Positions 1 to 64,000 of a stretch of DNA of 64,000 nt are shown here, piece by piece. The position numbers and the translations under genes are program-made. Each line of letters starts with the position of its first letter. The first letter of the stretch is position 1. Source of the DNA: Streptomyces sp. NBC_01439 (lineage in GTDB: Bacteria; Actinomycetota; Actinomycetes; Streptomycetales; Streptomycetaceae). The notes below the pieces were generated by a model. That model did no database searches. It was not told where the DNA came from and saw only the letters and a list, made by a program, of their open reading frames with translations. Location of the stretch: positions 744,001-808,000 of the forward strand of contig NZ_CP109487.1 of assembly GCF_036227605.1 (NCBI RefSeq), read 5' to 3'.

Positions 1-320
1 TGGACGGCGGCGCGAGCGAACTCGTCGACGCGCAGTGGATGTTCGTGTTCATCGGCGCGGCCCCGCTGACCGACTGGCTGGACGGTACGGTGCTGCGCGA
101 CGAGCACGGTTTCATCCTGACCGGGCCGGACCTCACCCCGGACGGACGGCCGCCGGCCGCATGGGAACTGGACCGGCCGCCCTACCACCTGGAAACCAAC
201 ATTCCCGGCGTGTTCGTGGCGGGCGACGCGCGCGCCCAGTCCGCGAAGCGCGTCGCGTCCGCCGTCGGAGAGGGAGCCATGGCCGTGATGCTCGTCCACC
301 GGTACCTGGAGCAGTCATGA
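1..320 (+). CDS. FAD-dependent thioredoxin reductase-like protein, C-terminal end (5' partial)
   Basis: The gene enters from outside the window; reading frame 3 is open from the first bases to the TGA at 318-320. The visible 105 residues carry the C-terminal signature of thioredoxin-disulfide reductases: a FIGAAPLTDWL segment, then NIPGVFVAGDARAQSAKRV, where the GD pair contacts the FAD ribityl chain, and a final helix. The CxxC redox motif and both Rossmann folds would lie upstream. From family knowledge, Streptomyces often has a response regulator/thioredoxin reductase fusion beside a cNMP-binding histidine kinase and a UBP zinc-finger gene, which matches the order here, but the fusion cannot be confirmed. 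The stop overlaps the next start (ATGA), so translation is coupled. Confidence 0.85.
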   Translation, partial: DGGASELVDAQWMFVFIGAAPLTDWLDGTVLRDEHGFILTGPDLTPDGRPPAAWELDRPPYHLETNIPGVFVAGDARAQSAKRVASAVGEGAMAVMLVHRYLEQS

Positions 321-1822
321 GCGGCCAGCCCATGCCGTGCAGCCCGCAGGAGATCGCCTCGCTGTTCCTGTTCGAGAAGCTCACCCCAGAGCAGCTCGGG
401 CGGCTGTGCGGTGAGGGGCGGGTGGAGCGGTTCGAAGCCGGTCCGGTGTACGTCGAGGGTTCCCCGGCCACCTGCTTCTACGTGATGATCGAGGGCACCG
501 TCGTACTGTCCCGCCGGGTCGGCGGCGACGACGTCGAGGTGAGCCGCACCTCGCAACGCGGCGTGTACGCGGGGGCCATGCAGGCGTACCTGGGCGACCA
601 GGTGCCGCAGACGTACACCAACTCCATGCGGGTGACCGAGCCGACGCGTTTCTTCGTGCTGCCCGCACAGTCGTTCGCGGACGTCATGCAGGAGTGGTTC
701 CCGATGGCGGCACACCTGCTGGAGGGGCTGTTCTTCGGCTCCAAGAACACCCAGCGGGCCATCGGGCAGCGCGAACGACTGCTGGCGCTCGGGTCCTTGT
801 CCGCCGGCCTCACCCACGAGCTCAACAACCCGGCGGCGGCGGCCGTCCGGGCCACGGCGACCCTGCGGGAGCGGGTCGGCAAGATGCGGCACAAGCTGGC
901 CCACATCTCCCAGGGCCAGTACTCGCGGGAGACGATCGCCGACCTCATCGAAATCCAGGAGCGCACCGTCGAACGCGTCGCGAAGGCGACGGCGCTCAGC
1001 CCGCTGGAAGCCTCCGACCGGGAGGACGAACTCGCCGACTGGCTCGACGACCACGGCATCGCGGAGGGCTGGCGGCTCGCGCCGACCTTCGTGCAGGCCG
1101 GGCTGGACACGGACTGGCTGGACCAGGTCGCGGCGACCGTGGCAGAGGAGATCCTGCCGTCGGCCATCGGCTGGCTCAACTACACGGTCGAGACCGAGCT
1201 GTTGATGGACGAGATCGCCGACTCCACCACCCGCATCTCCCACCTCGTGGACGCGGCCAAGCAATACTCGCAGCTCGACCGCGCCCCGTACCGGGTCGTC
1301 GACGTCCACGAACTCCTCGACAGCACCCTGCTGATGCTGTCCGGCAAGATCGGCTCCCGGGTGCGGCTGGTCAAGGAGTACGACCGCTCCCTGCCGGACG
1401 TTCCCGCCTACCCGGCGGAGCTCAACCAGGTGTGGACCAACCTCATCGACAACGCCGTGTTCGCCATCGGGAGCACCGGCGGCGAGGGCACGCTGACGGT
1501 CCGCACGGCGCGCGAGGGCGACCGCCTGCTGGTGGAGTTCCGCGACACCGGACCCGGCATCCCGGCGGACATCCGCAGCCGCATCTTCGACCCGTTCTTC
1601 ACCACCAAGCCGGTCGGCGAGGGCACCGGTCTGGGCCTCGACATCTCCTGGCGGATCGTCGTGAACAAGCACCACGGCAGCCTCCAGGTCGAGTCGACCC
1701 CGGGTGACACCCGGTTCCAGGTCCTGCTTCCGCTGACCGCCCCGGCCCCCGAGGCCGAAACCGAAGCCGGATCCGCGACCCAAACCCAGACCCAGACCCA
1801 GACCGCTGAGGAGCCCGTATGA
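317..1822 (+). CDS. cyclic-nucleotide-binding-domain sensor histidine kinase
   Basis: This 501-residue soluble kinase has no membrane segment. Residues about 10-150 form a cNMP-binding (CAP-ED) domain. A dimerisation helix follows with the phospho-acceptor box LSAGLTHELNNPAAA near residue 175. The HATPase_c domain shows the N box (NQVWTNLIDNAVFAI), G1 (RDTGPGIP), F (FDPFFTTKP) and G2 (GTGLGLDI) motifs, so catalysis looks intact. The ATG at 317 is chosen because it overlaps the upstream stop as ATGA and begins where domain homology starts; the frame is open further upstream but there it only shadows the reductase. The C-terminus ends in a Thr-Gln repeat. The neighbours suggest a redox-linked or ligand-linked signalling unit; the ligand is unknown. 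Confidence 0.85.
   Translation: MSGQPMPCSPQEIASLFLFEKLTPEQLGRLCGEGRVERFEAGPVYVEGSPATCFYVMIEGTVVLSRRVGGDDVEVSRTSQRGVYAGAMQAYLGDQVPQTYTNSMRVTEPTRFFVLPAQSFADVMQEWFPMAAHLLEGLFFGSKNTQRAIGQRERLLALGSLSAGLTHELNNPAAAAVRATATLRERVGKMRHKLAHISQGQYSRETIADLIEIQERTVERVAKATALSPLEASDREDELADWLDDHGIAEGWRLAPTFVQAGLDTDWLDQVAATVAEEILPSAIGWLNYTVETELLMDEIADSTTRISHLVDAAKQYSQLDRAPYRVVDVHELLDSTLLMLSGKIGSRVRLVKEYDRSLPDVPAYPAELNQVWTNLIDNAVFAIGSTGGEGTLTVRTAREGDRLLVEFRDTGPGIPADIRSRIFDPFFTTKPVGEGTGLGLDISWRIVVNKHHGSLQVESTPGDTRFQVLLPLTAPAPEAETEAGSATQTQTQTQTAEEPV
1778..1804 (+). repeat. 6-bp tandem repeat encoding (Thr-Gln)n
   Basis: About four and a half copies of an ACCCAG/ACCCAA hexamer encode the TQTQTQTQT tail at the end of the histidine kinase. 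A hexamer stays in frame whatever its copy number, so the tail could vary in length between strains by slippage without breaking the gene. Confidence 0.8.
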
Positions 1823-2172
1823 GCGACATCGAGGGAATCGACCCGAGCGCCGCGCCCACCGGCGCCGGCTGCGTCGAGTGCGACGAGCTGGGCGGCTGGT
1901 GGTTCCACCTGCGGCGCTGCGCCCAGTGCGGCCACATCGGCTGCTGCGACTCCTCGCCGGCCCAGCACGCCACCGCCCACTGGAAGTCCTCCGGCCACCC
2001 CTTGGTGCAGAGCTTCGAGCCGGGCGAGGAGTGGTTCTGGAACTACGACACGGACGCGCTGTACGACTCCGGCCCCGAACTGACCGCTCCGCGCGATCAT
2101 CCGGCGGAGCAGCCGGTACCGGGTCCGGCCGGCCGGGTACCGGAGGACTGGACGCGGCGACTGAACCGCTGA
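1819..2172 (+). CDS. UBP-type zinc-finger domain protein
   Basis: A 117-residue protein whose start overlaps the kinase stop as ATGA, so it is the third coupled gene of the operon. Cysteines and histidines are spaced as in the UBP (BUZ) zinc finger: CVECDELGGWWFHLRRCAQCG, then IGCCDSSPAQHATAHWKSSGHP, with the aromatic GGWW and W/F residues that line the pocket. In eukaryotes this fold binds the free C-terminus of ubiquitin. Actinobacterial versions are common next to thioredoxin reductase and kinase genes, but their ligand is not established. The last 40 residues are low-complexity and probably disordered. Confidence 0.85.
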   Translation: MSDIEGIDPSAAPTGAGCVECDELGGWWFHLRRCAQCGHIGCCDSSPAQHATAHWKSSGHPLVQSFEPGEEWFWNYDTDALYDSGPELTAPRDHPAEQPVPGPAGRVPEDWTRRLNR

Positions 2173-2179
2173 CCTGCGG

Positions 2180-2926
2180 CTACGACCGGGTGGTGGGCGG
2201 GGTCCACACCGTGCCGCGGGCCTCGTATTCGAGCATGGCCTCCACACCGGTCGCCGCATCGGCACCCAGTTCCCGGCGTACGAGCCACAGGGCGAGGTCC
2301 AGCCCACTGGTGATGCCACCCGCGGTGACCAGGTCCGCGTCGTCCACCACACGGGCGTTCTTCAGGAGGCCGCCCTGCTTCTCCAGGTCCGGGCGCGCCT
2401 TGTGGTGGGTGGTGCAGGGGCGGTTCGTGGTCAGCCCGGCGGCGGCCAGCAGCATGGTGCCCGTGCAGACGGCACTGACGGTCAGGCCGGGGCGTACCGC
2501 CGCGGCCAGTTTCCTCGGGAGGACGCCGCTGCGGATCTCGGCCCACACTCCGGGGCTGTCGCGGCGTGCGTATCCGCCGCCGGGCACGAGGAGGACGTCA
2601 GCGGTGCGCGGGGCCCAGGCGTGCTCCACGTTCACCTGCGTGCCGTAGGCGGCGCGCACGGGACCCGGCCCGGAGGCGTTGACGTAGCGGACGTCGACCT
2701 CCCGGTCGGTGAAGAACCGCGCGGCCGAGAAGACCTCGTAGGGCGCGGCGAAGTCGAGCTCCTCCACGCCGTCGTACATGACGACGTGCACGCGTAACGG
2801 CCCCGCCGGCCCCGACGGCGTCCCGGCGGGTCGCGGCTGCGCCGCCGCGGCCACCCCGGCGGCACCCGTCAACGCGGCCGCGGCGCCGACGGCGACCTGG
2901 GCCCGGAGCACGTTCCTACGGTTCAT
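2180..2926 (-). CDS. Tat-exported DJ-1/PfpI (GlxA-like) family protein
   Basis: A 248-residue protein. The N-terminus MNRRNVLRAQVAVGAAAALT is a twin-arginine-type signal with an Ala-rich hydrophobic core, so it is probably exported folded. The mature part is a class I glutamine-amidotransferase-like DJ-1/PfpI domain with the strand LRVHVVMYDGVEELDFAAP and the nucleophile elbow SAVCTGTMLL, giving a candidate active-site Cys154. This resembles the amidase half of GlxA regulators and the isonitrile-hydratase group, without the AraC HTH. The start at 2926 has a GGAAGGA Shine-Dalgarno; longer in-frame reading upstream is not credible. It converges with the zinc-finger gene, 7 bp apart. The substrate is unknown. 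Confidence 0.8.
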   Translation of the reverse strand: MNRRNVLRAQVAVGAAAALTGAAGVAAAAQPRPAGTPSGPAGPLRVHVVMYDGVEELDFAAPYEVFSAARFFTDREVDVRYVNASGPGPVRAAYGTQVNVEHAWAPRTADVLLVPGGGYARRDSPGVWAEIRSGVLPRKLAAAVRPGLTVSAVCTGTMLLAAAGLTTNRPCTTHHKARPDLEKQGGLLKNARVVDDADLVTAGGITSGLDLALWLVRRELGADAATGVEAMLEYEARGTVWTPPTTRS

Positions 2927-3178
2927 CCGATGGTTCCTTCCGATCGCCCGGCCCATGCGCCGCTCTACGACAGGAGTCGAAGCCGCCGGAGGCCGAGTTC
3001 CCGAGGCCTGCTGTGGCGGGCGCCACACGCCGACCGTGTGCGAGTGCTGCTCCGCGCACTGCGCTGCTCCGCGCCTGCCGCCAGGTCGCGGACCGTGCCG
3101 CCGTCGCCCCGCCCGTGTCTTCGCCCGGCACGGCAAAAGATCATGGCGGACCGACACCGGACCCGGCAGGATGGGCGC

Positions 3179-4057
3179 GTGCCGAAGAACCCCCCGGAGT
3201 CCGTGCGTCACCACCTGGGCCGGCGTCTGACCAGCCACACCCAGGCGCACTGGCCGCAACTGGCCCGGGTCGACGTCCGCTTCCGTGCCGGATTCGCCTA
3301 CGTGACCGTCGAACCGCAGGACGGGGAACGACTCCCCTTGTGTCGACTGCGCTTCACCGGCTCCCCGCACACCTGGGGGTTCGCCCTGCGCCTCGCGAGC
3401 CGGGGCGGCTACCGGGACCACTCCCTCCCCACGGGACTACCCACCGGCAGTCCCGAAGACTGCTTCGACTGCGCGGCCGGCCCCTACCGCGACGTCCTCG
3501 CGCCGACCGTCCCGGTGCCGGCTGGACTCGTCGTCCTCGTGGGCCCACCGGCCTCGGGCAAGACCAGCTTCGTCCGGGCACTGATCGCGCGCCGGCAGAT
3601 CGACGCGGAAGCCGTGGTGTCCAGCGACGAGATCCGCGCAGAGCTCTTCGGCACCTCAGCCGCGGAAGCGGCATCCGACGCGGCGGACGCACTGGTCTTT
3701 GAGGAGCGCGACCGCAGGATCGTCGCCAGGCTCGCCACCGGACACGGCGCCGTGGCCGAGTCGACGAACGTCACGCCGCAGGCACGCGCACGACTCATCG
3801 CCATCGCCAGGCGCTTCAACGCTCCGGTGACCATGCTGCGGTTCGACCCGGACGTCACCGACCTCCTCCAGCAGTACACGGAGCGGGGCCGCACGGACCT
3901 CACCGCCGCGGACGTCCGCGCCTACGCCGCCGTGATGGACCGCGACTCCGCTACGGAACAGCTCCGTTCCGAAGGTGCGACCCACGTCCACGACGTACCC
4001 GGACGCCGCCGAGCGACCACGCCTGCCGAGGCCGCCGCGCGCTTCTCCTTCGCCTGA
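3179..4057 (+). CDS. P-loop kinase (AAA/PNKP-like) with N-terminal actinobacterial domain
   Basis: A 292-residue protein in two parts. Residues 1-105 (WPQLARVDVRFRAGFAYVTV, then WGFALRLASRGGY, then CFDCAAGPY) resemble a small conserved Streptomyces protein that, as I recall, usually stands alone. Residues 115-292 are a P-loop kinase of the polynucleotide-kinase/zeta-like type: Walker A GPPASGKTS at about 122-130, a DEIRAELFG segment and an arginine-rich lid (ERDRRIVARL). The GTG at 3179 follows a CAGGAT hexamer by a few bases, compatible with a leaderless transcript; an in-frame ATG at 3143 is the alternative. The substrate (nucleic acid, nucleotide or small molecule) cannot be told. Confidence 0.7.
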   Translation: MPKNPPESVRHHLGRRLTSHTQAHWPQLARVDVRFRAGFAYVTVEPQDGERLPLCRLRFTGSPHTWGFALRLASRGGYRDHSLPTGLPTGSPEDCFDCAAGPYRDVLAPTVPVPAGLVVLVGPPASGKTSFVRALIARRQIDAEAVVSSDEIRAELFGTSAAEAASDAADALVFEERDRRIVARLATGHGAVAESTNVTPQARARLIAIARRFNAPVTMLRFDPDVTDLLQQYTERGRTDLTAADVRAYAAVMDRDSATEQLRSEGATHVHDVPGRRRATTPAEAAARFSFA

Positions 4058-4189
4058 CGCGTCCGACGTCTCCAGACCCGTCTCCCCGCCCCCCTCGGCC
4101 GGGCCGTAGGCCTTCTTCAGTGCGTGTCCGGGCACGCCTGGAACGGCTTCCGCGACCGCTTTCCGCCCGACCGCCTACCGCCCGGCCCG

Positions 4190-4972
4190 CTACTGGCCGA
4201 AGGCGCCGTGCCGGCCCGCACCGGCGGCGAACCGGTCCGCTCCGGCCTGGGTTTCACCCGCGGTCAAGGGCACCAGGCCGTGCCGGAACTCCCCCGCCAG
4301 TGCGTCCTCCTCGGCCAGTCCGTGCTGTTCCAGGAAGGACAACCGGTCGTGGCGCAGGCAGGTCTGGGGGAACCCGGCGATCTCGCGGGCCAGTTCCTCG
4401 GCAGCCTGCCTCGATCGGCCCGTGGGGACCACGCGGTTGGCCAGCCCCATCCCGTACGCTTCGGCCGCCGGGACCGGACGGCCCGTCAGGATCAGGTCCA
4501 TGGCCCGGCTCTCGCCGATGAGGCGGGGCAGCCGCACCGTACCGCCGTCGATCAGGGGGACGCCCCAGCGGCGGCAGAACACACCGAACACCGCGTCCTC
4601 CTCCGCGACCCGCAGGTCGCACCAGAGCGCCAACTCCAGGCCGCCGGCCACCGCGTGCCCCGCGACGGCCGCGATCACCGGCTTGCCGAGCCGCATCCGG
4701 GTCGGGCCCATGGGGCCGTCGCCGGAGGCGAGCACCCGGTTGCCGCGCTCGGTACCGATGGCCTTGAGTTCGGCGCCCGCGCAGAACGTTCCGCCCTCGC
4801 CCCAGAGCACGGCGACGGCCGAGTCCGCATCGGCATCGAACTCCTCGAACGCAGAAGCCAGTTGCGCCGCGGTCGGTCCGTCCACGGCGTTCCGTACTCC
4901 CGGCCGGCTCAGGATCACCGTGTACACGGGGCCGTCCCGCTCCACCCGCACCGAAGCCTGCTCGTCCGCCAT
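4190..4972 (-). CDS. enoyl-CoA hydratase/isomerase family protein
   Basis: A 260-residue crotonase-fold protein of normal family length. The oxyanion-hole segments are GGTFCAGAELKAI and IAAVAGHAVAGGLELALWCD, and the C-terminal part has the usual GLANRVVP and AEELAREIAGFPQ stretches. The first catalytic glutamate of true hydratases (in GGGCE-type motifs) is not obvious in VAGGLELAL, and the second site reads FCRRWGVPLIDGGTVRLPR. The exact reaction (hydration, isomerisation or hydrolysis) should therefore be left open. A strong GGGAGGGGA site precedes the ATG at 4972. It stands alone; the next gene on this strand is the IS110 transposase. Confidence 0.85.
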   Translation of the reverse strand: MADEQASVRVERDGPVYTVILSRPGVRNAVDGPTAAQLASAFEEFDADADSAVAVLWGEGGTFCAGAELKAIGTERGNRVLASGDGPMGPTRMRLGKPVIAAVAGHAVAGGLELALWCDLRVAEEDAVFGVFCRRWGVPLIDGGTVRLPRLIGESRAMDLILTGRPVPAAEAYGMGLANRVVPTGRSRQAAEELAREIAGFPQTCLRHDRLSFLEQHGLAEEDALAGEFRHGLVPLTAGETQAGADRFAAGAGRHGAFGQ

Positions 4973-5073
4973 GCCCGCTCCCCTCCCGCTCGTCGATCTC
5001 CATTGTGGGGCGGGGGGTGTCTCTATGTCCTTCGTCAAGGACGTGGTGCCGGGTATGCGGGCGTTTGGGGTGG

Positions 5074-6288
5074 TCATGCGGCGAGGGTGATGGTGGGGGT
5101 TCTGGACTCGTAGAAGGTGCCGTCCCGGAGCATGGCGAACAGGACGCTGATGCGTTGGCGGGCGAGCCGGAGGAGGGCTTGGGTGTGTGTTTTGCCGCGG
5201 GCCCTTTGCCGGTCGTAGTAGGCGCGTGAGGCGGGGTCGGCGTTCATGCAGGCGAAGGCGGAGAGGAACATGGCGCGTTTGAGCTGCCGGTTTCCGCCTC
5301 GTGGCGCGTGTTCGCCGTGGATCGAGGTCCCCGAGGATCTGGTTGTCGGGGCGAGGCCGGCGTAGGAGGCGAGATGGGCAGCGGTGGGGAAGCTGGTGCC
5401 GTCGCCGACGGTGACCAGCAGGACGGCGGCGGTCCTGACGCCGACTCCGGGCATCGAGGTCAGGACCTGGTGAAGAGGGTGGGCCTCCAGCAGGGTGCTG
5501 ATCTGCGCTTCCAGGGCCCGGCGCTGGTCGTGGACCGCGGAGAGGGAGGCGGCCAGGGACGGGATCACGATGTCGAGAGTGCCGGTTCCCGGGACCACGA
5601 CGGTCTGCTCGTCGAGAGCGTCGAAGACCTCGTCGATCAGCCGCGCGGCCATCCGCGGGGCCTTGGGCCGGATCACCTCGACGAGTCTGCGGCGGCCGGC
5701 CTTGCGCAGGGCGGCGGGGGATCCGTATCGCTCGAGGAGCCAGGTGACGGCGGGGTGGTCCAGCCGGGGCCCGAGCACGCGCTCGAGGCTCGGGTGGAAC
5801 TGGGTGAGCAGGCCGCGTATCCGGTTGCTGGTGCGGGTGGCCTCGGCGGCGAGGTCCTGGTCGAAGCCGGTCAGCACCGTGAGCTCGGCGGTGATCTCGT
5901 CGGTCAGCTCCAGCGAACGCAGGGTGTGAGGCATCGTCCGGGCGGCGTCCGCGATGACCGCCGCGTCCTTCGCGTCGGTTTTCGCCTCGCCCGGGTAGAG
6001 GTCGGCGATCCGCCGCATGGCGAGTCCGGGCAGGTAGGCGACCTCGCAGCCCGCGTCCCGGGCGACGGTCAGGGGCAGAGCGCCGATCGAGGCGGGCTGG
6101 TCGACGATGACCAGGACGGTGCCGAACTTGGCCTTGAGTTTGTCGAAGACGGCCCGCAGCCTGGGTTCGCTGTTGGGCATGGGCTTGTCGAAAACCTTCT
6201 TCCCGGCCGGGGTGAGCCCGTGGCCGTGGTGGGCGGTCTTGCCGACGTCCATCCCGAGGAAGACGCCCACGCCTTCGATGTCGAACAT
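5074..6288 (-). CDS. IS110-family transposase (RuvC-like DEDD recombinase)
   Basis: A full-length 404-residue transposase. The N-terminal RuvC-like domain shows GMDVGKTAHH (Asp14), VIVDQPAS (Asp63) and AKTDAKDAA (Asp105, Asp108). These spacings of 49, 42 and 3 residues match those I recall for the DEDD tetrad of IS110 enzymes, but the second position is Asp rather than Glu. The C-terminal transposase_20 domain is present (MPGVGVRTAAVLL, ASYAGLAPTTRSSG), and it ends TPTITLAA at 5074. No frameshift or internal stop is visible, so it may be active. Family members are guided by a bridge RNA made from the element's non-coding end. Confidence 0.92.
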   Translation of the reverse strand: MFDIEGVGVFLGMDVGKTAHHGHGLTPAGKKVFDKPMPNSEPRLRAVFDKLKAKFGTVLVIVDQPASIGALPLTVARDAGCEVAYLPGLAMRRIADLYPGEAKTDAKDAAVIADAARTMPHTLRSLELTDEITAELTVLTGFDQDLAAEATRTSNRIRGLLTQFHPSLERVLGPRLDHPAVTWLLERYGSPAALRKAGRRRLVEVIRPKAPRMAARLIDEVFDALDEQTVVVPGTGTLDIVIPSLAASLSAVHDQRRALEAQISTLLEAHPLHQVLTSMPGVGVRTAAVLLVTVGDGTSFPTAAHLASYAGLAPTTRSSGTSIHGEHAPRGGNRQLKRAMFLSAFACMNADPASRAYYDRQRARGKTHTQALLRLARQRISVLFAMLRDGTFYESRTPTITLAA

Positions 6289-6478
6289 CGCACCCTCTCA
6301 GGGTCGTTGACCAGGCCGGCCTCGGCAACGGCACCGTGCTCGCGCATCCACGTTATGCAGACCTGCCGCCCACGTCGCTGCCCGGCATTGCGCCGGACCG
6401 GGCGGTGGCCGGGTCTCTCATCAGCGTCTGTGACGGCACCCCACGGGCCCGGCGACACCACCCCCCAGGTCATTCGTC
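6289..6478 (-). ncRNA. candidate IS110 bridge-RNA region
   Basis: The stretch directly upstream of the transposase start has no gene of its own and is the position where IS110-group elements encode the structured RNA that pairs with target and donor DNA. I have not folded it or assigned loops. The call rests on position and family knowledge, and the exact ends are not known. Confidence 0.35.
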
Positions 6479-6582
6479 CGACAGAGGGGACACAGTCATA
6501 CCGGGCCCGGAGGCCAGCGGCCCCATTGCAGGACCGCGAAAAACATAACGGGGGCCGCTGCGCGCGGGACTCCCCCGGATGC

Positions 6583-7299
6583 TCAGCCCGGCCCGTCCGC
6601 AGCGGGGCCGGAGCCCGGCAGGCCCGTCGGGCCACCCGGGGTCACGAGGGCCGTTTCGTAGGCGAAGACGACGACCTGGGCGCGGCTGGAGAGCCCGAGC
6701 TTGGCCATCGCTCGGTTGAGGTGGGTCTTCACCGTGGCTTCGCTGATGAAGAGCTGCCGGGCGACTTCCGTGTTCGTCGCCCCCGTGGCCACGAGGCGCA
6801 GGACGTCGCGCTCGCGGCCGGTCACGGTGTGCCACTGCGGGGAGATCGCTCCCGGCGGTGTCGGCCCGGGGTGGTACGCCTCGATCAGGCGCCGGGTGAC
6901 GGTCGGCGCGAAGAGCATGTCGCCCGAGGCGACGGTATGGATGGCGGCGACCAGGCGCTCGGGGGGCGTCTCCTTGAGCAGGAACCCGCAGGCGCCCGCA
7001 CGCAGCGCGTTGTAGACGTATTCGTCGAGGTCGAAGGTGGTCAGCACCAGGATCCTCGGTGGTGCGTCACCCCTGTCACCCGCACGGCGAAGGATGCGTT
7101 CCGTCGCGGTGATGCCGTCCGTGCCCGGCATCCGAAGGTCCATGAGGATGACATCGGGTGCGGTGGCCTCGGCCAGTCGGACGGCTTCGTCCCCGTCACC
7201 CGCCTCGCCGGCCACGGACAGCCCCGGCGCGGCGTTCAGCAGGGACACCAGTCCGGCACGGATGAGCAGTTGATCGTCGACCACCAGTACCGTGGGCAT
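6583..7299 (-). CDS. NarL/LuxR-family response regulator
   Basis: A 238-residue two-component response regulator. The receiver domain has the acidic pair VDD (Asp8, Asp9), the phospho-acceptor Asp54 in ILMDLRMPG, a Thr in LVLTTFD and Lys109 in FLLKETPPE. The C-terminal LuxR-type HTH reads TGRERDVLRLVATGATNTEV, followed by an ISEATVKTHLNRAMAKL recognition region. It lies 15 bp downstream of its sensor kinase, with a GAGGAA site at the kinase stop, so the pair is one operon. The target is unknown; the small secreted protein divergent from the kinase is one candidate. Confidence 0.92.
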   Translation of the reverse strand: MPTVLVVDDQLLIRAGLVSLLNAAPGLSVAGEAGDGDEAVRLAEATAPDVILMDLRMPGTDGITATERILRRAGDRGDAPPRILVLTTFDLDEYVYNALRAGACGFLLKETPPERLVAAIHTVASGDMLFAPTVTRRLIEAYHPGPTPPGAISPQWHTVTGRERDVLRLVATGATNTEVARQLFISEATVKTHLNRAMAKLGLSSRAQVVVFAYETALVTPGGPTGLPGSGPAADGPG

Positions 7300-7314
7300 C
7301 GGGGAGTTCGTTCC

Positions 7315-8577
7315 TCATCGGGTATGGACGTCCCCGGTGCCCGGGGCCGGAAGACCACCCGGCCGGTCGCTGGTGGTGGGCGCCGGAAGGGTGAGCCGTA
7401 CCTCGAATCCGCCGAGGGCGCGGGGGCCGGCGGTGACCGACCCGCCGTAGATCTTCGCTCGCTCCCTCATGCCGATCAAACCGTGACTGGGTGACAGTTC
7501 CTCGTTTGGCTGGAACGTGCCGTCCCCTTCGTTCGTGACGCGCACCACGAGGGTGTGCCGTTCGTAACGGATGGTCACGGCCGCCCTGGTCGGTCCCGCA
7601 TGTTTGAGCACGTTCGTCAGCGCCTCCTGGACCACTCGGTAGACGCACAGGGCCATGCCCTGCGGAAGCCGGACCGGGGATCCGGCGACCTCCATGGTCA
7701 CGTCGACCCCTGCGCCCCGGACCCGCTCCAGCAGCCTGTCCAGCAGGTCGAGCCCGGGTGCCGGGGTGTAGGCGGCGCCCTCCTCCCCTCGTCCGTCCCG
7801 CTGTCCTTCCTGGCCGACGCGCAGGAGTACGAGCATGCGGCGCATCTCCTCCAACGCCTCCCTGCTGGTGTCGGCGATGGTGTCCAGGGCCCGCCGGCTC
7901 GCCGCCGGGTCCGTGGGGAACACGTACGAGGCCATGCCCGCCTGGAGCGAGATCACCGACATGTGGTGTGCGACCACGTCGTGCAGCTCCCGCGCGATCC
8001 GCACCCGCTCCTCCGTGAGGGCCTGACGTGCGTTCTCCTCCTGTTGTCCGCGCAGCCGGAAGGTCAGTTCGGCGAACTGCCTGTTCCGTTCGGCGAGGGC
8101 TGCCGAGCCGCGCCCGACGACGAGGACGACGGCCGGGAACAGGACCGCTTGGGCCAGGACGGTCGGCATGGAGCTGTGTTCGATGTTGGCGATCCCGGCG
8201 TACAGCCACGCTCCCGCCACAACGACCGTGCACACGACGGCTGTTCGGGGGCGCCGGGTCGCCGCCACCGTGTACAGGCCCAGGAGCGGCGGCATCGAAT
8301 TGATCACGGGCCAGTACCCGCAGGCGATGAACAGGACCCACAGCGCGCCGCTGGCGGCGAACACGGCGACGGGTGCGATGCGGCGGGCGACCATGACCAG
8401 ACCCACCAGGGCGGTCAGGGTCGCCCCCAGCCCGTCCACGGACCGCCAGCCGGCCGGCGGCTGCTCCTGCCCCAGCAACAGCCCGGCGCCGACGTAGCCC
8501 AGCGCGAGCAACGAATCGACGGCCAGCGGCCGGTACCTTCCCCCGAGCCCGTCGAGGAATCCCGATCCAGCGCGCAT
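7315..8577 (-). CDS. HisKA_3-type membrane sensor histidine kinase
   Basis: A 420-residue sensor kinase. Residues 15-155 hold about five hydrophobic segments (DSLLALGYVGAGLLLG, TLTALVGLVMVA, AVFAASGALWVLFIA and others) with little extracellular loop, so it probably senses within the membrane. The DHp box is EERVRIARELHDVVAHH, with His199 as the phospho-acceptor. The HATPase domain starts near VVQEALTNVLKHAGP and ends with the SHGLIGMRERAKIYGG glycine box. This is the NarX/DesK-type class paired with LuxR-family regulators, matching the downstream gene. The start at 8577 is an ATG and the frame is open only slightly further upstream. Confidence 0.9.
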   Translation of the reverse strand: MRAGSGFLDGLGGRYRPLAVDSLLALGYVGAGLLLGQEQPPAGWRSVDGLGATLTALVGLVMVARRIAPVAVFAASGALWVLFIACGYWPVINSMPPLLGLYTVAATRRPRTAVVCTVVVAGAWLYAGIANIEHSSMPTVLAQAVLFPAVVLVVGRGSAALAERNRQFAELTFRLRGQQEENARQALTEERVRIARELHDVVAHHMSVISLQAGMASYVFPTDPAASRRALDTIADTSREALEEMRRMLVLLRVGQEGQRDGRGEEGAAYTPAPGLDLLDRLLERVRGAGVDVTMEVAGSPVRLPQGMALCVYRVVQEALTNVLKHAGPTRAAVTIRYERHTLVVRVTNEGDGTFQPNEELSPSHGLIGMRERAKIYGGSVTAGPRALGGFEVRLTLPAPTTSDRPGGLPAPGTGDVHTR

Positions 8578-8841
8578 CGGCGCAGCTTACGGGCCGTCGG
8601 GCGGCCGGGCCATGGGCCTGTCGCAGGACCGGTGCCCACCACGGCCGCACGATCCGGCTACCGCCGGAGTTGCAGCGAGGACGTCCACCACCCGCACCGG
8701 GTGGAGGCCCGAATCATCCCGGTGCGTGCCGCCGGGCGGCCTCCGGCCCGCCTAGCTTTCTGTCTGGCCGGCCGCCGGAGCACACCACGGGGGCGGCGCA
8801 CCCACCTCCTTCCCATTTCCTTGAGAAAGGCAGACATCGCC

Positions 8842-9276
8842 ATGACCACTCGTGTGAAGCGCACGCTCGTCGGGGCCTCCGCCGTCGCCTCGGCCCTCGT
8901 CGTCGGGCTGGCGGGCACCGCGAGCGCGACCACCATGGGCTTCAACCAGACCTCCAGCAGCGGCAAGGCCGAGATCAGCGGCACCTACGAGTACCACGTG
9001 TCGGGAACGATCCCGGGGACCAACGAGAAGCTCTACTCCGGCTCGTTCCAGGGCGCCACGGCCCGGGACAAGGTGGCCGGCGACGGCTACGAGGCGGTCC
9101 TGGCCCTGGCGTACCAGGACTGGAAGGACGGCGCCTGGCACTCCGTGAAGAACTACGTGGCGGTGGTCAACGGCTCGAAGAGCTGGACCTTCAAGAACAA
9201 GAAGGACGTGAAGGCCTACGCCTGCGACCGCAAGGTCGGCACCACCAAGCTGTTGAACTGCCGCGCCGCCTGGTAG
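8842..9276 (+). CDS. small secreted protein of unknown function
   Basis: A 144-residue protein with a clear Sec signal peptide: MTTRVKRTLVGASAV, a hydrophobic core ASALVVGLAGTASA, and probable cleavage after TASA near residue 29. The mature part of about 115 residues is rich in Gly, Ser, Lys and Tyr and has only two cysteines, in AYACDRKVGTTKLLNC near the C-terminus, which could form a disulfide after export. I do not recognise the family. GAAAGG about 13 bp before the ATG is a plausible ribosome site. It is divergent from the two-component operon, 264 bp apart, and is followed by strong terminators, so it is a single-gene unit. Confidence 0.8.
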   Translation: MTTRVKRTLVGASAVASALVVGLAGTASATTMGFNQTSSSGKAEISGTYEYHVSGTIPGTNEKLYSGSFQGATARDKVAGDGYEAVLALAYQDWKDGAWHSVKNYVAVVNGSKSWTFKNKKDVKAYACDRKVGTTKLLNCRAAW

Positions 9277-9307
9277 GACCGTCCCGCCGGCGCCCGACGG
9301 GCGCCCG

Positions 9308-9337
9308 GGCCGGAGGTCTCACGGGGGACCTCCGGCC
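9308..9337 (+). terminator. hairpin terminator after secreted-protein gene
   Basis: A perfect 11-bp stem (9308-9318 with 9327-9337) with an 8-nt loop, followed by CCCTTTCG, about 30 bp after the secreted-protein stop. Confidence 0.75.
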
Positions 9338-9357
9338 CCCTTTCGTTCCCCGAAGTC

Positions 9358-9399
9358 CCGGAGGGCGGGCCGTCACCCCTGTGACGGCCCGCCCTCCGG
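9358..9399. terminator. very strong bidirectional hairpin, 19-bp stem
   Basis: Perfect 19-bp complementarity between 9358-9376 and 9381-9399 with a CCCT loop. It sits between the convergent secreted-protein and SDR genes and probably stops transcription from both sides. Confidence 0.8.
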
Positions 9400-9438
9400 T
9401 GCTGGAGTGCGCCCTGAGCGCTCGGCGTTCCCGCCCGG

Positions 9439-10227
9439 TCACGCCTTGAGGACGCGCCCGGCCACCGTCAGTGCGAGGCGGCGGGGGGCCAGGGCGGACG
9501 CCGTGGCCGAGACCCGGTTGCCGAGGCCGACGACGATGCTGGGCGGGGTCTTGCCGCGTTCCAGTGCCCGGCGCGTCGCGGTGACGACCTGCTCCGGGGT
9601 GGCCATCCGGCCCACGGCGGCTTCCCGGCTGCCGACGACGTCGAAGAACTCGGTGCGGACCGGCCCCGGCGAGACGGCGAGCACCCGCAGGGAGGAGGCG
9701 CGCGTCTCGTACGCGACGGCCTCGGTGAAGTTCAGGACGAAGGCCTTCGTGGCGCCGTAGACCGCCATCGCCGGGGTCGGCTGGTAGGCGGCCGAGCTGG
9801 CGACGGTGACGAGGGCGCCCCGGCCGTCGGCGGTCAGGCCGGGCAGGAACTCCCTGGTCAGTTCCGTCACCGCGAGCACGTTGAGCTGGATCATCTCGCT
9901 GATCCGGTGGGGGTCCTCGCCGGCGAAGGGGCCGTGGGTGCCGAAACCGGCGTTGTTGATCAGCGTGTGGACCGGTACGCCGAGTGCGTCGAGCTCCGCA
10001 TGCAGCGCTGCCGCGGCACCGGGCCGGGCGAGGTCGGCGGCGATGGGGCGGGCCGTGACCCCGTGCCGGCGCTCCAGGTCGGCCGCCAGCTCCTGCAGCC
10101 GGTCGACGCGCCGGGCGACGAGGACGACGTCCGCTCCGCGCTCGGCCCACTGCCGGGCGAACTCAACGCCGAGGCCTGCACTGGCCCCGGTGATCAGGGC
10201 TGTGGTTCCGCGGTATGCCATAGACAT
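9439..10227 (-). CDS. short-chain dehydrogenase/reductase (classical SDR)
   Basis: A 262-residue classical SDR. The NAD(P) motif is TGASAGLG at 14-21, with ARR after strand 2 suggesting NADP(H). NNAG, a catalytic Ser in VTVASSAAY and the YGATK Tyr/Lys pair are all present. ATG codons at 10227 and 10221 are both possible; the first is used. It is transcribed away from a TetR regulator across a 98-bp gap that holds a perfect operator palindrome, so it is very likely that regulator's target. The substrate is unknown. The C-terminal tail LAPRRLALTVAGRVLK is mildly hydrophobic. Confidence 0.9.
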   Translation of the reverse strand: MSMAYRGTTALITGASAGLGVEFARQWAERGADVVLVARRVDRLQELAADLERRHGVTARPIAADLARPGAAAALHAELDALGVPVHTLINNAGFGTHGPFAGEDPHRISEMIQLNVLAVTELTREFLPGLTADGRGALVTVASSAAYQPTPAMAVYGATKAFVLNFTEAVAYETRASSLRVLAVSPGPVRTEFFDVVGSREAAVGRMATPEQVVTATRRALERGKTPPSIVVGLGNRVSATASALAPRRLALTVAGRVLKA

Positions 10228-10292
10228 GGGTCGGCGCTCCGTTCCGGGACTCCGGTTGATGGTCGATACTTGAATGTAGACAGAGCAAACAT

Positions 10293-10309
10293 TGTTGTCA
10301 ATGACAACA
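10293..10309. promoter_or_regulatory. TetR-type operator palindrome
   Basis: TGTTGTCA-A-TGACAACA is a perfect inverted repeat with 8-bp arms and a 1-nt centre. It lies 16 bp before the TetR start and 65 bp before the SDR start. A site this close to the regulator's ribosome site would let the protein repress both divergent genes. Confidence 0.8.
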
Positions 10310-10325
10310 TCGAGAGGAGACCGCC

Positions 10326-10940
10326 TTGGCCGACGCCGATGCGCCCTATCACCACGGCAATCTCAGGGAGGCCCTGCTGGCGCGCGCGGAAGAAGTGCTC
10401 GCGACCTCGGGGTCGGACAGCCTCTCCCTCCGCGCCCTCGCGCGGGACCTCGGCGTCAGCCACGCGGCGCCGGGCCGCCACTTCCGCGACCGGCAGGCCC
10501 TGCTGGACGCGCTCGCCGTGGGCGGCTTCACCCGGCTCAACGCGCGTCTGCGGGCCGCCGTGGACGAGCCAGGCCCCGTCACCGACCGGCTCGCCCGCAT
10601 GGGCCGTGCGTACATCGACTTCGCCGTCGCGCACGCCCCGCTACTGAGCCTGATGTTCACGGCCAAACACGCCGACCACTCCAGCGCCGAGCTCCGCGAG
10701 CTCGGCCACCAGAGTCTGGAGATCGCCGCCGGGCTGCTCTCCCTCGCCCAGCAGGAGGGCGTCGTACGGGCGGGTGACCCGGCCCGGCTCGCCCAGGTCG
10801 CCTTCTCCGTGGTGCACGGTCTCGCGGCCCTGGCCGTCGGCTCCCTGCTCGAGGACACGCCGCTGGACGAGGCGACCGACCTCGCCCTCGACGTCCTGCT
10901 CACCGGCCTCGGCCCGGTCGAACCCGAGCCGCAGCCCTAG
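10326..10940 (+). CDS. TetR/AcrR-family transcriptional regulator
   Basis: A 204-residue repressor starting at TTG 10326 behind a GAGAGGAG site. The N-terminal HTH runs from YHHGNLREALLARAEEVLAT through SLRALARDLGVSHAAPGRHF, where the recognition helix is VSHAAPGRHFRDR. The C-terminal ligand domain is all-helical, of the TetR_C group seen with HHGNLR-type regulators. It faces the SDR gene and a perfect operator lies between them. From family knowledge, binding of a small molecule to the C-terminal domain releases DNA; the ligand is unknown. Confidence 0.92.
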   Translation: MADADAPYHHGNLREALLARAEEVLATSGSDSLSLRALARDLGVSHAAPGRHFRDRQALLDALAVGGFTRLNARLRAAVDEPGPVTDRLARMGRAYIDFAVAHAPLLSLMFTAKHADHSSAELRELGHQSLEIAAGLLSLAQQEGVVRAGDPARLAQVAFSVVHGLAALAVGSLLEDTPLDEATDLALDVLLTGLGPVEPEPQP

Positions 10941-10951
10941 GGAGCGCCTCA

Positions 10952-10988
10952 CCGATCGGACCGGGCTGGCGCCGCCCGGTCCGATCGG
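10952..10988 (+). terminator. hairpin after the TetR gene
   Basis: Perfect 15-bp stem (10952-10966 with 10974-10988) and 7-nt loop, 11 bp after the TetR stop. It ends that unit before the conservon. Confidence 0.75.
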
Positions 10989-11297
10989 CAGGACACCCCG
11001 TAGCGCATTTCCGTCCGGGACGCCAGCGACGGACCGGGGGATGCGGCCGAACCGATCGGAACACGAGCCCGGATTCCCGAGCGGCAAACGGGGCCGACCC
11101 GCCTCCGACCTCCTCTTACGTCACCGCACACCACGCGCGGACCGCTCCCCTTGCCGGAATTCGACGCCACCGATGGCGCATAACGGTTCCTCCGGTCCGA
11201 TGAACTCCAACGAAAGCCCACATCAGCGAAGTTGGGCGTAGTTATGCTCCCGCCCACCGGTCAGAAGGTCCCCCTTTTCGATAGTTCGAGGACGCCG
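10989..11297. other. intergenic region upstream of the conservon
   Basis: About 310 bp without a supported gene. The sequence is less GC-rich near 11160-11290. It should hold the conservon promoter, with TAACGG near 11180 and TAGTTAT near 11239 as possible -10 hexamers, but I see no convincing -35 match or operator. Confidence 0.4.
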
Positions 11298-12830
11298 ATG
11301 GAGCAAAGAGGTACTCCCCCCGAAACTCCCCGCCTGGAGGGAAGAGCAAGCCGGATGCTGCCCGCGATCGCGGTCGTGGCCGCTGCCTGCCTGGCAGGGG
11401 CGCTGGCTTCCTCCTCGGCACCGCTCGGCACCGCCTCGATCGCCGTCGCCGCCGTGTGCACCGCAGCGGTCTTCGTCGAGGCGCGACGGCGCGGCCGCGC
11501 GCTCGCCGCCGGGCGCGCCCAGGTCGCGGCCCTCCAGCACGCCCTGGCCCGGCAGCAGACCGAGGCGGCCCGGCTGTCCGAAGCGGTGCTGCCCGAGGCC
11601 ATAGAGCGACTGCGCAAGGGCGAACCGGCCGAGGACGTGCTGACCGCCCTGGGAGGGCGCGGCGGCCACGGCACCCGCTGGGGCGACGACGAAGCCCTGA
11701 CCCCGCGCTTCAGGGCCGCCCTCCAAGCCGTGCTGTCCCGCGTCGTCGACGCGGTCGACAACGAGGAGAGCCTTCGCGACTCGGCACAGCGGGCCTTCGT
11801 CAACGTCGCCCGCCGCGTGCAGGCGATCGTCCATCAGCAGGCCCACGAGATGCGCGAGATGGAGGACCGGCACGGGAGCAACCCGGACGTCTTCGGCGAC
11901 CTGCTGCGGCTCGACCACGGCACCGCCCTGATCGGCCGGCTCGCCGATTCCATCTCGGTCCTCGGCGGTGCGCGCCCCGGCCGCCAGTGGAGCCGGGCCG
12001 TCACCCTGTACAGCGTGATGCGCGGCGCGATGTCGAGGATCATCGACTATCAGCGGGTGGAACTGCACTCGGTCTGCGAGGTCGCCGTCGTCGGTCCCGT
12101 CGTGGAGCCGCTGATCCACACCCTGGCGGAGCTGCTGGACAACGCCACCCGGTACTCGCCGCCGCACACCCGCGTCCACCTCACGGCCGTCGAGGTCCAG
12201 TCGGGCATCGCCGTGGAGATCGAGGACGGCGGCCTGAGCATGAGCGAGGAGGCCCGCGCCCGGGCGGAGAGGATGCTCGCGCAGGCGCAGTCCGGCATCG
12301 ACCTCAACGACCTGGGCGAGACGCCGAGGCTGGGTCTGGCGGTGGTCGGCCGGCTGGCGCAGGCGTACGGGTTCCAGGTGTCCCTGCGCTCGTCCGCGTA
12401 CGGCGGCGTCCGCGCCGTGGTGATCGTGCCGCAGCACCTGATCACCACGGCGACCTCCGCGACCGGTCTCGCCCACGGCATCGGCTCCTCCTCGGGACCC
12501 AGGGCCGTGGCCGCCACACCGCGCGAGCACCCCTTCGACCGCTCGTCGGAGGGCACGGGCGCGCCCCGGCCGGCGCCGGTGCCCGGGCCGGCGCCCGTCG
12601 CCGCCGGGCAGCCGGAGGTCGGCGCACGTACCGCGACCGGCCTGCCGCAGCGCCGCCGGAAGGACCGGGTGGCCACCTACGACCTACGGCCGGCCGCGGA
12701 GCCCCGGTCGACGGACGACGGCGGCCCCGGAATGTGGCTGGAGGCGTTCCACAGCGGACTGTCCGGCACGCCCGGCAACGATGCGCCGGGCACCGAAGGA
12801 ACGTCGGGTTCAGGGACCAAGGGGGCGTAA
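11298..12830 (+). CDS. conservon membrane ATPase/sensor (CvnA/RarA-type)
   Basis: A 510-residue protein and first gene of a CvnA-B-C-D-P450 operon. Two membrane helices lie near residues 18-55 (MLPAIAVVAAACLAGALASS and GTASIAVAAVCTAAVFVEA), followed by a long helical region and a HATPase_c domain with ELLDNATRYSPPHT and EIEDGG. No phospho-acceptor His box is apparent, as is usual for conservon sensors. The last 110 residues are Pro/Arg-rich and probably disordered. The ATG at 11298 is chosen for its GAGGA site; an ATG at 11244 and a TTG at 11232 are in frame. The family recruits the partner proteins to the membrane in a GPCR-like arrangement and influences development and metabolism. Confidence 0.85.
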   Translation: MEQRGTPPETPRLEGRASRMLPAIAVVAAACLAGALASSSAPLGTASIAVAAVCTAAVFVEARRRGRALAAGRAQVAALQHALARQQTEAARLSEAVLPEAIERLRKGEPAEDVLTALGGRGGHGTRWGDDEALTPRFRAALQAVLSRVVDAVDNEESLRDSAQRAFVNVARRVQAIVHQQAHEMREMEDRHGSNPDVFGDLLRLDHGTALIGRLADSISVLGGARPGRQWSRAVTLYSVMRGAMSRIIDYQRVELHSVCEVAVVGPVVEPLIHTLAELLDNATRYSPPHTRVHLTAVEVQSGIAVEIEDGGLSMSEEARARAERMLAQAQSGIDLNDLGETPRLGLAVVGRLAQAYGFQVSLRSSAYGGVRAVVIVPQHLITTATSATGLAHGIGSSSGPRAVAATPREHPFDRSSEGTGAPRPAPVPGPAPVAAGQPEVGARTATGLPQRRRKDRVATYDLRPAAEPRSTDDGGPGMWLEAFHSGLSGTPGNDAPGTEGTSGSGTKGA

Positions 12831-12832
12831 GC

Positions 12833-13243
12833 ATGATGACTCAACGAATCAGCAGCATGGACTGGATGCTCAAGGACCTGGCGGCCGGAGTGCCGCAGAC
12901 GCGGCACGTGATCGTGCTGTCCGCGGACGGGCTCTGCGTGGCGCAGCACGGGGCCGAGACCGACACGGCCGACCGCCTGGCAGCGGCCTGCGCGGGCCTG
13001 CAGAGCCTGGCCGGAGCGGTGGCCGCGGAACTGCCCCGTTCGGAGGGCAGGATGCGCCTGGTCGTGATCGAGATGGACGGCGGCTTCTTCTACTTGATGG
13101 CCGCCGGCGACGGCTCCTACCTCGCGGTCCTCGCCGACGAGGGCGTGGACGCGGGCCTGATGGGCGCGCAGATGCGCAACCTGGTGACCCGAATGGGGGA
13201 CCACCTGAGCAGCCCGCCCCGGCGCGACGGGCAGCCCGAGTGA
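12833..13243 (+). CDS. roadblock/LC7-domain protein (CvnB/RarB-type)
   Basis: A 136-residue roadblock/LC7 protein: MDWMLKDLAAGVPQTRHVIV, then LSADGLCVAQHG, then MRLVVIEMDGGFFYLMAAG. This fold dimerises and regulates small GTPases of the MglA type. In conservons it works with the DUF742 protein and the GTPase. Two adjacent ATG codons (12833 and 12836) could start it; the first is used. It lies 2 bp after the sensor stop and overlaps the next gene by 4 bp (GTGA), so it is tightly coupled. Confidence 0.9.
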   Translation: MMTQRISSMDWMLKDLAAGVPQTRHVIVLSADGLCVAQHGAETDTADRLAAACAGLQSLAGAVAAELPRSEGRMRLVVIEMDGGFFYLMAAGDGSYLAVLADEGVDAGLMGAQMRNLVTRMGDHLSSPPRRDGQPE

Positions 13244-13599
13244 ATGAGCCGCCCACGAGCTGGGAGGACGCCAGCCCCGAACGGCTCTACGTCATCACCG
13301 GTGGACGCAGTGGACCCTCCACCGCCGTCCATCTGGACCTCGTGACCTTGGTCGTGGCCAAAGGGTCCGCCCAGCCCGAAATGCAGCCCGAGCAGGCGGC
13401 CATCCTGCGGATGTGCCGGTCCCCGCTGTCGGTTGCCGAGATCGCGGCGTACGCGGGTCTGCCCGTGAGCGTCGTCACCGTGCTGGTCGGGGACCTGATG
13501 GCCGCAAGGCGCGTGTACGTCCGCCCGCCCGTTCCCGCCGCGCAGCTACCCGACCTTGCTCTGATCGAGGCAGTGATCGATGGACTTCAAAAGCTCTGA
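13240..13599 (+). CDS. DUF742 protein (CvnC/RarC-type)
   Basis: A 119-residue DUF742 protein starting at GTG 13240, which overlaps the roadblock stop as GTGA. The fold is a winged helix: RLYVITGGRSGP, then EQAAILRMCRSPLSVAEIAA, then YAGLPVSVVTVLVGDLMAAR. In the family this protein bridges the sensor, roadblock and GTPase components and may have lost or kept DNA binding. The C-terminus PDLALIEAVIDGLQKL overlaps the GTPase gene by 20 bp, so the two share a transcript and probably a translational link. Confidence 0.9.
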   Translation: MNEPPTSWEDASPERLYVITGGRSGPSTAVHLDLVTLVVAKGSAQPEMQPEQAAILRMCRSPLSVAEIAAYAGLPVSVVTVLVGDLMAARRVYVRPPVPAAQLPDLALIEAVIDGLQKL

Positions 13600-14200
13600 C
13601 CCGCCCGCCGGGCCGCGCGAGGCGGACATACTTCCACAGACGGCAGCGGCCGCCGTGAAGGTCGTCGTCGTCGGCGGGTTCGGCGTGGGCAAGACCACGA
13701 TGGTCGGTGCGGTCAGCGAGATCAGGCCGCTGACGACCGAGGAGACGATGACCAGGGCGGGCGTCGGCATCGACGACACCTGGGGCGTGGACCGCAAGGT
13801 CACCACCACCGTCGCCATGGACTTCGGCCGCATCAGCATCAACGACGAGCTCGTCCTGTACCTGTTCGGAACTCCCGGCCAGGAACGCTTCTGGTTCCTG
13901 TGGCGCGGGCTCTTCGAGGGCGCGCTCGGAGCGGTCGTGCTCCTCGACACCCGTCGCCTGGAGATCAGCTTCGACGTCATCGGACGGCTGGAGGAGCGGG
14001 GCGTCCCCTTCGTCGTGGCCGTCAACTCCTTCCCCGGCGCACCCGAGCATCCGCTGGAGGAACTGCGCCGGGCCCTCGATCTGCCCCCCGCGGTCCCGAT
14101 CCTCGTCTGCGACGCCAGACGGCGGGACTCGTCCCGCGATGTCCTGCTGACCCTCATGCGCTACCTGCACGCCCAGGCAGCCACCCAGGAGGCAATGTGA
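13580..14200 (+). CDS. conservon GTPase (CvnD/RarD-type)
   Basis: A 206-residue GTPase of the MglA-like/GTP-binding group. Walker A is GGFGVGKTT at about residues 32-40. A switch Thr-rich region (KVTTTVAMDFG) and a G3-like FGTPGQERFW follow, and the G4-type specificity region lies around VAVNSFPG. It starts inside the DUF742 gene (20-bp overlap) and ends four bases into the P450 start. In characterised conservons this protein binds GTP and interacts with the other components at the membrane. Confidence 0.92.
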   Translation: MDFKSSDPPAGPREADILPQTAAAAVKVVVVGGFGVGKTTMVGAVSEIRPLTTEETMTRAGVGIDDTWGVDRKVTTTVAMDFGRISINDELVLYLFGTPGQERFWFLWRGLFEGALGAVVLLDTRRLEISFDVIGRLEERGVPFVVAVNSFPGAPEHPLEELRRALDLPPAVPILVCDARRRDSSRDVLLTLMRYLHAQAATQEAM

Positions 14201-15618
14201 ACACCGGCCCCACCCCACCGCCCGAGTGCCCCGCCCACGCGGCGGCGGCGACCGCCGGCGGCCTGTACCGTCTCCACGGAGCGGAGGCCCAGGCCGATCC
14301 CCTCGCACTGTACGAGAAGCTGCGCGCCGAACACGGGGCGGTGGCGCCCGTCTTGGTGAGCGGAGACCTCCCGGCCTGGCTGGTCCTCGGCCACCGGGAG
14401 AACCTGGACGTGGCGCGCACGTCCTCGCGCTTCGCCCGCGACCCGCGCGGATGGCGCGACATGAAAGAGGGCCGGGTGCCGGCCGACACCCCGCTCGGCC
14501 CCATGGTCTCCTGGGTACCGGTGTGCAACTTCACCGACGGGCCCGTTCACGAGCGGTTGCGCTCGGCCGTGGTGGAGTCCCTGGGGCGCTTCGACAAGCG
14601 CGGCATCCGCCGCTACGTGACGCGCTTCGCCAACCAACTCGTCGACCAGATCGCGGGTGAGGGGTACGCCGACCTGGTGCCCGCCTTCTCCGACCAGCTA
14701 CCGATGCTGGTCATGACCCAGCTCATCGGGGCACCCGACGAACACGGGCCCCTGCTGGTCAACGCGGCGCGCGACATGCTCCAGGGGACCGAGACGGCCC
14801 TCCAGAGCGACCGCTACGTCACCTCCACGCTGGAACAGCTGGTCGTGGAGCGCAAGGCCAGGCCCGTGCGCGACCTCGCCTCCTGGCTGATCGAGCACCC
14901 CGCGAACCTGAGCGACACCGAGGTGCTGATGCACCTGCGCGTCGTGCTGATCGCGGCCTACGAGACCACGGCGAACCTGATCGCCAACACGCTGCGGACC
15001 GTGCTGACCGACCCGCGCTTCCGGGCCAGCCTCTCCGGAGGCCACATGACGCTGCCCGACGCCCTGGAGCAGGTCCTGTGGGACGACCCCCCGATCAACA
15101 CCATCATCGGGCGTTGGGCCACCGGTGACACCCTGCTCGGCGGCCGGCAGGTGAAGGCCGGCGACATGGTCCTGCTCGGGCTGGCCGCGGGCAACGCGGA
15201 CCCGCAGATCCGGCCGGATCCCGCGGCCTCCGTCCACGGCAACCGTTCTCACCTGGCCTTCGGCAGCGGCCCGCACGAGTGCCCGGGCCAGGACATCGGC
15301 CGCGCCATCGCTGACACCGGCATCGAGGTCCTGCTGGACCGGTTGCCCGACCTCCAGCTGGCGGTCGACGCGAGCGAGCTGCAGTGGCGCGGCACCCTCA
15401 TGTCGCGCCACCTGCTGTCCCTGCCGGTACGGTTCGCCCCCCGCCCCGTGGCGAGCGCGCAGTCCCGGACCGAGCAACCGGCCGAGCAACCGGCCGAACA
15501 GCCGGCCGGGCACCCGGTCCACGCGGTCGTCCCGCCGCAGCCGGCGGCAGCGCCCGCGGTCGCGGGTCGCCGCCGCCGGTCCGTCAGCTGGTGGCGGCGG
15601 CTGCTCGGCCACGGCTAA
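14197..15618 (+). CDS. conservon cytochrome P450, CYP157-type, lacking ExxR
   Basis: A 473-residue P450 starting at GTG 14197, overlapping the GTPase stop (GTGA), so it is the fifth conservon gene (RarE-like position). The heme loop is canonical (FGSGPHECPG, Cys362). The I helix reads LIAAYETTAN. The K-helix ExxR motif is replaced by EQVLW at about 291-295, so the Arg that normally ties to the meander is absent. Loss of ExxR in the K helix is a known trait of the CYP157 family of conservon P450s. The tail is unusual: a TEQPAEQPAEQPAGHP repeat and a basic-aromatic end, RRRRSVSWWRRLLGHG, which could sit on the membrane near the conservon complex. The substrate is unknown. Confidence 0.88.
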   Translation: MNTGPTPPPECPAHAAAATAGGLYRLHGAEAQADPLALYEKLRAEHGAVAPVLVSGDLPAWLVLGHRENLDVARTSSRFARDPRGWRDMKEGRVPADTPLGPMVSWVPVCNFTDGPVHERLRSAVVESLGRFDKRGIRRYVTRFANQLVDQIAGEGYADLVPAFSDQLPMLVMTQLIGAPDEHGPLLVNAARDMLQGTETALQSDRYVTSTLEQLVVERKARPVRDLASWLIEHPANLSDTEVLMHLRVVLIAAYETTANLIANTLRTVLTDPRFRASLSGGHMTLPDALEQVLWDDPPINTIIGRWATGDTLLGGRQVKAGDMVLLGLAAGNADPQIRPDPAASVHGNRSHLAFGSGPHECPGQDIGRAIADTGIEVLLDRLPDLQLAVDASELQWRGTLMSRHLLSLPVRFAPRPVASAQSRTEQPAEQPAEQPAGHPVHAVVPPQPAAAPAVAGRRRRSVSWWRRLLGHG

Positions 15619-15635
15619 CGGCTCCCGGCCTCCGG

Positions 15636-15672
15636 GCCGAGGGCCCCGACCGCACCGGCCGGGGCCCTCGGC
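15636..15672. terminator. bidirectional hairpin between P450 and terpene synthase
   Basis: Perfect 13-bp stem (15636-15648 with 15660-15672) with an 11-nt loop, in the 59-bp gap between the convergent conservon and terpene units. Confidence 0.75.
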
Positions 15673-15677
15673 ACCGC

Positions 15678-16841
15678 TCAGTCGTGCAGCCGTTGCCACC
15701 AGGAAGCGAGGGCCGGCACATCCGGCGGCTCGGTGCCGGCAGAGCTCGGGGATTCGGCGAACCGGATCGCGAACCGGGCTTCCGGCAGGGGTAGTTCGTA
15801 GCGGTTGCGCGGGCTCGCGTACCGGGGTGCCCGGCTCTGCCAGGTGATGGAGCCGGCCACGTAGTGACCCAACGCCGCCAGGTGTCGGCGCAGTTCCTCG
15901 TCCGCACCGACCTCCGCCCGCGCCCGCAGCGTCATGAACAGGACCATCACCCGGTCACGCAGGGCCACCGCGAGCGGCACGGCCCCGGCGGGCGAGCAGT
16001 TCTCCTGATGGGCGAGGACATTGACCAGATTCACCTCCTTCGGCTCCACGTGGTCGTCCTTGTCGTAGGAGAACAGGTCGTTGTCCGCGCTGACGACGAA
16101 TCCCGCCGCATCCGTCAGTGCCGTCAGAGCACGGGAGCAGAGCACCTCCGCCGGCAGCCGGTCCCCGCGGGCGACGTCGGACCAGGTCAGCGAGAAGCGC
16201 GTCCCGTTCGCCAGCGGCCCCATGGCGACGAACTCGTTCAGCCCCGGCATGGTCCCGGCCTCGGCCCGGGCGGCCCGCCAGGCCGCTCCGAGCAGCCAGT
16301 CGCGCGTCCCCTCGACGAACCTGCGCAGCTCGTAGGGCGTGAGCACCGCATGGGTGCGGCGCACCAGGTCCAGCAGCGCACGGGTCATCGGTCCGTCGGG
16401 CAGGACCGATGACCCCGGGTCCTCGATGGTGCGCAGCAGACGTACGCCGTGTTCGACGACAACACCCGTCCCCACCTCGTCGGAACCCGAGTCCTGCCAG
16501 TCGTCGACGGCGTTGGCCCAGTAGTTCCATTGGGTGAACAGGAGGAGGGCGTCCACGTTCCCGTCGGGGATGATGCGGCAGGAGAAGTCGGCGCTGTGGG
16601 TGGCGAGGCCCCATGCGCGCTCGACCGGATCCGGGTAGATGCCGAAGGCGTCCAGCCACTCGACCGCCCGTGCCTCCACCTGCTTCGCCTCGGGATGGAC
16701 GAGGTTGCGCTCCAGGGGACAGTAGAAGGACGGCAGGCGCGCACCGAGGAGCGAGGGGCGGGGCGCCGGTGGCGGTGCGGGTGCCGCGGACGGGGAGGGG
16801 GACGGAGACGGGGACGGGGATGGTGCCGGGGACGCCGTCAT
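15678..16841 (-). CDS. class I terpene synthase with Pro/Ser-rich N-terminus
   Basis: A 387-residue terpene cyclase. Residues 1-30 are a disordered Pro-Ser-Ala leader encoded by short repeats. The first metal motif is NAVDDWQD (Asp113, Asp114, Asp117), inside the usual [11 protein letters not shown] helix. The second is NDLFSYDKD (Asn254, Ser258, Asp262), an NSE triad with Asp in place of the final Glu. It starts at ATG 16841, overlapping the methyltransferase stop as ATGA. A methyltransferase-cyclase pair is the hallmark of methylated terpenoids such as 2-methylisoborneol, but the sequence differs clearly from the 2-MIB synthase I remember and the protein is shorter. The product is unknown, and a C10/C11 or C15/C16 substrate cannot be distinguished. 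Confidence 0.8.
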
Positions 16842-17755
16842 CGGCCGCTCCCGAGCCGGAAGCGCAGCAGCCGCGTCTGCACCGCGTGGTCCCGCCAGAG
16901 CCGGAAGAACCTGCTGTGCGCGAGCGTCGACTGTTCGAGCCGTTCGCCGGTCCAGGCGCCGGGCTCGGCGTCGGCGCCCGCGCGGAGCCGGTCGAGTTCG
17001 GCGGTGTTCCACGCCATGGACTGCACCCAGAACTCCGCCACCAAGTCCGTCACGTCCTCCTCGTGCACGAGTTCAAACCCGGCCGCCTCGGCCGCGGTGA
17101 GGTATTCCCCTCTCAGTCCCAGTCGCGTTCTGTAGTAGCCGTCGATGAACTCGCGCCATGTGGAACGGCCCACGAAGTGTTCCTGGATCCCGAACCATCC
17201 TCCGGGCTCCAGCGCCTTGGCCACGACCTCGAAGAGTCGGGTCCGATCGGTGTAGCCGCTGCTCTCGTTGGCGTAGACGGCGTCGTACGCGCAGGTCTCG
17301 TCGAGGTCGTGCACATCCGCCAGTACGGGCTTCACCCGCTCCCCGACCCCGGCGTGCCGTGCGAAGTGCCGGACGATCGGGATGTGTTCCGCTACGACGG
17401 TGAGGCCGGTGACCGATGCTCCGTGCTCCTGCGCCCAGTACAGCGACGTCCCGCCCAGGCCGCAGCCGATGTCCAGCAGGCGCCGCGGAGACTCCTCGTA
17501 CGCGCCCCACGACCGGGCCGCATGCTGCACGATCCGCTCCTGCGCATCGAACAGGCGCTGCTTCAACACGCTCTGGGGGACGGTGCTGTCCGGCGGACCG
17601 TCCGGGTAGAGGCCCACGTGGAAGTGGACGCGGGGACCCGGACCGTACTTGTGCAGGATCTCTTGCGTCTTGTGACTGTAGTAGAACCGTATGGGATCGT
17701 CCGCGGCCGTGCCCTGTTCGCGACCCAAGGACGATAAGAGGGGGGTGACGTGCAT
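16838..17755 (-). CDS. SAM-dependent methyltransferase, candidate prenyl-diphosphate C-methyltransferase
   Basis: A 305-residue class I methyltransferase. Motif I is [18 protein letters not shown] at about 92-109, followed by [10 protein letters not shown] and [14 protein letters not shown]; the last resembles the NNES-type segment of geranyl diphosphate C-methyltransferases. It is the first gene of a two-gene operon with the terpene synthase (ATGA overlap), so the likely job is to methylate the prenyl substrate before cyclisation. Methylation of the cyclised product is the alternative. The N-terminal region ([19 protein letters not shown]) is not that of the known 2-MIB enzyme. The start at 17755 is used; the frame extends upstream without a good ribosome site. 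Confidence 0.78.
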
Positions 17756-18173
17756 GGGGTGTCCGCCCTTTCGTGGGGTAGGGCTGCCTCCGGGACACGC
17801 TGTCACCGCACTCACCGCGTCCCGTCCGGCACACTGTTGAAGCACGGATCATCGTGGCACTTCGGATCCGCCACGTCAGCCGACTGGAGTAACACGGGGC
17901 AGCATCCGGGTCCCGCCGCGTGCGGGCTGACCGGCCACGGTCGTCCGATCGGCCCGAGGACGGCCGGACGACCGAACGACCGTGCCCCACGTCGTCGCGG
18001 ACCGACCGGTCAGCCGGTCCGGCCGAGGCCCCCTCGGCGTAGACCTCCCGCGGCTGTCGGTGCCTCGACACACCGAGAGTGCACACCCTTGCGGACAGAT
18101 ACTGTCCGCAACTGGGGGACCGCGACCTCGACCGTCAGAGCGCTATGACCCGATTACGTAGATATCCTGTGAA
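17756..18173. other. intergenic region between methyltransferase and PP2C genes
   Basis: About 420 bp between divergent genes with no supported coding frame. It contains a perfect inverted repeat at 18089-18111, listed separately, and must hold both promoters. GATATCCT near 18160 may be the -10 of the phosphatase gene. Nothing else stands out. Confidence 0.4.
18089..18111. promoter_or_regulatory. perfect inverted repeat, candidate operator
   Basis: TTGCGGACA-GATAC-TGTCCGCAA has two 9-bp arms with a 5-nt spacer, centred about 76 bp before the PP2C start. The geometry fits a dimeric regulator site. No regulator gene is adjacent. Confidence 0.55.
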
Positions 18174-18175
18174 GT

Positions 18176-19267
18176 GTGATCGAGTCTGGACGGCCGCGGC
18201 TACGCAGGCGCCCCGGCCCGGGACGACTTGTGCGGCTGTCGCCGGTCATCCTGACCGTCGTCATCGCCAGCCTGGCGTACAACACTCCGCCGGAAATGGC
18301 CTTCAGCCGTCTCCTGCCCGCGGCGCCGGCCCTCGCCGCCGCCATGTGGCCGGTATTGCCGACCGTCCTGCTCGGGACGGTCTGTCTCATCCTGATGATC
18401 GGCCTCAGCTTCGTCTTCCCGGACCTGGGGACGTGGTGGACGGCCGCGGGGATCATCGCGGTCACCGTCGCCGCCGCGTACGGGAGCCATGTCCGGCTCC
18501 AGCGGGAGCGCACCCTCTTCCAGGTACGGCTCGTCGCCGACGCGGCACAGCAAGTGGTGCTCAGCCCCCTGCCGCGCCGCTTCGGCGGCATCGAGATCGA
18601 GTCGCTGTACCTCGCGGCGGCGGCCGAGGCACGCATCGGCGGGGACTTCTACGAGGTGGTCGACACTCCGTTCGGGGTCAGGCTGCTCATCGGTGACGTC
18701 CGGGGCAAGGGCCTGCCGGCGGTGGGAGCGGCCGCGGCGATCGTGAACGCCTTCCGGGAGGCCGCGTACGGCGAGATCGACATGGTCAACGTCGCACGCC
18801 GCATGGACGCCAGCAGCACCCGTTACAACGGCGCGTTTCCGCCCGAGGGGCCGTTGGAGCGCTTCGCCACCGCCCTCCTCGTCCAGATCCCGCACGGGGG
18901 TAGACGCATCGACATCCTCAACTGCGGACACCCCCCGCCGCTGCTCCTGAACCAGGGGAAGGTCCTCACCCTCGAGTCCACCACCCCCTCCCCCTTGCTC
19001 AGCCTCGCGGAGCTGATCGGCGACCACTACAGCGTCGACACCTTCGACTTCGCCCCCGATGACCTGCTGCTCCTCTATACCGACGGGATCGCCGAGGCCC
19101 GCGCCCGCGACGGCGAGTTCTTCCCGCTGGCGGCCTGGATGCGCAGGCAGCCCCCGACACCACCCGACGAACTGCTCACGGCCCTTCACCGCGATCTCCT
19201 CCGCCACAGCAAGGGCCGCCTCGACGATGACATCGCCGCCCTCGCCGTGCGCCTGTGCGAGCCTTGA
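18176..19267 (+). CDS. membrane PP2C/SpoIIE-type serine phosphatase
   Basis: A 363-residue protein. Two to three membrane helices occupy residues 18-105 (SPVILTVVIASLAYN, LAAAMWPVLPTVLLG, WWTAAGIIAVTVAAAY). The cytoplasmic SpoIIE domain follows with metal-site motifs RIGGDFYEV, LIGDVRGKGLPAVG, LNCGHPPPLLL, LLLYTDGIAEARARDGEF and DDDIAALAVRL. The family dephosphorylates anti-anti-sigma factors or acts in phosphate signalling. The GTG at 18176 is used; the GTG at 18174 runs straight into a stop. No Shine-Dalgarno is visible, so a leaderless message is likely. No partner switch genes are nearby. Confidence 0.88.
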   Translation: MIESGRPRLRRRPGPGRLVRLSPVILTVVIASLAYNTPPEMAFSRLLPAAPALAAAMWPVLPTVLLGTVCLILMIGLSFVFPDLGTWWTAAGIIAVTVAAAYGSHVRLQRERTLFQVRLVADAAQQVVLSPLPRRFGGIEIESLYLAAAAEARIGGDFYEVVDTPFGVRLLIGDVRGKGLPAVGAAAAIVNAFREAAYGEIDMVNVARRMDASSTRYNGAFPPEGPLERFATALLVQIPHGGRRIDILNCGHPPPLLLNQGKVLTLESTTPSPLLSLAELIGDHYSVDTFDFAPDDLLLLYTDGIAEARARDGEFFPLAAWMRRQPPTPPDELLTALHRDLLRHSKGRLDDDIAALAVRLCEP

Positions 19268-19366
19268 GCCCGTCGCCAGCCGTAATCGTGCGGCCACTCT
19301 TCGTGTGCGCCTCGGCCAGCGGCGCTTCGCCCGCTTCCCGGATTGGCAGTGCCTCTGGAGCGCGGC

Positions 19367-20245
19367 TCAGTCGTCCGGGCAGATGACGAAGAGGGGGAAG
19401 GCGAGTCGGCGGGGCCGGTCGCCCATCTCGTTGAGTGCGGCGCGGATCTCGTGCAGATGGCCGGTCGTCATCTGCAGTGGCGGTTCGTGGGGCTGGTAGG
19501 TGGTGCGGACCGGGTACTCCACGCCCGGTTCGGTGGTCATCTCGATGTGGCAGCCCATGAGGTGGGTGACCGTTCTGCGTTCGCAGAACTCGATCAGGCG
19601 GTCGATGGTCCGCGCGAAGGCGTGCCAGTCCTGGACGTAGAGGCGGCCCGGATAGACCGTGTCGCCGGTGAGCAGGAACCCGGTCCACGCGTCGTAGAAC
19701 GTGACGGCCGCCTCGTGGTGCCCGGGGGTGGCCAGGCACTCGAGGCTGCGGCCACCCAGATCGACCCTTGTCACGGCCGTGGGGTTCTCGTCGAATCCGA
19801 AATACTGCCAGGCCGTGGAGAGTTCCGCTGCGACCACCGTGGTGTGGGGACGGTCGGCGAACTGGCCGTCGCCCGCGACGTGGTCGCCGTGGGCGTGCGT
19901 GTGCAACACCAACAGGTGGTACTCCTGGCGGGGGTGGCGGGCGAGCCAACCGTCGACGAGCCGGTCCACCACCGCGCGCAAGGGGAAGAACTCAGGTGAC
20001 GCGGTGGCTCCCGTATCGATCAGCACCGCCCGGTCGTTGCCGAACAACAGGAACAGGAACGGCGCTTCGTAGTGGATCGCCATGTTCTGCCGCAGGATGA
20101 CCGTGTGCTCGTCGTACTCATGGACCTGGATGTCCGGGTCGGTGTTGTGCTTGGACGAGGGCGAGCCGTGGATCCAGCGGACGTCCAACTCGCGGGGCCG
20201 AGAAACCGGACCGTCGAAGTCGATGAAGGATGGGGCTGCGGCCAT
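19367..20245 (-). CDS. MBL-fold metallo-hydrolase
   Basis: A 292-residue metallo-beta-lactamase-fold protein. The zinc motif HTHAHGDHVAGDG (HxHxDH) is intact, with later ligands in ATPGHHEAAV and LLTGDTVYPG and a C-terminal His in MGCHIEMT. The N-terminal region includes QNMAIHYEAPFLFLLFGN. The substrate class (thioester, lactone or glyoxalase II-like) cannot be assigned. An AGGAGG site lies 6 bp before the ATG at 20245, which makes this start firm although the frame continues upstream. It ends 99 bp from the convergent PP2C gene. Confidence 0.88.
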   Translation of the reverse strand: MAAAPSFIDFDGPVSRPRELDVRWIHGSPSSKHNTDPDIQVHEYDEHTVILRQNMAIHYEAPFLFLLFGNDRAVLIDTGATASPEFFPLRAVVDRLVDGWLARHPRQEYHLLVLHTHAHGDHVAGDGQFADRPHTTVVAAELSTAWQYFGFDENPTAVTRVDLGGRSLECLATPGHHEAAVTFYDAWTGFLLTGDTVYPGRLYVQDWHAFARTIDRLIEFCERRTVTHLMGCHIEMTTEPGVEYPVRTTYQPHEPPLQMTTGHLHEIRAALNEMGDRPRRLAFPLFVICPDD

Positions 20246-20491
20246 GACGCCTCCTGAGTGCGTCGTCTTAGCAGGCCGGGTACGGCGCACATCTCGTCCG
20301 GGGCGGGCACCTACGAGCCTCCGGCACGACGCTACCACGAGATCGATCGACGGCTCCGCTACCCGGCGTCCGCGCGGCGGCACCGCTCTCGCTCGCTGGA
20401 CGAAGCGCACCCCGATGGCGAACTCACGGACCTGCGACAGTGACACGTCGCAGGCCAGGACTCGGCTCGCGCGCTCCGGCGGGCTTGCGGG

Positions 20492-22243
20492 TCAGTCCTC
20501 CGGAGCCGCAGCGGGCCGGGGGGCGATGCTTCCCGTGAGCTCCTGGTACGCGTCCATCACATCCCCCAGGTGCAGCGTGGTGACCTCGTCCGGCGACGGA
20601 ACTCCGGAGTGGCCGATCCGGTCGAAGACGCGCAGGTCCCTCGCCGCGGCGGCCTTCCGCACGAGTTCGCGTGCGAAGCGGCCGTTGCCGAGGCGGTCGA
20701 TCAGGTCTCGGGTGACGGCCAGGTCGCATGACACGCGCAGCGCGTTCGCGGCCTCCTCGGTGAGTGAATCGCCCTGGGCTTCGAGGAACGACTCCGCGAT
20801 CAGCACCAGGTCGTCGGCCGCGTAGGCAGGGAAGTCCACCCGGGTGTTGAAGCGGGAAGCGAGGCCCGGATTGGTGGACAGGAGCTCTGCGATCTCGTCC
20901 GGGTACCCGGCCAGAACCACGACCAGGCGGTGCCTGTCGTCCTCGGCACGCTTGAGCAGTACCTGTAGGGCCTCCTTCCCGAAGGCGTCACCGCCCGAGT
21001 AGCCGGTGTTGGACAGCGCGTACGCCTCGTCGATGAAGAGCACTCCGTCGAGCGCCCGGTCGATGGCCTGGGACGTCTTGATCGCCGTCTCGCCCAGGTG
21101 CTGTCCCACGAGGTCCACGCGCTGCACCTCGACGACGTGGCCCCGCTCCAGCAGGCCGAGTCCGGCGAAGACGCTGCCGACGATGCGGGCGACGGTGGTC
21201 TTGCCCGTGCCGGGCGGTCCGGCGAACACCAGGTGTTGCGGAGCAGGCGCCGCGGTCAGGCCCTGGCTCCTGCGCACTGCCGCCATTCGCAGCTGGGCCG
21301 ACAGGCTCCGCACCTGGCGCTTCACCGGGGCCAGGCCGACCATTCCGTCCAACTCGGCCATCGCCTCGTCCAGCAACCTCGAACGCTCCTCGTCGCTCAA
21401 GGTGCCGCCGGAGGAGTTCCCGCGCTGTTCCCGCACGGTCGGGGCGGCCTGGGCCGGTACGGGTGCAGGTACGGGTGCGGGTGCGGTCGGCGGGGTCAAC
21501 GCCTGGGCACGCTGGGCCACGTCGCCCAGGCCGGGGCTGTATCGGAACGCAGTCTGGAAGTGCTTCAGCGCTTCCTCGGCACGGTCGAGCTCCTCGTAGG
21601 CACGGCCACGCAGATAGGCGACTTCGCCGAGGAAGCCGGCGTTGTCGCCGAGCGCTTGCGGGAGCGGTCTCAGGACGTTGAGCGCCTCGTGGGAAACGCC
21701 CTGGGCGATGAGGCCGGCCGCGACGTAGAGCTGTGACTCGTCCCTCAGGAAGGAGTTCCGAATCCCTTCGGCGAAGGTGAGCAGAAGTGGCCAGTCCCTC
21801 TTCAGGAAGGCGTACCGTGCGCAAACGAACCGGGTCTCGTCGCAGTCGAGCACGGCATGGGAAAGCATGTTCCACGCCTGCTCGAGCAGGCCGTCGTCCA
21901 GGAGTTTCGCCGCCCGCGCGAGCCACAGGTCACGGTCCGTCTCCAGGCGGAAGTTCACGTAGCCCCCGATCTGGAACCGGGAGGACAAGGGGGTCTGGAG
22001 CTTCCTCCGCAGGGCACCGAAGTCCTGGGCCTGACCGTACATGGCCTCGACCGCCCGGTCCTGGAGCTGCCCGACGGCATGGAACCCTAGCCAGGCATCG
22101 GCCGCGAGCGGATTGTGCTCGAGGGCCGAGCGGAAGGACTCGGCAGCGGCGGCCGGATTGCCCGACCTCAGCTGCACGACGCCTTGGAGCCATGCCTGTT
22201 CGCACTTCTTGATCGAACGCCATGATACTGACGGCCCCTGCAC
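20492..22243 (-). CDS. CbxX/EccA-like AAA+ ATPase with N-terminal TPR-like domain
   Basis: A 583-residue protein. Residues 10-260 form TPR-like helical hairpins (AWLQGVVQLRSGNPAAAAES, then RGRAYEELDRAEEALKHFQT). An Ala/Pro linker leads to a CbxX/CfqX AAA+ domain with Walker A GPPGTGKTT, Walker B GVLFIDEAYAL, sensor 1 LAGYPDEIA and an Arg-finger segment NPGLASRFN. The layout is that of EccA, the cytosolic ATPase of type VII secretion, but no other ESX genes are in the window. The GTG at 22243 is chosen for the AGGGGAG site before it; a TTG at 22276 is an alternative. A secretion role is only suggested. Confidence 0.85.
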   Translation of the reverse strand: MQGPSVSWRSIKKCEQAWLQGVVQLRSGNPAAAAESFRSALEHNPLAADAWLGFHAVGQLQDRAVEAMYGQAQDFGALRRKLQTPLSSRFQIGGYVNFRLETDRDLWLARAAKLLDDGLLEQAWNMLSHAVLDCDETRFVCARYAFLKRDWPLLLTFAEGIRNSFLRDESQLYVAAGLIAQGVSHEALNVLRPLPQALGDNAGFLGEVAYLRGRAYEELDRAEEALKHFQTAFRYSPGLGDVAQRAQALTPPTAPAPVPAPVPAQAAPTVREQRGNSSGGTLSDEERSRLLDEAMAELDGMVGLAPVKRQVRSLSAQLRMAAVRRSQGLTAAPAPQHLVFAGPPGTGKTTVARIVGSVFAGLGLLERGHVVEVQRVDLVGQHLGETAIKTSQAIDRALDGVLFIDEAYALSNTGYSGGDAFGKEALQVLLKRAEDDRHRLVVVLAGYPDEIAELLSTNPGLASRFNTRVDFPAYAADDLVLIAESFLEAQGDSLTEEAANALRVSCDLAVTRDLIDRLGNGRFARELVRKAAAARDLRVFDRIGHSGVPSPDEVTTLHLGDVMDAYQELTGSIAPRPAAAPED

Positions 22244-22819
22244 CGAGATCTCCCCTGCTGTCGTCCGGCAATCCAAGATCTACTTCCCGCGGAATGCGTG
22301 AGCTGATCCCCCGCCAAGTAATACCTGAGAGCTGCCGTTCGACAAGGAACGAGCCCTGCGCGTCCACGTCTACGGACGGATCGACGGGCGCCCGCGCGCA
22401 GGCCTCGTCCCGTGACGTCGAGGTCGGCGTTCTCGGCGGTCGGCCGGGGTCCGTCTTCCGTCCCTCGTAGGATCGTTGGCGCTCGCCGGCCCTCGCCTCA
22501 CGCCCTGTGCAAGAACACCGCCGCTTTCCACCACTACCTCGCGGACGGTCGGGGCACGGTGACGGCGATCCGAACCTTGGAGACGGCCCCTGTCCAGCGG
22601 ACCCTCGAAGCGGTGGCACCGATCGCGTCCGGGCCGCCGTCATACCGCCACGGGTGACAGCGCCGAGCGCACCGGAAGTGCCGGGGCCGGAAGTGCCGGA
22701 GCGCTGAGGCGGTGGAGAGCTGAGCGTCCGCTCGGAACGGTCGTGGGCGCGGCATGCGTTTTCGCGTGCCGCGCCCACAACCGTATCGGGGTCCGGAGGC
22801 GCGGGGCCTCACCGGACTC
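22244..22819. other. intergenic region between AAA+ ATPase and P450 genes
   Basis: About 575 bp with no frame I can support. It contains the P450 terminator at 22743-22778 and a short direct repeat, CCGGAAGTGCCGG, twice near 22674-22700. The ATPase promoter should lie at 22260-22340. Short open frames here show no recognisable family or ribosome site. Confidence 0.4.
22743..22778 (-). terminator. hairpin after the first P450 gene
   Basis: A 12-bp perfect stem (22743-22754 with 22767-22778) around a loop containing TTTT, 41 bp beyond the P450 stop. Confidence 0.7.
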
Positions 22820-24010
22820 TCACGCGAGCGGCCGCGCGGCCTTGTACTCCACCGGCAGCTCGAGAAGGCCGCGGGCCCGCAGAGAGGTTCGCCACTGGGG
22901 TTCGGTCTCGGTGAGGGTCAGGCTGCTGAACCGCTCGAGGAGCGCGGACAGTGCGATCTCGACCTCGGCGCGGGCCAACGGAGCGCCCAGGCAGTAGTGG
23001 ATTCCGTGGCCCAACGCCAGGTGTCCGGAGGTGTCGCGGTCGAGGTCGACCTGCTCGGGGCGGGAGAAGCGGGCGGGATCGCGGTTGGCCGCGGACAGCG
23101 ACAGCAGGACGGTTTCTCCTGCAGGGATGGACGTCCCGCCGATCGTCACGTCCTCGGTGGGGAAGCGGCGGATCGCCAGAAGCGCCGGCCCTTCGTAGCG
23201 CGCCAGTTCCTCGACTGCCTCAGGGAGCTTCGACGGGTCCAGGCGAAGGCGTGCCAGGAGGTCGGGATGGGTCAGGAGGGCATGAACGGCGTTGCCGATG
23301 AGCTGGACGGTGTTCTCGTAGCCGGCGGCGAGGATCAGGAAGGCGAGCGAGGTCAGTTCGTCCTCGCTGAGGCGGTCGCCGTCGGTGTCGCGGACCGCGA
23401 TCAGGTCGGAGAGCAAGTCGTCGGCGGGGTGCTGGCGCTTGTGCGCGATGAGCTCGGTGAAGAAGGCGAGCATGGCGCCGATCGCTTGCTTGGCCGCCTG
23501 GGGGCGGCTGGGGTCCGGCGCGATCAGCTCGTTGGTCCAGCCGCGAAAGTCCTTGCGGTGGTCGTCCGGGACGCCGAGGAGGTCGCAGATGACGGTGATC
23601 GGCAGTGGTGCCGCGTATGCCGCGATCAAGTCGGTTCGACCGTGCGTGCCGAGGGCGTCGAGCAAGTCGTCCGCGGTGCGTCGGATCGGGGTACGGAGCT
23701 CTTCCACGCGGCGAGGCGTGAACGCGCGGCCCACGAGCTTGCGCAAACGGGTGTGGTCGGGGGGATCCATGTTCAACAGGTTGGCGTCCAGGGCCGGCGG
23801 TAGCGACAGGCCGCGGTACGCGCCCTCCGCCGCATGGGTCTTGTCGAGGGACAGCCGAGGATCCGCGAGGGCTGACCGGACGTCGTCGTACCGGGTGACG
23901 AGCCATGCGGGCTCGCCGCCGGGCCCGGTGATGCGCTGAACCGGCGCAGTGTCACGTAGCCGCTGGTACGCGGCATAGGGGTGGGTGGCGAGCTCGCCTT
24001 GAAGATCCAT
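22820..24010 (-). CDS. cytochrome P450 (CYP107-like)
   Basis: A 396-residue class I bacterial P450. The I-helix motif is AGYENT at 229-234, ExxR is ELAR (Glu268, Arg271), and the heme loop is GHGIHYCLGAPLAR with Cys340. NMDPPDHTRLRKLV in the C-helix region is typical of CYP107-type enzymes of secondary metabolism. It needs ferredoxin and a reductase, neither of which is adjacent. The ATG at 24010 has AGGGTG 8 bp upstream; a GTG at 24016 is the alternative. It is divergent from a paralogous P450 at 24568, suggesting a duplicated pair. The substrate is unknown. Confidence 0.92.
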   Translation of the reverse strand: MDLQGELATHPYAAYQRLRDTAPVQRITGPGGEPAWLVTRYDDVRSALADPRLSLDKTHAAEGAYRGLSLPPALDANLLNMDPPDHTRLRKLVGRAFTPRRVEELRTPIRRTADDLLDALGTHGRTDLIAAYAAPLPITVICDLLGVPDDHRKDFRGWTNELIAPDPSRPQAAKQAIGAMLAFFTELIAHKRQHPADDLLSDLIAVRDTDGDRLSEDELTSLAFLILAAGYENTVQLIGNAVHALLTHPDLLARLRLDPSKLPEAVEELARYEGPALLAIRRFPTEDVTIGGTSIPAGETVLLSLSAANRDPARFSRPEQVDLDRDTSGHLALGHGIHYCLGAPLARAEVEIALSALLERFSSLTLTETEPQWRTSLRARGLLELPVEYKAARPLA

Positions 24011-24397
24011 GAGCACACCCTAATTCGTCATCACGGCCGGACAACGGGCCTGTTGAAGGACGCGTGCACCGGGCCGAGCCGTGTCCGCGACGCCGTTTGG
24101 CCGGTCCGCGTCTCCAGATGTGGGCCGCCGCAAGCGGGGCACTCGGCCTCTGTCACGGCATGTTCCTCGGCGGACTTCCCTCGGTGGGGATGCGCGGATT
24201 TCCACTCACAGGAGACGAGACGACGACCTGGCCCCGGAACGGCCGGCGGCCTCCGCCCCTCTGAACTCGCCCCGGGAAGACGGGTTATGGTGTCCTACGC
24301 CGGCCTCGAGGCCCTCCCGCGATGCGCCCGCCGGCGTCGCCGACCTCGTCGATCACTTGCGGGGTCACTGGCCCGCAGCATAGGGAGGTTCTGAGCG
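24011..24397. other. intergenic region between two divergent P450 units
   Basis: About 390 bp with no supported gene. It must hold both promoters; TTATGGT near 24285 is a possible -10 for the rightward unit. I found no clear palindrome. Confidence 0.4.
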
Positions 24398-24571
24398 GTG
24401 CTGATCACGTACGTCTCGGTGGCCGTTTGCCTGGCCTCCTTCGTGGCACTGCTCATCAGCAGGTCGTCCCCACGATCGAAGATCCGGCTCCGCAACCGGG
24501 CGATCGTCGCCCCCCGCGCTCGCGCTGCCGGAACCGAAGCCGGAGCCGGAGCCGGATCGGTGATCGCGTGA
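24398..24571 (+). CDS. 57-residue single-pass membrane peptide, coupled to P450
   Basis: A short gene starting at GTG 24398 behind a strong GGGAGG site (24383-24388) and ending in TGA at 24569-24571, which overlaps the P450 start as GTGA. Residues 2-20 form one hydrophobic helix (LITYVSVAVCLASFVALLI). A basic stretch (RSSPRSKIRLRNR) and a low-complexity Ala/Gly/Glu tail follow. The positive charges after the helix predict an outside-N, inside-C orientation. I do not recognise a family. The ribosome site, the stop-start overlap and the membrane helix together argue that it is real; it could anchor the P450 or its redox partner, but that is inference. Confidence 0.65.
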   Translation: MLITYVSVAVCLASFVALLISRSSPRSKIRLRNRAIVAPRARAAGTEAGAGAGSVIA

Positions 24572-25746
24572 TCGTCCCCCTCTTCGACGACGCTCTGATG
24601 ACCGACCCGCACGGCCGGTACGCGCAGCTGCGCAGCGCCGGGCCCGTCCACGCCACGACGACACCCGACGGGGAAGCCGTCTGGGTCATCACCGGCTATG
24701 CCGAAGCCCGCGCCGCCCTGGCCGACCCCCGGCTGTCCCTGAACAAGGCGAACGCTCGTACCCGCGACTCCTACCGGTCCTCCATGCCGCCGGAGCTCGA
24801 CGCCCACCTGCTCAACATGGACCCGCCCGACCACACGCGTTTGCGGCGACTGGTGTCGAAGGCATTCACTCCCCGCCGCATGGCCGACCTTCGCCCGCGC
24901 ATCGAAACCCTCGCCGCCGAACTCCTGGACGCGGCCCCGGCGGGCCCGGACATCGACCTGGTGGACGTGCTCGCGAACCCGCTCCCGATGAACGTCATCT
25001 GCGAGCTGCTCGGCGTTCCGGCCGACGCACGGCGCGACTTCCGCGAGTGGACCAACACCCTGCTCTCGCCCGCCCCGGGAGCAGCCGTGGACTCCCGGAC
25101 GGCCATGCGCAGCATGTACCGCTACCTCGTCGAGATCATCATTGCCAAGCGGGAGGAGCCCACGGACGACCTTCTCTCCGCCATGATCCAAGCGCGCGAC
25201 GAACACGACGGCCTGACCGAGTCCGAGCTCGTGTCCATCACCTTCCTCATCCTCTTCGCCGGCTACGACAACGCCGTCCACCTCATCGGGAACACCATCA
25301 CGGCCCTGCTCCTCCACCCCGAGCAGCTCGATGCCGTCCGCCACGGCACACTCGCGATCCGCGACGTCATCGAAGAGACGCTACGTTCGGATCCGCCGTT
25401 CCCCCTGGGCGTCCGCCGGTTCGCACTCGAGGAGCTCACCATCGCCGGGACCGTCGTCCCGGCAAGCGGGCGGATCTGGATTTCGATCATCTCCGCCAAC
25501 AGCGACGAGGCTCAGTTCCCGTACCCCCGCAGCTTCGATCCGACGCGTACCCCCGCCCACCTGGCCTTCGGCCACGGCATTCACTACTGCCTCGGCGCCC
25601 CGCTGGCCCGGCTTGAAGCAGAAGTCACCGTTGAGACCCTTCTGCGGCGTAGACCCGGGCTGAGGCTGGCCGTGGCCCGCGAGGACCTTCAATGGTGGCC
25701 CTCGTTCCACAAGCGCGGGCTTCGGTCCCTCCCCGTATCGTGGTGA
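24568..25746 (+). CDS. cytochrome P450, paralogue of the divergent P450
   Basis: A 392-residue P450. ExxR is ETLR (Glu270, Arg273) and the heme loop is FGHGIHYCLGAPLAR with Cys341. The I helix reads LFAGYDNAVHL, so the acid-alcohol pair is changed: Asp234 is followed by Asn-Ala, and the usual Thr is Ala236. P450s lacking this Thr often use altered proton delivery or are assisted by the substrate. The sequence parallels the 22820-24010 enzyme through NMDPPDHTRLRRLVSKAFTP, supporting duplication and inversion. The GTG start overlaps the small membrane-peptide stop and has only a weak ribosome site of its own, so translation is probably coupled. Confidence 0.9.
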   Translation: MIVPLFDDALMTDPHGRYAQLRSAGPVHATTTPDGEAVWVITGYAEARAALADPRLSLNKANARTRDSYRSSMPPELDAHLLNMDPPDHTRLRRLVSKAFTPRRMADLRPRIETLAAELLDAAPAGPDIDLVDVLANPLPMNVICELLGVPADARRDFREWTNTLLSPAPGAAVDSRTAMRSMYRYLVEIIIAKREEPTDDLLSAMIQARDEHDGLTESELVSITFLILFAGYDNAVHLIGNTITALLLHPEQLDAVRHGTLAIRDVIEETLRSDPPFPLGVRRFALEELTIAGTVVPASGRIWISIISANSDEAQFPYPRSFDPTRTPAHLAFGHGIHYCLGAPLARLEAEVTVETLLRRRPGLRLAVAREDLQWWPSFHKRGLRSLPVSW

Positions 25747-25888
25747 CCCTGCCGCTGCACGTTCGCTCGAGCAGCAGGCCCCTTGAGGTCTGGAGGAGCT
25801 GAGTACCGCCTTCGGCCCGGAGACGACCGGCTGCGGCCCCCGGGGCCGCCTCGCCCCCGGAAGCAGTACGAGGCGGCAGCGCGCGAGG

Positions 25889-26803
25889 TCAGGGCAGCAG
25901 GACGGCCTTGCCGCGGTTGCGGTGGGCTTCCAGGTCGGCGTGCGCCGTCGCGGCCTCTTCGAGCGGGTAGGTCCGCCAGACGGGCAGGGTGAGCGTGCCG
26001 TCGGCGGCGAGCTCGACCAGTTGCGGCAGGGCTTCTTCGGCCTGGTCGGCGCTGCCGGCTCGGCCGGCGCTGAAGCGGACGCCGTGCTGCGCGGCGGACA
26101 TGTCGGCGATGGTGATGACGTGTGCGGCGTCGCCGGTCAGGGCGACGGAGTCGGCGAGGACGCCGGCACCGGAGGCATCGAGGACGAAGTCGACCCCCTG
26201 GGGCGCTGCGGTCCTCACCCGCTGCAGCCAGCCGTCGCCGTAGCGGACGGCGACGGCTCCGAGGGCGGTGACCCGCTCGATGTCGTGCTCGCCGACCGTT
26301 GCGATGACGGTGGTGCCGCGGGTGACGGCCAGCTGCGCCGCGATGATGCCGACGCTGCCGCCGGCACCGTGGACGAGCAGGGTCTGCCCCTCGCGCACTC
26401 CCAGCTCGGCAAGGACACGGAACGCGGTCCGGCCGACGGTCACCAGCGACGCTGCGACCTCCCAGGACAGCGCTGCGGGCTTGGCGACCGGCCGTTCCAA
26501 CAGCGCGTACTCGCTGTAGCTGCCGCCCGCGGTGGCGCCGAGGACCTCGTCACCCACGGCCACAGCGGCCCCCTCGCCGAGCGCGTCGACGACACCGGAT
26601 GCGTCCAGTCCGGGAACGACGGGGAAGCGCGCCGGGACGGCCCCGGCCATCAGGCCGGAGCGGATCTTCATGTCGAGAGGGTTCACGGAGGCGGCCCGCA
26701 CTCGGATCCGGACCTGGCCCGGGCCCGGCTCCGGCGGGGTGACCTCCGACAGGCGCAGCACCTCGGGCGTGCCGTACTCGGAGAAGGCGATCGCTTTGGA
26801 CAT
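25889..26803 (-). CDS. NADP-dependent quinone oxidoreductase-like (MDR family)
   Basis: A 304-residue zinc-free medium-chain dehydrogenase/reductase: KAIAFSEYGTPEVLRLSEV, then RAASVNPLDMKIRSG, then FPVVPGLDASGVV, then the nucleotide-binding VHGAGGSVGIIAAQLA. The latter GAGGSVG motif and absence of zinc cysteines place it with quinone oxidoreductases. It lies 40 bp downstream of the Old Yellow Enzyme gene on the same strand, so both are probably co-transcribed under the MarR operator upstream and act in detoxification of electrophiles such as quinones or enones. Confidence 0.9.
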   Translation of the reverse strand: MSKAIAFSEYGTPEVLRLSEVTPPEPGPGQVRIRVRAASVNPLDMKIRSGLMAGAVPARFPVVPGLDASGVVDALGEGAAVAVGDEVLGATAGGSYSEYALLERPVAKPAALSWEVAASLVTVGRTAFRVLAELGVREGQTLLVHGAGGSVGIIAAQLAVTRGTTVIATVGEHDIERVTALGAVAVRYGDGWLQRVRTAAPQGVDFVLDASGAGVLADSVALTGDAAHVITIADMSAAQHGVRFSAGRAGSADQAEEALPQLVELAADGTLTLPVWRTYPLEEAATAHADLEAHRNRGKAVLLP

Positions 26804-26843
26804 CAGGAACTCCCAGGTAAGGGCCCGTTGACGGAGCCGCTGC

Positions 26844-27917
26844 TCAAGCGGTGAGGGTGGGGTAGTCGGTGTAGCCGCGGTGGTCGCCGCCGTAGAAGGT
26901 GGTCTGGTCAGGGGTGTTGAACGGGCCGCCGGCGGCGAGACGCCGGGGCAGGTCGGGGTTGGCGAGGAACAGCGCCCCGTACGCCACCATGTCCGCGCTC
27001 CCGTCCTCGATCAGCTCGAGTGCGTCGAGGCCGGTGACGTCGGGATGGGTGAACGGGTTGAGGACGAACGTGCCGGGCCATTCCTTGCGCAGCCGTGCGG
27101 TCAGTCCGGAGTCCGGGCCCTCCATCAGGTGCAGATAGGCAAGATCCAGACCCGCGAGCCGGTCCAGCAGGGGCCCGTAGACCTCGCCCGGGTTGTCCTC
27201 GACGATGTCGTTGTAGCGGTTTCCGGGCGAGATCCGCAGACCGACTCGCCGGCCGCCGACCGCCTCGGCCACGGCCGTGACGACCTCGACGGCGAAGCGG
27301 ATCCGGCCCTCGGTCGAGCCGCCCCAGGCGTCGGTGCGGTGGTTGGTGTTGTCCGCGAGGAACTGGTGGATCAGATAGCCGTTGGCGCCGTGGATCTCCA
27401 CGCCGTCGAATCCGGCCTCGACGGCGTGGTGCGCCGCGGTCGCGAAGTCGGCGATGGTCTGCCGGATCTCCGCTTCGCTCAGCTCCTTCGGCGTGACGAA
27501 GTCCTGCGGCCCCTGGTGGGTGTAGACCCGGCCCTGGGCCACGACCGCAGAGGGACCCACCGGCGTCAGGCCGTCCGGCAGCAGGCTGGGGTGACCGATC
27601 CGCCCGGTGTGCATCAGCTGCGCGAAGATCACTCCTCCCTCGCGGTGCACGGCGTCGGTCACCGTCCGCCACGCGCGCACCTGGCCCGGCGTGTGCAGGC
27701 CGGGGGTGTCGGGGTAGCCCTGGCCGACGGCCGAGGGCTGGACGCCTTCGGTGACGATCAGCCCGGCGCCGGCTCGCTGCGCGTAGTAGGCCGCCATCAG
27801 CTCGGTCGGCTCGGCGTCCGGACCGTAGGCGCGGCTGCGTGTCATCGGCGCCATCACGACTCGGTTCGCGAGGCGGTGCGTACCGCCCAGGACGATCGGA
27901 TCGAAAGCAGTGGTCAT
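26844..27917 (-). CDS. Old Yellow Enzyme-type alkene reductase
   Basis: A 357-residue FMN enzyme of the OYE family (classical, NemA-like). Conserved segments include [33 protein letters not shown], the substrate His/Asn pair in [21 protein letters not shown], and the FMN phosphate site [11 protein letters not shown]. It reduces activated C=C bonds using NAD(P)H. It is divergent from a MarR regulator, with a 41-bp near-perfect palindrome between them, and upstream of a quinone oxidoreductase gene. A second OYE/MarR module lies at 60.7-62.5 kb. Confidence 0.93.
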
Positions 27918-27979
27918 GGGTCACTCCCGGGGGGTCAGTGGCGCTCTGCGGGCCGGGCACACCGTGGCCCGCGCCAGCC

Positions 27980-28020
27980 TTTCCTGTCCGAACAAGTAAA
28001 ACACTTGTCCGGACAGGAAA
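27980..28020. promoter_or_regulatory. 41-bp inverted repeat, MarR operator candidate
   Basis: Two 18-bp arms (27980-27997 and 28003-28020) match at 17 of 18 positions around AAAAC. The inner ACAAGT/ACTTGT and outer TTTCCTGTCC/GGACAGGAAA halves could be two nested dimer sites. It lies 63 bp from the OYE start, where a regulator could repress both directions. Confidence 0.8.
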
Positions 28021-28156
28021 CATGTCTTTGATGCCGAAGTGACGCTGGTAACACGCATCGAGCAGCCCATTTATGCCCCTCGACCGGTGAATCGGCGGCC
28101 ACCGAGCTTCGATGAAAGGTAGAGTTCTCCTGCCCAAACAGGAGAGCGGGGAAGTG

Positions 28157-28690
28157 ATGGCCGAGTCCACACCTGAAGCCAGGCAGGGTTCCGGAGCCGC
28201 CGAACGGGGCACCACCGTGCCGGTCCCCGGCGCGGCCAGCAGCGGACCGATCAGCCACGCGATCTTCCGGCTTGCCCGGCTGCACCGCATGTACGCGGGG
28301 CAGCTGCTCCGCCGCATCGGCCTGCACCCGGGCCAGGAACTGGTCATGATGCACCTCTGGGAACTCGGTCCCCAGCGTCAGATCGACCTGGTGCGCCTGA
28401 TGGACTCCGACGCCGCCACGATGACCCGGACCGTCCGCCGCCTCGAACAGGCCGGCTTCGTCCGCCGCCGCCCCTCACCCACCGACAAGCGCGCCTCGCT
28501 CATCGAACCGACAGCAGCCAGCCACGCCCTGCGCCGGGAGGTGGAGCGGGTCTGGAGCCAACTCGAGGAGATCTCGGCCACGGGCCTCTCGGACGACGAG
28601 CGCGCCGGCGCCCTCGCCACCCTGGAACGCCTGGAGCAGAACCTCGTACGCGCCGCCGCCCAGCCCGTGGAGCCGAGCACGGAACCCTAG
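28157..28690 (+). CDS. MarR-family regulator (OYE module 1)
   Basis: A 177-residue winged-helix regulator. The core runs from SHAIFRLARLHRMYAGQLLR through LHPGQELVMMHLWELGPQRQ, the recognition segment DLVRLMDSDAATMTRTVRRL, and the wing RRRPSPTDKRASLIEPT. The extra 35 residues at the N-terminus are low-complexity. The ATG at 28157 follows GGGGAAG. It shares architecture and many residues with the regulator at 61959, including GPISHAI/GPVSHAI and LHPGQE. It probably represses the divergent OYE operon and itself. The inducer is unknown. Confidence 0.9.
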   Translation: MAESTPEARQGSGAAERGTTVPVPGAASSGPISHAIFRLARLHRMYAGQLLRRIGLHPGQELVMMHLWELGPQRQIDLVRLMDSDAATMTRTVRRLEQAGFVRRRPSPTDKRASLIEPTAASHALRREVERVWSQLEEISATGLSDDERAGALATLERLEQNLVRAAAQPVEPSTEP

Positions 28691-28737
28691 GAGCCGCGAG
28701 GTACGGCGCCGCCGCTCGCCCGCCGCTACGCGTCGCC

Positions 28738-28767
28738 CTGTTCGGGCTCCTTCCCTGAGCCGAACAG
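28738..28767 (+). terminator. hairpin after MarR gene
   Basis: CTGTTCGG-G-CTC pairs with GAGCCGAACAG across a 7-nt loop with one bulged base, 47 bp after the MarR stop. Confidence 0.5.
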
Positions 28768-28971
28768 CGGCCGAGGGACACGAGCAGCGGCGCCCTCCGC
28801 CGGATCCTGATCCACCTTCTGCCTTCTGGAAGCCCGCGAGTTCGCAGCATCCTGGAGCCGGCCCGCCAAGAACCCGCACGCCGTCTCCGCTTCCGGGGAG
28901 ACTGGCGTCCGGGTTCCGGCCGGCACCGCGACAGTACGTCTTACGGTCTCCCGGGCTCTGCTCCGCTCAGC

Positions 28972-29670
28972 TCAGCCCTCGACAGGCGCGGGGTCATCGC
29001 CTGCCGGGTCGAAGCCGGCGTCGGTCAGGACGGCGGCGGCCACTCCGCGGCCGACCCGGGCAAGACCGATCAGCAGGTCCTCGCAGCCGATGCGGTCGGA
29101 TCCGTGCTGCTCTGACCGCGCCTCCGCGATGTCGATGGCCTTGCGGGAGTACGGGGTCCAGGCGATCCGCTCGGCCGCCTGGGAGGCTCCCACGCTCAGC
29201 CGGCTTCCGACGGATCGGTGAACCTCCTCCGGTGAGACGCCGACGGTCCGCAGGAGCCGGGTGGCGCCGTTGTCCTCTGCGGTCAGTCCCCAGAGCAGGT
29301 GTTCGGTGCCGATGTAGTTGTTGCGGTGGTGCACAGCTGCTCGCTTGACGTGGACCATCGCCTGGCGGAGGTCGTCGGTCATTGTCTCGGGGCTGTAGCG
29401 CTTGTGAGGTGCATGGAAGCGTTGCTGGACCGCCTGTCGGCTCACGCCCAGGGCGGTGCCGATGTCCGTCCACGAGTTGCCATGCATCCGGCAGTGCTCG
29501 ACGTAGTCCTCCACCAGGTCGTCTGCCAGTGCCTGCAATTGGCCTGAGAGTTGGGCAGCGACCGTCAGTAGGGCTAGCCAGTCGGGTTGCTCTTGTCCAC
29601 CGGGGCGGTGCGCGGTGTCGCATTTCCGGTCGACTTCCGCGATGAGATCGTCCAGATCTGGAAGAGTCAT
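28972..29670 (-). CDS. Clp N-domain protein with helix-turn-helix
   Basis: A 232-residue protein. Residues 1-85 carry a helix-turn-helix (MHGNSWTDIGTALGVSRQAV), where SWTDIGTALGVSRQAVQQRF is the DNA-binding unit. Residues 100-225 hold two Clp_N repeats (AAVHHRNNYIGTEHLLWGLT and SEQHGSDRIGCEDLLIGLAR), the module that binds substrates in ClpC/ClpA. There is no AAA+ domain. A perfect 9-bp inverted repeat lies 14 bp upstream of the start, consistent with autoregulation. The Clp_N part might sense or recruit Clp protease clients, but this is inference. The start is the ATG at 29670. Confidence 0.82.
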   Translation of the reverse strand: MTLPDLDDLIAEVDRKCDTAHRPGGQEQPDWLALLTVAAQLSGQLQALADDLVEDYVEHCRMHGNSWTDIGTALGVSRQAVQQRFHAPHKRYSPETMTDDLRQAMVHVKRAAVHHRNNYIGTEHLLWGLTAEDNGATRLLRTVGVSPEEVHRSVGSRLSVGASQAAERIAWTPYSRKAIDIAEARSEQHGSDRIGCEDLLIGLARVGRGVAAAVLTDAGFDPAGDDPAPVEG

Positions 29671-29683
29671 TAGGCAAGCACAC

Positions 29684-29706
29684 CTTGACAATTCACGATT
29701 GTCAAG
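29684..29706. promoter_or_regulatory. inverted repeat overlapping TTGACA elements
   Basis: CTTGACAAT-TCACG-ATTGTCAAG has perfect 9-bp arms with a 5-nt spacer, placing TTGACA on both strands. It ends 14 bp from the Clp_N/HTH start, so it is a candidate operator, probably for autoregulation. Confidence 0.65.
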
Positions 29707-30167
29707 GCGCACTTGCATCCCTCTCGGCCCGGGCGACTGGCGCTCAGTCCAGCCCGTCTGTTGCCGAGTGGTGCACGATCTCTGTAGTCGGCCGAGGTCT
29801 CGGAAGGAGCGCTCCTGCAAGGGTGGCAGCTCAGCGTGCAGCCGAAGTAGAAGCGGCGCTCAACGAAGGCAGCCAGACACCCCGTTCCGCTCCAGCAGTG
29901 ATCATCATGAGCCGGTGCTACTGACCACCACACCGTCAGCAACAGTCCACCCGAACCCGGTTCACCCGCCCGAGGCCCCGGCTCGCCGACGACACGCCAC
30001 CCCGGCCCCGGCGGCTCGCGGCCCGCGGCTCGCCGAACCGGGTACGTGCGCTCGAAAAGGCAACGCCTTCTTACGTCTACCGGCGTCTTCCGTTCCCGGG
30101 AGCGTAACCGTGCGGTGTTTGCCTACCGGGCAAGGCCAGTCGTCCCTCTCAGAGAGGCTTGGAACCG
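29707..30167. other. intergenic region before the acid phosphatase gene
   Basis: About 460 bp between divergent genes. Beyond the inverted repeat at its left edge I see no supported gene. The composition drops in GC around 30060-30120, where the phosphatase promoter may lie. Confidence 0.35.
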
Positions 30168-30731
30168 ATGACTCTTCGAAGGTCCTCCGTTGTGCTCGGT
30201 GCCCTGGCTGCGGTCGCCATGCCGACCGTGCTGTTGACCACCGCTCCCACCGCACAAGCGGCATCCGCACCCAGCTACCAGACGTGGCAGTCCGACGTGA
30301 AGGCGGCGGTGTCGCCCGCGATTCCCTGGCTGCGAGAGCGCCGCGAGGAGGGCGGGCAGGGGCTGTCGATCGTCCTCGACATCGACAACACCGCTCTGGA
30401 GACCTACTACCACCCCGGTCACGCCAACAACCCGGTGCGAGACGTGGCCCGGTGGGCCGACGCGCACGGCATGAGCGTCCTGTTCGTCACGGCCCGTACG
30501 TCCTCGTCCTCCGCCGACGCGCAACTCAGGGCGGCTGGCTACCCGGTGGACGGCATCTGCACCCGCCGGCACGGGGAGAGCCTCGGCAAGGGCAAGGCGC
30601 GCTGCCGGCAGGACCTCACCAGGGACGGCTACACCATCACCGCCAACATCGGCAACCGGTCGACCGACTTCGAGGGCGGCTACTACGAGAAGCCCTTCAA
30701 GCTGCCGAGCTACGGCGACCTGCTCGACTGA
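30168..30731 (+). CDS. exported HAD-family (class B/IIIB-like) acid phosphatase
   Basis: A 187-residue protein. MTLRRSSVVLGALAAVAMPT is a signal peptide whose RRSSVVL could serve Tat; cleavage is likely after TAQA near 31. The HAD motif I is VLDIDNTALET (nucleophile Asp in DIDNT), motif II is LFVTARTSSS, the lysine region is GKGKARCRQDL, and motif III is NIGNRSTDFEGG. The family removes phosphate from organic esters outside the membrane. The ATG at 30168 is used with AGAGAGG upstream; a TTG at 30159 is also in frame. It stands alone. Confidence 0.85.
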   Translation: MTLRRSSVVLGALAAVAMPTVLLTTAPTAQAASAPSYQTWQSDVKAAVSPAIPWLRERREEGGQGLSIVLDIDNTALETYYHPGHANNPVRDVARWADAHGMSVLFVTARTSSSSADAQLRAAGYPVDGICTRRHGESLGKGKARCRQDLTRDGYTITANIGNRSTDFEGGYYEKPFKLPSYGDLLD

Positions 30732-31125
30732 ACGGTGCCCGGGTCCGGCGGGGTCATCGAACGTCGGGACCGCCCGCTTCACGTCGAACCTGCTCGGGAC
30801 AGCGGCAGGAAGCCGGATCTGAGCGGGGCGAAGGCACGGGTCGGATCGTAGACGGCCACCGACGCCATCCGCTCTGGAGCGCTGGCGCGTCCGTGTCACG
30901 TCATCGGTGAAGTTGGTTGCGGCACACTCGGCGCCGCTCCGGCACGGCGCGTCCGCGGACGACGACAGCCACTCCGCCGGACCTGGTCGGACGCAACCGC
31001 CCATTCCCGCAGCAGTGCGGGCCGTCGCCCGGTGGAGCGACGACCCAGCCCTCGTGCCGGCCGTGCCCGTTTCCGATCTCGAACCCAGCGAGGTGCCTGT
31101 CTCACCTGGTGTTTAAGGTGCGGGC
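30732..31125. other. intergenic region, 394 bp
   Basis: No supported gene. Several short open frames run through it in all directions, without ribosome sites or familiar sequence. TTTAAGGT at its right end is the probable -10 for the leaderless gene at 31126. Confidence 0.4.
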
Positions 31126-31617
31126 ATGACTGTGCCTGAGATCATCCCCATCACCCATGAGCCGGGCCATCGCACGAGCACCATAGGCCGGTTCAGCGGC
31201 GGCCAGTTCCTGGCTTCGGTCACCTACGCATTCCCGGACGGGTTCGTGACGGGGGAAGGCTGGGAGGAGCAGAAGCGGCTCTTCGTCGTGCTGCACACGT
31301 TCGACCACGAAGGACGCCACCAGGAGTCTGACATCTGGTGTGCCGGTACTTGGGCGGATCAGGTCAAGCGTCCGCAGGGCGAGCGTTCCGTGGTTGCCCG
31401 TGCGGAAGCCCGGCTCGCCGCCGTCCTCTCCGGCCTCACAGGGCGTGAGTACTGCGACATCGCGATCCAGCCGTTCCAGCTCACCGTTGACGGTGTGGTC
31501 TTCGGTCTCATCACGGAGTGCCGTGCCGAAGACGAGGGCGGCGAGCACGACTGGGCTGAGCTCCATCCGGATCGGTTGGGCTTCTCGGCTCCGTGGAACG
31601 GCGAGTACGACACCTGA
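31126..31617 (+). CDS. conserved hypothetical protein (163 aa)
   Basis: A soluble acidic protein with no signal peptide or membrane helix. I do not recognise a family. Sequence features are HEPGHRTSTIGRFSGGQFLA near the start, a central LFVVLHTFDHEGRHQESDIW, and a final HPDRLGFSAPWNGEYDT, a pattern of a small globular beta-rich protein. TAAGGT, seven bases before the ATG at 31126, fits a leaderless message, and the same hexamer precedes the SUKH gene at 32539. It sits at the left edge of a patch of decayed insertion sequences. Confidence 0.65.
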   Translation: MTVPEIIPITHEPGHRTSTIGRFSGGQFLASVTYAFPDGFVTGEGWEEQKRLFVVLHTFDHEGRHQESDIWCAGTWADQVKRPQGERSVVARAEARLAAVLSGLTGREYCDIAIQPFQLTVDGVVFGLITECRAEDEGGEHDWAELHPDRLGFSAPWNGEYDT

Positions 31618-31659
31618 CGGACAGCCACTGGCAAGGCCGACCCACCGAACAAACCCCAG

Positions 31660-31745
31660 CCGCCCTGACCGAGGGCGACCGGCTCCAGCTCAAGGCAGTA
31701 CTGGAGAACTGCCCCGAACTGGAGGCACTCGCGGGGCACGTAACC
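31660..31745 (+). pseudogene. fragment of ISL3-type transposase
   Basis: The frame reads LTEGDRLQLKAVLENCPELE followed by ALAGHV, the segment before the C-terminal part of many actinobacterial ISL3 transposases as I remember them. Nothing else of the gene remains, and the frame changes near 31746. It is a relic. Confidence 0.5.
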
Positions 31746-31751
31746 GCCCGA

Positions 31752-31891
31752 CTCTCGTGCGGCTGCTCGACTGGCTCGGCGACACCGCCAACGACGCCAA
31801 CGACGAGTGCGTCGCCCTCGACGCCGACGTCCGCCGCAGCGCCATGATCGCTGCCGTCCCTCTTATCGAGCACCCTCTCCTCACCTACTGA
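31752..31891 (+). pseudogene. C-terminal fragment of an unidentified protein
   Basis: A frame ending at 31891 reads RLVRLLDWLGDTAN, then ECVALDADVRRSAMIAAVPL, then IEHPLLTY. This looks like genuine protein sequence (amphipathic helices), but there is no start and it joins the ISL3 relic out of frame. I cannot name the parent gene. Confidence 0.35.
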
Positions 31892-32138
31892 GGTTTCGGG
31901 TTGTCGTCGGGTAGTGAGGGTTGATGATCCCTGCGGTATGCCGATGGGATGAGGTACCCGGAGGGTGGGGGCCTGACCGGTGACCGTCGGGCGTTTCGCG
32001 AGGGGATCCGGCTGCAGGACGGCCCCGCCGCCGGACCTCGGTCGCCGCGCCGTGCTGCTACGAAACCGGCGAGAATAGCCGTCTCATCCACCGGCCGCGC
32101 ACCCCTCCCCTGCTCAAGGACGCACGCAAGAGCTTCTC
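31892..32138. other. decayed sequence between transposase relics
   Basis: About 250 bp with no supported gene. It lies between an ISL3 and an IS630 relic and is probably scrambled insertion-sequence DNA; I see nothing certain in it. Confidence 0.3.
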
Positions 32139-32360
32139 CTGAAGGACTGCCGCGACCTCCTGGTGCGGGCACACATCCAGTTCGACGGCCCGATCGTGAT
32201 GGTCTGGGACAACCTCAACACCCATCTGGCCGTCGGGCTGAAACGGTACGAGGCCGAGGATGACTGACTCACCACCGTCCGGCTTCCGTCGTACGCGCCC
32301 GACCTGATCGACGGCTGCCTCACCGCCACAAGCCTGGCCATCAACCCCCAACTCCGCACT
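32139..32360 (+). pseudogene. IS630-family transposase relic with stop and internal deletion
   Basis: The frame reads LVRAHIQFDGPIVMVWDNLN and THLAVGLKRYEAEDD, a TGA, then LTTVRLPSYAPDLIDGCLTA. VMVWDNLNTH holds the second catalytic Asp of the DDE domain, and LPSYAPDL is normally followed by NPVE. Here a TGA replaces the expected Trp, and SYAPDL runs straight into LIDGCL, which belongs near the C-terminus, so about 60 codons carrying the catalytic Glu are deleted. The element is dead. Confidence 0.65.
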
Positions 32361-32538
32361 TCAAGCCTCAGCGAGCTTCTTCAAGTTGGCCACCGATCGG
32401 GTGATGACGCCAGAGCGCTTCAGCGTCGAGTGAGCGGCTGCAGCATCCAGTGCCAGCAGCCTGCTGGCCTGAACGCCAATGCGGCGGCAAGGCCGGTGAG
32501 CGACGCTGTTGTCAGTCGCTGGTTCTAAGGTCGCCCCT

Positions 32539-33684
32539 ATGAGATCAGACCTGGTCCAGGACTCATGGACTCGCATCGACGCGTGGCTGCGCGAGCACGC
32601 GCCCCGCACGTTTGCCACGCTTCGGCCGCCCGCAGGAGACGAAGAGATCGCAGCAGTGCAACAGGAACTGGGGGTCACCTTTCCTCCGGACCTGGTCGCT
32701 TCGCTCCTCCGGCACAACGGGGCGCTGGAGGGACCCGAGGCTTTCTGCTTCAGCACGGGCGACCGGCTGCTCGGGGTGAGCGGAATCCTCAGGGACACCG
32801 GGTTCCTGCGTGGCATCGGCCAGGGCCTCGACGGGGAGGCCGAGGGCTACTGGCTTCATGACTACGTGAAGTTCGGTTCTTACGACGTGACGTCGGACGG
32901 TCTTCTGATGGATTGCCGTACCGGGCGGGATTCCTTCGGTGCGATCGGACGGTTCTTCGACGAGACCGGCACCAGTTTCGGGCAGGCCGACTCGCTGGGT
33001 GAGTACCTGGCCGAACTGGCCGACACGCTCGAGCGCGGCCAGGACGCCGGTGTCGTCACCTTCAACGGCCGGCTGTTCTGGGAGGGGCGTCCGCCTGCCA
33101 GGCCGCAGTACATTGCCGACGAGCCCCTTCCAGCACCGGATGAGCAGCTGCCAGAGCTGGACCTTTCCTACAGTCCCACCGACATCCTCCACGTGAGCCA
33201 CCTGGACGGGCATGAGGAACTCGGTGCGCTGATCGCAGTCCTGCCGTATGAGCAGGTGGTCGACGCCGCGCGGAAGCAGCTGCGCAGACTGGCGGTCGAA
33301 ACGGGTCTGAACAACTACCCGGAGGTCAAGACAGCCCTGGACGCGTGGGAGCGCGGTGCGGCCCCGCCGCAGCCGGACCAGACAGGCCCGCTCGCCTTGC
33401 GACTCCGCGCGGTGCTCGCACAGGCCGACACCGGCCGAGACCGCACGCGCAGGTGGGCCGCGGAGAAAATAGCCCTCGGAATCTGGGGGTCCCCGTACAG
33501 GTCCGTGTGCGAGAGCGCGGAGACCCGGAGTCACTTCACTCTCGACTGGCGTGCGGACCTGCATGCGGACCTGGGCAATCAGCCCCTGCCGCCGATACCT
33601 GACGATCGATTCTGGGGGGCGCTGCGCAACCCGGCCATCGACTCCAGTTGGTACGCGGCCCAGTACACCCAAGATCAGGACTGA
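32539..33684 (+). CDS. SMI1/KNR4 (SUKH) family protein
   Basis: A 381-residue protein. The N-terminal 180 residues match the SUKH fold: RIDAWLREHAPRTFATLRPP, EEIAAVQQELGVTFPPDLVA, then SLLRHNGA and a late IGRFFDETG segment. The remaining 200 residues are not assigned. SUKH proteins are commonly immunity proteins of polymorphic toxin systems, but no toxin gene is beside it. TAAGGT lies close upstream of the ATG at 32539, suggesting a leaderless transcript. The flanks are insertion-sequence relics, consistent with arrival by transfer. Confidence 0.8.
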   Translation: MRSDLVQDSWTRIDAWLREHAPRTFATLRPPAGDEEIAAVQQELGVTFPPDLVASLLRHNGALEGPEAFCFSTGDRLLGVSGILRDTGFLRGIGQGLDGEAEGYWLHDYVKFGSYDVTSDGLLMDCRTGRDSFGAIGRFFDETGTSFGQADSLGEYLAELADTLERGQDAGVVTFNGRLFWEGRPPARPQYIADEPLPAPDEQLPELDLSYSPTDILHVSHLDGHEELGALIAVLPYEQVVDAARKQLRRLAVETGLNNYPEVKTALDAWERGAAPPQPDQTGPLALRLRAVLAQADTGRDRTRRWAAEKIALGIWGSPYRSVCESAETRSHFTLDWRADLHADLGNQPLPPIPDDRFWGALRNPAIDSSWYAAQYTQDQD

Positions 33685-33755
33685 CTCCAGGGGGGTTCGG
33701 TTCCGCGTGAGCGCATGTGGCGGTTATCGCCAGACGAAGCACTCAATAGGGATCT

Positions 33756-33830
33756 TCAGCGCTGCCGCTCCAGCGTGAGGATGGCCTTGGCGATTGACGT
33801 CATGCGGTTGGGGCTGCACCGGGACCCCAC
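33756..33830 (-). pseudogene. possible C-terminal transposase fragment
   Basis: On the minus strand a frame ending at 33756 reads CSPNRMTSIAKAILTLERQR, resembling the end of some IS5-group transposases. Only about 25 codons remain and no other part of an element is visible, so the identity is uncertain. The rest of the 298-bp gap (33685-33982) shows nothing I can support. Confidence 0.25.
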
Positions 33831-33982
33831 GTCGGAGCTCTTCGAAGCCGGCCATCGGCACCGTCCGGCTCTGCGGGTCGTCTCATGACTGGCGCGGTGA
33901 GGGCTCCTTCCCCCGCCCCTTGACCATCCCGCGGGTCCGCACCACGGCGGTGCCGGGTCGGCCGTGGGCCTGTCCGGTGGTC

Positions 33983-35560
33983 TCAGGCGACGGTGACGAA
34001 GACGCTGTGCCAGCCGCTCGCGCCGTCGGGTACGGTTCGGGCGCGCTGCTCGGTCTGCACCGCCCCGGTGCCGTCAGTGGCGCGGACGGTGATCGTGTGC
34101 CCGCCGGGGGCGGCGTTCCAGCGGTAGGACCACTGGCGCCAGGTGTCGACGGTGTCCTGGGCGCCGAGCTCCGCGTCCTGCCAGGGGCCGTCGTCGATGC
34201 GGAGCTCGACGCGGGTGATGCCGCGGCGCTGGGCCCAGGCGACGCCGGCGACCACCACCGTGCCGGCGGTGGGGCGGGCGAAGGGCTTGGGGGTGTCGAT
34301 GCGGGACTGGGTCTTGATCGGCGCCCGCCGGGCCCACTTGCGCTTCACCCAGTACGGGTCGTAGGCGTCGAAGGTGGTGAGCTCGATGTCGGTGATCCAC
34401 TTGCACGCCGACACGTACCCGTACAGGCCGGGAACGAGCATGCGGACGGGGAAGCCGTGGTCGAACGGGAGCGGTTCGCCGTTCATCCCGACCGCGAGGA
34501 TCGCGTCGCGGCCGTCCATGACGTCCTCGACCGGCGAACCGAGCGTCATGCCGTCCACGGAGCGGGCCACCAGCTGATCGGCCGCACCGCCCTTCGACGG
34601 CGGTTTCACCCCGCACTCGGCCAGCAGATCGGCCAGGCGTGCGCCGAGCCAGCGGGCGTTGCCCAGGTAGGGTCCGCCGACCTCGTTCGAGACGCAGGTC
34701 AGGGTGATGTCCCGTTCGATGAGCGGGCGGGCCAGGAGCTCGTCGAGGGTGTAGGTACGGGGCCGGGTAACGCCCTTGCCGTGGATGCGCAGCCGCCAGG
34801 TGCCGGCGTCGACCATGGGGACGGCGAGTGCGGTGTCGACGCGGTAGAAGTCCCGGACGGGCGTGGTGAACGGGCTGATGCCGTCGACCTTCAGCTGGGT
34901 GCCGGCCGGAACCGCGGGAGCGGGAGAGGCGGGGGCCGGCAGGCTGAGCACGTCGCGCGAGGTGACGGCTCCCTGCCCCCGCTGGCCGGACAGCACGCGG
35001 CCCAGCGCTCCGGCGGTGGCTGCCGCGGCCGCTGTGGCGGCAGCGGCGTTGAGGAATCCCCGCCGGCTCCAACCGTCCCGGCTGCCCCCGGCTCTTCTCG
35101 GCGAGCCGGTGGAGTTGGCTTTGCCTGCCAGGACGTACAGCACCGCAGCGCCCGCCACCGCGCCCGCCACGGAAGGCAGGACGTCCGCGGCTCCGGCACT
35201 GTCGGGCCGGCTCAGCGCGGCGGCCCCGCCGATGATCCCGAACACCAGCACCCCGGCCGCCCCCGCCCGCCGGTACCGGAGGGCGAGGAGGCCGAGGGCG
35301 ACCGCGAACAGGCTCAGCAGGACGAGGATGCCGAGTTGGAGGACGAGCTTGTCGTTCTCCCCGAACGTGCGGATCGCGAAGTCCTTCACCGGCGCGGGGG
35401 TCCGGTCGATGACCGCGCCCCCGACCACCGTCACCGGTCCGGCCGCGGGCCGCCCGAGGGCGGCCGTCAGCTCGGCCACCGCCAGCGCGGTGAACCCGGC
35501 CAGCAGGCCGGACAGGGCCCCGAGGCCGGCCCGGCTGACGGTAGTGCGGAAGCTGCTCAC
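33983..35560 (-). CDS. membrane-anchored molybdopterin-dependent (sulfite oxidase-type) oxidoreductase
   Basis: A 525-residue protein. Residues 1-140 contain about four membrane helices (ALSGLLAGFTALAVAEL, LVLQLGILVLLSLFAVALGL, AAGVLVFGIIGGAAAL, LPSVAGAVAGAAVLYVLAG). A twin-arginine-like SRRGFLNAAAAT precedes a further hydrophobic stretch. Residues 230-400 form the Moco domain, with the ligand Cys in ITLTCVSNEVGGPY. The end is a Mo-co dimerisation Ig-like domain (GITRVELRIDDGPW, WSYRW). It probably oxidises or reduces a sulfur or related compound outside the membrane. The start GTG 35560 lies 8 bp beyond a SigK-like promoter and faces the sigK/rskA pair. Confidence 0.87.
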   Translation of the reverse strand: MSSFRTTVSRAGLGALSGLLAGFTALAVAELTAALGRPAAGPVTVVGGAVIDRTPAPVKDFAIRTFGENDKLVLQLGILVLLSLFAVALGLLALRYRRAGAAGVLVFGIIGGAAALSRPDSAGAADVLPSVAGAVAGAAVLYVLAGKANSTGSPRRAGGSRDGWSRRGFLNAAAATAAAAATAGALGRVLSGQRGQGAVTSRDVLSLPAPASPAPAVPAGTQLKVDGISPFTTPVRDFYRVDTALAVPMVDAGTWRLRIHGKGVTRPRTYTLDELLARPLIERDITLTCVSNEVGGPYLGNARWLGARLADLLAECGVKPPSKGGAADQLVARSVDGMTLGSPVEDVMDGRDAILAVGMNGEPLPFDHGFPVRMLVPGLYGYVSACKWITDIELTTFDAYDPYWVKRKWARRAPIKTQSRIDTPKPFARPTAGTVVVAGVAWAQRRGITRVELRIDDGPWQDAELGAQDTVDTWRQWSYRWNAAPGGHTITVRATDGTGAVQTEQRARTVPDGASGWHSVFVTVA

Positions 35561-35568
35561 ATCCCCGC

Positions 35569-35595
35569 ATTCGGCGGCGCCCACCCGGCGGATTG
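35569..35595 (-). promoter_or_regulatory. SigK-like promoter for the molybdopterin oxidoreductase
   Basis: Read leftward, CAATCC (35595-35590), 15 bp, then CCGAAT (35574-35569). This resembles the CCATCC/CCGAAT consensus I recall for mycobacterial SigK. The -10 ends 8 bp before the GTG start, so the message may be nearly leaderless. Confidence 0.5.
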
Positions 35596-35786
35596 GCCCG
35601 TCACCCGAACGAATGAGTCCCCGGTCCCCGCTGTCGGGAGGCTTCAGGCCGTGGCGCACCGGAACCGTGCGGCTGCCGTCCGGGGCGCGAATTCACGGCG
35701 AACCGGGGCAGGGGGAGGCCAAAGCCGCCGCCGGGCTCTTCCGGACACGAACCATCGTCCCGCCTCCTTGGGGAGGGGTTTTCCGG

Positions 35787-35816
35787 CCGCGCGGAGGCCG
35801 CGCGGAGGCCGCGCGG
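35787..35816. repeat. 11-bp direct repeat, 2.7 copies
   Basis: CCGCGCGGAGG occurs at 35787-35797 and 35798-35808, with CCGCGCGG at 35809-35816. Each unit contains the self-complementary CCGCGCGG, so it could form small hairpins. Confidence 0.7.
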
Positions 35817-35946
35817 CCGGTGAGGAGTCCGGTGACCGCCCGGTCCCTCGACCGTCCTCCGGAGTTCCCCGGCCTGCGGTTGGGCCCCGGCGGACCGGTC
35901 GCTCGCGCGGGGGAACGGGCGACCGGCTGCGCAACGAAAAGCCCTC

Positions 35947-35973
35947 CCATCCGCACGAACGTCCGCTCCGAAG
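35947..35973 (+). promoter_or_regulatory. SigK-like promoter upstream of the sigma gene
   Basis: CCATCC (35947-35952), 15 bp, CCGAAG (35968-35973). It matches the mycobacterial SigK consensus as I recall it, apart from the last base, and its spacing equals that of the divergent promoter. Autoregulation is the expected arrangement. Confidence 0.5.
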
Positions 35974-36067
35974 AACCGTTCAGACCCACCCCTCGGATCC
36001 ATGGCCGGACCGCTCCAGCACGGTGCGGTCCGGTCCACACCAGCGACGGACGAAGGACTCACATGCG

Positions 36068-36727
36068 ATGGACACCCCGCCCCCGGACGGCCGGCCCAGG
36101 CCGCCGCTGCGGCCGGTCGCCATGGCCGGGGCCCGGCCGGTGAGCCAGCCGCTGCCGTTCCGTGCCCCCCGCCCCACCGGCCGCCCCGATCTCGCCGAGG
36201 TCGTGCAACAGGTCGCCCGCGGCGACGAGCGGGCCTTCTCCACCCTGTACGACGCCTTGGCACCCATGGTGTTCGGCATCGTGATCAGAGTCGTGCGCGA
36301 CCGGGCGCAGTCCGAGGAGGTCGCCCAAGAGGTCATGATCGACCTGTGGCGGCAGGCCGCCCGCTACCGCCCCGAATCCGGCGCCGTCACCACATGGGCG
36401 GCGACGATCGCCCACCGGCGGGCCGTGGACCGGGTCCGCTCCGCCCAGGCGTCCGCCGACCGGGAACGCGCGCAGGCCGCCCGCGAGCACCGGACGGCGT
36501 TCGACGAGGTGGCCGAGCGGGTCGAGACGCGGCTCGAGAGCGAGCAAGTACGCCGTTGCCTGCGCGGCCTGACCGAACTCCAGCGCCAGGCCGTGACCTT
36601 GGCCTACTACCAGGGGCTCACCTACCGTGAAGTCGCCGAATCCCTGCACGTAGCACTGCCGACCATCAAGACGCGCATGCGCGACGGACTCATCCGGCTC
36701 CGCGACTGCATGGGGGTGACCACATGA
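36068..36727 (+). CDS. sigK: ECF RNA polymerase sigma factor SigK-type
   Basis: A 219-residue ECF sigma factor. Region 2 runs from DERAFSTLYDALAPMVFGIV with QSEEVAQEVMIDLWRQAARY and TTWAATIAHRRAVDRVRSAQ. Region 4 reads RRCLRGLTELQRQAVTLAYY, then GLTYREVAESLHVALPTIKT. The ATG at 36068 has AGGA at a rather long distance, and ATG 36122 is an alternative that would remove a Pro-rich leader. The stop overlaps an anti-sigma factor of the RskA type (ATGA), which with the sequence makes the SigK assignment good. It probably controls the divergent oxidoreductase and its own operon. Confidence 0.85.
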   Translation: MDTPPPDGRPRPPLRPVAMAGARPVSQPLPFRAPRPTGRPDLAEVVQQVARGDERAFSTLYDALAPMVFGIVIRVVRDRAQSEEVAQEVMIDLWRQAARYRPESGAVTTWAATIAHRRAVDRVRSAQASADRERAQAAREHRTAFDEVAERVETRLESEQVRRCLRGLTELQRQAVTLAYYQGLTYREVAESLHVALPTIKTRMRDGLIRLRDCMGVTT

Positions 36728-37473
36728 ACCAGCACCACACCGACCTCCACGCCCTTGCTGCGGCCTACGCCCTGAACGCCGTCGATCCCGCAGAACGCGA
36801 GGCGTTCAGCCGCCACCTGCAGCACTGCGCGGAATGCCGCCAGGAAGTGGCGGAGTTCGAGGCCACCGCCGCGCGGCTCGCGGTCGCCGTGGCCCGGGCC
36901 CCGTCGGCCGCCATGAAGCAGCGGACCCTGTCGGCGATCGACGGCGTACGCCAGCTCCCGCCGCGGGTGCCGGCTCCTGCTGCGGCGCATCGGTCCGGCG
37001 GGGGGCTGCTGCGCAAGGCCGGGCCCTTCGCACTGGTCGCCTGTCTGGCCGCCGCGTCCTTCGCGAGCCTGGCCGCTTGGCAGCACGAGCAGGGCGAGCA
37101 GTCCGCGCAGCGGGCCCTGCAGGCCGAAGAGCGGCTGGACGCCGTCAGCAGCGTCCTGGCGGCGCCCGACGCCCGTACCAGCCAGGGCAAGGCGGCCAAC
37201 GGTGCGCTGATGACGTTCGTCTCCTCCGACCGCCGGAACATGGCCGTCGTCACCGCCACCGGCCTGCCCTCCCCGGCACCGGGCACGACCTACCAGCTGT
37301 GGCTGGACGTCGACGGCAGCATGCGGCCGGCCGGGTTCCTCCACGGCGACGGAACCGTCCCGGTCAAAGGTGACCCGGCCGCCGCCACCGCGGTCGGCCT
37401 CACCGTGGAGCCCGCCGGAGGTTCGTCCCGGCCCACCACCGATCCCCTGCTGCTGATGGCCCTGCCCGCCTGA
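36724..37473 (+). CDS. rskA: anti-sigma-K factor RskA-type
   Basis: A 249-residue protein. The N-terminal anti-sigma domain has the zinc-type pattern HLQHCAECRQEV within DLHALAAAYALNAVDPAERE, which holds SigK. One membrane helix lies at about 98-118 (AGPFALVACLAAASFASLAA). The C-terminal RskA domain is outside (VVTATGLPSPAPGTTYQLWL, then MRPAGFLHGDG). Release of the sigma factor by regulated proteolysis is the known mechanism in mycobacteria. The start overlaps the sigma stop as ATGA. The signal is unknown, though the downstream redox and lipid genes suggest oxidative or membrane stress. Confidence 0.88.
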   Translation: MNQHHTDLHALAAAYALNAVDPAEREAFSRHLQHCAECRQEVAEFEATAARLAVAVARAPSAAMKQRTLSAIDGVRQLPPRVPAPAAAHRSGGGLLRKAGPFALVACLAAASFASLAAWQHEQGEQSAQRALQAEERLDAVSSVLAAPDARTSQGKAANGALMTFVSSDRRNMAVVTATGLPSPAPGTTYQLWLDVDGSMRPAGFLHGDGTVPVKGDPAAATAVGLTVEPAGGSSRPTTDPLLLMALPA

Positions 37474-37588
37474 CGCACACCGCAACGGAGCCCAGCCACA
37501 CTGCGAGCAACCGAAAACCGACATCCAACGTCCGACAACGGGCAACCGACATCCGGCAACCGGCGTCAGAACTAGAGAAGGAGGGCGC
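37474..37588. repeat. short imperfect direct repeats in an operon spacer
   Basis: The 115-bp spacer between rskA and the peroxiredoxin gene contains ACCGACATCC twice and related CGACAACGGGCAAC/CGGCAACCGG units. Repeats of this kind in a spacer could arise by slippage. No promoter or hairpin is evident. Confidence 0.4.
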
Positions 37589-38071
37589 ATGCCCAGTACC
37601 CCCAAGATCGGGAACCTCCTCGGAGAGTTCCGCCTCTCCGGCGGACAGCTCAGCGGAGAAACCTTCCGCCGCGGCCACTACAGCCTTCGCGCGCAGCGCG
37701 GAAACCCCGTGGTCCTCGCTTTCTACCCCGGCGACGACACGCCCGTCTGCACCGCACAGCTGTGCTCCTACTCCGACGGACTGGAGCAGCTGCAGTCCGC
37801 GGGGGCCGTGGTGTGGGGGATCAGCGCCCAAGACGTCGACAGCCACGAGCGGTTCGCCCGGGCCCGGCAGTTGAGGATGCCGCTCCTGTCCGACCCGGAC
37901 CGGGCCGTGGCGCGGTCCTTCGGCATCACCGCGCCCCTGATCGGACTGAGGCGTTCGGTGTTCATCATCGACGCCGACGGCCGCTTGCACTGGAAGCACG
38001 TCACGGCCCTGGGCGCCACCTTCCCACCGGCCGCGGCCCTGGCCTCGCAGCTCGCGACCCTGCCGGTCTGA
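37589..38071 (+). CDS. peroxiredoxin (AhpC/TSA, BCP-like)
   Basis: A 160-residue thiol peroxidase. The active-site loop is FYPGDDTPVCTAQLCSYSDG, where PVCT carries the peroxidatic Cys and a second Cys five residues on (CTAQLC) matches the resolving Cys of BCP/PrxQ-type enzymes. VVWGISAQDVDSHERFA and LLSDPDRAVARSFG follow as in the family. It detoxifies hydroperoxides, probably with thioredoxin. It sits in the SigK/RskA region between rskA and a cyclopropane synthase, which fits a membrane-lipid peroxide role. Confidence 0.88.
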   Translation: MPSTPKIGNLLGEFRLSGGQLSGETFRRGHYSLRAQRGNPVVLAFYPGDDTPVCTAQLCSYSDGLEQLQSAGAVVWGISAQDVDSHERFARARQLRMPLLSDPDRAVARSFGITAPLIGLRRSVFIIDADGRLHWKHVTALGATFPPAAALASQLATLPV

Positions 38072-38185
38072 GCCCCGTACTGCGGCGCAGCCCGCGCCCG
38101 TCACCGGCAATCCGCACGACCTTCGGCTGCGAAGTACGCGTGAACCAGCCGCACACCAGCGGCGTGTCGAGTGGCGGGAGCAGTT

Positions 38186-38578
38186 GTGGTGGAACACCGG
38201 AAGACGGCGGTCATCGGCGCCGGCGGGGCAGGGGCGACCGGCGCCCGCACGCGGGCGGTCTCGTGCGCGAGGACCCTGTATGGGGCGCACGGAGGGCTCG
38301 GCGGCCACGCCGGTGCCGCTGGACTCCCCCGATGGGGCGGGCGGACCGTGGGCCCGCGTACGGCCGCCGACGACGGTCGCCGCGAACACGGTGCACCGGT
38401 GCTGCGGCCCTGGCGGGCACGCTTCGCCACGGCCCCCCGGGGAGCCTGCGGCGAACGCGGCTTCGCCGTCCTCCTCCAGCGCACGCGGCGCATCTCCCCC
38501 ACCTGCTCGCAGGCCGGACTCCGCTTCCGCTGCCCCGCCGTCCGCCTGCCCCGCCTCGCCGTGGGAGGCGGCCGATGA
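38186..38578 (+). pseudogene. decayed FAD-dependent oxidoreductase (N-terminal remnant)
   Basis: A 130-codon frame starts like an FAD/NAD(P)-binding oxidoreductase: VEHRKTAVIGAGGAGATGAR, then LYGAHGGLGGHAG. In intact relatives near cyclopropane synthases this reads VIGSGVAGL and LYEADDRLGGHAH. The second half of the first motif is scrambled (GGAGATGART), and the rest is Arg/Pro-rich with no family likeness, so about 300 codons seem to be missing or shifted. It still ends in an ATGA overlap with the next gene, showing it was once coupled. Confidence 0.5.
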
Positions 38579-39861
38579 GGCCCCCGGCCGAACGCCTCAC
38601 CGCGCTGGTGAGCCACTTCTTCACCGGCCCGCTTCCCGTACGGCTGCGCGACTGGGAGGGCGTTGAGGCCGGACCTGCCGACGCCCCCGTGGTCGTGCTG
38701 CGTTCACCCGACGCCCTGCGCCGCCTGTTGTGGCAGCCCGGTGAGCTGGGCCTGGCCGAGGCCTACATCAGCGGCAACCTCGACGTGGAAGGCGACCTCG
38801 CCACCGCACTCTCCCAGGCCGGCCGGGCCGTGCGCGACCAGGGGGTCGTTCGTCCGCGGCCGGCCCAACTGGCGGCGGCCGCAGCCCTCGCCGTCGGGCT
38901 GGGCGCGGCGTCCTTGCCTCCTCGCCGGCCGGACGGGCGGGCGAGGCTCACCGGCCGTCTCCACAGCTCTTCCCGGGACCGCGCCGCGATCAGCCACCAC
39001 TACGACGTGTCGAACGACTTCTACGCGTTGCTGCTCGACGAGTCGATGGCGTACTCGTGCGCCTACTGGGCCCGGCCTGCCGACGCCACGTACGGCCTGG
39101 CCGAGGCCCAGTGGGACAAGCTGGAGCTGATCTGCCGCAAGCTCGGACTGCGTGCCGGCGATCGGCTCCTGGACGTCGGGTGCGGCTGGGGCTCCCTCGC
39201 CGTGCACGCCGCCCGGGAACACAAGGTGCGCGTCACCGCGGTCACCCTGTCCCGGCAGCAGCGTGACTTCGTCGCCGCACGAGCCGCCCGCGAGGGCGTG
39301 GCCGAACTGGTGGAGGTCCAGCTGCGGCACTGGCGCCACATCGACGGCGGAGGGTACGACGCGGCCAGCGCCGTCGAGATGGGCGAACACGTCGGTGACG
39401 CCGAGTACCCCGCCTTCGCCGCCAAACTGCACGACGCACTGCGTCCCGAGGGCCGGCTCCTCATCCAGCAGATGTCACGCGGCGCCGACGCACCCGGTGG
39501 AGGGCCCTTCATCGAGACCTACATCGCGCCCGACATGCACATGCGGCCCGTCGGCCGCACCGCCGACCTGTTGGAGGCCGCGGGCCTGGAGATCCGCTTC
39601 GTCGAATCCCTGCGCGAGCACTACGCGGCCACGATCGACGCCTGGCGCACCCGTCTCGAAGACCGTTGGCCCGAGGTCGAGAACCTCGTCGGCGAGACCA
39701 CCGGCCGGGTGTGGCGCCTCTACCTGGCCGGGGCATCGCTGGCCTTCTCAGAGCGTCGCATGGGCGTGGACCAACTACTGGCAGTACGCCCCACCCGCAA
39801 CGGCGAATCGGCCATGCCCGCCACTCCCACCACCTGGTACACGCAAGCGAGCCGCCGGTGA
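38575..39861 (+). CDS. cyclopropane-fatty-acyl-phospholipid synthase family methyltransferase
   Basis: A 428-residue SAM-dependent enzyme of the CFA/mycolic-acid type. The N-terminal CFA domain is present (RLLWQPGELGLAEAYISGNL, DVEGDLATAL). The core carries ISHHYDVSNDFYALLLDESM, AYSCAYW, LLDVGCGWGSLAVHAA and VTLSRQQRDFV, with the family EMGEHVGD segment. It adds a methylene bridge (or methyl) to unsaturated acyl chains. A GGGAGG site precedes the ATG at 38575, which overlaps the remnant's stop. It is the last gene of the SigK-linked string and would alter membrane lipids. Confidence 0.9.
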   Translation: MRPPAERLTALVSHFFTGPLPVRLRDWEGVEAGPADAPVVVLRSPDALRRLLWQPGELGLAEAYISGNLDVEGDLATALSQAGRAVRDQGVVRPRPAQLAAAAALAVGLGAASLPPRRPDGRARLTGRLHSSSRDRAAISHHYDVSNDFYALLLDESMAYSCAYWARPADATYGLAEAQWDKLELICRKLGLRAGDRLLDVGCGWGSLAVHAAREHKVRVTAVTLSRQQRDFVAARAAREGVAELVEVQLRHWRHIDGGGYDAASAVEMGEHVGDAEYPAFAAKLHDALRPEGRLLIQQMSRGADAPGGGPFIETYIAPDMHMRPVGRTADLLEAAGLEIRFVESLREHYAATIDAWRTRLEDRWPEVENLVGETTGRVWRLYLAGASLAFSERRMGVDQLLAVRPTRNGESAMPATPTTWYTQASRR

Positions 39862-39898
39862 GCGGCCGCCGAAGAGCGCGACCGGGGACGCTCAACGC

Positions 39899-39928
39899 CT
39901 CACTTCGTTGAGTTCTCAACGAAGTGAG
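39899..39928 (+). terminator. perfect hairpin, 14-bp arms
   Basis: CTCACTTCGTTGAG-TT-CTCAACGAAGTGAG is an exact inverted repeat, 38 bp after the cyclopropane synthase stop and followed by AAAA. It could be a terminator or a regulator site; there is no T-run. Confidence 0.6.
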
Positions 39929-39956
39929 AAAAGTGGGGAACGGGTGAGCATGCACG

Positions 39957-39987
39957 GGCCCCGCCGACCGTCAGGTCGGCGGGGGCC
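39957..39987. terminator. GC-rich hairpin between convergent genes
   Basis: GGCCCCGCCGACC pairs with GGTCGGCGGGGCC except for one extra G on the right, with a GTCA loop. It separates the cyclopropane synthase and barstar genes. Confidence 0.6.
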
Positions 39988-40046
39988 GGTGATCGTGAAC
40001 GTCGGCTGGTCACAACTGATCAGCCCCGCCTCGAAGGCGAAGGGCG

Positions 40047-40343
40047 TCAGGCCCTCGCGTGGACAACGAGTCGGTTCTGCTGCCCATCGAAGATGTCGGC
40101 CAAGACCTGGGCCTCCCGGCGGGTTCCCTCGAAGAGTCCGTTCTGGTCGACGTGCACGACCAGAACATCGTGGCTGTCTATGACGTCCGAGATGCCGCCC
40201 GTCTCGATCGTGTCCGACCACGCGTCCAGGTTCCGACCGAACCACTCCGGCAGCCCGCACGGCTCGGTGACCGCGTCCCAGAAGTCATCGAGCGTCTCTA
40301 TCTGCCGACCCCTCAGGTCAATCATCAGCTTGCTGTCCGTCAT
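40047..40343 (-). CDS. barstar-family ribonuclease inhibitor
   Basis: A 98-residue barstar-like protein: MIDLRGRQIETLDDFWDAVT, then GLPEWFGRNLDAWSDTIE, where the WFGRNLDAW helix is the barnase-binding region. The fold inhibits a cognate guanyl-specific RNase, but no barnase-like gene is adjacent. TACTCT seven bases before the ATG at 40343 suggests leaderless transcription. It lies between the cyclopropane synthase and an IS701-type element, and is probably an orphan immunity gene left after a toxin was lost, or it acts on a distant toxin. Confidence 0.88.
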   Translation of the reverse strand: MTDSKLMIDLRGRQIETLDDFWDAVTEPCGLPEWFGRNLDAWSDTIETGGISDVIDSHDVLVVHVDQNGLFEGTRREAQVLADIFDGQQNRLVVHARA

Positions 40344-40525
40344 CGGAGCAGAGTAGCGCCCAGCAACTGTTCGCCGGCCGGTCAACGAGCAGCGGGGTCG
40401 GACGAGCTGCTGGAGGGGGTCGGTCGAAGCGCCCTGGTTGTCACGGCGAGGCATCTGCCTCGTCACACAACCTCATTCGGCAGCCCTGCTGTCACCGAAG
40501 GCTGGTCCCGGTGGCCCGCACGACG

Positions 40526-40529
40526 CTAG
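40526..40529. repeat. CTAG target-site duplication, left
   Basis: CTAG directly precedes the left inverted repeat of the IS701-type element. The right copy at 41972-41975 is also the left border of MITE-like element A. Confidence 0.7.
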
Positions 40530-41971
40530 TAGGGCTTGGTCAGGTTGGGGTTGGTGTGGGTATGCCGCGGTGGCAGGTGGGGCATGCGCCGGTCCATGTC
40601 GCGAGGAGGGTTTGTAGCTCGCGGACGACTTGGTAGAGGCTCAGGCCGGCGCCATGTCTTTTGGGGCTCTGGCCAGTCGTTGCAGGGTGCAGAAGGCGTG
40701 GGCGACGGATACGAGGGTGACGTGGTGGTGCCATCCGTTCCAGGTGCGTCCCTCGAAGTGGGCAAGTCCCAGGGCCTGTTTCATCTCGCGGTAGTCGTGC
40801 TCGATGCGCCAGCGGAGCTTGGCCAGGCGGACCAGGGTGGTCAGCGGGGTGTCGGCGGGCAGGTCGGAGAGCCAGAACTGAACGGGTTCGCCCTGGTCGG
40901 CCGGCCACTCGGCCAGCAGCCAGCATGCGGGCAGTTCCGGGCCCTCGACCGTGTGGCGGACCTCGCGACCGGCAGGCCGGATCCGCAAGGCCACGAACCG
41001 CGAGTACATCCGCTTGAAGCCGCTGCGGCCGGTGCCGGGCCGGGAGCCCTCACGCCATTGCACTGGCTTCGCCGTCTTCCGGCCGGCCGCGATGACCAGC
41101 TGTTTCACCGACTGCGGCTTGTCCGGGTACTTCGCCACGGGTGGCCGTCCGTTCCCGGAGTAGGGCTCGGTCACCGGCACGGCTTCGCCGGGCTGGGCCG
41201 AGAGGGTGGTGGAGATCCCCACCATGTAGTTGAGGCCGCGGGCCTGCAGGCCGTGCCGGAATGCCGCCGCGTCTCCGTATCCGGCGTCCGCGACGGCCAG
41301 CGGCACCTCGATGCCCCACGAGCGGGTCTCATCCAGCATGTCCAGGGCCAGCTGCCATTTCTCCACATGCCCGGTGTCGTCGGGAATGCCGCAGGCGGTG
41401 CGGCGGGCGACCTTGGCCGGGTCCGCCTTCGGCGAGGCGGGGTCCCAGGCCTCGGGCTGGAACAGCCGCCAGTTGACCGCCACCGAGGCGTGGTCCGAGG
41501 CCAGGTGCAGGGAGACGCCCACCTGGCAGTTGGTGACCTTGCCCGCAGTGCCGGTGTACTGCCGCGAGACACACGCCGAGGCATTGCCGTCCTTGAGGAA
41601 GCCGGTGTCATCGAAGATCAGCACGGTGGGCCGGATCGCCTTCTCCATGCTCCAGGCCAGCCGGGCCCGCACATGCGCGGGGTCCCACGGGCTGGTGGTG
41701 ATGAAGTGGGCCAGGGCCTGACGGTTCCCGTCCTCGCCCAGCCGGGCGGCCATCGGCTCGACCGACTTGCGCTGCCCGTCCGTGAGCAGGCCCCGCAGGT
41801 AAACCCGCCCCCACCGACGCTGATCCTTACGCGCGAACGGCTCGAAAACCTCCGCCGCGAAGTCCTCCAACTCGCCACGTACAGCTGCAATTTCCTCCGG
41901 CGTCACACGTCTTGAACGACTCACCGAGCCCTTAGGACACGCAACACCAGCCCCAACCTGACCAAGCCCTA
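40530..41971 (-). mobile_element. intact IS701-family insertion sequence, 1442 bp
   Basis: The terminal inverted repeats are 40530-40557 and 41944-41971: 28 bp with one mismatch, starting TAGGGCTTGGTCAGG. The element is flanked by CTAG on both sides, the 4-bp duplication expected for this family. It carries one complete transposase gene. Both ends and the gene look undamaged, so it may be recent and active. Its right CTAG is shared with a small element, so it inserted into that element's border. Confidence 0.9.
40641..41924 (-). CDS. IS701-family transposase
   Basis: A 427-residue DDE transposase starting at GTG 41924. The catalytic segments are VLIFDDTGFLKDG (Asp105/Asp106), VPLAVADAGYGDAAAFRHG (second Asp), and RWRIEHDYREMKQALGLAHF, with the Glu in that C-terminal Y-REMK helix. 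Length and motif order are those of full-length IS701 members in Streptomyces, with no stop or frameshift. It cuts at the 28-bp inverted repeats and inserts at CTAG. Confidence 0.92.
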   Translation of the reverse strand: MSRSRRVTPEEIAAVRGELEDFAAEVFEPFARKDQRRWGRVYLRGLLTDGQRKSVEPMAARLGEDGNRQALAHFITTSPWDPAHVRARLAWSMEKAIRPTVLIFDDTGFLKDGNASACVSRQYTGTAGKVTNCQVGVSLHLASDHASVAVNWRLFQPEAWDPASPKADPAKVARRTACGIPDDTGHVEKWQLALDMLDETRSWGIEVPLAVADAGYGDAAAFRHGLQARGLNYMVGISTTLSAQPGEAVPVTEPYSGNGRPPVAKYPDKPQSVKQLVIAAGRKTAKPVQWREGSRPGTGRSGFKRMYSRFVALRIRPAGREVRHTVEGPELPACWLLAEWPADQGEPVQFWLSDLPADTPLTTLVRLAKLRWRIEHDYREMKQALGLAHFEGRTWNGWHHHVTLVSVAHAFCTLQRLARAPKDMAPA

Positions 41972-42136
41972 CTAGTGCTGTGACCGGAAAGGTTCACCGG
42001 CTCACGACGCCCGGTACGGCACCTCGCCGCGTTGTCGGACCGCGCAAGTACGTCCAGTACGAGCCGCGGTCCTCCGCCTTGCGATGCACCGCACCGAACG
42101 CCGCGAACCGGCAAACCTTTCCGGCCACAGCACTAG
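41972..42136. mobile_element. MITE-like element A, CTAG-bordered, 165 bp
   Basis: CTAG at 41972-41975 and 42133-42136 frame two inverted repeats, 41976-42000 and 42108-42132, which match at 22 of 25 positions (TGCTGTGACCGGAAAGGTT at the left). There is no coding capacity. The interior holds a hairpin, ACCGCG (42039-42044) with CGCGGT (42065-42070), capped by GTAC-GTCCA-GTAC. About 80 bp of the interior aligns almost without gaps to element B at 60553-60754, although the terminal repeats of the two differ. Confidence 0.7.
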
Positions 42137-42146
42137 CGTCAGGTTC

Positions 42147-42671
42147 ATGATCGTATGGCTCAACGGCACCCACGGCGCGGGCAAGACGACGACCAGTGCG
42201 TTCGTACAGCAGCTGATCCCGGATTCACGGGTGCTCGACGCCGAGAAGGTCGGCGAGACGCTCATGGACATCGCACCGGGGCTGCCCACGACGGACAACT
42301 TCCAGCACTGGCCGCCGTGGCGACCTCTCGTGGTCGAGACCGCCCGCCGCGTCCTCGAATACACCGGCGGCACCCTGGTGATGCCCATGACGGTGCTGGT
42401 CGAGCCGTACTGGCGCGAGATCAGCTCGGGCCTCGCCCAGCACGCCGTTCCGGTCCGACACTTCGTCCTCCATGCCGACCAGGACACCCTCCGCAGGCGC
42501 ATCGCTGGCGACACCGTTCTCGGCCCCAACTCCCCGTTCCGTCTGCGATACCTCGAGCCCTACGCCGAGGCGGCCCGCACGTGGCTGCACGCCGAGGCCG
42601 AGGTCGTCGACACCACGCACCTCACACCCGCCCAGGCCGCCCAGCAGATCGCGGACGCCGTCAAGAGCTGA
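42147..42671 (+). CDS. TmrB-like P-loop ATPase (small-molecule kinase/resistance type)
   Basis: A 174-residue P-loop protein. Walker A is WLNGTHGAGKTTTSAFVQQL, close in form to the tunicamycin-resistance protein TmrB, whose N-terminus is of the IIWINGAFGSGKT type. Downstream are VRHFVLHADQDTLRRRIAGD and the C-terminal WLHAEAEVVDTTHLTPAQAA. The start at ATG 42147 has no ribosome site. TAGCGT (42134-42139) is positioned as a -10 for a leaderless message, and its TAG comes from the end of element A. A resistance role is possible but the substrate is unknown. Confidence 0.75.
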   Translation: MIVWLNGTHGAGKTTTSAFVQQLIPDSRVLDAEKVGETLMDIAPGLPTTDNFQHWPPWRPLVVETARRVLEYTGGTLVMPMTVLVEPYWREISSGLAQHAVPVRHFVLHADQDTLRRRIAGDTVLGPNSPFRLRYLEPYAEAARTWLHAEAEVVDTTHLTPAQAAQQIADAVKS

Positions 42672-43038
42672 GAGAACGACCTTGCGACGCCTGGCCTCGA
42701 AGGTGACGACGCGCATTCCCTTGTGACGACGACCGTGCTTCGGCTCAGTGCGGCACTGCCGGGTCCGCATCGCAGCGTGGCCACGAGATGCGACGAGCCC
42801 GCGGTCCGCCATGGGGCGACCGTCCTCGTCGCGGCCGTCAACGAGTGGCTGTGGCCACACGCGCGCACCGCCTTTCGTTAACCCGTTGCCCAGGAACCAA
42901 TCCGCCAGCTAGGTTCGCCCAGCCGCCTGCACGGGCAGGCCGGCGCTGTCGACGAGGAGGTGTGGAGCACATGCGCAGGAGTGCCAGGGAGTTGAGCTCG
43001 CGTACTGACCTTTGCCACCTCCTCACGACGGAGACACC
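42672..43038. other. decayed insertion-sequence DNA
   Basis: About 370 bp without an intact gene. Read leftward, 42966-42919 gives PHLLVDSAGLPVQAAG, similar to the catalytic-Asp region of IS5-group transposases (..VDSTGL..), but frame is lost at once. The remainder is probably further scrambled transposase sequence; I cannot assign it. The right edge contains the ribosome site (CGGAGA) of the acetyltransferase gene. Confidence 0.35.
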
Positions 43039-43917
43039 TTGTCCCTCCGCATCACCCCACTGACCGACCCCGCTCACAAGCCGCACGGCCGGCGTCTTGC
43101 CTGGTTGGCATCGGACGCGGATTCCCTCCCCGCCGGGACCGCCTTTCTGCGCCTGTTCGATGGCGGACAAGAGCACCTGGCCGAGCTTGACCTGCGTGTT
43201 CATCCCGCGGAGCGCCGCAAGGGCGTCGGCTCCCGACTCCTCAACACCGCCATGGCGACCGCCCGAGACAACGCCCGACGCTGCGTTGTCGCGCAGGCGG
43301 AAGCCGGATCACCCGGCGACCGCTTTCTGGCAGCGCGCGGCTTCCGGAAGGTCCTCACCTTGAGGTTCACCCGCTTGCCACTGGCTGACGTGGATACCGC
43401 CGTCCTCGCCGAGATCATCGAGCGTCCGCATCCCGGCTACCGGCTGGTGTCATGGCAGGGAACCGTCCCCGACGACCTCGCCCAGACGTTCGCCGCGTCT
43501 CGCCGCGCCATGGACGACATGCCCATGGACGACACCGACTACGGCACCGTGACCTGGGACGTGGACCGTGTGCGGGCCGCCGCTAAGGCCGTCGAACAGC
43601 GCGGCGACCACCTGCACACCGTCGTCGCCATCGACGCCTCGAACGGCTCGATCGCCGGGTTCACCGAACTCGTCATCCCCGGCAACGGCGCAGGTGACGG
43701 CCAGCATTACGGCACCGGTGTGCTGCCCGAGCACCGTGGACACGGCCTCGGCCGATGGATGAAGGCCGAGTCGATCCGACAGGCCCGTAGGGACTATCCG
43801 GACCTCGGTGGCCTCCTGACCGACACCGCCGACAGCAACACGCACATGAGACAGATCAACGACGGTTTCGCCTACACACCCACGCACACAACACACCAGT
43901 ATCAGCTCGAGCTCTAG
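43039..43917 (+). CDS. GNAT-family N-acetyltransferase, tandem-domain
   Basis: A 292-residue protein with two GNAT domains. The first has the acetyl-CoA motif VHPAERRKGVGSRLLNTAMA near residue 58, and the second GVLPEHRGHGLGRWMKAESI near residue 235 (R-x-x-G-x-G/A in each). Between them is a linker with RPHPGYRLVSWQGTVPDDLA. Two-domain GNATs of this type are often annotated as acetyltransferases of amino acids or antibiotics. The TTG at 43039 is preferred because GGAG lies 7 bp upstream; a TTG at 43012 is in frame. The substrate is unknown. Confidence 0.85.
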   Translation: MSLRITPLTDPAHKPHGRRLAWLASDADSLPAGTAFLRLFDGGQEHLAELDLRVHPAERRKGVGSRLLNTAMATARDNARRCVVAQAEAGSPGDRFLAARGFRKVLTLRFTRLPLADVDTAVLAEIIERPHPGYRLVSWQGTVPDDLAQTFAASRRAMDDMPMDDTDYGTVTWDVDRVRAAAKAVEQRGDHLHTVVAIDASNGSIAGFTELVIPGNGAGDGQHYGTGVLPEHRGHGLGRWMKAESIRQARRDYPDLGGLLTDTADSNTHMRQINDGFAYTPTHTTHQYQLEL

Positions 43918-43992
43918 CAGCGAGCGGACGAGCCGGACCGGGGCATCGCCCCATCGCCCCGCCCGGCCTGTCCGTGCTTTCGATGCACGGCC

Positions 43993-44832
43993 CTAGAGGC
44001 GCGTCGCGGTGCGGACGAGGTCGGCTACGGCTTTGGACCTGCTGTGCGGTGGCCAGGCGATGACGGTCGTGACAGCCGGTGCGTCCGACACCGGCACCGT
44101 CGCGTGATCGTCGCGCAGGTGGGCCCGGAGGGACTCGGGCACGACCGCGCAGGCCCGTCCGAGCGCGATCAGCTGGAACAGTTGGGTGTGGTCGCGGACC
44201 TTCGGGCCAGGCCCGTCCGGATGGCCCCCGCCCCGTCGAGGCCAGCGCGGCAGGGGCAGGTCCGTCAGGGTGGTGACCTCGGCCATCGACACGCGGGGTC
44301 GGTTGGCCAAGGGGTGCCCCGCGGGCAGGACCACGACCTGCTGTTCGGTGTGCAGGTCCTCGGTGTCGAGTCCGGCCGTCGTGTCGAAGGGCTGTTGGAG
44401 CAGAGCGACGTCGGCACGCCCGTCGCGCAGTAGCCTTTCCTGCTCGCCGGGCCCGCACAGCATCACCTCGACGGCGACCGCGCCGGGCTCGGCGGCGTAG
44501 GCGGCCAGCAGCTTCGACAACAGTTCGCTGGAGGCTCCGGCCTTCGTGGCCAGCACCACACCGAACGGGTCGGCAGCTGCGCGGCGGGTGCGGCGCTCGG
44601 CGGCTTCGACCGCGTCGAGTGCGGCCCGGGCCTCCCGCAGAAGCACCGACCCGGCCTCGGTCAAGGCGACCGCGCGAGCAGTGCGGTGCAGCAGAACCAC
44701 CCCGAGCCGCCGCTCGAGCTGCTGGATCGCCCGCGACAGCGGTGGTTGCGCCATGGCGAGCCGCTGCGCCGCCCGCCCGAAGTGCAGCTCCTCCGCGACG
44801 GCGACGAAGTACTTCAACTCCCGCGTCTCCAC
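43993..44832 (-). CDS. LysR-family regulator (LysR 1)
   Basis: A 279-residue LysR regulator: N-terminal HTH METRELKYFVAVAEELHFGR, AAQRLAMAQPPLSRAIQQLE, RRLGVVLLHRTARAVALTEA, then the effector-binding domain. It starts at GTG 44832 with TACGAT nearby as a -10 for a probable leaderless message. It is divergent from an SDR gene, 107 bp apart, the usual target arrangement. The effector domain is slightly short compared with about 300 residues in the family. The inducer is unknown. Confidence 0.9.
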   Translation of the reverse strand: METRELKYFVAVAEELHFGRAAQRLAMAQPPLSRAIQQLERRLGVVLLHRTARAVALTEAGSVLLREARAALDAVEAAERRTRRAAADPFGVVLATKAGASSELLSKLLAAYAAEPGAVAVEVMLCGPGEQERLLRDGRADVALLQQPFDTTAGLDTEDLHTEQQVVVLPAGHPLANRPRVSMAEVTTLTDLPLPRWPRRGGGHPDGPGPKVRDHTQLFQLIALGRACAVVPESLRAHLRDDHATVPVSDAPAVTTVIAWPPHSRSKAVADLVRTATRL

Positions 44833-44864
44833 CGCGTCATCGTATCCGGCACCCCCACCACGAC

Positions 44865-44883
44865 CGATATCCGTACGGTATCG
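44865..44883. promoter_or_regulatory. dyad in LysR/SDR intergenic region
   Basis: CGATA-N9-TATCG forms outer arms of 5 bp around the inner palindrome CCGTACGG. LysR regulators bind T-N11-A-type dyads, so this is a candidate operator, but two register choices compete and the match is modest. Confidence 0.4.
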
Positions 44884-44939
44884 CCGCCCACCCAGTCGGT
44901 CTTGGACGTCCCTACCGAGTCCGCGCCACGCTTGAAGAC

Positions 44940-45665
44940 ATGAGTGAACAGATGATCGCGCTGGTGACCGGCGCGAACAAAGGAATCGGATACGAGATCG
45001 CGGCGGGCCTGGGCGCTCTCGGCTGGCGCATCGGCGTGGGCGCGCGGGATCAACAGCGCCGCGACACCGCGGTGGAGAAGCTGCGCGCAGCCGGGACCGA
45101 CGCGTTCGGCGTCCCGCTCGACGTGGCGGACGACGCGAGTGTGGCCGCCGCGGCCGAGCTGATCGCCGACCGCGCCGGAGGGCTCGACGTCCTGGTCAAC
45201 AACGCGGCGATCACCGGCGATATGCCGCAGATGCCCACCACGGTCGATCCGGCAACCGTACGAGTCGTCGTGGAAACCAACGTGATCGGGGTCATCCGCG
45301 TCACCAACGCGATGCTGCCCATGCTGCGCGGCTCGGCATCGCCACGGATCGTGAACATGTCCAGCAGCGTCGGCTCGCTCACCCTGCAGACCACGCCCGG
45401 CATCGACATGGGCCCGGTTCCTACTGCGTACTTGGCGTCCAAGACCTTCCTCAACGCCATCACCGTCCAATACGCCAAGGAACTGAGCGACACCAACATC
45501 CTGATCAACTCCGGCTGTCCCGGCTACACCGCCACCGACCTCAACGGCTTCCAGGGCGTCCGCACCCCCCACCAGGGCGCGGCGATCGCGATCCACCTCG
45601 CGACCCTGCCCGACGACGGACCGACCGGCGAATTCTTCGACGACGGTGGAACAGTGCCCTGGTGA
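44940..45665 (+). CDS. short-chain dehydrogenase/reductase
   Basis: A 241-residue SDR. The cofactor motif is TGANKGIGYEIAAGL at 10-24, NNAAITGD replaces the usual NNAG, the catalytic Ser lies in VNMSSSVGSLTLQ, and Tyr/Lys lie in AYLASKTFLN. It is of the carbonyl-reductase-like group (TGANKGIG). GAAGA precedes the ATG at 44940. It is the probable target of the divergent LysR regulator. The substrate cannot be predicted. Confidence 0.9.
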   Translation: MSEQMIALVTGANKGIGYEIAAGLGALGWRIGVGARDQQRRDTAVEKLRAAGTDAFGVPLDVADDASVAAAAELIADRAGGLDVLVNNAAITGDMPQMPTTVDPATVRVVVETNVIGVIRVTNAMLPMLRGSASPRIVNMSSSVGSLTLQTTPGIDMGPVPTAYLASKTFLNAITVQYAKELSDTNILINSGCPGYTATDLNGFQGVRTPHQGAAIAIHLATLPDDGPTGEFFDDGGTVPW

Positions 45666-46297
45666 CAGGCTCACCGGCCCCTGGTGGTCCAGCTGATGTT
45701 CGTTGCTGGTGTGGCGGAAAGGGCTGGCGAAACGGGACGGCCACCGGAGTTCTGCGGTGGCCGTCCGCCGCACTTCAGATCCCGCCGGGGCCGAGAAGTT
45801 GTTCAGGGGGTCGACGGCGCGGGTGGTCGGCCGCGTCGGACCGCCGACCGGTCGTCCTCCGTGCGCCGCACTGTGCGCGTGCGTCCGCACCGACGTCGCC
45901 GACCCGCCACAACTGCGGCTCGCTCCCGCAGTCTTGTCGGAAGATCACAAGTTCCGCGGTGACCGGTCGGCTGCGGGCTACGCTCCCCGCACTGGGTTCC
46001 TCGACACCTGCGCCATCTGGGCAACCACGCTGAACGCCCGGGCCTGCCGTGAGATCGCCGTCGCCCGCGGTTGCTCTCCGCGCAAAATAGCCACCATCTC
46101 CACGACCTCGCACAGATCGGCCGGCATCTGGAGGTAGCCGTCGCGGTCCCGCCTTAACACACCCCGCACCGCGGCCGGGTAACCGGCCGTTGGCACCCCT
46201 CCCGTGGTCGCAGCGCCTCCGGTCACCAGCGTGTGAACGCGACGACGACGGCCCCCTGGTCCAGTCCGGGCCCTGCCCCCGTCCCGTACTTCCTCTG
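45666..46297. other. intergenic region, 632 bp, unresolved
   Basis: No gene I can support firmly. A leftward frame at 46226-45978 gives 82 residues including LQMPADLCEVVEMVAILRGE and QPRATAISRQARAFSVVAQM, helical and plausible, but it has no good ribosome site and a TTA codon. It may be a remnant. The left part, near 45780-45960, may be decayed mobile DNA. Confidence 0.3.
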
Positions 46298-47773
46298 ATG
46301 GAAAGCCTTGCCCTGTTGACCCTGGCCGAACACCCGACCACTGCCCCGCCGCTCGCCACGTACGGCGCCGTACTGGGCAGCCGACACGTTGTCCGCCTGC
46401 TCGGCGGCACCCTGATCGGGCGCCTGCCCAACTCCATGGTGCCCGTGGGGCTCGTCCTGTGGATCACCGGCTGCGGGGGGTCGCTGGCCTTCGCCGGAAT
46501 GCTCACCGCCCTCTACGGGCTGGCATCCGGGCTGTCCCAGCCGGTCAAAGGCAGGCTGATGGACCGCTACGGTCAAACCCGGGTATCGACACCGGCGGTG
46601 TTGCTCAACGCAAGCTGCCTGGCGACGCTCCCTTCGATCGGGGTGGGCGGGCATCCCGCGGCGGTGACCGCGGTGGTCGGGCTCGCGGGTCTGGTCACAC
46701 CGCCGCTGGAGGCAGGGCTTCGGGCGCTTTGGCCGACCGTCCTGCCTGACCTGGGGCGGCGCCGAGTCGTCCAAGCGCTCGACACCGGCTCTCAGGGACT
46801 CCTCTACATCGCCGGCCCCCTGCTCGCCTCGTGGCTGGCGACCACGCACGGGCCCGACACCGCCTTGGCCGCGACCGCCGCCCTCGGGCTCGCGGGCACG
46901 ACGGTCGTCCTGACCGCCGCACCGTCGCAGGCCTGGCGTCCTGCCACCGGGGTGACCGAAAGAGGACGGCTGATGAGCGCCGGCCTGGTGCTGCTGTTCA
47001 CCGCGCTGGCGGGAACGGGGTTCGCGTTCGGGGCGATGAACGTGTGGGCCGCACGCATGGCCGGCACCCACGGGCAGGCCATGCTCTGCGGACTGCTTCC
47101 TGCCGTGTTCTCCACCGGCAGCTTCTTGGGCAGCCTGATCTACGCACGCCGGGCATGGCCCGGCACGACCAAGTCCCAACTCATCACCACCAGCGCCCTG
47201 TTCCTCCTCGGCTGGGCGCCCCTGCTGGCCCAGCCCGGCCCCCGCACGGCCTTCGCCCTCACGGCGATACCGGGCCTGTTCTTCACCTTGATCATCACCA
47301 ACGGCTTCCACACCGTGGACGATCTCGCCTCCGCCTCCCGCACCACCGAGGCGTACGCCTGGTTGATCCTGTCGGTCGGCACCGGGCAGGCAGCCGGAAC
47401 CGCGCTCGCCGCAGCCCTCGCCGCCTACCCCGGTGTCCTGGCCGCGCTCCCCACCGGCGGCGCCGCCACCGCGCTGACCATCCTGCTCCTCGCCCGCGGC
47501 AAGCTCGGCCCGGGCCGTCGCCTCGGCCGCCACCGGCGTCCCCGCCAACAGGGACAGCCTCGCCGAATGCCGCCACCGACTCGATGGCGCGCGGCGGGCG
47601 CGGCCTCGCTGCCCTTGGCGTCGACCGGCTCTGAAGGGGCGCTCCGCGCCGTGCCCGGTCACGCTCGAGGGAATCGGCGGGCGGCGGCGCCCCGGCCGAA
47701 CCGGTGGCGGTCGACCTCCATGATGGTGGCTGCGGCGGAGCCGAGGCGTCCGCATGCGAGCGCGGTGGAGTAG
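46298..47773 (+). CDS. MFS transporter
   Basis: A 491-residue membrane protein. Residues 20-410 contain about twelve hydrophobic segments, with the MFS loop motif in GRLMDRYGQTRVS between helices 2 and 3. The last 75 residues after LLLARGKLGPGRRLGRHRRP are Arg/Pro/Ala-rich and look like read-through sequence beyond a normal 410-residue end, so a frameshift near 47550 may have removed the original stop. The ATG at 46298 has no clear ribosome site. It is likely an efflux or uptake permease; no substrate or regulator is evident. Confidence 0.75.
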   Translation: MESLALLTLAEHPTTAPPLATYGAVLGSRHVVRLLGGTLIGRLPNSMVPVGLVLWITGCGGSLAFAGMLTALYGLASGLSQPVKGRLMDRYGQTRVSTPAVLLNASCLATLPSIGVGGHPAAVTAVVGLAGLVTPPLEAGLRALWPTVLPDLGRRRVVQALDTGSQGLLYIAGPLLASWLATTHGPDTALAATAALGLAGTTVVLTAAPSQAWRPATGVTERGRLMSAGLVLLFTALAGTGFAFGAMNVWAARMAGTHGQAMLCGLLPAVFSTGSFLGSLIYARRAWPGTTKSQLITTSALFLLGWAPLLAQPGPRTAFALTAIPGLFFTLIITNGFHTVDDLASASRTTEAYAWLILSVGTGQAAGTALAAALAAYPGVLAALPTGGAATALTILLLARGKLGPGRRLGRHRRPRQQGQPRRMPPPTRWRAAGAASLPLASTGSEGALRAVPGHARGNRRAAAPRPNRWRSTSMMVAAAEPRRPHASAVE

Positions 47774-47906
47774 CCGCTGCGGCGCCCGTGACACGCGGGG
47801 CCAGGGTGAAGAACGCGCCGCTCGACCGCTATGAGCTGCGCACGCACCGCATCCCGTTCCGGGTCTCGGGTCGCCTGCCTGCATGCCGAACGGCTGGAAC
47901 GATCGG

Positions 47907-48128
47907 TCAACCGCGTTCCCAGTAGGAACAGGGGGGTGGGATGTCCTCGGCCCCTGGGGTCGGGGCGGGACAGCCCGAAGGCGTGCCGCTCGGGTCGGGA
48001 CCCCGCTCCCAGTGGGTCGACATCGGACCAGGACTCTCCGATTCATCCAGGTAAAGAGTGAGCGCACCACATAACAACACGAGAGCCAACCATCCTGCCC
48101 CCGCCCACACCCAGACCCTCCGCGACAC
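47907..48128 (-). CDS. small single-pass membrane protein, 73 aa
   Basis: GTG 48128 has a strong GAGGGGGAG site five bases upstream. Residues 5-27 form a helix (VWVWAGAGWLALVLLCGALT), followed by an outside Pro/Ser/Cys-rich tail with WERG repeated (THWERGPDPSGTP and CSYWERG). The N-terminal MSRR is positive inside, predicting an inside-N, outside-C protein. A TTA codon (in ALVLLCG) could make it bldA-dependent. I do not recognise the family. The ribosome site and topology argue that it is real. Confidence 0.55.
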   Translation of the reverse strand: MSRRVWVWAGAGWLALVLLCGALTLYLDESESPGPMSTHWERGPDPSGTPSGCPAPTPGAEDIPPPCSYWERG

Positions 48129-48306
48129 TGCTCCCCCTCGACTTCAATCACCTGGGAACAGTCTGCCCGGTAAACCTGCGCGGCCCTCACCTCCAGTCCG
48201 GCTCCCGTCCCCCGGCCTTGCCGTGTTGGAGGGCTTCCGCCGCTGTCGATGGAGAGAGGGGGAGCGCCCTCCGTCGGTGTCAGTGGGGGCCGATACCTTC
48301 ACGCGC

Positions 48307-49137
48307 ATGACGACGCGTTCCACGCCGCCGACGGCGCTGTTGACCGACCCCACGGGCGAAACGGCGGTCCTCGGCCTACCCCCGGGCTCTCTGGTGACCG
48401 AGACCCATGACGGCCCTTGGCGTGAGCCGCTGCTCTGGGTGGCCGACGGGACCGCGGTGCCCGGCGCCTGGGCACGGTACCGGTCGGTCCGGGATGCGGT
48501 GGGACTGCAGCCCGTCCTCCTTCAGGACGAACCGGGCAGTGAGGAGTGGTGGGGCGGTGAGCTGGATCCCGGCATGATGTCGGATCCCGGCGATCACCAG
48601 GTCGAGGATGTTCTCCAGACCCTTTGGGAGTCGGCGGTTTCGGAGACCGAGGAGAACGAAGACGAAGAGGACGCCGGCGAGACCATCGCCCCGTTCACCG
48701 GTCACTGGCCCGGGCTTGCGTCGGTAGGAGGGACGCCGGTGGATCCGGAGGCGACCGCCGGGGACGTTGCCGATGCTTTGATCGGGCCCTGGCTCAAGAG
48801 CCCTCGGCTCGCATTGGTCCCGGTGGGCCGGCCTGCGGACCTCCCTGCGGCGATCGGCTGGTCGGGGCCGGTCAACCACGTGACCGACGTGGCGCGGCTG
48901 TGTGCGGTTCTCCGTTCCTGGGAGGACCGCTTCGGGGCCCGGGTGGTCGCCCTGTCGTCCGCGCGGCTGGACCTGTCCGTGGCAGCTCCACCGCAGTCAC
49001 TGGACGAGGCGCTCGCGGTCGCCGCGGAACACTTCGCGTTCTGCCCGGACACCATCTGGCAGGGGTACGAGAGCATCCGGCTCTACGCGGAGCAAGCGCT
49101 GCTGGGCAACCCCCACTGGACGTTCTGGTGGGATTGA
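48307..49137 (+). CDS. DUF4253 family protein
   Basis: A 276-residue protein whose C-terminus is the DUF4253 signature: AAEHFAFCPDTIWQGYESIR, LYAEQALLGNPHWTFWWD. The N-terminal 150 residues are acidic (ETEENEDEEDAGETI near residue 115). The function of DUF4253 is unknown; it is common in Streptomyces, often near toxin or immunity genes. TACCTT lies 8 bp before the ATG at 48307, fitting a leaderless message. It is a stand-alone gene. Confidence 0.85.
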   Translation: MTTRSTPPTALLTDPTGETAVLGLPPGSLVTETHDGPWREPLLWVADGTAVPGAWARYRSVRDAVGLQPVLLQDEPGSEEWWGGELDPGMMSDPGDHQVEDVLQTLWESAVSETEENEDEEDAGETIAPFTGHWPGLASVGGTPVDPEATAGDVADALIGPWLKSPRLALVPVGRPADLPAAIGWSGPVNHVTDVARLCAVLRSWEDRFGARVVALSSARLDLSVAAPPQSLDEALAVAAEHFAFCPDTIWQGYESIRLYAEQALLGNPHWTFWWD

Positions 49138-49229
49138 TGCCGTCTACGGAAGGTCCGTGCGGCGGGTGGAGAACCCTCGGGCCGCTCCGCAGGGCGGGTA
49201 GTCCGCCTTCACCGGAGACCCGGCTTCCC

Positions 49230-49293
49230 GGCGCCCGGCGGGTCCGGCGCCCGGCGGGTCCGGCGCCCGGCGGGTCCGGCGCCCGGCGGGTCC
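49230..49293. repeat. four tandem copies of a 16-bp unit
   Basis: GGCGCCCGGCGGGTCC occurs at 49230-49245, 49246-49261, 49262-49277 and 49278-49293 without change, just after the LysR 2 stop on the opposite strand. Copy number may vary between strains. It contains GGCGCC and could form GC-rich hairpins that help terminate transcription. Confidence 0.85.
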
Positions 49294-49299
49294 GGCCCG

Positions 49300-50202
49300 T
49301 CAAGGCCATGGCACCGGCTGGAGGGCCGTCTCCTTGAGGACCTTCAGGAAGGCTTCGACCGGGGCCGGGAGCGGTGGTGCGCCGTAGACGACGGCGTCGA
49401 CGAAGCGGTGGTCGTCCGGTAGGCGGTCGATCCGCACGCCGGGGTGGAGATGAGCGCGCAGGGCGAGGCCGGGCAGCGTACTGACGCCGAGGCCGGCGGC
49501 CACGAGTGCCTGGGCCGCGACGTAATCGTCGGTCTCGAAGGCGATCGTAGGAGTGAAGCCGCGCTTCCCGCACGCTGACAGCAGGTGCGAACGGCACCGC
49601 TCGCAGCCGGCGATCCACCGTTGTCCGCGGTAGGTGTCGAGGTCGGTGCGGGGGCCGGGCCAGGACGCGCCGGCCCGGCTGACGACGTAGAGCGGCTCGT
49701 GCAGGATCGGTGTCACGGTGTGGCCCTCGCGGCCACCGGGCGGACCGTCACCGTGGTGGAAGGTGAAGGCGACATCGGCCTCGCCGCGCCGTAGGGCCGC
49801 CAGGGCTTCGGGAGGCTCCGCTTCCGTCAGTGCCAGTTCGATGTCCGGGTGTGCGACGCCGAAGGCAGCGGCCACCGCGGGTACGAGCGTGGCGAGCGCG
49901 GAGGGGAACGCCGCGAGGCGGACCCGTCCGGCGCTGAGCCCGGCGTGGGCGGCGAGTTCGGTCCGGGCCGATTCGATCCGGCCGAGGATCTCCTCCGCAC
50001 GATCGGCGAGCAGTCGGCCGGCCTCGGTCAGCCGGATGCCACGGCCCGCCCGCTGGACGAGCGGCACACCGGCTTCGGCCTCGAGCCGGGCGAGGTGGTG
50101 GCTGACCGACGGCTGCGCATAGTGCAGCGCCGCGGCGGCAGCCGTCACCGAACCCTCGCGTGCGATGGCGGCGAACACCCTGAGTCGGTTCTCGTCGAAC
50201 AT
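49300..50202 (-). CDS. LysR-family regulator (LysR 2)
   Basis: A 300-residue LysR protein: LRVFAAIAREGSVTAAAAAL, HYAQPSVSHHLARLEAEAGV, then the effector domain with SGVSTLPGLALRAH-like hinge strands. It is divergent from a PLP-dependent dehydratase gene, 74 bp apart, and a perfect 9-bp inverted repeat lies directly at its start. LysR regulators usually control the divergent gene, so amino-acid catabolism is the likely theme. Start ATG 50202. Confidence 0.92.
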   Translation of the reverse strand: MFDENRLRVFAAIAREGSVTAAAAALHYAQPSVSHHLARLEAEAGVPLVQRAGRGIRLTEAGRLLADRAEEILGRIESARTELAAHAGLSAGRVRLAAFPSALATLVPAVAAAFGVAHPDIELALTEAEPPEALAALRRGEADVAFTFHHGDGPPGGREGHTVTPILHEPLYVVSRAGASWPGPRTDLDTYRGQRWIAGCERCRSHLLSACGKRGFTPTIAFETDDYVAAQALVAAGLGVSTLPGLALRAHLHPGVRIDRLPDDHRFVDAVVYGAPPLPAPVEAFLKVLKETALQPVPWP

Positions 50203-50222
50203 TCATCGATGATATCGATGAA
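50202..50222. promoter_or_regulatory. perfect inverted repeat, LysR 2 operator candidate
   Basis: TTCATCGAT-GAT-ATCGATGAA has exact 9-bp arms, overlapping the LysR 2 start. It also fits an ATCGAT-GAT-ATCGAT core. The dehydratase start is 55 bp to the right, so the site could serve both. Confidence 0.7.
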
Positions 50223-50276
50223 GTCATTGGAAACTGGCATTTGTCCTATGGATTGGGCCCTGCGCAGCATGAGGGC

Positions 50277-51254
50277 ATGCACAGTCCCACGATCTCCGAC
50301 GTCCTTCGCGCGCGTCGTCTGCAGAGCGCGCACCTGTCCCCGACCCCTCTGCTCTCCTATCCCGCCCTCGACGCCACCGTCGGCGCCGGCATCCGCGTCC
50401 TGGTCAAACACGAGAACCTGCAGCCGACCGGCGCCCTCAAGGTCCGCGGAGGCGTCACCCTGCTGGCCGGGATGGACCCCGTCGAGCGTGCACGGGGCGT
50501 TCTCTCGTACTCCACCGGCAACCACGCGCAGTCCCTCGCCCATGCCGCGGCGCTCTTCCACGTCCCCTGCACCATCGTCATGCCGAAGAACCCGAACCCG
50601 CTGAAGGCCGAGGCCGTTCGGCGCCTCGGCGCCGAACTGGTGGAACACGGCGCGGACTTCGAAGAGGCCCGCCGCCACGCCGAGCAGCTCGCGCCCCGGC
50701 GTGGGATGCGCTTGGTCAGCGCGGCGAACGAGCCGGACCTCATCGCGGGCGTGGCCACCACGTACCTGGAGGTCTTCGAGCAGGAGCCGGACCTCGACGC
50801 GATCATCGTGCCGGTCGGTGGCGGCAGCGGCGCCGCCGCCGCTTGCCTGGTGGCGGCGGCGATCAGCCCGCGCTGCCGCGTCATCGCGGTGCAGTCCCGC
50901 CGCTCGCCGGCCGCGCACGACTCCTGGCGCTCGGGCAGCTGCGTCCAGCGTCCGAACACCACGACGGCGGAGGGCCTGGCCACCGGGTCGGGTTTCGAGC
51001 TGACGCAACGTCTGTTCCGGGAGCACCTCGCGGACTTCCAGCTGGTCGGCGATGACGAGATCCGATGGGCCCAGTGGCTGCTCATGCGTGATGCCCGGAC
51101 GGTGGCCGAGGCGGCTGCCGCCGCACCGCTGGCGGCGCTCCTCGCCGCACGCGACGACCTTGCCGGGCAGCGGGTGGCCATCATGTGCACGGGCGGCAAC
51201 GCCGGCGAAGCCGAGCTGCGGGCCTGTCTCTCCGCCGCGCCCTCGGGCGGATGA
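50277..51254 (+). CDS. threonine/serine dehydratase-type PLP enzyme
   Basis: A 325-residue fold-type II PLP enzyme. The Schiff-base lysine is in PTGALKVRGGVTLLAG. STGNHAQSLAHAA binds the substrate, the phosphate loop is VPVGGGSGAAAACL, and the last strand MCTGGNAGEAEL places the Ser/Cys near the pyridine. These match serine/threonine dehydratases (IlvA/TdcB-like, without a regulatory domain). It deaminates Thr or Ser, or a related hydroxy-amino acid. The ATG at 50277 is used. It is probably regulated by the divergent LysR 2. Confidence 0.88.
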   Translation: MHSPTISDVLRARRLQSAHLSPTPLLSYPALDATVGAGIRVLVKHENLQPTGALKVRGGVTLLAGMDPVERARGVLSYSTGNHAQSLAHAAALFHVPCTIVMPKNPNPLKAEAVRRLGAELVEHGADFEEARRHAEQLAPRRGMRLVSAANEPDLIAGVATTYLEVFEQEPDLDAIIVPVGGGSGAAAACLVAAAISPRCRVIAVQSRRSPAAHDSWRSGSCVQRPNTTTAEGLATGSGFELTQRLFREHLADFQLVGDDEIRWAQWLLMRDARTVAEAAAAAPLAALLAARDDLAGQRVAIMCTGGNAGEAELRACLSAAPSGG

Positions 51255-51351
51255 AGCCGTTCGCGGGCTCCTGCCGCGAGAGGAGGTGGGGACTCCCCCG
51301 GCGCGCTGGAACGGATCCGCGCAGCCGGGGCCGTGATCGATACTGATCTTC

Positions 51352-52446
51352 ATGCACGTCAACGTCACGGCCACCACCCTGGAACGCGTCGCCGGTCACC
51401 GGATCCGCTTCGACGCCCGGTTCGAGCAGTACTTCGCCGGCCTCGGCGAGCGTTTCGACGTCCCGGTGCCCAGCCGGTACGTCCCCCACTGCCTGGAACT
51501 CCTGCGGGAGTTCTCGATGCGCGGCGGCAAGCGGCTGCGGGTCGTCCTGCTGTACGAGGCGGCCCGACTGGTCACCACCGACGAGGTACCGGGGCTCGCC
51601 GAGGCCGCACTGAGCATCGAACTGCTCCAGACGCACGGCCTCGTCCACGACGACATCATCGACGACGCACCCCTGCGCCGCGGCGGCCCCTCGACGTACT
51701 ACGCGTACCGCCGGGAGTTCCCCGGCCAGGGCGCCAAGGCCCTCGGGCTCGCGATGCTCGCCGGGGACCTCGCGGCGTTCCTGTCCACCCAGGTGCTGCT
51801 GGAGGCCGAGGTCCCCGCCGAACTCCGCCAGGCCCTGCTCGGCGTGCACACGCGCACCGCCGCGGAGACCGTGGCCGGGCAGATCGCCGACCTGGAGCGG
51901 GACTCCCACACCCTGCCCGACGAAGAGTTCCTGCACACCGTCACCGACTTCAAGAGCGCGCGGTACTCGATCCTGGCGCCGCTGACAATGGGCCTGCTGG
52001 CCGCCGGCGGGGATCCGGCGCCACACCGCGCCCGACTTCACCGCTACTCCCGGCTGGTGGGGGTGTCCGAGCAGATGCGCGACGACTTCCTCGACTTCTT
52101 CGGCCCGTCCGGCGACGACCCGGCGGCCGAGGTGAAGTCCACCGGGGCCGACATCCGCTCGGGCCGCCGCACCTACGCCGTGCGTGCGACCCTGGCCGCC
52201 GCGACCGGGGCCGACGCGGCCCTCGTCGAAGCCGCGCTCGGCGATCCCGGCTGCCCGGACGAAACCCTGGGCCGGATCAGGGAGATCGCCCGCGCCGCCG
52301 GCGTGGACCGGCGGCTCAAGGCGGAGATCCGGCGGCACGCGGAGGCAGCCGCTGCAGAGGCCGCGTCCTGGGAGCCGTACTGGCGCGCGGAAGCCGTGGA
52401 GTTCTTCCGGGGCCTGCCGATGTGGAACGTGGACCGGATGTCCTGA
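51352..52446 (+). CDS. polyprenyl (isoprenyl) diphosphate synthase
   Basis: A 364-residue all-trans prenyltransferase. The first aspartate motif is HGLVHDDIIDDAPLRRGGPS (DDxxD) and the second is EQMRDDFLDFFG (DDFLD). FSMRGGKRLRVVLLYEAARL binds isopentenyl diphosphate. It makes a C15-C20 or longer diphosphate; the residues before the first motif (LSIELLQTHGL) do not let me fix chain length. TACTGAT lies near the ATG at 51352, so it may be leaderless. It is not linked to the terpene synthase at 15.7 kb. Confidence 0.9.
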   Translation: MHVNVTATTLERVAGHRIRFDARFEQYFAGLGERFDVPVPSRYVPHCLELLREFSMRGGKRLRVVLLYEAARLVTTDEVPGLAEAALSIELLQTHGLVHDDIIDDAPLRRGGPSTYYAYRREFPGQGAKALGLAMLAGDLAAFLSTQVLLEAEVPAELRQALLGVHTRTAAETVAGQIADLERDSHTLPDEEFLHTVTDFKSARYSILAPLTMGLLAAGGDPAPHRARLHRYSRLVGVSEQMRDDFLDFFGPSGDDPAAEVKSTGADIRSGRRTYAVRATLAAATGADAALVEAALGDPGCPDETLGRIREIARAAGVDRRLKAEIRRHAEAAAAEAASWEPYWRAEAVEFFRGLPMWNVDRMS

Positions 52447-52653
52447 GGGGCGACGAGGGCCGCTGCGCGAGCCCGCGCGAACGGTCGCGGACGGACGCGA
52501 ACCGTCATACGACGTCGGCCCCGCGTCGAAGCCCTTGCCGGGCAGCCGGACGGCCGGCGTTCCTTCCCGGACGCCCGCCGCATTCGGCCGGGACCCCGGA
52601 GCCCCCGGGCCAGGGCCTCGGGCCGGGCCCCGGGGCCGGGCCCCCGGGCCGGG

Positions 52654-53097
52654 TCAGTTTCCACGCCCCTCCTGGCAGGCGTTCGACATGGCCGACATCC
52701 AGGCGAACGCCGCCTCGCACTGCTCCGGCGTCAGCCCCGCCTCCAGTTCGGCCTCGCGCCGCTGGACGGCCGGGAGCGCGTTCTCGTAGCGCGCGCGTCC
52801 TAGCTCCGTCAGGCTCAACTGGTGGGTCCTGCGGTCGGTGGCGTGCGGGGCTCGGACGATCAGGCCGTCACGTTCCAGCGCCGCGAGCATCTCGTTGGCG
52901 GCTTGGCGGGAGCTCCCGACCAGGCGGGCCAGCTGGGCCACCGAGATGCCCGGGGTCTCTCCCACGATCATCAAGGTCGCGAACTGCGGCACGGTGAGCC
53001 CGAATTCCTCCAGCTCCGCCCCGATCGCCGCCCGCATGCTGAGCCAGGCGTGGCGCACCACGAAGCTCAGCACCCGACCGTGACTCTGCTCGCCCAT
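52654..53097 (-). CDS. MarR-family regulator of the MFS gene
   Basis: A 147-residue winged-helix regulator. Core segments are LSFVVRHAWLSMRAAIGAEL, LTVPQFATLMIVGETPGISV, then the recognition part QLARLVGSSRQAANEMLAAL and the wing RAPHATDRRTHQLSLTELG. A GGAGG site precedes the ATG at 53097. It is divergent from a DHA2-type MFS transporter, with a 24-bp perfect palindrome between, so it is very likely the transporter's repressor. Confidence 0.92.
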   Translation of the reverse strand: MGEQSHGRVLSFVVRHAWLSMRAAIGAELEEFGLTVPQFATLMIVGETPGISVAQLARLVGSSRQAANEMLAALERDGLIVRAPHATDRRTHQLSLTELGRARYENALPAVQRREAELEAGLTPEQCEAAFAWMSAMSNACQEGRGN

Positions 53098-53153
53098 CGG
53101 ACGACCTCCGAATTCATGATTGACAGGTACTTTACGAGTTTGCCACGATGAGG

Positions 53154-53177
53154 GAATCGTCAAGTACTTGACGATTC
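53154..53177. promoter_or_regulatory. 24-bp perfect palindrome, MarR operator
   Basis: GAATCGTCAAGT-ACTTGACGATTC has no mismatch or spacer. A weaker partial match with GTACTTTACG lies near 53127. The site is 57 bp from the regulator start and 82 bp from the transporter start. Confidence 0.8.
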
Positions 53178-53258
53178 TTGGGTGGCGCGCCACCGTCGCG
53201 TGCTCCGTGATGCGCACCCCCCAAAAGCCAACTCACCTCGGTTCGGAGGCAGTCACGC

Positions 53259-54872
53259 ATGTCCTCGGCAACGTCACCGGCGTCGTCCACCCCACCACCG
53301 GGCCGTCAGCGGCTCATCCTCGGCGTCCTCGTCTTCGCCCAGCTCCTCATCTGGCTCGACGGCACCATCTTGACCACCGCGTTCGAGACGCTCTCGGACC
53401 CCGTCCGGGGGTTAGGCGCCACCCCCGGTGAGCTCCAATGGGCCACCGGCGCCTACACGCTGGTCTTCGCCGGCCTGATGTTCACCGGGGGCTCGCTCGG
53501 TGACCGGTTCGGCCACCGCAACCTGCTGCTGACGGGCATGGCGCTCTTCGGCGCCGCGTCCGCCCTCGCCGCCTACGCCACCACCCCCGGCCAACTCATC
53601 GCCGCCCGGGCCGTCATGGGAGCCGGTGCCGCGCTGCTCGTCCCGGCGACCATGGCGGTGGTCAGCTGGACGTTCCAGCCCGCGCAGCGCCCGGCCGCCT
53701 TCGGCACCCTGTCGTCCTTCGCCGGCGTCGGCCTCGCCGCGGGGCCGATCCTCGCCGGGGTACTGCTCGCGCGGTTCTGGTGGGGATCGGTGTTCCTGGT
53801 CAACGTGCCCGTCGTCGTCCTCGGCCTCGGCTTCATCGCCCGGTACGTGCCCAACTCCCGCAGCCCGCAGGTCCGCCGCCTCGACCCGGCCGGACTGCTG
53901 CTGTCGACCGGCGGCCTGGGCATCCTCGCGTACGGCCTGATCCGCGCCGGCCAGGACGCTTCCTTCGCCCAGCCGCGCGTCTGGGGATCCGCCCTCGTCG
54001 GCAGCGCGCTGATCGCCGCGTTCGTCGTCGTCGAGCTGCGGATCGCCCATCCCAGCTTCGACCCGCGGTTGTTGGCACAGCGCCGCTTCGCCGCCGGGAA
54101 CCTGACCCTGATGGCGGTCTTCCTGGCCATGACGGCCGGATCCTTCTACCTCGCCTTCTACCTGCAGGGCCTACGCGGGTACTCGGCGCTGGACGCCTCG
54201 CTCCTCGCGCTCCCGGGAGCCCTCGGGGTGATCGTCGGCTCCCCGATCGCCGTCCGGCTGGTCCGACGGACCTCCGTCCGACTCGTCTCCTCGATCGCGC
54301 TGACCGTCGCGGCCGCGGCGATGGGCTCGTTCGCCCTGTTCGGAGCGGCCACACCGATCGTCTGGTACGCGGCGGTCGTGCTGGTCCAGGGCACCGCGAT
54401 CGGCATGGTGATCGCTCCCGTGACGGGCGCGGTACTGGGTTCCCTGCCGCTGGAGCGGTCCGGCGCGGGCAGCGCGGTCAACAGCACCCTGCGCCAGACC
54501 GGCAGCGTGCTGGGCATCGCGGCCGGCGGCACGATCACCTCGATCGTCTACCGGAGTTCGATCGACGGCTCGCTGACCGGCCTCCCCGATCCGGTACGGG
54601 AACCCGCGCGGGTCTCGGCCGAACTCGCCCGGCACGTGGCGGTGGCCACGCACGACACCCGGCTCGCCGCGGCCGCCGACAGCGCCTTCCTGCACGCCAT
54701 GCACGTCGGGGCGCTCTGGACGGCCGGGTTCGCGCTGATCGGCGCGGCCGTCCTGGCCGTCGGGTTCCGGCCGGACCGCCCCACGGGTCGAGAGCAGGAG
54801 CGGGAGCGGGAGCAGGAACGGACCCGGGAGGTGGGGCGTGCGGCGCGCGCCGGGAGTTCCACGCCCGTGTGA
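53259..54872 (+). CDS. DHA2-type (EmrB/QacA) MFS multidrug efflux transporter
   Basis: A 537-residue membrane protein with about fourteen helices. Family motifs include LIWLDGTILTTAFETL with the D1 Asp, GGSLGDRFGHRNLLLTG (motif A), LIAARAVMGAGAALLVPATM (motif B/C), and GSAVNSTLRQTGSVLGIAAG in the C-terminal half. The end is a charged tail of EREREQERTRE. It exports drugs or toxic compounds by proton antiport. A MarR regulator and operator lie upstream. GGAGG about 11 bp from the ATG at 53259 is a fair ribosome site. Confidence 0.92.
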   Translation: MSSATSPASSTPPPGRQRLILGVLVFAQLLIWLDGTILTTAFETLSDPVRGLGATPGELQWATGAYTLVFAGLMFTGGSLGDRFGHRNLLLTGMALFGAASALAAYATTPGQLIAARAVMGAGAALLVPATMAVVSWTFQPAQRPAAFGTLSSFAGVGLAAGPILAGVLLARFWWGSVFLVNVPVVVLGLGFIARYVPNSRSPQVRRLDPAGLLLSTGGLGILAYGLIRAGQDASFAQPRVWGSALVGSALIAAFVVVELRIAHPSFDPRLLAQRRFAAGNLTLMAVFLAMTAGSFYLAFYLQGLRGYSALDASLLALPGALGVIVGSPIAVRLVRRTSVRLVSSIALTVAAAAMGSFALFGAATPIVWYAAVVLVQGTAIGMVIAPVTGAVLGSLPLERSGAGSAVNSTLRQTGSVLGIAAGGTITSIVYRSSIDGSLTGLPDPVREPARVSAELARHVAVATHDTRLAAAADSAFLHAMHVGALWTAGFALIGAAVLAVGFRPDRPTGREQEREREQERTREVGRAARAGSSTPV

Positions 54873-55040
54873 CGCGCAGCCGCGCCCGGTCGGCTGCGGC
54901 CGACCCGTGCGGACCCCGGCGCGGCATTCGGGTGGCGGACCGCCGTGTCGAACCGCCCGACCCGGACCGGTTCGCCATCCTGGGCCGGGCACGGCAGCGC
55001 GATCGCCGCTGCCCTCCCCCACGGCGAGAAGGAGTACGGC

Positions 55041-55253
55041 ATGCCGACGGACGCGGTCGGGCGTTTCCTCGCGGCTCTGGGACCGCAGCAGCAGGAGGCC
55101 GTCACCAGCAGACCGCCGCAGGAGCAGGAGCGGCTCGCGGCGGCCTGGGAGCGGGAGTTGGCCTCGGACGACGAGCTCGACACGCTCGACGAGCTGTCGC
55201 CGCCCGCGGCGGAGGCCGAGGCGGCCCGTCGCGTCCTGGACCGCGAGGGGTGA
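55041..55253 (+). CDS. small acidic hypothetical protein, 70 aa
   Basis: A helical, acidic, soluble protein (MPTDAVGRFLAALGPQQQEA to the end RRVLDREG) with many Glu/Ala/Arg. AAGGAG lies 7 bp before the ATG at 55041, the best start although the frame is open upstream. I do not recognise a family. It lies 168 bp after the MFS gene and may be transcribed separately. Confidence 0.6.
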   Translation: MPTDAVGRFLAALGPQQQEAVTSRPPQEQERLAAAWERELASDDELDTLDELSPPAAEAEAARRVLDREG

Positions 55254-55325
55254 CGCGCCCCCGCGGGCAGGGCCGGTCCGGCGCCCTCTCCCCTGCCGCC
55301 GCGCGCGGGCGCCGGACCGGAGGTT

Positions 55326-55640
55326 TCAGTGGCCGGGGGTCTCGAGCGGCCGCAGGAAACGGCGCTCGTACCGCTTGATGCAGCGGGTTTCGCGCGCCAG
55401 GTCGAAGGCGGCCTGGCACTCGGGGTCGGACATGCTGTCCGTGCGGTACTGCTCGTAGGCGGCGAAGCCGGGGAAGGAGAAGAGCGCGTAGGCGATGTCG
55501 CTGTCGCCCTCGCTGGGCAGGAAGTAGCCGTGGTGGGTGCCTCCGAACCGGTTGACCAGCCGGACCCAACGGCGCCCGTACTCCTCGAATTCCGCGAGCT
55601 TGTCGACGTCGATCTCGTACTTCAGATGAATGGTGATCAC
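55326..55640 (-). CDS. NIPSNAP-family protein
   Basis: A 104-residue protein with the ferredoxin-like NIPSNAP fold: MITIHLKYEIDVDKLAEFEE, then YGRRWVRLVNRFGGTHHGYF, then YALFSFPGFAAYEQYRTDSM. The role is unclear across the family; some members bind small molecules or act in ring-forming metabolism. GTG 55640 with GGGG upstream is used. It is divergent from the TerD gene. Confidence 0.85.
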   Translation of the reverse strand: MITIHLKYEIDVDKLAEFEEYGRRWVRLVNRFGGTHHGYFLPSEGDSDIAYALFSFPGFAAYEQYRTDSMSDPECQAAFDLARETRCIKRYERRFLRPLETPGH

Positions 55641-55764
55641 CGCCCCATCATGCCGGGCCCCACGACTTCCCCCGGTGGGCGAGCAATCGCCGACTTCCGG
55701 GAGGGCGGCGCGGCAAATCCTCGTACGCTGCGGGAGTGGGAGACCTTGAGCGAGGGGGGACCGC

Positions 55765-57024
55765 ATGTCCATGCGGAAGGGTGCCAACGTACCGGTGCCG
55801 AGCGCCACGGTCCGGGTGGAGTTGGGGTGGCGAGCGGGTCCCGGCGCGCCCGATGTGGACGTCTCGGCCCTGCTGCTCACGGCAGCGGGCAAGGTGCGGT
55901 CGGACGACGACTTCGTGTTCTACAACCAACCCGTGCACCCCAGTGGTGCCGTGCGCCACGAGGGACGGCGCCAGGACGGCACGGGCGTGCTCGAAACGAT
56001 AGGGGTGACGCTGTCCGGGGTGGAGGAGGAGATCGGAACCGTGGTGGTCGCGGCTTCCACCGACGGCACGTTCGGTCAGGTCTCCGGACTCTTCGTACGC
56101 GTGCTGGACGCGCGGAGCGGCGTCGAGACGGCCCGGTTCGACGCGACGGATGCCACGACGGAGACCGCGTTCGTGCTCGGGGAGCTGTACCGGCGGGCCG
56201 GCGCGTGGAAGTTCCGGGCGGTGGGCCAGGGGTACGACTCCGGGCTGGCCGGGCTCGCCACCGACTTCGGGATCACGGTCGACGATCCCGCCCCGACCCC
56301 GGCCCCGGCTCTGGCCACCACCCCACCTCCGCCGGTGCCGGTGCAGGTCCAGCGGGCGGTGGATCCGCCCGTGCCCGCCCGTCCGGTACGGCTGTCGAAG
56401 ATCACCTTGACGAAGGCGGCCCCCTCGGTGTCGCTGACCAAGCAGGGGGCCACCTCAGGGGGCATGCGGGTCAACCTCACGTGGAGCGCCGCCGTGCCGC
56501 CGCGCGGCTGGATGCGGAAGGGGCAGGACGCCGTCCGGCTGGAGGACGTGGACCTCGACCTCTCCTGCCTGTGGGAGCTGCGGAACGGAACCAAGGGGAT
56601 CGTCCATCCCATCGACAACCAGTTCGGCTCCTTCCACCGGCCGCCGTACGTCCAGCTGGACCACGACGACCGGACCGGTGCGAGCGAGGCCGGTGAGAAC
56701 CTCATGATCAACCTTGATCACACGGCCGAGATCGAGCGCCTCCTGGTGTTCGTGGTCATCTACTCCGGGGCCGCTAGCTTCGCGGGGCTCCAAGGAGTCG
56801 CCACGCTCCATCCGCCCGTCGGTCCGCCGATCGAGGTGCGCCTGGACGAGTGCACCGTCCCGTCGCCGGTGGCCGCGATCGCTCTGATCGAGAACGTGGG
56901 CGGGGAGCTGATCGTCCGGCGGGAGGCGAAGTACCTCCTGCCGGCGCCCGGTGTCTTCAAGCAGCAGGCGGCGGACATCGAGTACGGCTGGAACATGAGC
57001 TGGCAGTCGGCGAGCAAGGACTGA
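55765..57024 (+). CDS. TerD-type tellurium-resistance/stress protein, two-domain
   Basis: A 419-residue protein. The N-terminal TerD domain reads [20 protein letters not shown], then [19 protein letters not shown], then [16 protein letters not shown], ending near [21 protein letters not shown] Pro/Ala linker (about 175-205) leads to a second TerD-like domain ([20 protein letters not shown], then [20 protein letters not shown]). TerD domains bind calcium and associate with stress and tellurite resistance. GAGGGGGG precedes the ATG at 55765. No ter operon partners are near. Confidence 0.88.
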
Positions 57025-57116
57025 CCCGCCGGGTCCCGGACCTCACCCCGCCAGGTCCCCGGCGTCCAGCGGCCGCCGCCACACGATGCGCCGGTGCACG
57101 GCGTCGAGGTCGGCCC

Positions 57117-57455
57117 ATGTGCCTGTTCCAGTACGCAGACGACCCCGAGCCCGAAGAACGGACCCCGGCCGGGCTGCTGTACGTGCCCGTCCGGCCGGGA
57201 GGCGGTGCCGGGGCGGTGATCCGGCTGTTCCGCACGCCGCTGGGGGTGCGGACGGCCGTCGGTTCCACCCGTGTGGAGCGGCTGGCCGCGAACCTCGGCG
57301 AGGGCCAGGCGTGCATCCGGTTGTCCGAGTCGTTGCTGCGGGACCTGTGCGCGCCGCTCGGCGCGGAGCTGATCACCGTCGACCCGATGCTGTCCGCACC
57401 GGCGGCCGGTGCCACGACCCGGCTGCCGCAGCCGCTCCCGGTCCGCACCGTCTGA
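57117..57455 (+). CDS. SAV_915-like hypothetical protein, 112 aa
   Basis: A soluble protein: MCLFQYADDPEPEERTPAGL, then LYVPVRPGGGAGAVIRLFRT, then VGSTRVERLAANLGEGQACI, then LCAPLGAELITVDPMLSAP. The pattern resembles the SAV_915 family, common in Streptomyces and of unknown function. GAGGTCGG lies before the ATG at 57117. It follows the TerD gene by 92 bp and may be co-transcribed. Confidence 0.65.
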   Translation: MCLFQYADDPEPEERTPAGLLYVPVRPGGGAGAVIRLFRTPLGVRTAVGSTRVERLAANLGEGQACIRLSESLLRDLCAPLGAELITVDPMLSAPAAGATTRLPQPLPVRTV

Positions 57456-57596
57456 GGGGGACGCCACGGCTCGCGGCGGCACCGCGTCCACACGTGTCAA
57501 AAAGACTTCGGTCGGGATGTCGAGAAGACGCGGCCGGCTCCGTCCCAGGGGTGAACGCGACCACAATGGGTCGCACCAGCACCGAGGAGAACCATC

Positions 57597-58004
57597 ATGG
57601 CCAAGTACCTCCTGCTCAAGCACTACCGCGGCGCTCCGGCGGCGGTCAACGACGTGCCCATGGACCAGTGGACGCCCGAGGAGATCTCGGCGCACATCCA
57701 GTACATGAACGACTTCGCGGCCCGGCTCGAAGGGACCGGCGAGTTCGTCGACGGTCAGGCGCTCGCCCCCGAGGGGACCTTCGTCCGGTACGACGGGGAG
57801 GGGCGTCCGCCGGTCACCGACGGCCCGTTCGCGGAGACCAAGGACCTGATCGCCGGCTGGATGGTGATCGACGTCGACAGCTACGAGCGCGCCGTCGAAC
57901 TGGCAGGAGAGCTGTCGGCCGCCCCCGGGGCGGGCGGGAAGCCGATCCACGAGTGGCTCGAACTGCGTCCGTTCCTGGCCGCGCCGCCCACCATCACGGA
58001 ATGA
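57597..58004 (+). CDS. YCII/DGPF-domain protein (ECF42 partner)
   Basis: A 135-residue protein: MAKYLLLKHYRGAPAAVNDV, PMDQWTPEEISAHIQYMNDF, and the signature VTDGPFAETKDLIAGWMVID. DGPF proteins are the standard genomic partner of ECF42 sigma factors, and the next gene is one, overlapping by ATGA. A GAGGAG site precedes the ATG at 57597. Its biochemical role is unknown in the family; regulation of, or by, the sigma factor is inferred from linkage. Confidence 0.9.
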   Translation: MAKYLLLKHYRGAPAAVNDVPMDQWTPEEISAHIQYMNDFAARLEGTGEFVDGQALAPEGTFVRYDGEGRPPVTDGPFAETKDLIAGWMVIDVDSYERAVELAGELSAAPGAGGKPIHEWLELRPFLAAPPTITE

Positions 58005-59161
58005 CCCCACCGATGGACGAGGCCCTGCTCAGGAGCCTCACGCCGAGCGTGCTCGGGATCCTCGTCCGCCGCGGAGCCGATTTCGCGGCGGCCGAGGACG
58101 CCGTCCAGGAAGCCCTGGTCGAGGCGGTCCGGACCTGGCCCGCCGACCCTCCGCGGGATCCGAAGGGCTGGCTGGTCACCGTGGCCTGGCGCCGGTTCCT
58201 CGACGCGACCAGGGCGGACGCCGCACGCCGCCGGCGTGAGGACCTCGTGGAAGAGGAGCCGCCGCCCGGGCCTGCGCCCGCGGTGGACGACACGCTGCAG
58301 TTGTACTTCCTGTGCGCCCACCCGTCGCTGACGCCGTCGTCCGCGGTGGCGCTCACGCTGCGCGCCGTCGGCGGGCTCACCACCCGCCAGATCGCCCGGG
58401 CCTACCTGGTGCCCGAGGCGACCATGGCGCAGCGCATCAGCCGGGCCAAGCGCACCGTCTCCAGCGCAAGGTTCGAGCGTCCCGGCGACGTCGCCACCGT
58501 GCTGCGCGTCCTCTACCTGGTCTTCAACGAGGGCTACTCCGGCGACGTCGACCTCGCTGCCGAGGCCATCCGGCTCACCCGGCAGCTCGCGGCCCGGGTC
58601 GACCACCCCGAGGTCGCCGGGCTGCTCGCGCTCATGCTGATCCACCACGCCCGGCGCGCCACCCGGACGGCGCCCGACGGAAGTCTGGTGCCGCTCGCCG
58701 AGCAGGACCGCGGCCGGTGGGACACCGGGGCGATCGCCGAGGGCGTGCGGATCCTGCAGGGGGCCCTCGCCCGCGACCGGCTGGGCGAGTTCCAGGCCCA
58801 GGCGGCCATCGCGGCGCTGCACGCCGACGCACCCACCGCCGAGCAGACCGACTGGGTGCAGATCGTGGAGTGGTACGACGAGCTCGTGCTCCTGACCGAC
58901 AGCCCGGTCGTACGGCTCAACCGCGCGGTGGCCGTCGGTGAGGCCGACGGGCCGCGCGCCGGACTGGCGGCGCTCGCGGCGCTGGACGACGCGCTGCCCC
59001 GCCACAGCGCGGTGGCGGCGTACCTCCACGAGCGCGACGGCGACGTGGTGGCGGCGGCTCGGCTGTACGCCGAGGCGGCCCGCCGGGCGCCCAACCTCGC
59101 CGAGCGCGATCACCTGACGCGCCAGGCCGCCCGGCTGAACAGCGCCCACCGCTCCGGCTGA
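58001..59161 (+). CDS. ECF sigma factor with C-terminal TPR-type domain (ECF42)
   Basis: A 386-residue sigma factor. Region 2 is GADFAAAEDAVQEALVEAVR, with WLVTVAWRRFLDATRADAAR. Region 4 is LTLRAVGGLTTRQIARAYLV and PEATMAQRISRAKR. A long C-terminal SnoaL-free TPR-like domain follows (VLRVLYLVFNEGYSGDVDLA, then WYDELVLLTDSPVVRLNRAV). This arrangement with a DGPF partner is the ECF42 group, which lacks a classical anti-sigma factor; the extension is thought to control activity. The start overlaps the DGPF stop (ATGA). Confidence 0.9.
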   Translation: MTPPMDEALLRSLTPSVLGILVRRGADFAAAEDAVQEALVEAVRTWPADPPRDPKGWLVTVAWRRFLDATRADAARRRREDLVEEEPPPGPAPAVDDTLQLYFLCAHPSLTPSSAVALTLRAVGGLTTRQIARAYLVPEATMAQRISRAKRTVSSARFERPGDVATVLRVLYLVFNEGYSGDVDLAAEAIRLTRQLAARVDHPEVAGLLALMLIHHARRATRTAPDGSLVPLAEQDRGRWDTGAIAEGVRILQGALARDRLGEFQAQAAIAALHADAPTAEQTDWVQIVEWYDELVLLTDSPVVRLNRAVAVGEADGPRAGLAALAALDDALPRHSAVAAYLHERDGDVVAAARLYAEAARRAPNLAERDHLTRQAARLNSAHRSG

Positions 59162-59213
59162 CCGGCGGCGCCGGCCCGAGCCGTCCGGACGACCGGTGCG
59201 GCCGGAGCCGGGC

Positions 59214-60062
59214 TCACCAGGTCCCGCCGTCGACCAGGGCGGCCAGCCGGTCGGGCGCCTCTTCCACCACGAGGTGTCCGGCCCCCGGCAGTACCCGCAG
59301 TTCGACGCCCAGCGTGCGGGTCACCGCCGGGCCGATCCGCTTCGGCGGGAGGAACACGTCGTGCTCCCCGGTGAAGACCGTGCGGGACACCGGCCTCGCC
59401 GGCAGGTCCGCGGTACCGGGTGCCCCGCTGGAGCGGGAGTGCCGGGCCACCAGCGTCATCCACTCCACCAGCCGTTCCCTGGGCTCGTGGTCGGGGGCGA
59501 GCATGGCCCGCAGGAGCCTGGCGCTGCTCCTGGGAGCGGGCCGCAGGAACCACGCGGCCGAGGCGGCGAGCAGGCCGGGGGGCAGACGCAGCCCGGTGAG
59601 GCCACCGGGAGAGACGAGAACGAGCCGTTCGATGTGCCTGGACGCACCCGACAGGGCGATGGCGGCGCCGAAGGAGTGGCCCATCACCACCACGGAGCCG
59701 GGCGAGGTCTCGTCGATCACCTCGTCCAGCCATGTGCCGTACCAGGACAGCCGACCCCCGCAGAGGTCCCGGCCACCGGAGCTGAGTCCGGGCTGTCCTG
59801 GTACGTCCAGCAGCGACACCCGGTGGCCGGCGGCGACGAGGGCGGTGGCCAGGGGCAGCGAGGCGGCCGCATTGAAGTTGGTACCGGGGACGAACACGAC
59901 GGTGGTGGCGCCGGTGCCGGCGGATACGACGTGGGTCTGCGCTCCGCCCGCGTCCACCACGGTCCGCTCGTGCGGCACGTCCCACCCGTCGAGCTGTTCG
60001 TGGCACCAGCGCCGGATGAGTTCCCGGCCCCCCGCGCTGCGATAGATCGTGTTCGACGCCAT
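59214..60062 (-). CDS. alpha/beta-hydrolase
   Basis: A 282-residue alpha/beta-hydrolase. The oxyanion/HG region is VVFVPGTNFNAAASLPLATA, the nucleophile elbow is VVMGHSFGAAIALSGAS with Ser in GHSFG, the acid is probably in TGEHDVFLPPKR, and the His in PGAGHLVVEEAPDRLAAL. The reaction (esterase, lipase or haloperoxidase-like) is not specified. The ATG at 60062 overlaps the DUF2809 stop by one base (TGATG), so the two are an operon. Confidence 0.9.
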   Translation of the reverse strand: MASNTIYRSAGGRELIRRWCHEQLDGWDVPHERTVVDAGGAQTHVVSAGTGATTVVFVPGTNFNAAASLPLATALVAAGHRVSLLDVPGQPGLSSGGRDLCGGRLSWYGTWLDEVIDETSPGSVVVMGHSFGAAIALSGASRHIERLVLVSPGGLTGLRLPPGLLAASAAWFLRPAPRSSARLLRAMLAPDHEPRERLVEWMTLVARHSRSSGAPGTADLPARPVSRTVFTGEHDVFLPPKRIGPAVTRTLGVELRVLPGAGHLVVEEAPDRLAALVDGGTW

Positions 60063-60505
60063 CAGCAGGGCCTCCGATCGGCCGGTTCGGACGGGGCGAG
60101 CGCGGTGTGGAGGAGCCAGCCCCCCGCCGCGCCGACCACGTACCAGAACAGGTCGGGTGCGTTGAAGGTGGAACCGAGGACCAGGCGGGCCGCGGTGCTG
60201 TGTCGGGAGAGCTCTGCGGGTACGGCGGTCAGCTGGAGGAACTCGACGGCCCAACTGGCGGCCAGCGCCGTCCCCGCCGCCCGCAGGGGCGTCAGCCGGG
60301 GCGCGACCAGCACGACGAGGGTCAGCAACAGGACGGTGTACAGGGCGTCTCCCCCGTACTTCGCCGTGCTCCCCGCCGTGACGGCCCGCAGCCCCAACCC
60401 TGCGGCCACGGTCAGCACCGCGGCCCCCGCCGCCACCAGCCGGGTCCGTCGGAGGTCGGGGGCGGTGGCGGTGGCGCCGTCACGGCATCGGGACATGGGA
60501 TTCAC
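60062..60505 (-). CDS. DUF2809 membrane protein
   Basis: A 147-residue protein with about four membrane helices (AAGAAVLTVAAGLGLRAV, ALYTVLLLTLVVLVAP, AAGTALAASWAVEFLQL, DLFWYVVGAAGGWLLHTAL). It matches DUF2809, a small family of unknown function. GTG 60505 is preferred over the ATG at 60496 because TATGGC upstream fits a leaderless message; either may be right. It is the first gene of a unit with the hydrolase. Confidence 0.75.
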   Translation of the reverse strand: MNPMSRCRDGATATAPDLRRTRLVAAGAAVLTVAAGLGLRAVTAGSTAKYGGDALYTVLLLTLVVLVAPRLTPLRAAGTALAASWAVEFLQLTAVPAELSRHSTAARLVLGSTFNAPDLFWYVVGAAGGWLLHTALAPSEPADRRPC

Positions 60506-60552
60506 GGGGCCATACTGCCGGAGCCGTCCGGACCGGCCCGGCCCTCCTGGGC

Positions 60553-60754
60553 CTAGGTCGTCTCTTCCGGATCTTGTCGGCCGAGCCCGCGGCGTCCGGT
60601 GCCATGGGGTCTCCCCAGGCCCGCCAGGGCCGAGGAGAAGGCCGGCAAGGCGGAGGGGCGCCCGTGTACTGGACGTACTCGGGCGCCCCGACAACGCGGC
60701 CGGGTGCGGTGCCGGGCGTCGCGGGCCCGACAAGATCCGGAAGAGACGGCCTAG
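60553..60754. mobile_element. MITE-like element B, CTAG-bordered, 202 bp
   Basis: CTAG at 60553-60556 and 60751-60754. The inverted repeats run from 60557 (GTCGTCTCTTCCGGATCTTG) and leftward from 60750, matching in 23 of the first 24 positions. The core holds a 10-bp hairpin, GGGGCGCCCG (60655-60664) with CGGGCGCCCC (60680-60689), capped by GTAC-TGGAC-GTAC. About 80 bp of core, including this hairpin, aligns to element A in reverse orientation. There is no coding capacity. Confidence 0.7.
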
Positions 60755-61815
60755 CGGGTCGGGTAGTCCGTGTAGCCCCGTGCGTCGCCCCCGAAGAAGG
60801 TGGCGGGGTCAGGGGTGTTGTACGGGCCTTCGGTGCGCAGGCGGTCCGGCAGGTCCGGGTTGGCCAGGAAGAGGGATCCGAAGGCGAGGAGGTCGGCGAC
60901 GCCGTCCTCGATCAGCGAGAGGGCGCGGTGGTCGGTGGGGCCCTCGGTCGCCGGGTTCAGCACGAACGGTCCGGAGAACTGCTTGCGCAGGGCGAGCGTG
61001 GCCTCCCGCGCCTCGGGGGCGTGCTCCAAGACGTGGAGGTAGGCCAGGCCGAGTCCGTCGATCTCCTTGACCAGGGCCTCGTAGACCGGCTGCGGGTCGG
61101 GCTCGGCGATGTCGTTGTACGTGTTGCCGGGCGAGACGCGCAGTGCCGTGCGCTCGGCGCCGATCGCGGCGGCCACCGCCTTGACCACCTCCACCGCGAA
61201 GCGGATCCGGTTCTCCACCGGACCGCCCCACTCGTCGGTGCGCAGGTTCGAGCCGGGAGCCAGGAACTGGTGGATCAGGTATCCGTTGGCCCCGTGCAGC
61301 TCCACCCCGTCGAAGCCGGCCTCGACCGCGTTGCGGGCGGCCTGCGCGTAGTCGGCGATGGTCTGCCGGACCTCGGCCCCGGTCAGCTCGTGCGGGGTGA
61401 CGAAGTCCTTCATGCCCTCGCCGGTGAAGAGCTGCCCCTGGGCGGCCACGGCCGAGGGGGCCACCGGGACGAGGCCGTCGGGCAGCAGCGTCGGATGGCC
61501 GATGCGGCCGGAGTGCATCAGCTGGGCGAAGATCCGGCCGCCCGCCGCGTGCACGGAGTCGGTGACCTCGCGCCAGGCCGCGACCTGCTCGGCGTCGTGC
61601 AGGCCGGGGGTGAAGGGGTAGCCCTGCCCGACGACGGAGGGCTGGATCCCCTCGGTGATGATCAGACCGGCGGAAGCGCGCTGCGTGTAGTACTCGGCGA
61701 CGAGGCCGGTCGCAATGCCGCCCTGACCTGCTCGGCTGCGGGTCATCGGGGCGAGGGCGATCCGGTTCGCGAGGGTGGTGCCGGCTACGTGGACCGGTTC
61801 GAATGCGCTGGTCAT
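60751..61815 (-). CDS. Old Yellow Enzyme-type alkene reductase (module 2)
   Basis: A 354-residue OYE paralogue of the 26844 gene, with [35 protein letters not shown], the His/Asn pair in [24 protein letters not shown], and the FMN site [11 protein letters not shown]. The protein ends in YTDYPTR and its TAG stop is formed by the CTAG border of MITE-like element B. The first OYE ends YTDYPTLTA, so insertion probably replaced the last residues without harm. The ATG at 61815 is used. It is divergent from a MarR regulator. Confidence 0.9.
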   Translation of the reverse strand: MTSAFEPVHVAGTTLANRIALAPMTRSRAGQGGIATGLVAEYYTQRASAGLIITEGIQPSVVGQGYPFTPGLHDAEQVAAWREVTDSVHAAGGRIFAQLMHSGRIGHPTLLPDGLVPVAPSAVAAQGQLFTGEGMKDFVTPHELTGAEVRQTIADYAQAARNAVEAGFDGVELHGANGYLIHQFLAPGSNLRTDEWGGPVENRIRFAVEVVKAVAAAIGAERTALRVSPGNTYNDIAEPDPQPVYEALVKEIDGLGLAYLHVLEHAPEAREATLALRKQFSGPFVLNPATEGPTDHRALSLIEDGVADLLAFGSLFLANPDLPDRLRTEGPYNTPDPATFFGGDARGYTDYPTR

Positions 61816-61834
61816 GTCTGCCTCACACATATAG

Positions 61835-61846
61835 TTGGTCGGCCAA
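61835..61846. promoter_or_regulatory. MarR operator half, left copy
   Basis: TTGGTCGGCCAA lies 20 bp from the OYE start. It is the exact reverse complement of the site at 61880-61891. ACTATAT on the OYE strand beside it is a possible -10. Confidence 0.7.
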
Positions 61847-61879
61847 TGATTGGCTGCGAGATGCAGCGTACCTCATCAC

Positions 61880-61891
61880 TTGGCCGACCAA
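61880..61891. promoter_or_regulatory. MarR operator half, right copy
   Basis: TTGGCCGACCAA is followed by GATAAAAT, a probable -10 for the MarR gene. The two copies are separated by 33 bp, so each sits on one promoter. Confidence 0.7.
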
Positions 61892-61958
61892 GATAAAATG
61901 TGGGCGGACGGTAGAATCCATCCGGAGATCTGCCGGACCGACCAGGAGGAGCACGTCC

Positions 61959-62501
61959 ATGACCGCGGAGTCCGTACGGGAGCCGCGCTCCGCCACGCAG
62001 TGCGCGGCGGTGCCGAGTGCGGTGCTGGACGGGCCGGTGAGTCATGCGATCAGCCGGGTCTCCCGGCTCCACCGGATCGCGGCGGGCCGGGTCCTGCGGA
62101 ACCTGGGGCTGCACCCGGGGCAGGAGTTCCTGATGATGCACCTCTGGGACAGCGGGGCCGTGCGCCAGTCCGAGCTGATCAAGGCGCTCGGCCTCGACCC
62201 CTCGACGGTGACCAAGATGCTCCAGCGCCTCGAGCTCTCCGGCCATGTGCGGCGCAGCCCGGACCCCGCGGACCGTCGGGCCTCCCTGGTCGAGGCGACC
62301 GAGGCCAGCCGCGGGCTCCTGGTCGAGGTCCGCAGGGCATGGGGGGAACTGGAACGCCAGACCCTGGACGACCTGGACGCCGCCGAACGCACCGAACTGG
62401 CCCGCCTCCTGGGCAAGGTCGAGGCCACCTTGTGCACGGAGCTCGCCCGCGCCTTCGGTGCGGAGTGCGACGCCACCGACAAGGGCCCGGGCGGCTGTTA
62501 G
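61959..62501 (+). CDS. MarR-family regulator (OYE module 2)
   Basis: A 180-residue winged-helix regulator. Core segments are SHAISRVSRLHRIAAGRVLR, NLGLHPGQEFLMMHLWDSGA, LIKALGLDPSTVTKMLQRLE and RRSPDPADRRASLVEATE. It is a paralogue of the module 1 regulator (GPVSHAI, LHPGQE, MMHLW shared), but its recognition helix differs (GLDPSTVTKM against DSDAATMTRT), as does the operator. AGGAGGAGC precedes the ATG at 61959. It probably represses the divergent OYE. Confidence 0.9.
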   Translation: MTAESVREPRSATQCAAVPSAVLDGPVSHAISRVSRLHRIAAGRVLRNLGLHPGQEFLMMHLWDSGAVRQSELIKALGLDPSTVTKMLQRLELSGHVRRSPDPADRRASLVEATEASRGLLVEVRRAWGELERQTLDDLDAAERTELARLLGKVEATLCTELARAFGAECDATDKGPGGC

Positions 62502-62646
62502 GCCGCCCCTTCCGCACCGCTCGCGACCCGCCTTCCCGCATCCGCGCACTCAGTGGGCGATCTTGTCCGGTTTGACAGAGAATCGCCATGAGACACCCTC
62601 ACCCGATGTCGGCATGCGCGGATCGACGGTCCGAAGGTCGTGGGAC

Positions 62647-62964
62647 ATGGCACCTGCAACGCTCCAGGGCGCGGAACGGACCGAGGCTTCCCCAGCCATG
62701 GAAGATCCCGGGGCACGGACGACGGAACGGTGGTCACCCACCCGGGAGGAACTCGCGTCCGTCCGGACCACTGTGGCCCGGTTGAGGGCCGCCTACCCCT
62801 CGGTCGATGCGGACACCGTCGAGGCGACGGTCAAGGCGGCGTACGACTCGTACCGGCAGGCCAGGGTCAGGAAGTACGTCCCGATCCTCGCCGAACGCCG
62901 GTCCCGGAAGGCGCTCGCCGTCGTCGTCGGGAGCACCCCGGACGTGCTGGGGGACGCGCCGTGA
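62647..62964 (+). CDS. three-helix bundle dimerisation-domain protein
   Basis: A 105-residue protein. After a variable N-terminus, residues 35-95 read REELASVRTTVARLRAAYPS, VDADTVEATVKAAYDSYRQA, RVRKYVPILAERRSRKAL, which resembles a small actinobacterial three-helix bundle domain that mediates dimerisation. The function is unknown. The ATG at 62647 is used; the one at 62698 is an alternative that shortens the leader. It precedes the polyphosphate kinase gene. Confidence 0.65.
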   Translation: MAPATLQGAERTEASPAMEDPGARTTERWSPTREELASVRTTVARLRAAYPSVDADTVEATVKAAYDSYRQARVRKYVPILAERRSRKALAVVVGSTPDVLGDAP

Positions 62965-63004
62965 CCGCGGTGACCGCCGTGGGCCAGGAAGGGGGCGAGC
63001 GCTG

Positions 63005-63988
63005 ATGTCCGACGAGAGGGCCGAACGCATCGCGGACTTCATCGAGCCGCTACGGGTACGACCGGGGTCGAAGGTGCGTCTGGAACGGGACTTCGATCCC
63101 CGCTACAAGGCCGGCATGAAGAAGCGGGACGGGACCGAACTGCTGCGGACCGGGGTGTCACTGCTCGCCGAGTACCAGGAGCGGCTGGCCGCCCAGGACA
63201 CCTACGGCGTGGTCCTCGCCCTCCAGGCACTCGACGCCGGAGGCAAGGACGGGACGATCCGCCACGTGATGAGCGGCGTCAATCCCCAGGGCGTACGGGT
63301 CAGCAGCTTCAAGGTGCCCTCCTCCGAGGAGCTCGACCACGACTACCTGTGGCGCTACGCCCGGCGACTGCCCGAACGGGGCGAAATCGCCATCTTCAAC
63401 CGCTCGCACTACGAGGAGGTCCTCGTCGTGCGCGTCCACCCCGAGGTCCTCCTCCGGCAGAAACTGCCGGAGCACGTGCTCGGACCGGACATCTGGGACC
63501 GGCGCTACCGGGAGATCAACCGTTGGGAGCACTACCTCACGGACAACGGGTTCAAGGTGTTGAAGATCTTCCTGAACCTGTCCAAGGAGGAGCAGCGCAC
63601 CCGCTTCCTGAAGCGGATCGACCTGCCGGAGAAGAACTGGAAGTTCTCCGCCGCCGACGTGCGGGAGCGGCGCCGGTGGGACGAGTACCAGCACGCGTTC
63701 TCCGAGATGCTGTCGGCGACGAGCACGAAGTGGGCACCGTGGTACGTCGTGCCGGCGGACCGGAAGTGGTTCGCGCGGATCTGTGCGGCGGCGGTCCTCG
63801 CGCACACCCTGATGGACATCGATCCGCAGTACCCCGACGTGGGTGAGGAGGCCCGCAAGGACCTCCTCGTCACGAAGCGGAGCCTGGAGCGGGAGGCTCC
63901 GGCCGGCGCCCCGGCCGATCCGTACGCCGCCCGGCACGGCGAGCCGAAGAGCAAGTCGAAGAGCAGGCCGAAGAAGAAGCGTGGCTAG
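63005..63988 (+). CDS. polyphosphate kinase 2 family protein
   Basis: A 327-residue PPK2. The nucleotide/polyphosphate P-loop region is VVLALQALDAGGKDGTIRHV (Walker A-like GGKDGTI), the lid and Walker B region are IAIFNRSHYEEVLVVRVHPE, and NRWEHYLTDNGFKVLKIFLN and LSKEEQRTRFLKRIDLPEKN follow as in the family. It transfers phosphate between polyphosphate and nucleotides (PPK2 class I or III; direction unclear). The C-terminal KSKSKSRPKKKRG is a basic tail. ATG 63005 with GAAGGGGG upstream. Confidence 0.92.
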   Translation: MSDERAERIADFIEPLRVRPGSKVRLERDFDPRYKAGMKKRDGTELLRTGVSLLAEYQERLAAQDTYGVVLALQALDAGGKDGTIRHVMSGVNPQGVRVSSFKVPSSEELDHDYLWRYARRLPERGEIAIFNRSHYEEVLVVRVHPEVLLRQKLPEHVLGPDIWDRRYREINRWEHYLTDNGFKVLKIFLNLSKEEQRTRFLKRIDLPEKNWKFSAADVRERRRWDEYQHAFSEMLSATSTKWAPWYVVPADRKWFARICAAAVLAHTLMDIDPQYPDVGEEARKDLLVTKRSLEREAPAGAPADPYAARHGEPKSKSKSRPKKKRG

Positions 63989-64000
63989 CGGCCCTCGGAC

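Follow-up and report, generated by a model that had tools for sequence, protein, structure and literature searches.

The genome of Streptomyces sp. NBC_01439 carries a methyltransferase gene and a class I terpene cyclase gene that very probably make a C16 homosesquiterpene from FPP via prekantenol pyrophosphate, and the two stand tail-to-tail with a conservon that we lean towards regarding as acting on, or responding to, this pair. The genes lie within the window analysed here, 64,000 nucleotides (positions 744001-808000) in a single-contig genome of 9.58 Mb (Table 1). Both are on the minus strand and open up to their stops, and the ATGA at 16838-16841 contains both the cyclase start (ATG) and the methyltransferase stop (TGA), an overlap described with correct coordinates in an initial annotation of this DNA; the genes are probably translationally coupled. 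That annotation also proposed a pathway to a methylated, non-canonical terpenoid unlike that to 2-methylisoborneol (2-MIB), which sequence comparison supports, and it missed both the membership of the pair in a described family and the conservon and P450 that lie tail-to-tail with it. C16 pathways of this kind are already published and the window pair is an addition to that family, which was reportedly first described by Reuter et al. in 2024. With the pairs of S. varsoviensis and S. morookaense taken as the characterised references, identities over the best tblastn segment are 64% and 62% for the methyltransferase and 45% and 52% for the cyclase, all under the 70% proposed in the initial annotation as the mark of a known pair. 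Among named strains, Streptomyces sp. NBC_01214 is the closest in the trees.

Table 1. Features of the gene pair, its surroundings and compared loci (window positions unless a locus or contig is named)
Feature	Position	Strand	Remarks
cvnA, histidine-kinase-like	11244..12830	+	HATPase_c 2.7e-09, sole Pfam match
cvnB, Roadblock/LC7 protein	12836..13243	+	PF03259 1.3e-22
cvnC, DUF742 protein	13240..13599	+	PF05331 6.1e-35
cvnD, small GTPase-like	13580..14200	+	PF03029 1.4e-30
cvnE, CYP157-type cytochrome P450	14197..15618	+	PF00067 2.7e-09
Class I terpene cyclase, SvaTC type	15678..16841	-	387 aa; start overlaps methyltransferase stop
6-bp tandem repeat, 7.8 copies	16788..16834	-	Tandem Repeats Finder; codes much of the Pro-Ser leader
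SAM-dependent methyltransferase, predicted C6-FPP (SvaMT) family	16838..17755	-	305 aa; first gene of the pair
SpoIIE-type gene	18176-19267		Upstream of the pair
AAA ATPase	20495-22276	-	TPR matches, EccA1-type N-terminal domain (type VII secretion-like)
Second cytochrome P450	24322-25743	+	~6.6 kb from methyltransferase start
Zinc-type alcohol dehydrogenase	25892-26803	-	~8.1 kb from methyltransferase start
2-MIB genes	G000:C1 ~670900-674770 (L163:4897-8772)		GPPMT, cargo cyclase, family 2B encapsulin shell; ~671-675 kb, ~85 kb from the window pair
Methyltransferase with unrelated terpene synthase	L089:2498-8156		Same stretch as L025
Conservon with different terpene synthase	L094:3617-10898		Streptomyces sp. 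NBRC 110611
CYP157-type P450 with terpene synthase	L148:3568-6267		Head-to-head

The methyltransferase matches SAM methyltransferase families in Pfam (best 1e-11). Among solved structures it is closest to the S. varsoviensis C6-FPP methyltransferase 9TB4 (phmmer 2.8e-117), with which the S. varsoviensis protein of our collection (L067) is the same by eye. The C6-GPP enzyme BezA comes second among solved structures (9.9e-57) and the C2-GPP methyltransferase of the 2-MIB pathway is remote (1.3e-07). Ten of the 11 active-site residues named in PMC12929941, which identifies the residues that hold FPP and do catalysis and assigns the FPP tail to His194 and Tyr209, are identical in the window enzyme; the sole change, Met47 to Val, is shared by 32 of 60 family rows. 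The equivalents of the catalytic Glu165 and of His194, Tyr209, Phe243 and Trp244 are kept, giving a catalytic Glu and an aromatic FPP pocket, and Tyr37, Glu165, His194, Tyr209, Thr211, Phe243 and Trp244 are invariant across the 60 rows. A branch with 100/100 support in the methyltransferase tree separates these 60 pair rows, along with the more distant L089, from all others. With 9TB4 its closest solved relative and in the same clade, the window protein is a predicted member of the C6-FPP methyltransferase (SvaMT) family. L089 itself combines a methyltransferase of 48% identity and mostly FPP-type residues with an adjoining unrelated terpene synthase and a 29% identical P450 on the same strand, and shows no cvn match. 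Relatives outside the Streptomycetaceae were seen in Nocardia wallacei (L085), with a 36% identical cyclase and no cvn match, and in the myxobacterium Minicystis rosea (L092), where no cyclase of SvaTC type was seen.

The cyclase belongs to Terpene_syn_C_2 (PF19086, 3.7e-29) and has the class I metal motifs DDWQD and NDLFSYDKD, both noted in the initial annotation, together with a C-terminal RY pair in WQSRAPRY. Asp at the Glu position of the NSE motif, read earlier as a sign of a distinct product, is a weak one: it occurs in 27 of 59 family rows (one of the 59 has a gap), and because of this frequency we dropped it as a product marker. A predicted model (mean pLDDT 87.2, from a 25-sequence alignment) is almost wholly helical apart from a low-confidence leader. 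Selinadiene synthase is its best fold match; the top solved folds also include the diterpene synthase CyS, a sesterterpene synthase from Kitasatospora and reconstructed SVS_A2 enzymes, and over the first 25 fold matches listed the query-based TM-scores are 0.74-0.83. The gene adjoins an SvaMT-type methyltransferase and its product is kin to the cyclases of S. varsoviensis (45-46% identity) and S. morookaense (52-53%), which identifies it as SvaTC type; at these identities, however, the skeleton cannot be named. A tree of 57 rows, from which L058 (start motif not found), L049 and L078 were dropped, places the window cyclase in its own group of 17 rows with support of 100/100. S. avidinii, S. 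virginiae and their relatives carry this subclade, and no characterised member was found among its 17 rows.

By homology to the solved enzyme, the methyltransferase would move the SAM methyl group to C6 of FPP, and the equivalent of Glu165 would then take a proton to leave the C16 diphosphate prekantenol pyrophosphate. The cyclase, as its family suggests, would ionise this substrate to form a C16 terpenoid whose skeleton is probably eudesmane or germacrane, and by analogy with SmoTC it could also take FPP. Methylation of GPP at C6 in the manner of BezA, with cyclisation to a C11 terpene, is highly unlikely and was rejected: BezA is the second-best solved relative, but the methyltransferase is far closer to the FPP enzyme 9TB4, and its equivalents of His194, Tyr209 and Phe45 are FPP-type, unlike those of the 15 rows L095-L109, which depart at 45, 194, 205 and 209 and have Val or Leu at 194 and Phe at 209. 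These rows are called BezA-like from their distance, and not from any benzastatin genes.

A GPP pathway like that to 2-MIB, with the cyclase packed into an encapsulin through its leader, is more improbable still. It would share with the window genes the pairing of a methyltransferase with a cyclase, the genome does encode a family 2B encapsulin, and the 30-residue Pro-Ser leader is Pro-rich and predicted to be disordered (mean pLDDT 49, 53 and 68 for residues 1-10, 11-20 and 21-30). The 2-MIB genes proper, however, lie elsewhere in the same genome and score 480.2 (GPPMT), 490.3 (cargo cyclase) and 768.4 bits (2B shell) against cut-offs of 400, whereas the window pair reaches 53.1 and 95.3 bits with the first two models, so far under their cut-offs of 400 that we rejected a 2-MIB-type pair. 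Encapsulated cyclases are reported to carry a GPTGLGT-like cargo motif (PMC8346489). The 2-MIB synthase of this genome has the close variant GPSGLGT in its N-terminus, and a search of the window cyclase found no such motif. Nor was a shell gene found among the neighbours read, which on one side are the conservon and P450 and on the other the SpoIIE-type protein, in agreement with the initial annotation, which had seen no encapsulin gene beside the pair. Counted in codons from the methyltransferase stop to the residue preceding a conserved PxFxxP stretch, the leader is long (33-42) in five of the 17 subclade members (the window, L032, L033, L037 and L086) and short (12-16) in the other 12. The proposal in the initial annotation that the leader acts as a cargo tag is thus unsupported, since the motif is absent, the leader reflects expansion of a 6-bp DNA repeat and it is short in most of the subclade; we rejected it. 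The preferred reading remains the C16 route from FPP.

Downstream of the pair, cvnA to cvnD follow one another in order and are succeeded by a P450 gene, the arrangement of a conservon (an actinobacterial G-protein operon), with 59 bp between the ends of cvnE and of the cyclase gene. In CvnA a short loop separates two hydrophobic stretches, and neither Pfam nor the hydrophobicity profile revealed an extracytoplasmic sensor domain. In this it is like the kinases accompanied by CvnE or CvnF in PMC13343842, which are described as being without sensor domains and for whose partners a sensory or modulating role is suggested. CvnD matches Ras at 3.1e-4 (20.8 bits, under the 21.6 cut-off). CvnE has EQVLW instead of ExxR and keeps the heme Cys (FGSGPHECPGQ); a K-helix without the Arg of ExxR (EQSLW, EVLW and EQILW types) is described for CYP157 in PMC3599690. 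We call CvnE CYP157-type on this motif and its adjoining conservon, and not on identity to named CYP157s. In all 53 P450s read, EQVLW, EQTLW or EQILW replaces ExxR and the heme Cys is kept. On the other side of the pair, the SpoIIE-type gene recurs only in L006/L033 (one genome) and L032 within the flanks read (1.5 or 6 kb), and because of this limited recurrence we left it out of the unit. An AAA ATPase, a second cytochrome P450 and an alcohol dehydrogenase were seen further upstream (Table 1).

The pair is present in 20 of 392 Streptomyces genomes, as 21 pairs with one genome holding two; 21 of 27 methyltransferase places adjoin a relative of the window cyclase and the other six are without a cyclase of SvaTC type. 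A collection of 79 named loci, the best of 90 candidates encoding a relative, holds the pair in 59. A conservon with a CYP157-type P450 lies tail-to-tail with the pair in 53 of the 56 readable named pair loci: all five genes are found in 50 of the 59, and three (L061, L075 and L077) show four of the five before the record ends. The record stops less than 1 kb past the cyclase in three more (L058, L071 and L082), and in L072, L078 and L085 no conservon was found in the 4.6-4.9 kb read. These counts leave out L094, whose cyclase and methyltransferase are of other types. Between the P450 and cyclase matches the gap has a median of 110 bp (18-1447; 54 loci, including L094). In genome G089 (L144) the conservon lies 3.4 kb from the pair in the opposite orientation. 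The unit is kept down to 53% methyltransferase identity and occurs also in Kitasatospora and Streptantibioticus. S. goshikiensis has two units of conservon, P450, cyclase and methyltransferase (L045 and L051) from different subclades, and for all seven genes the closest relative falls in the locus group of the same copy, though the third-ranked methyltransferase match of L045 (L050) lies outside it; both pairs of genome G054 have the P450. Across 50 loci, the pairwise distances calculated for the seven genes show correlations of 0.64-0.92, values partly inflated by shared species history.

P450s of the CvnE sort are common, with a match at 1e-60 in all 40 genomes searched. In 20 genomes without the pair, seven of 27 P450s at least 45% identical to CvnE have a terpene synthase within 8 kb and 20 have none, against none of 32 less similar P450s with one. 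For six of the 27 the synthase is no more than 3 kb away, and all six adjoin cvn genes, although L160, whose record begins ~290 bp before the frame holding cvnB, shows no cvnA match; the G018 region (L162) was not counted, as other genes separate its conservon from the synthase. A rough chance rate of 0.36%, from estimated inputs (73 synthase loci out of 93 domain places, and 172 Mb, the genome sizes summing to ~176.6 Mb), gives a binomial probability of ~6e-10 for six of 27 with related genomes treated as independent. A tail-to-tail arrangement is seen in four of the six (L149, L150, L159 and L160); L154 and L161 have their synthase on the same strand, ~1.5-1.7 kb away when measured from open frame to open frame. 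The six P450s represent three lineages in the P450 tree and their synthases four sorts (L149/L150 83% alike, L159/L160 82%, L154/L161 only 25%); the synthases of L159 and L160 score above the 7-epi-alpha-eudesmol synthase cut-off. No terpene synthase was found in the ~11 kb around similar conservons in L142, L143, L146, L147, L151, L153, L155, L157 and L158. Mapped on the P450 tree, 'pair' as a label takes 6 changes as against 18.6 in shuffles, so the pair P450s are clustered and not a single group, in a sample biased in that its regions were mostly chosen from P450 matches and several for a nearby synthase.

Single loci add variants of this arrangement. In L094 a different terpene synthase and a 41% identical methyltransferase (Val194, Trp209) lie beside a conservon with a P450 that groups with those of the pair, a possible cassette exchange, perhaps with a different substrate. 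Sister conservon P450s in L152, L154 and L161 lie near terpene synthases only 25-27% identical to one another, as if synthases had been swapped beside one conservon lineage. In L148 a CYP157-type P450 (60%) without cvn matches stands head-to-head with a terpene synthase for which the selinadiene synthase model is the nearest, though below its cut-off, and the same genome has the pair elsewhere.

From the synteny and from published conservons, cvnABCD and CvnE would control the pair or respond to its product, which we judge somewhat probable; conservon synteny is no proof of regulation. According to PMC8510531 and PMC13343842, a lanthipeptide cluster is repressed by the adjacent cvn8 system, and PMC3617294 describes a conservon found with indole prenyltransferase gene clusters, for which its authors suggest a signalling link. 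None of the literature matches listed, Reuter et al. 2024 lying outside that search, reports a link between conservons and terpenes. A slow change of gene order could also leave the conservon as a mere neighbour of the pair, functionally unlinked to it, with the pair as described, a reading we consider doubtful though serious. Such P450s are common, gene order is inherited and the same shared history inflates the seven-gene correlations; three pair loci are without a conservon and most of the related P450s have no synthase nearby. Against mere neighbourhood stand the retention of the unit at 53% methyltransferase identity and in other genera, the conservon at both S. goshikiensis copies and the P450 at both G054 copies, and the frequency of related P450s close to other synthases, which is well above the rough chance rate, though the cases come from about three conservon lineages. 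Tailoring of terpenes by P450s is common, and CvnE might simply be an oxidase acting on the C16 product, in keeping with the heme Cys kept in all the P450s read; this is possible and rather unlikely, given that the Arg of ExxR is missing in all 53 P450s, that the gene is in a row with cvnABCD on the strand opposite to the pair and that a sensory or modulating role is suggested for CvnE/CvnF beside sensor-less kinases (PMC13343842). More tentatively, CvnE may bind or modify the terpenoid of the neighbouring synthase and report to CvnA, conservons with a CYP157-type CvnE being a recurrent terpenoid control module; we hold this to be rather unlikely.

With the window pair, a young class of C16 terpenes gains a subclade whose product may be unlike those known. 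More weight attaches to the link with the conservon, as PMC13343842 leaves open what P450-bearing conservons sense: with a candidate small molecule made next door, the question of what a conservon senses becomes testable, and the link could help to switch on silent terpene genes. If CvnE is indeed a sensor, a bacterial G-protein system would be reading the C16 terpenoid as a signal.

Among known systems the window pair is expected, by analogy, to make a C16 compound like jaegerol, epi-weberol, marxdiol or kantenol. Cyclases of this branch convert prekantenol pyrophosphate to the first three (PMC12929941), and kantenol is given as the product of the SvaMT/SvaTC route in PMC12723460 and is taken here to be the S. 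varsoviensis product. The S. varsoviensis system resembles the window in its methyltransferase (64% over residues 25-301, with the active-site residues noted above), its nearby cyclase gene and its tail-to-tail conservon and P450 (L067), and differs in its cyclase, the window enzyme belonging to a separate subclade. The S. morookaense pair (L068) shares the gene layout and conservon (methyltransferase 62%, cyclase 52-53%), but its cyclase SmoTC, which converts prekantenol pyrophosphate to jaegerol and FPP to germacrene A (PMC12929941), is in another subclade. BezA, as treated in PMC12929941, has a related fold and equivalents of the catalytic Glu and Trp244, but is remoter by sequence, with different tail-pocket residues in the rows taken as BezA-like. 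The 2-MIB operon (GPPMT, MIBS and family 2B encapsulin) likewise joins a methyltransferase to a class I cyclase, with methylation preceding the scaffold, but unlike the window pair it has a GPP substrate, a longer N-terminus with the cargo motif and a shell gene. Like the window conservon, that of the indole prenyltransferase clusters (PMC3617294) stands, sometimes with a P450, beside a small pathway, although one with other enzymes and another product.
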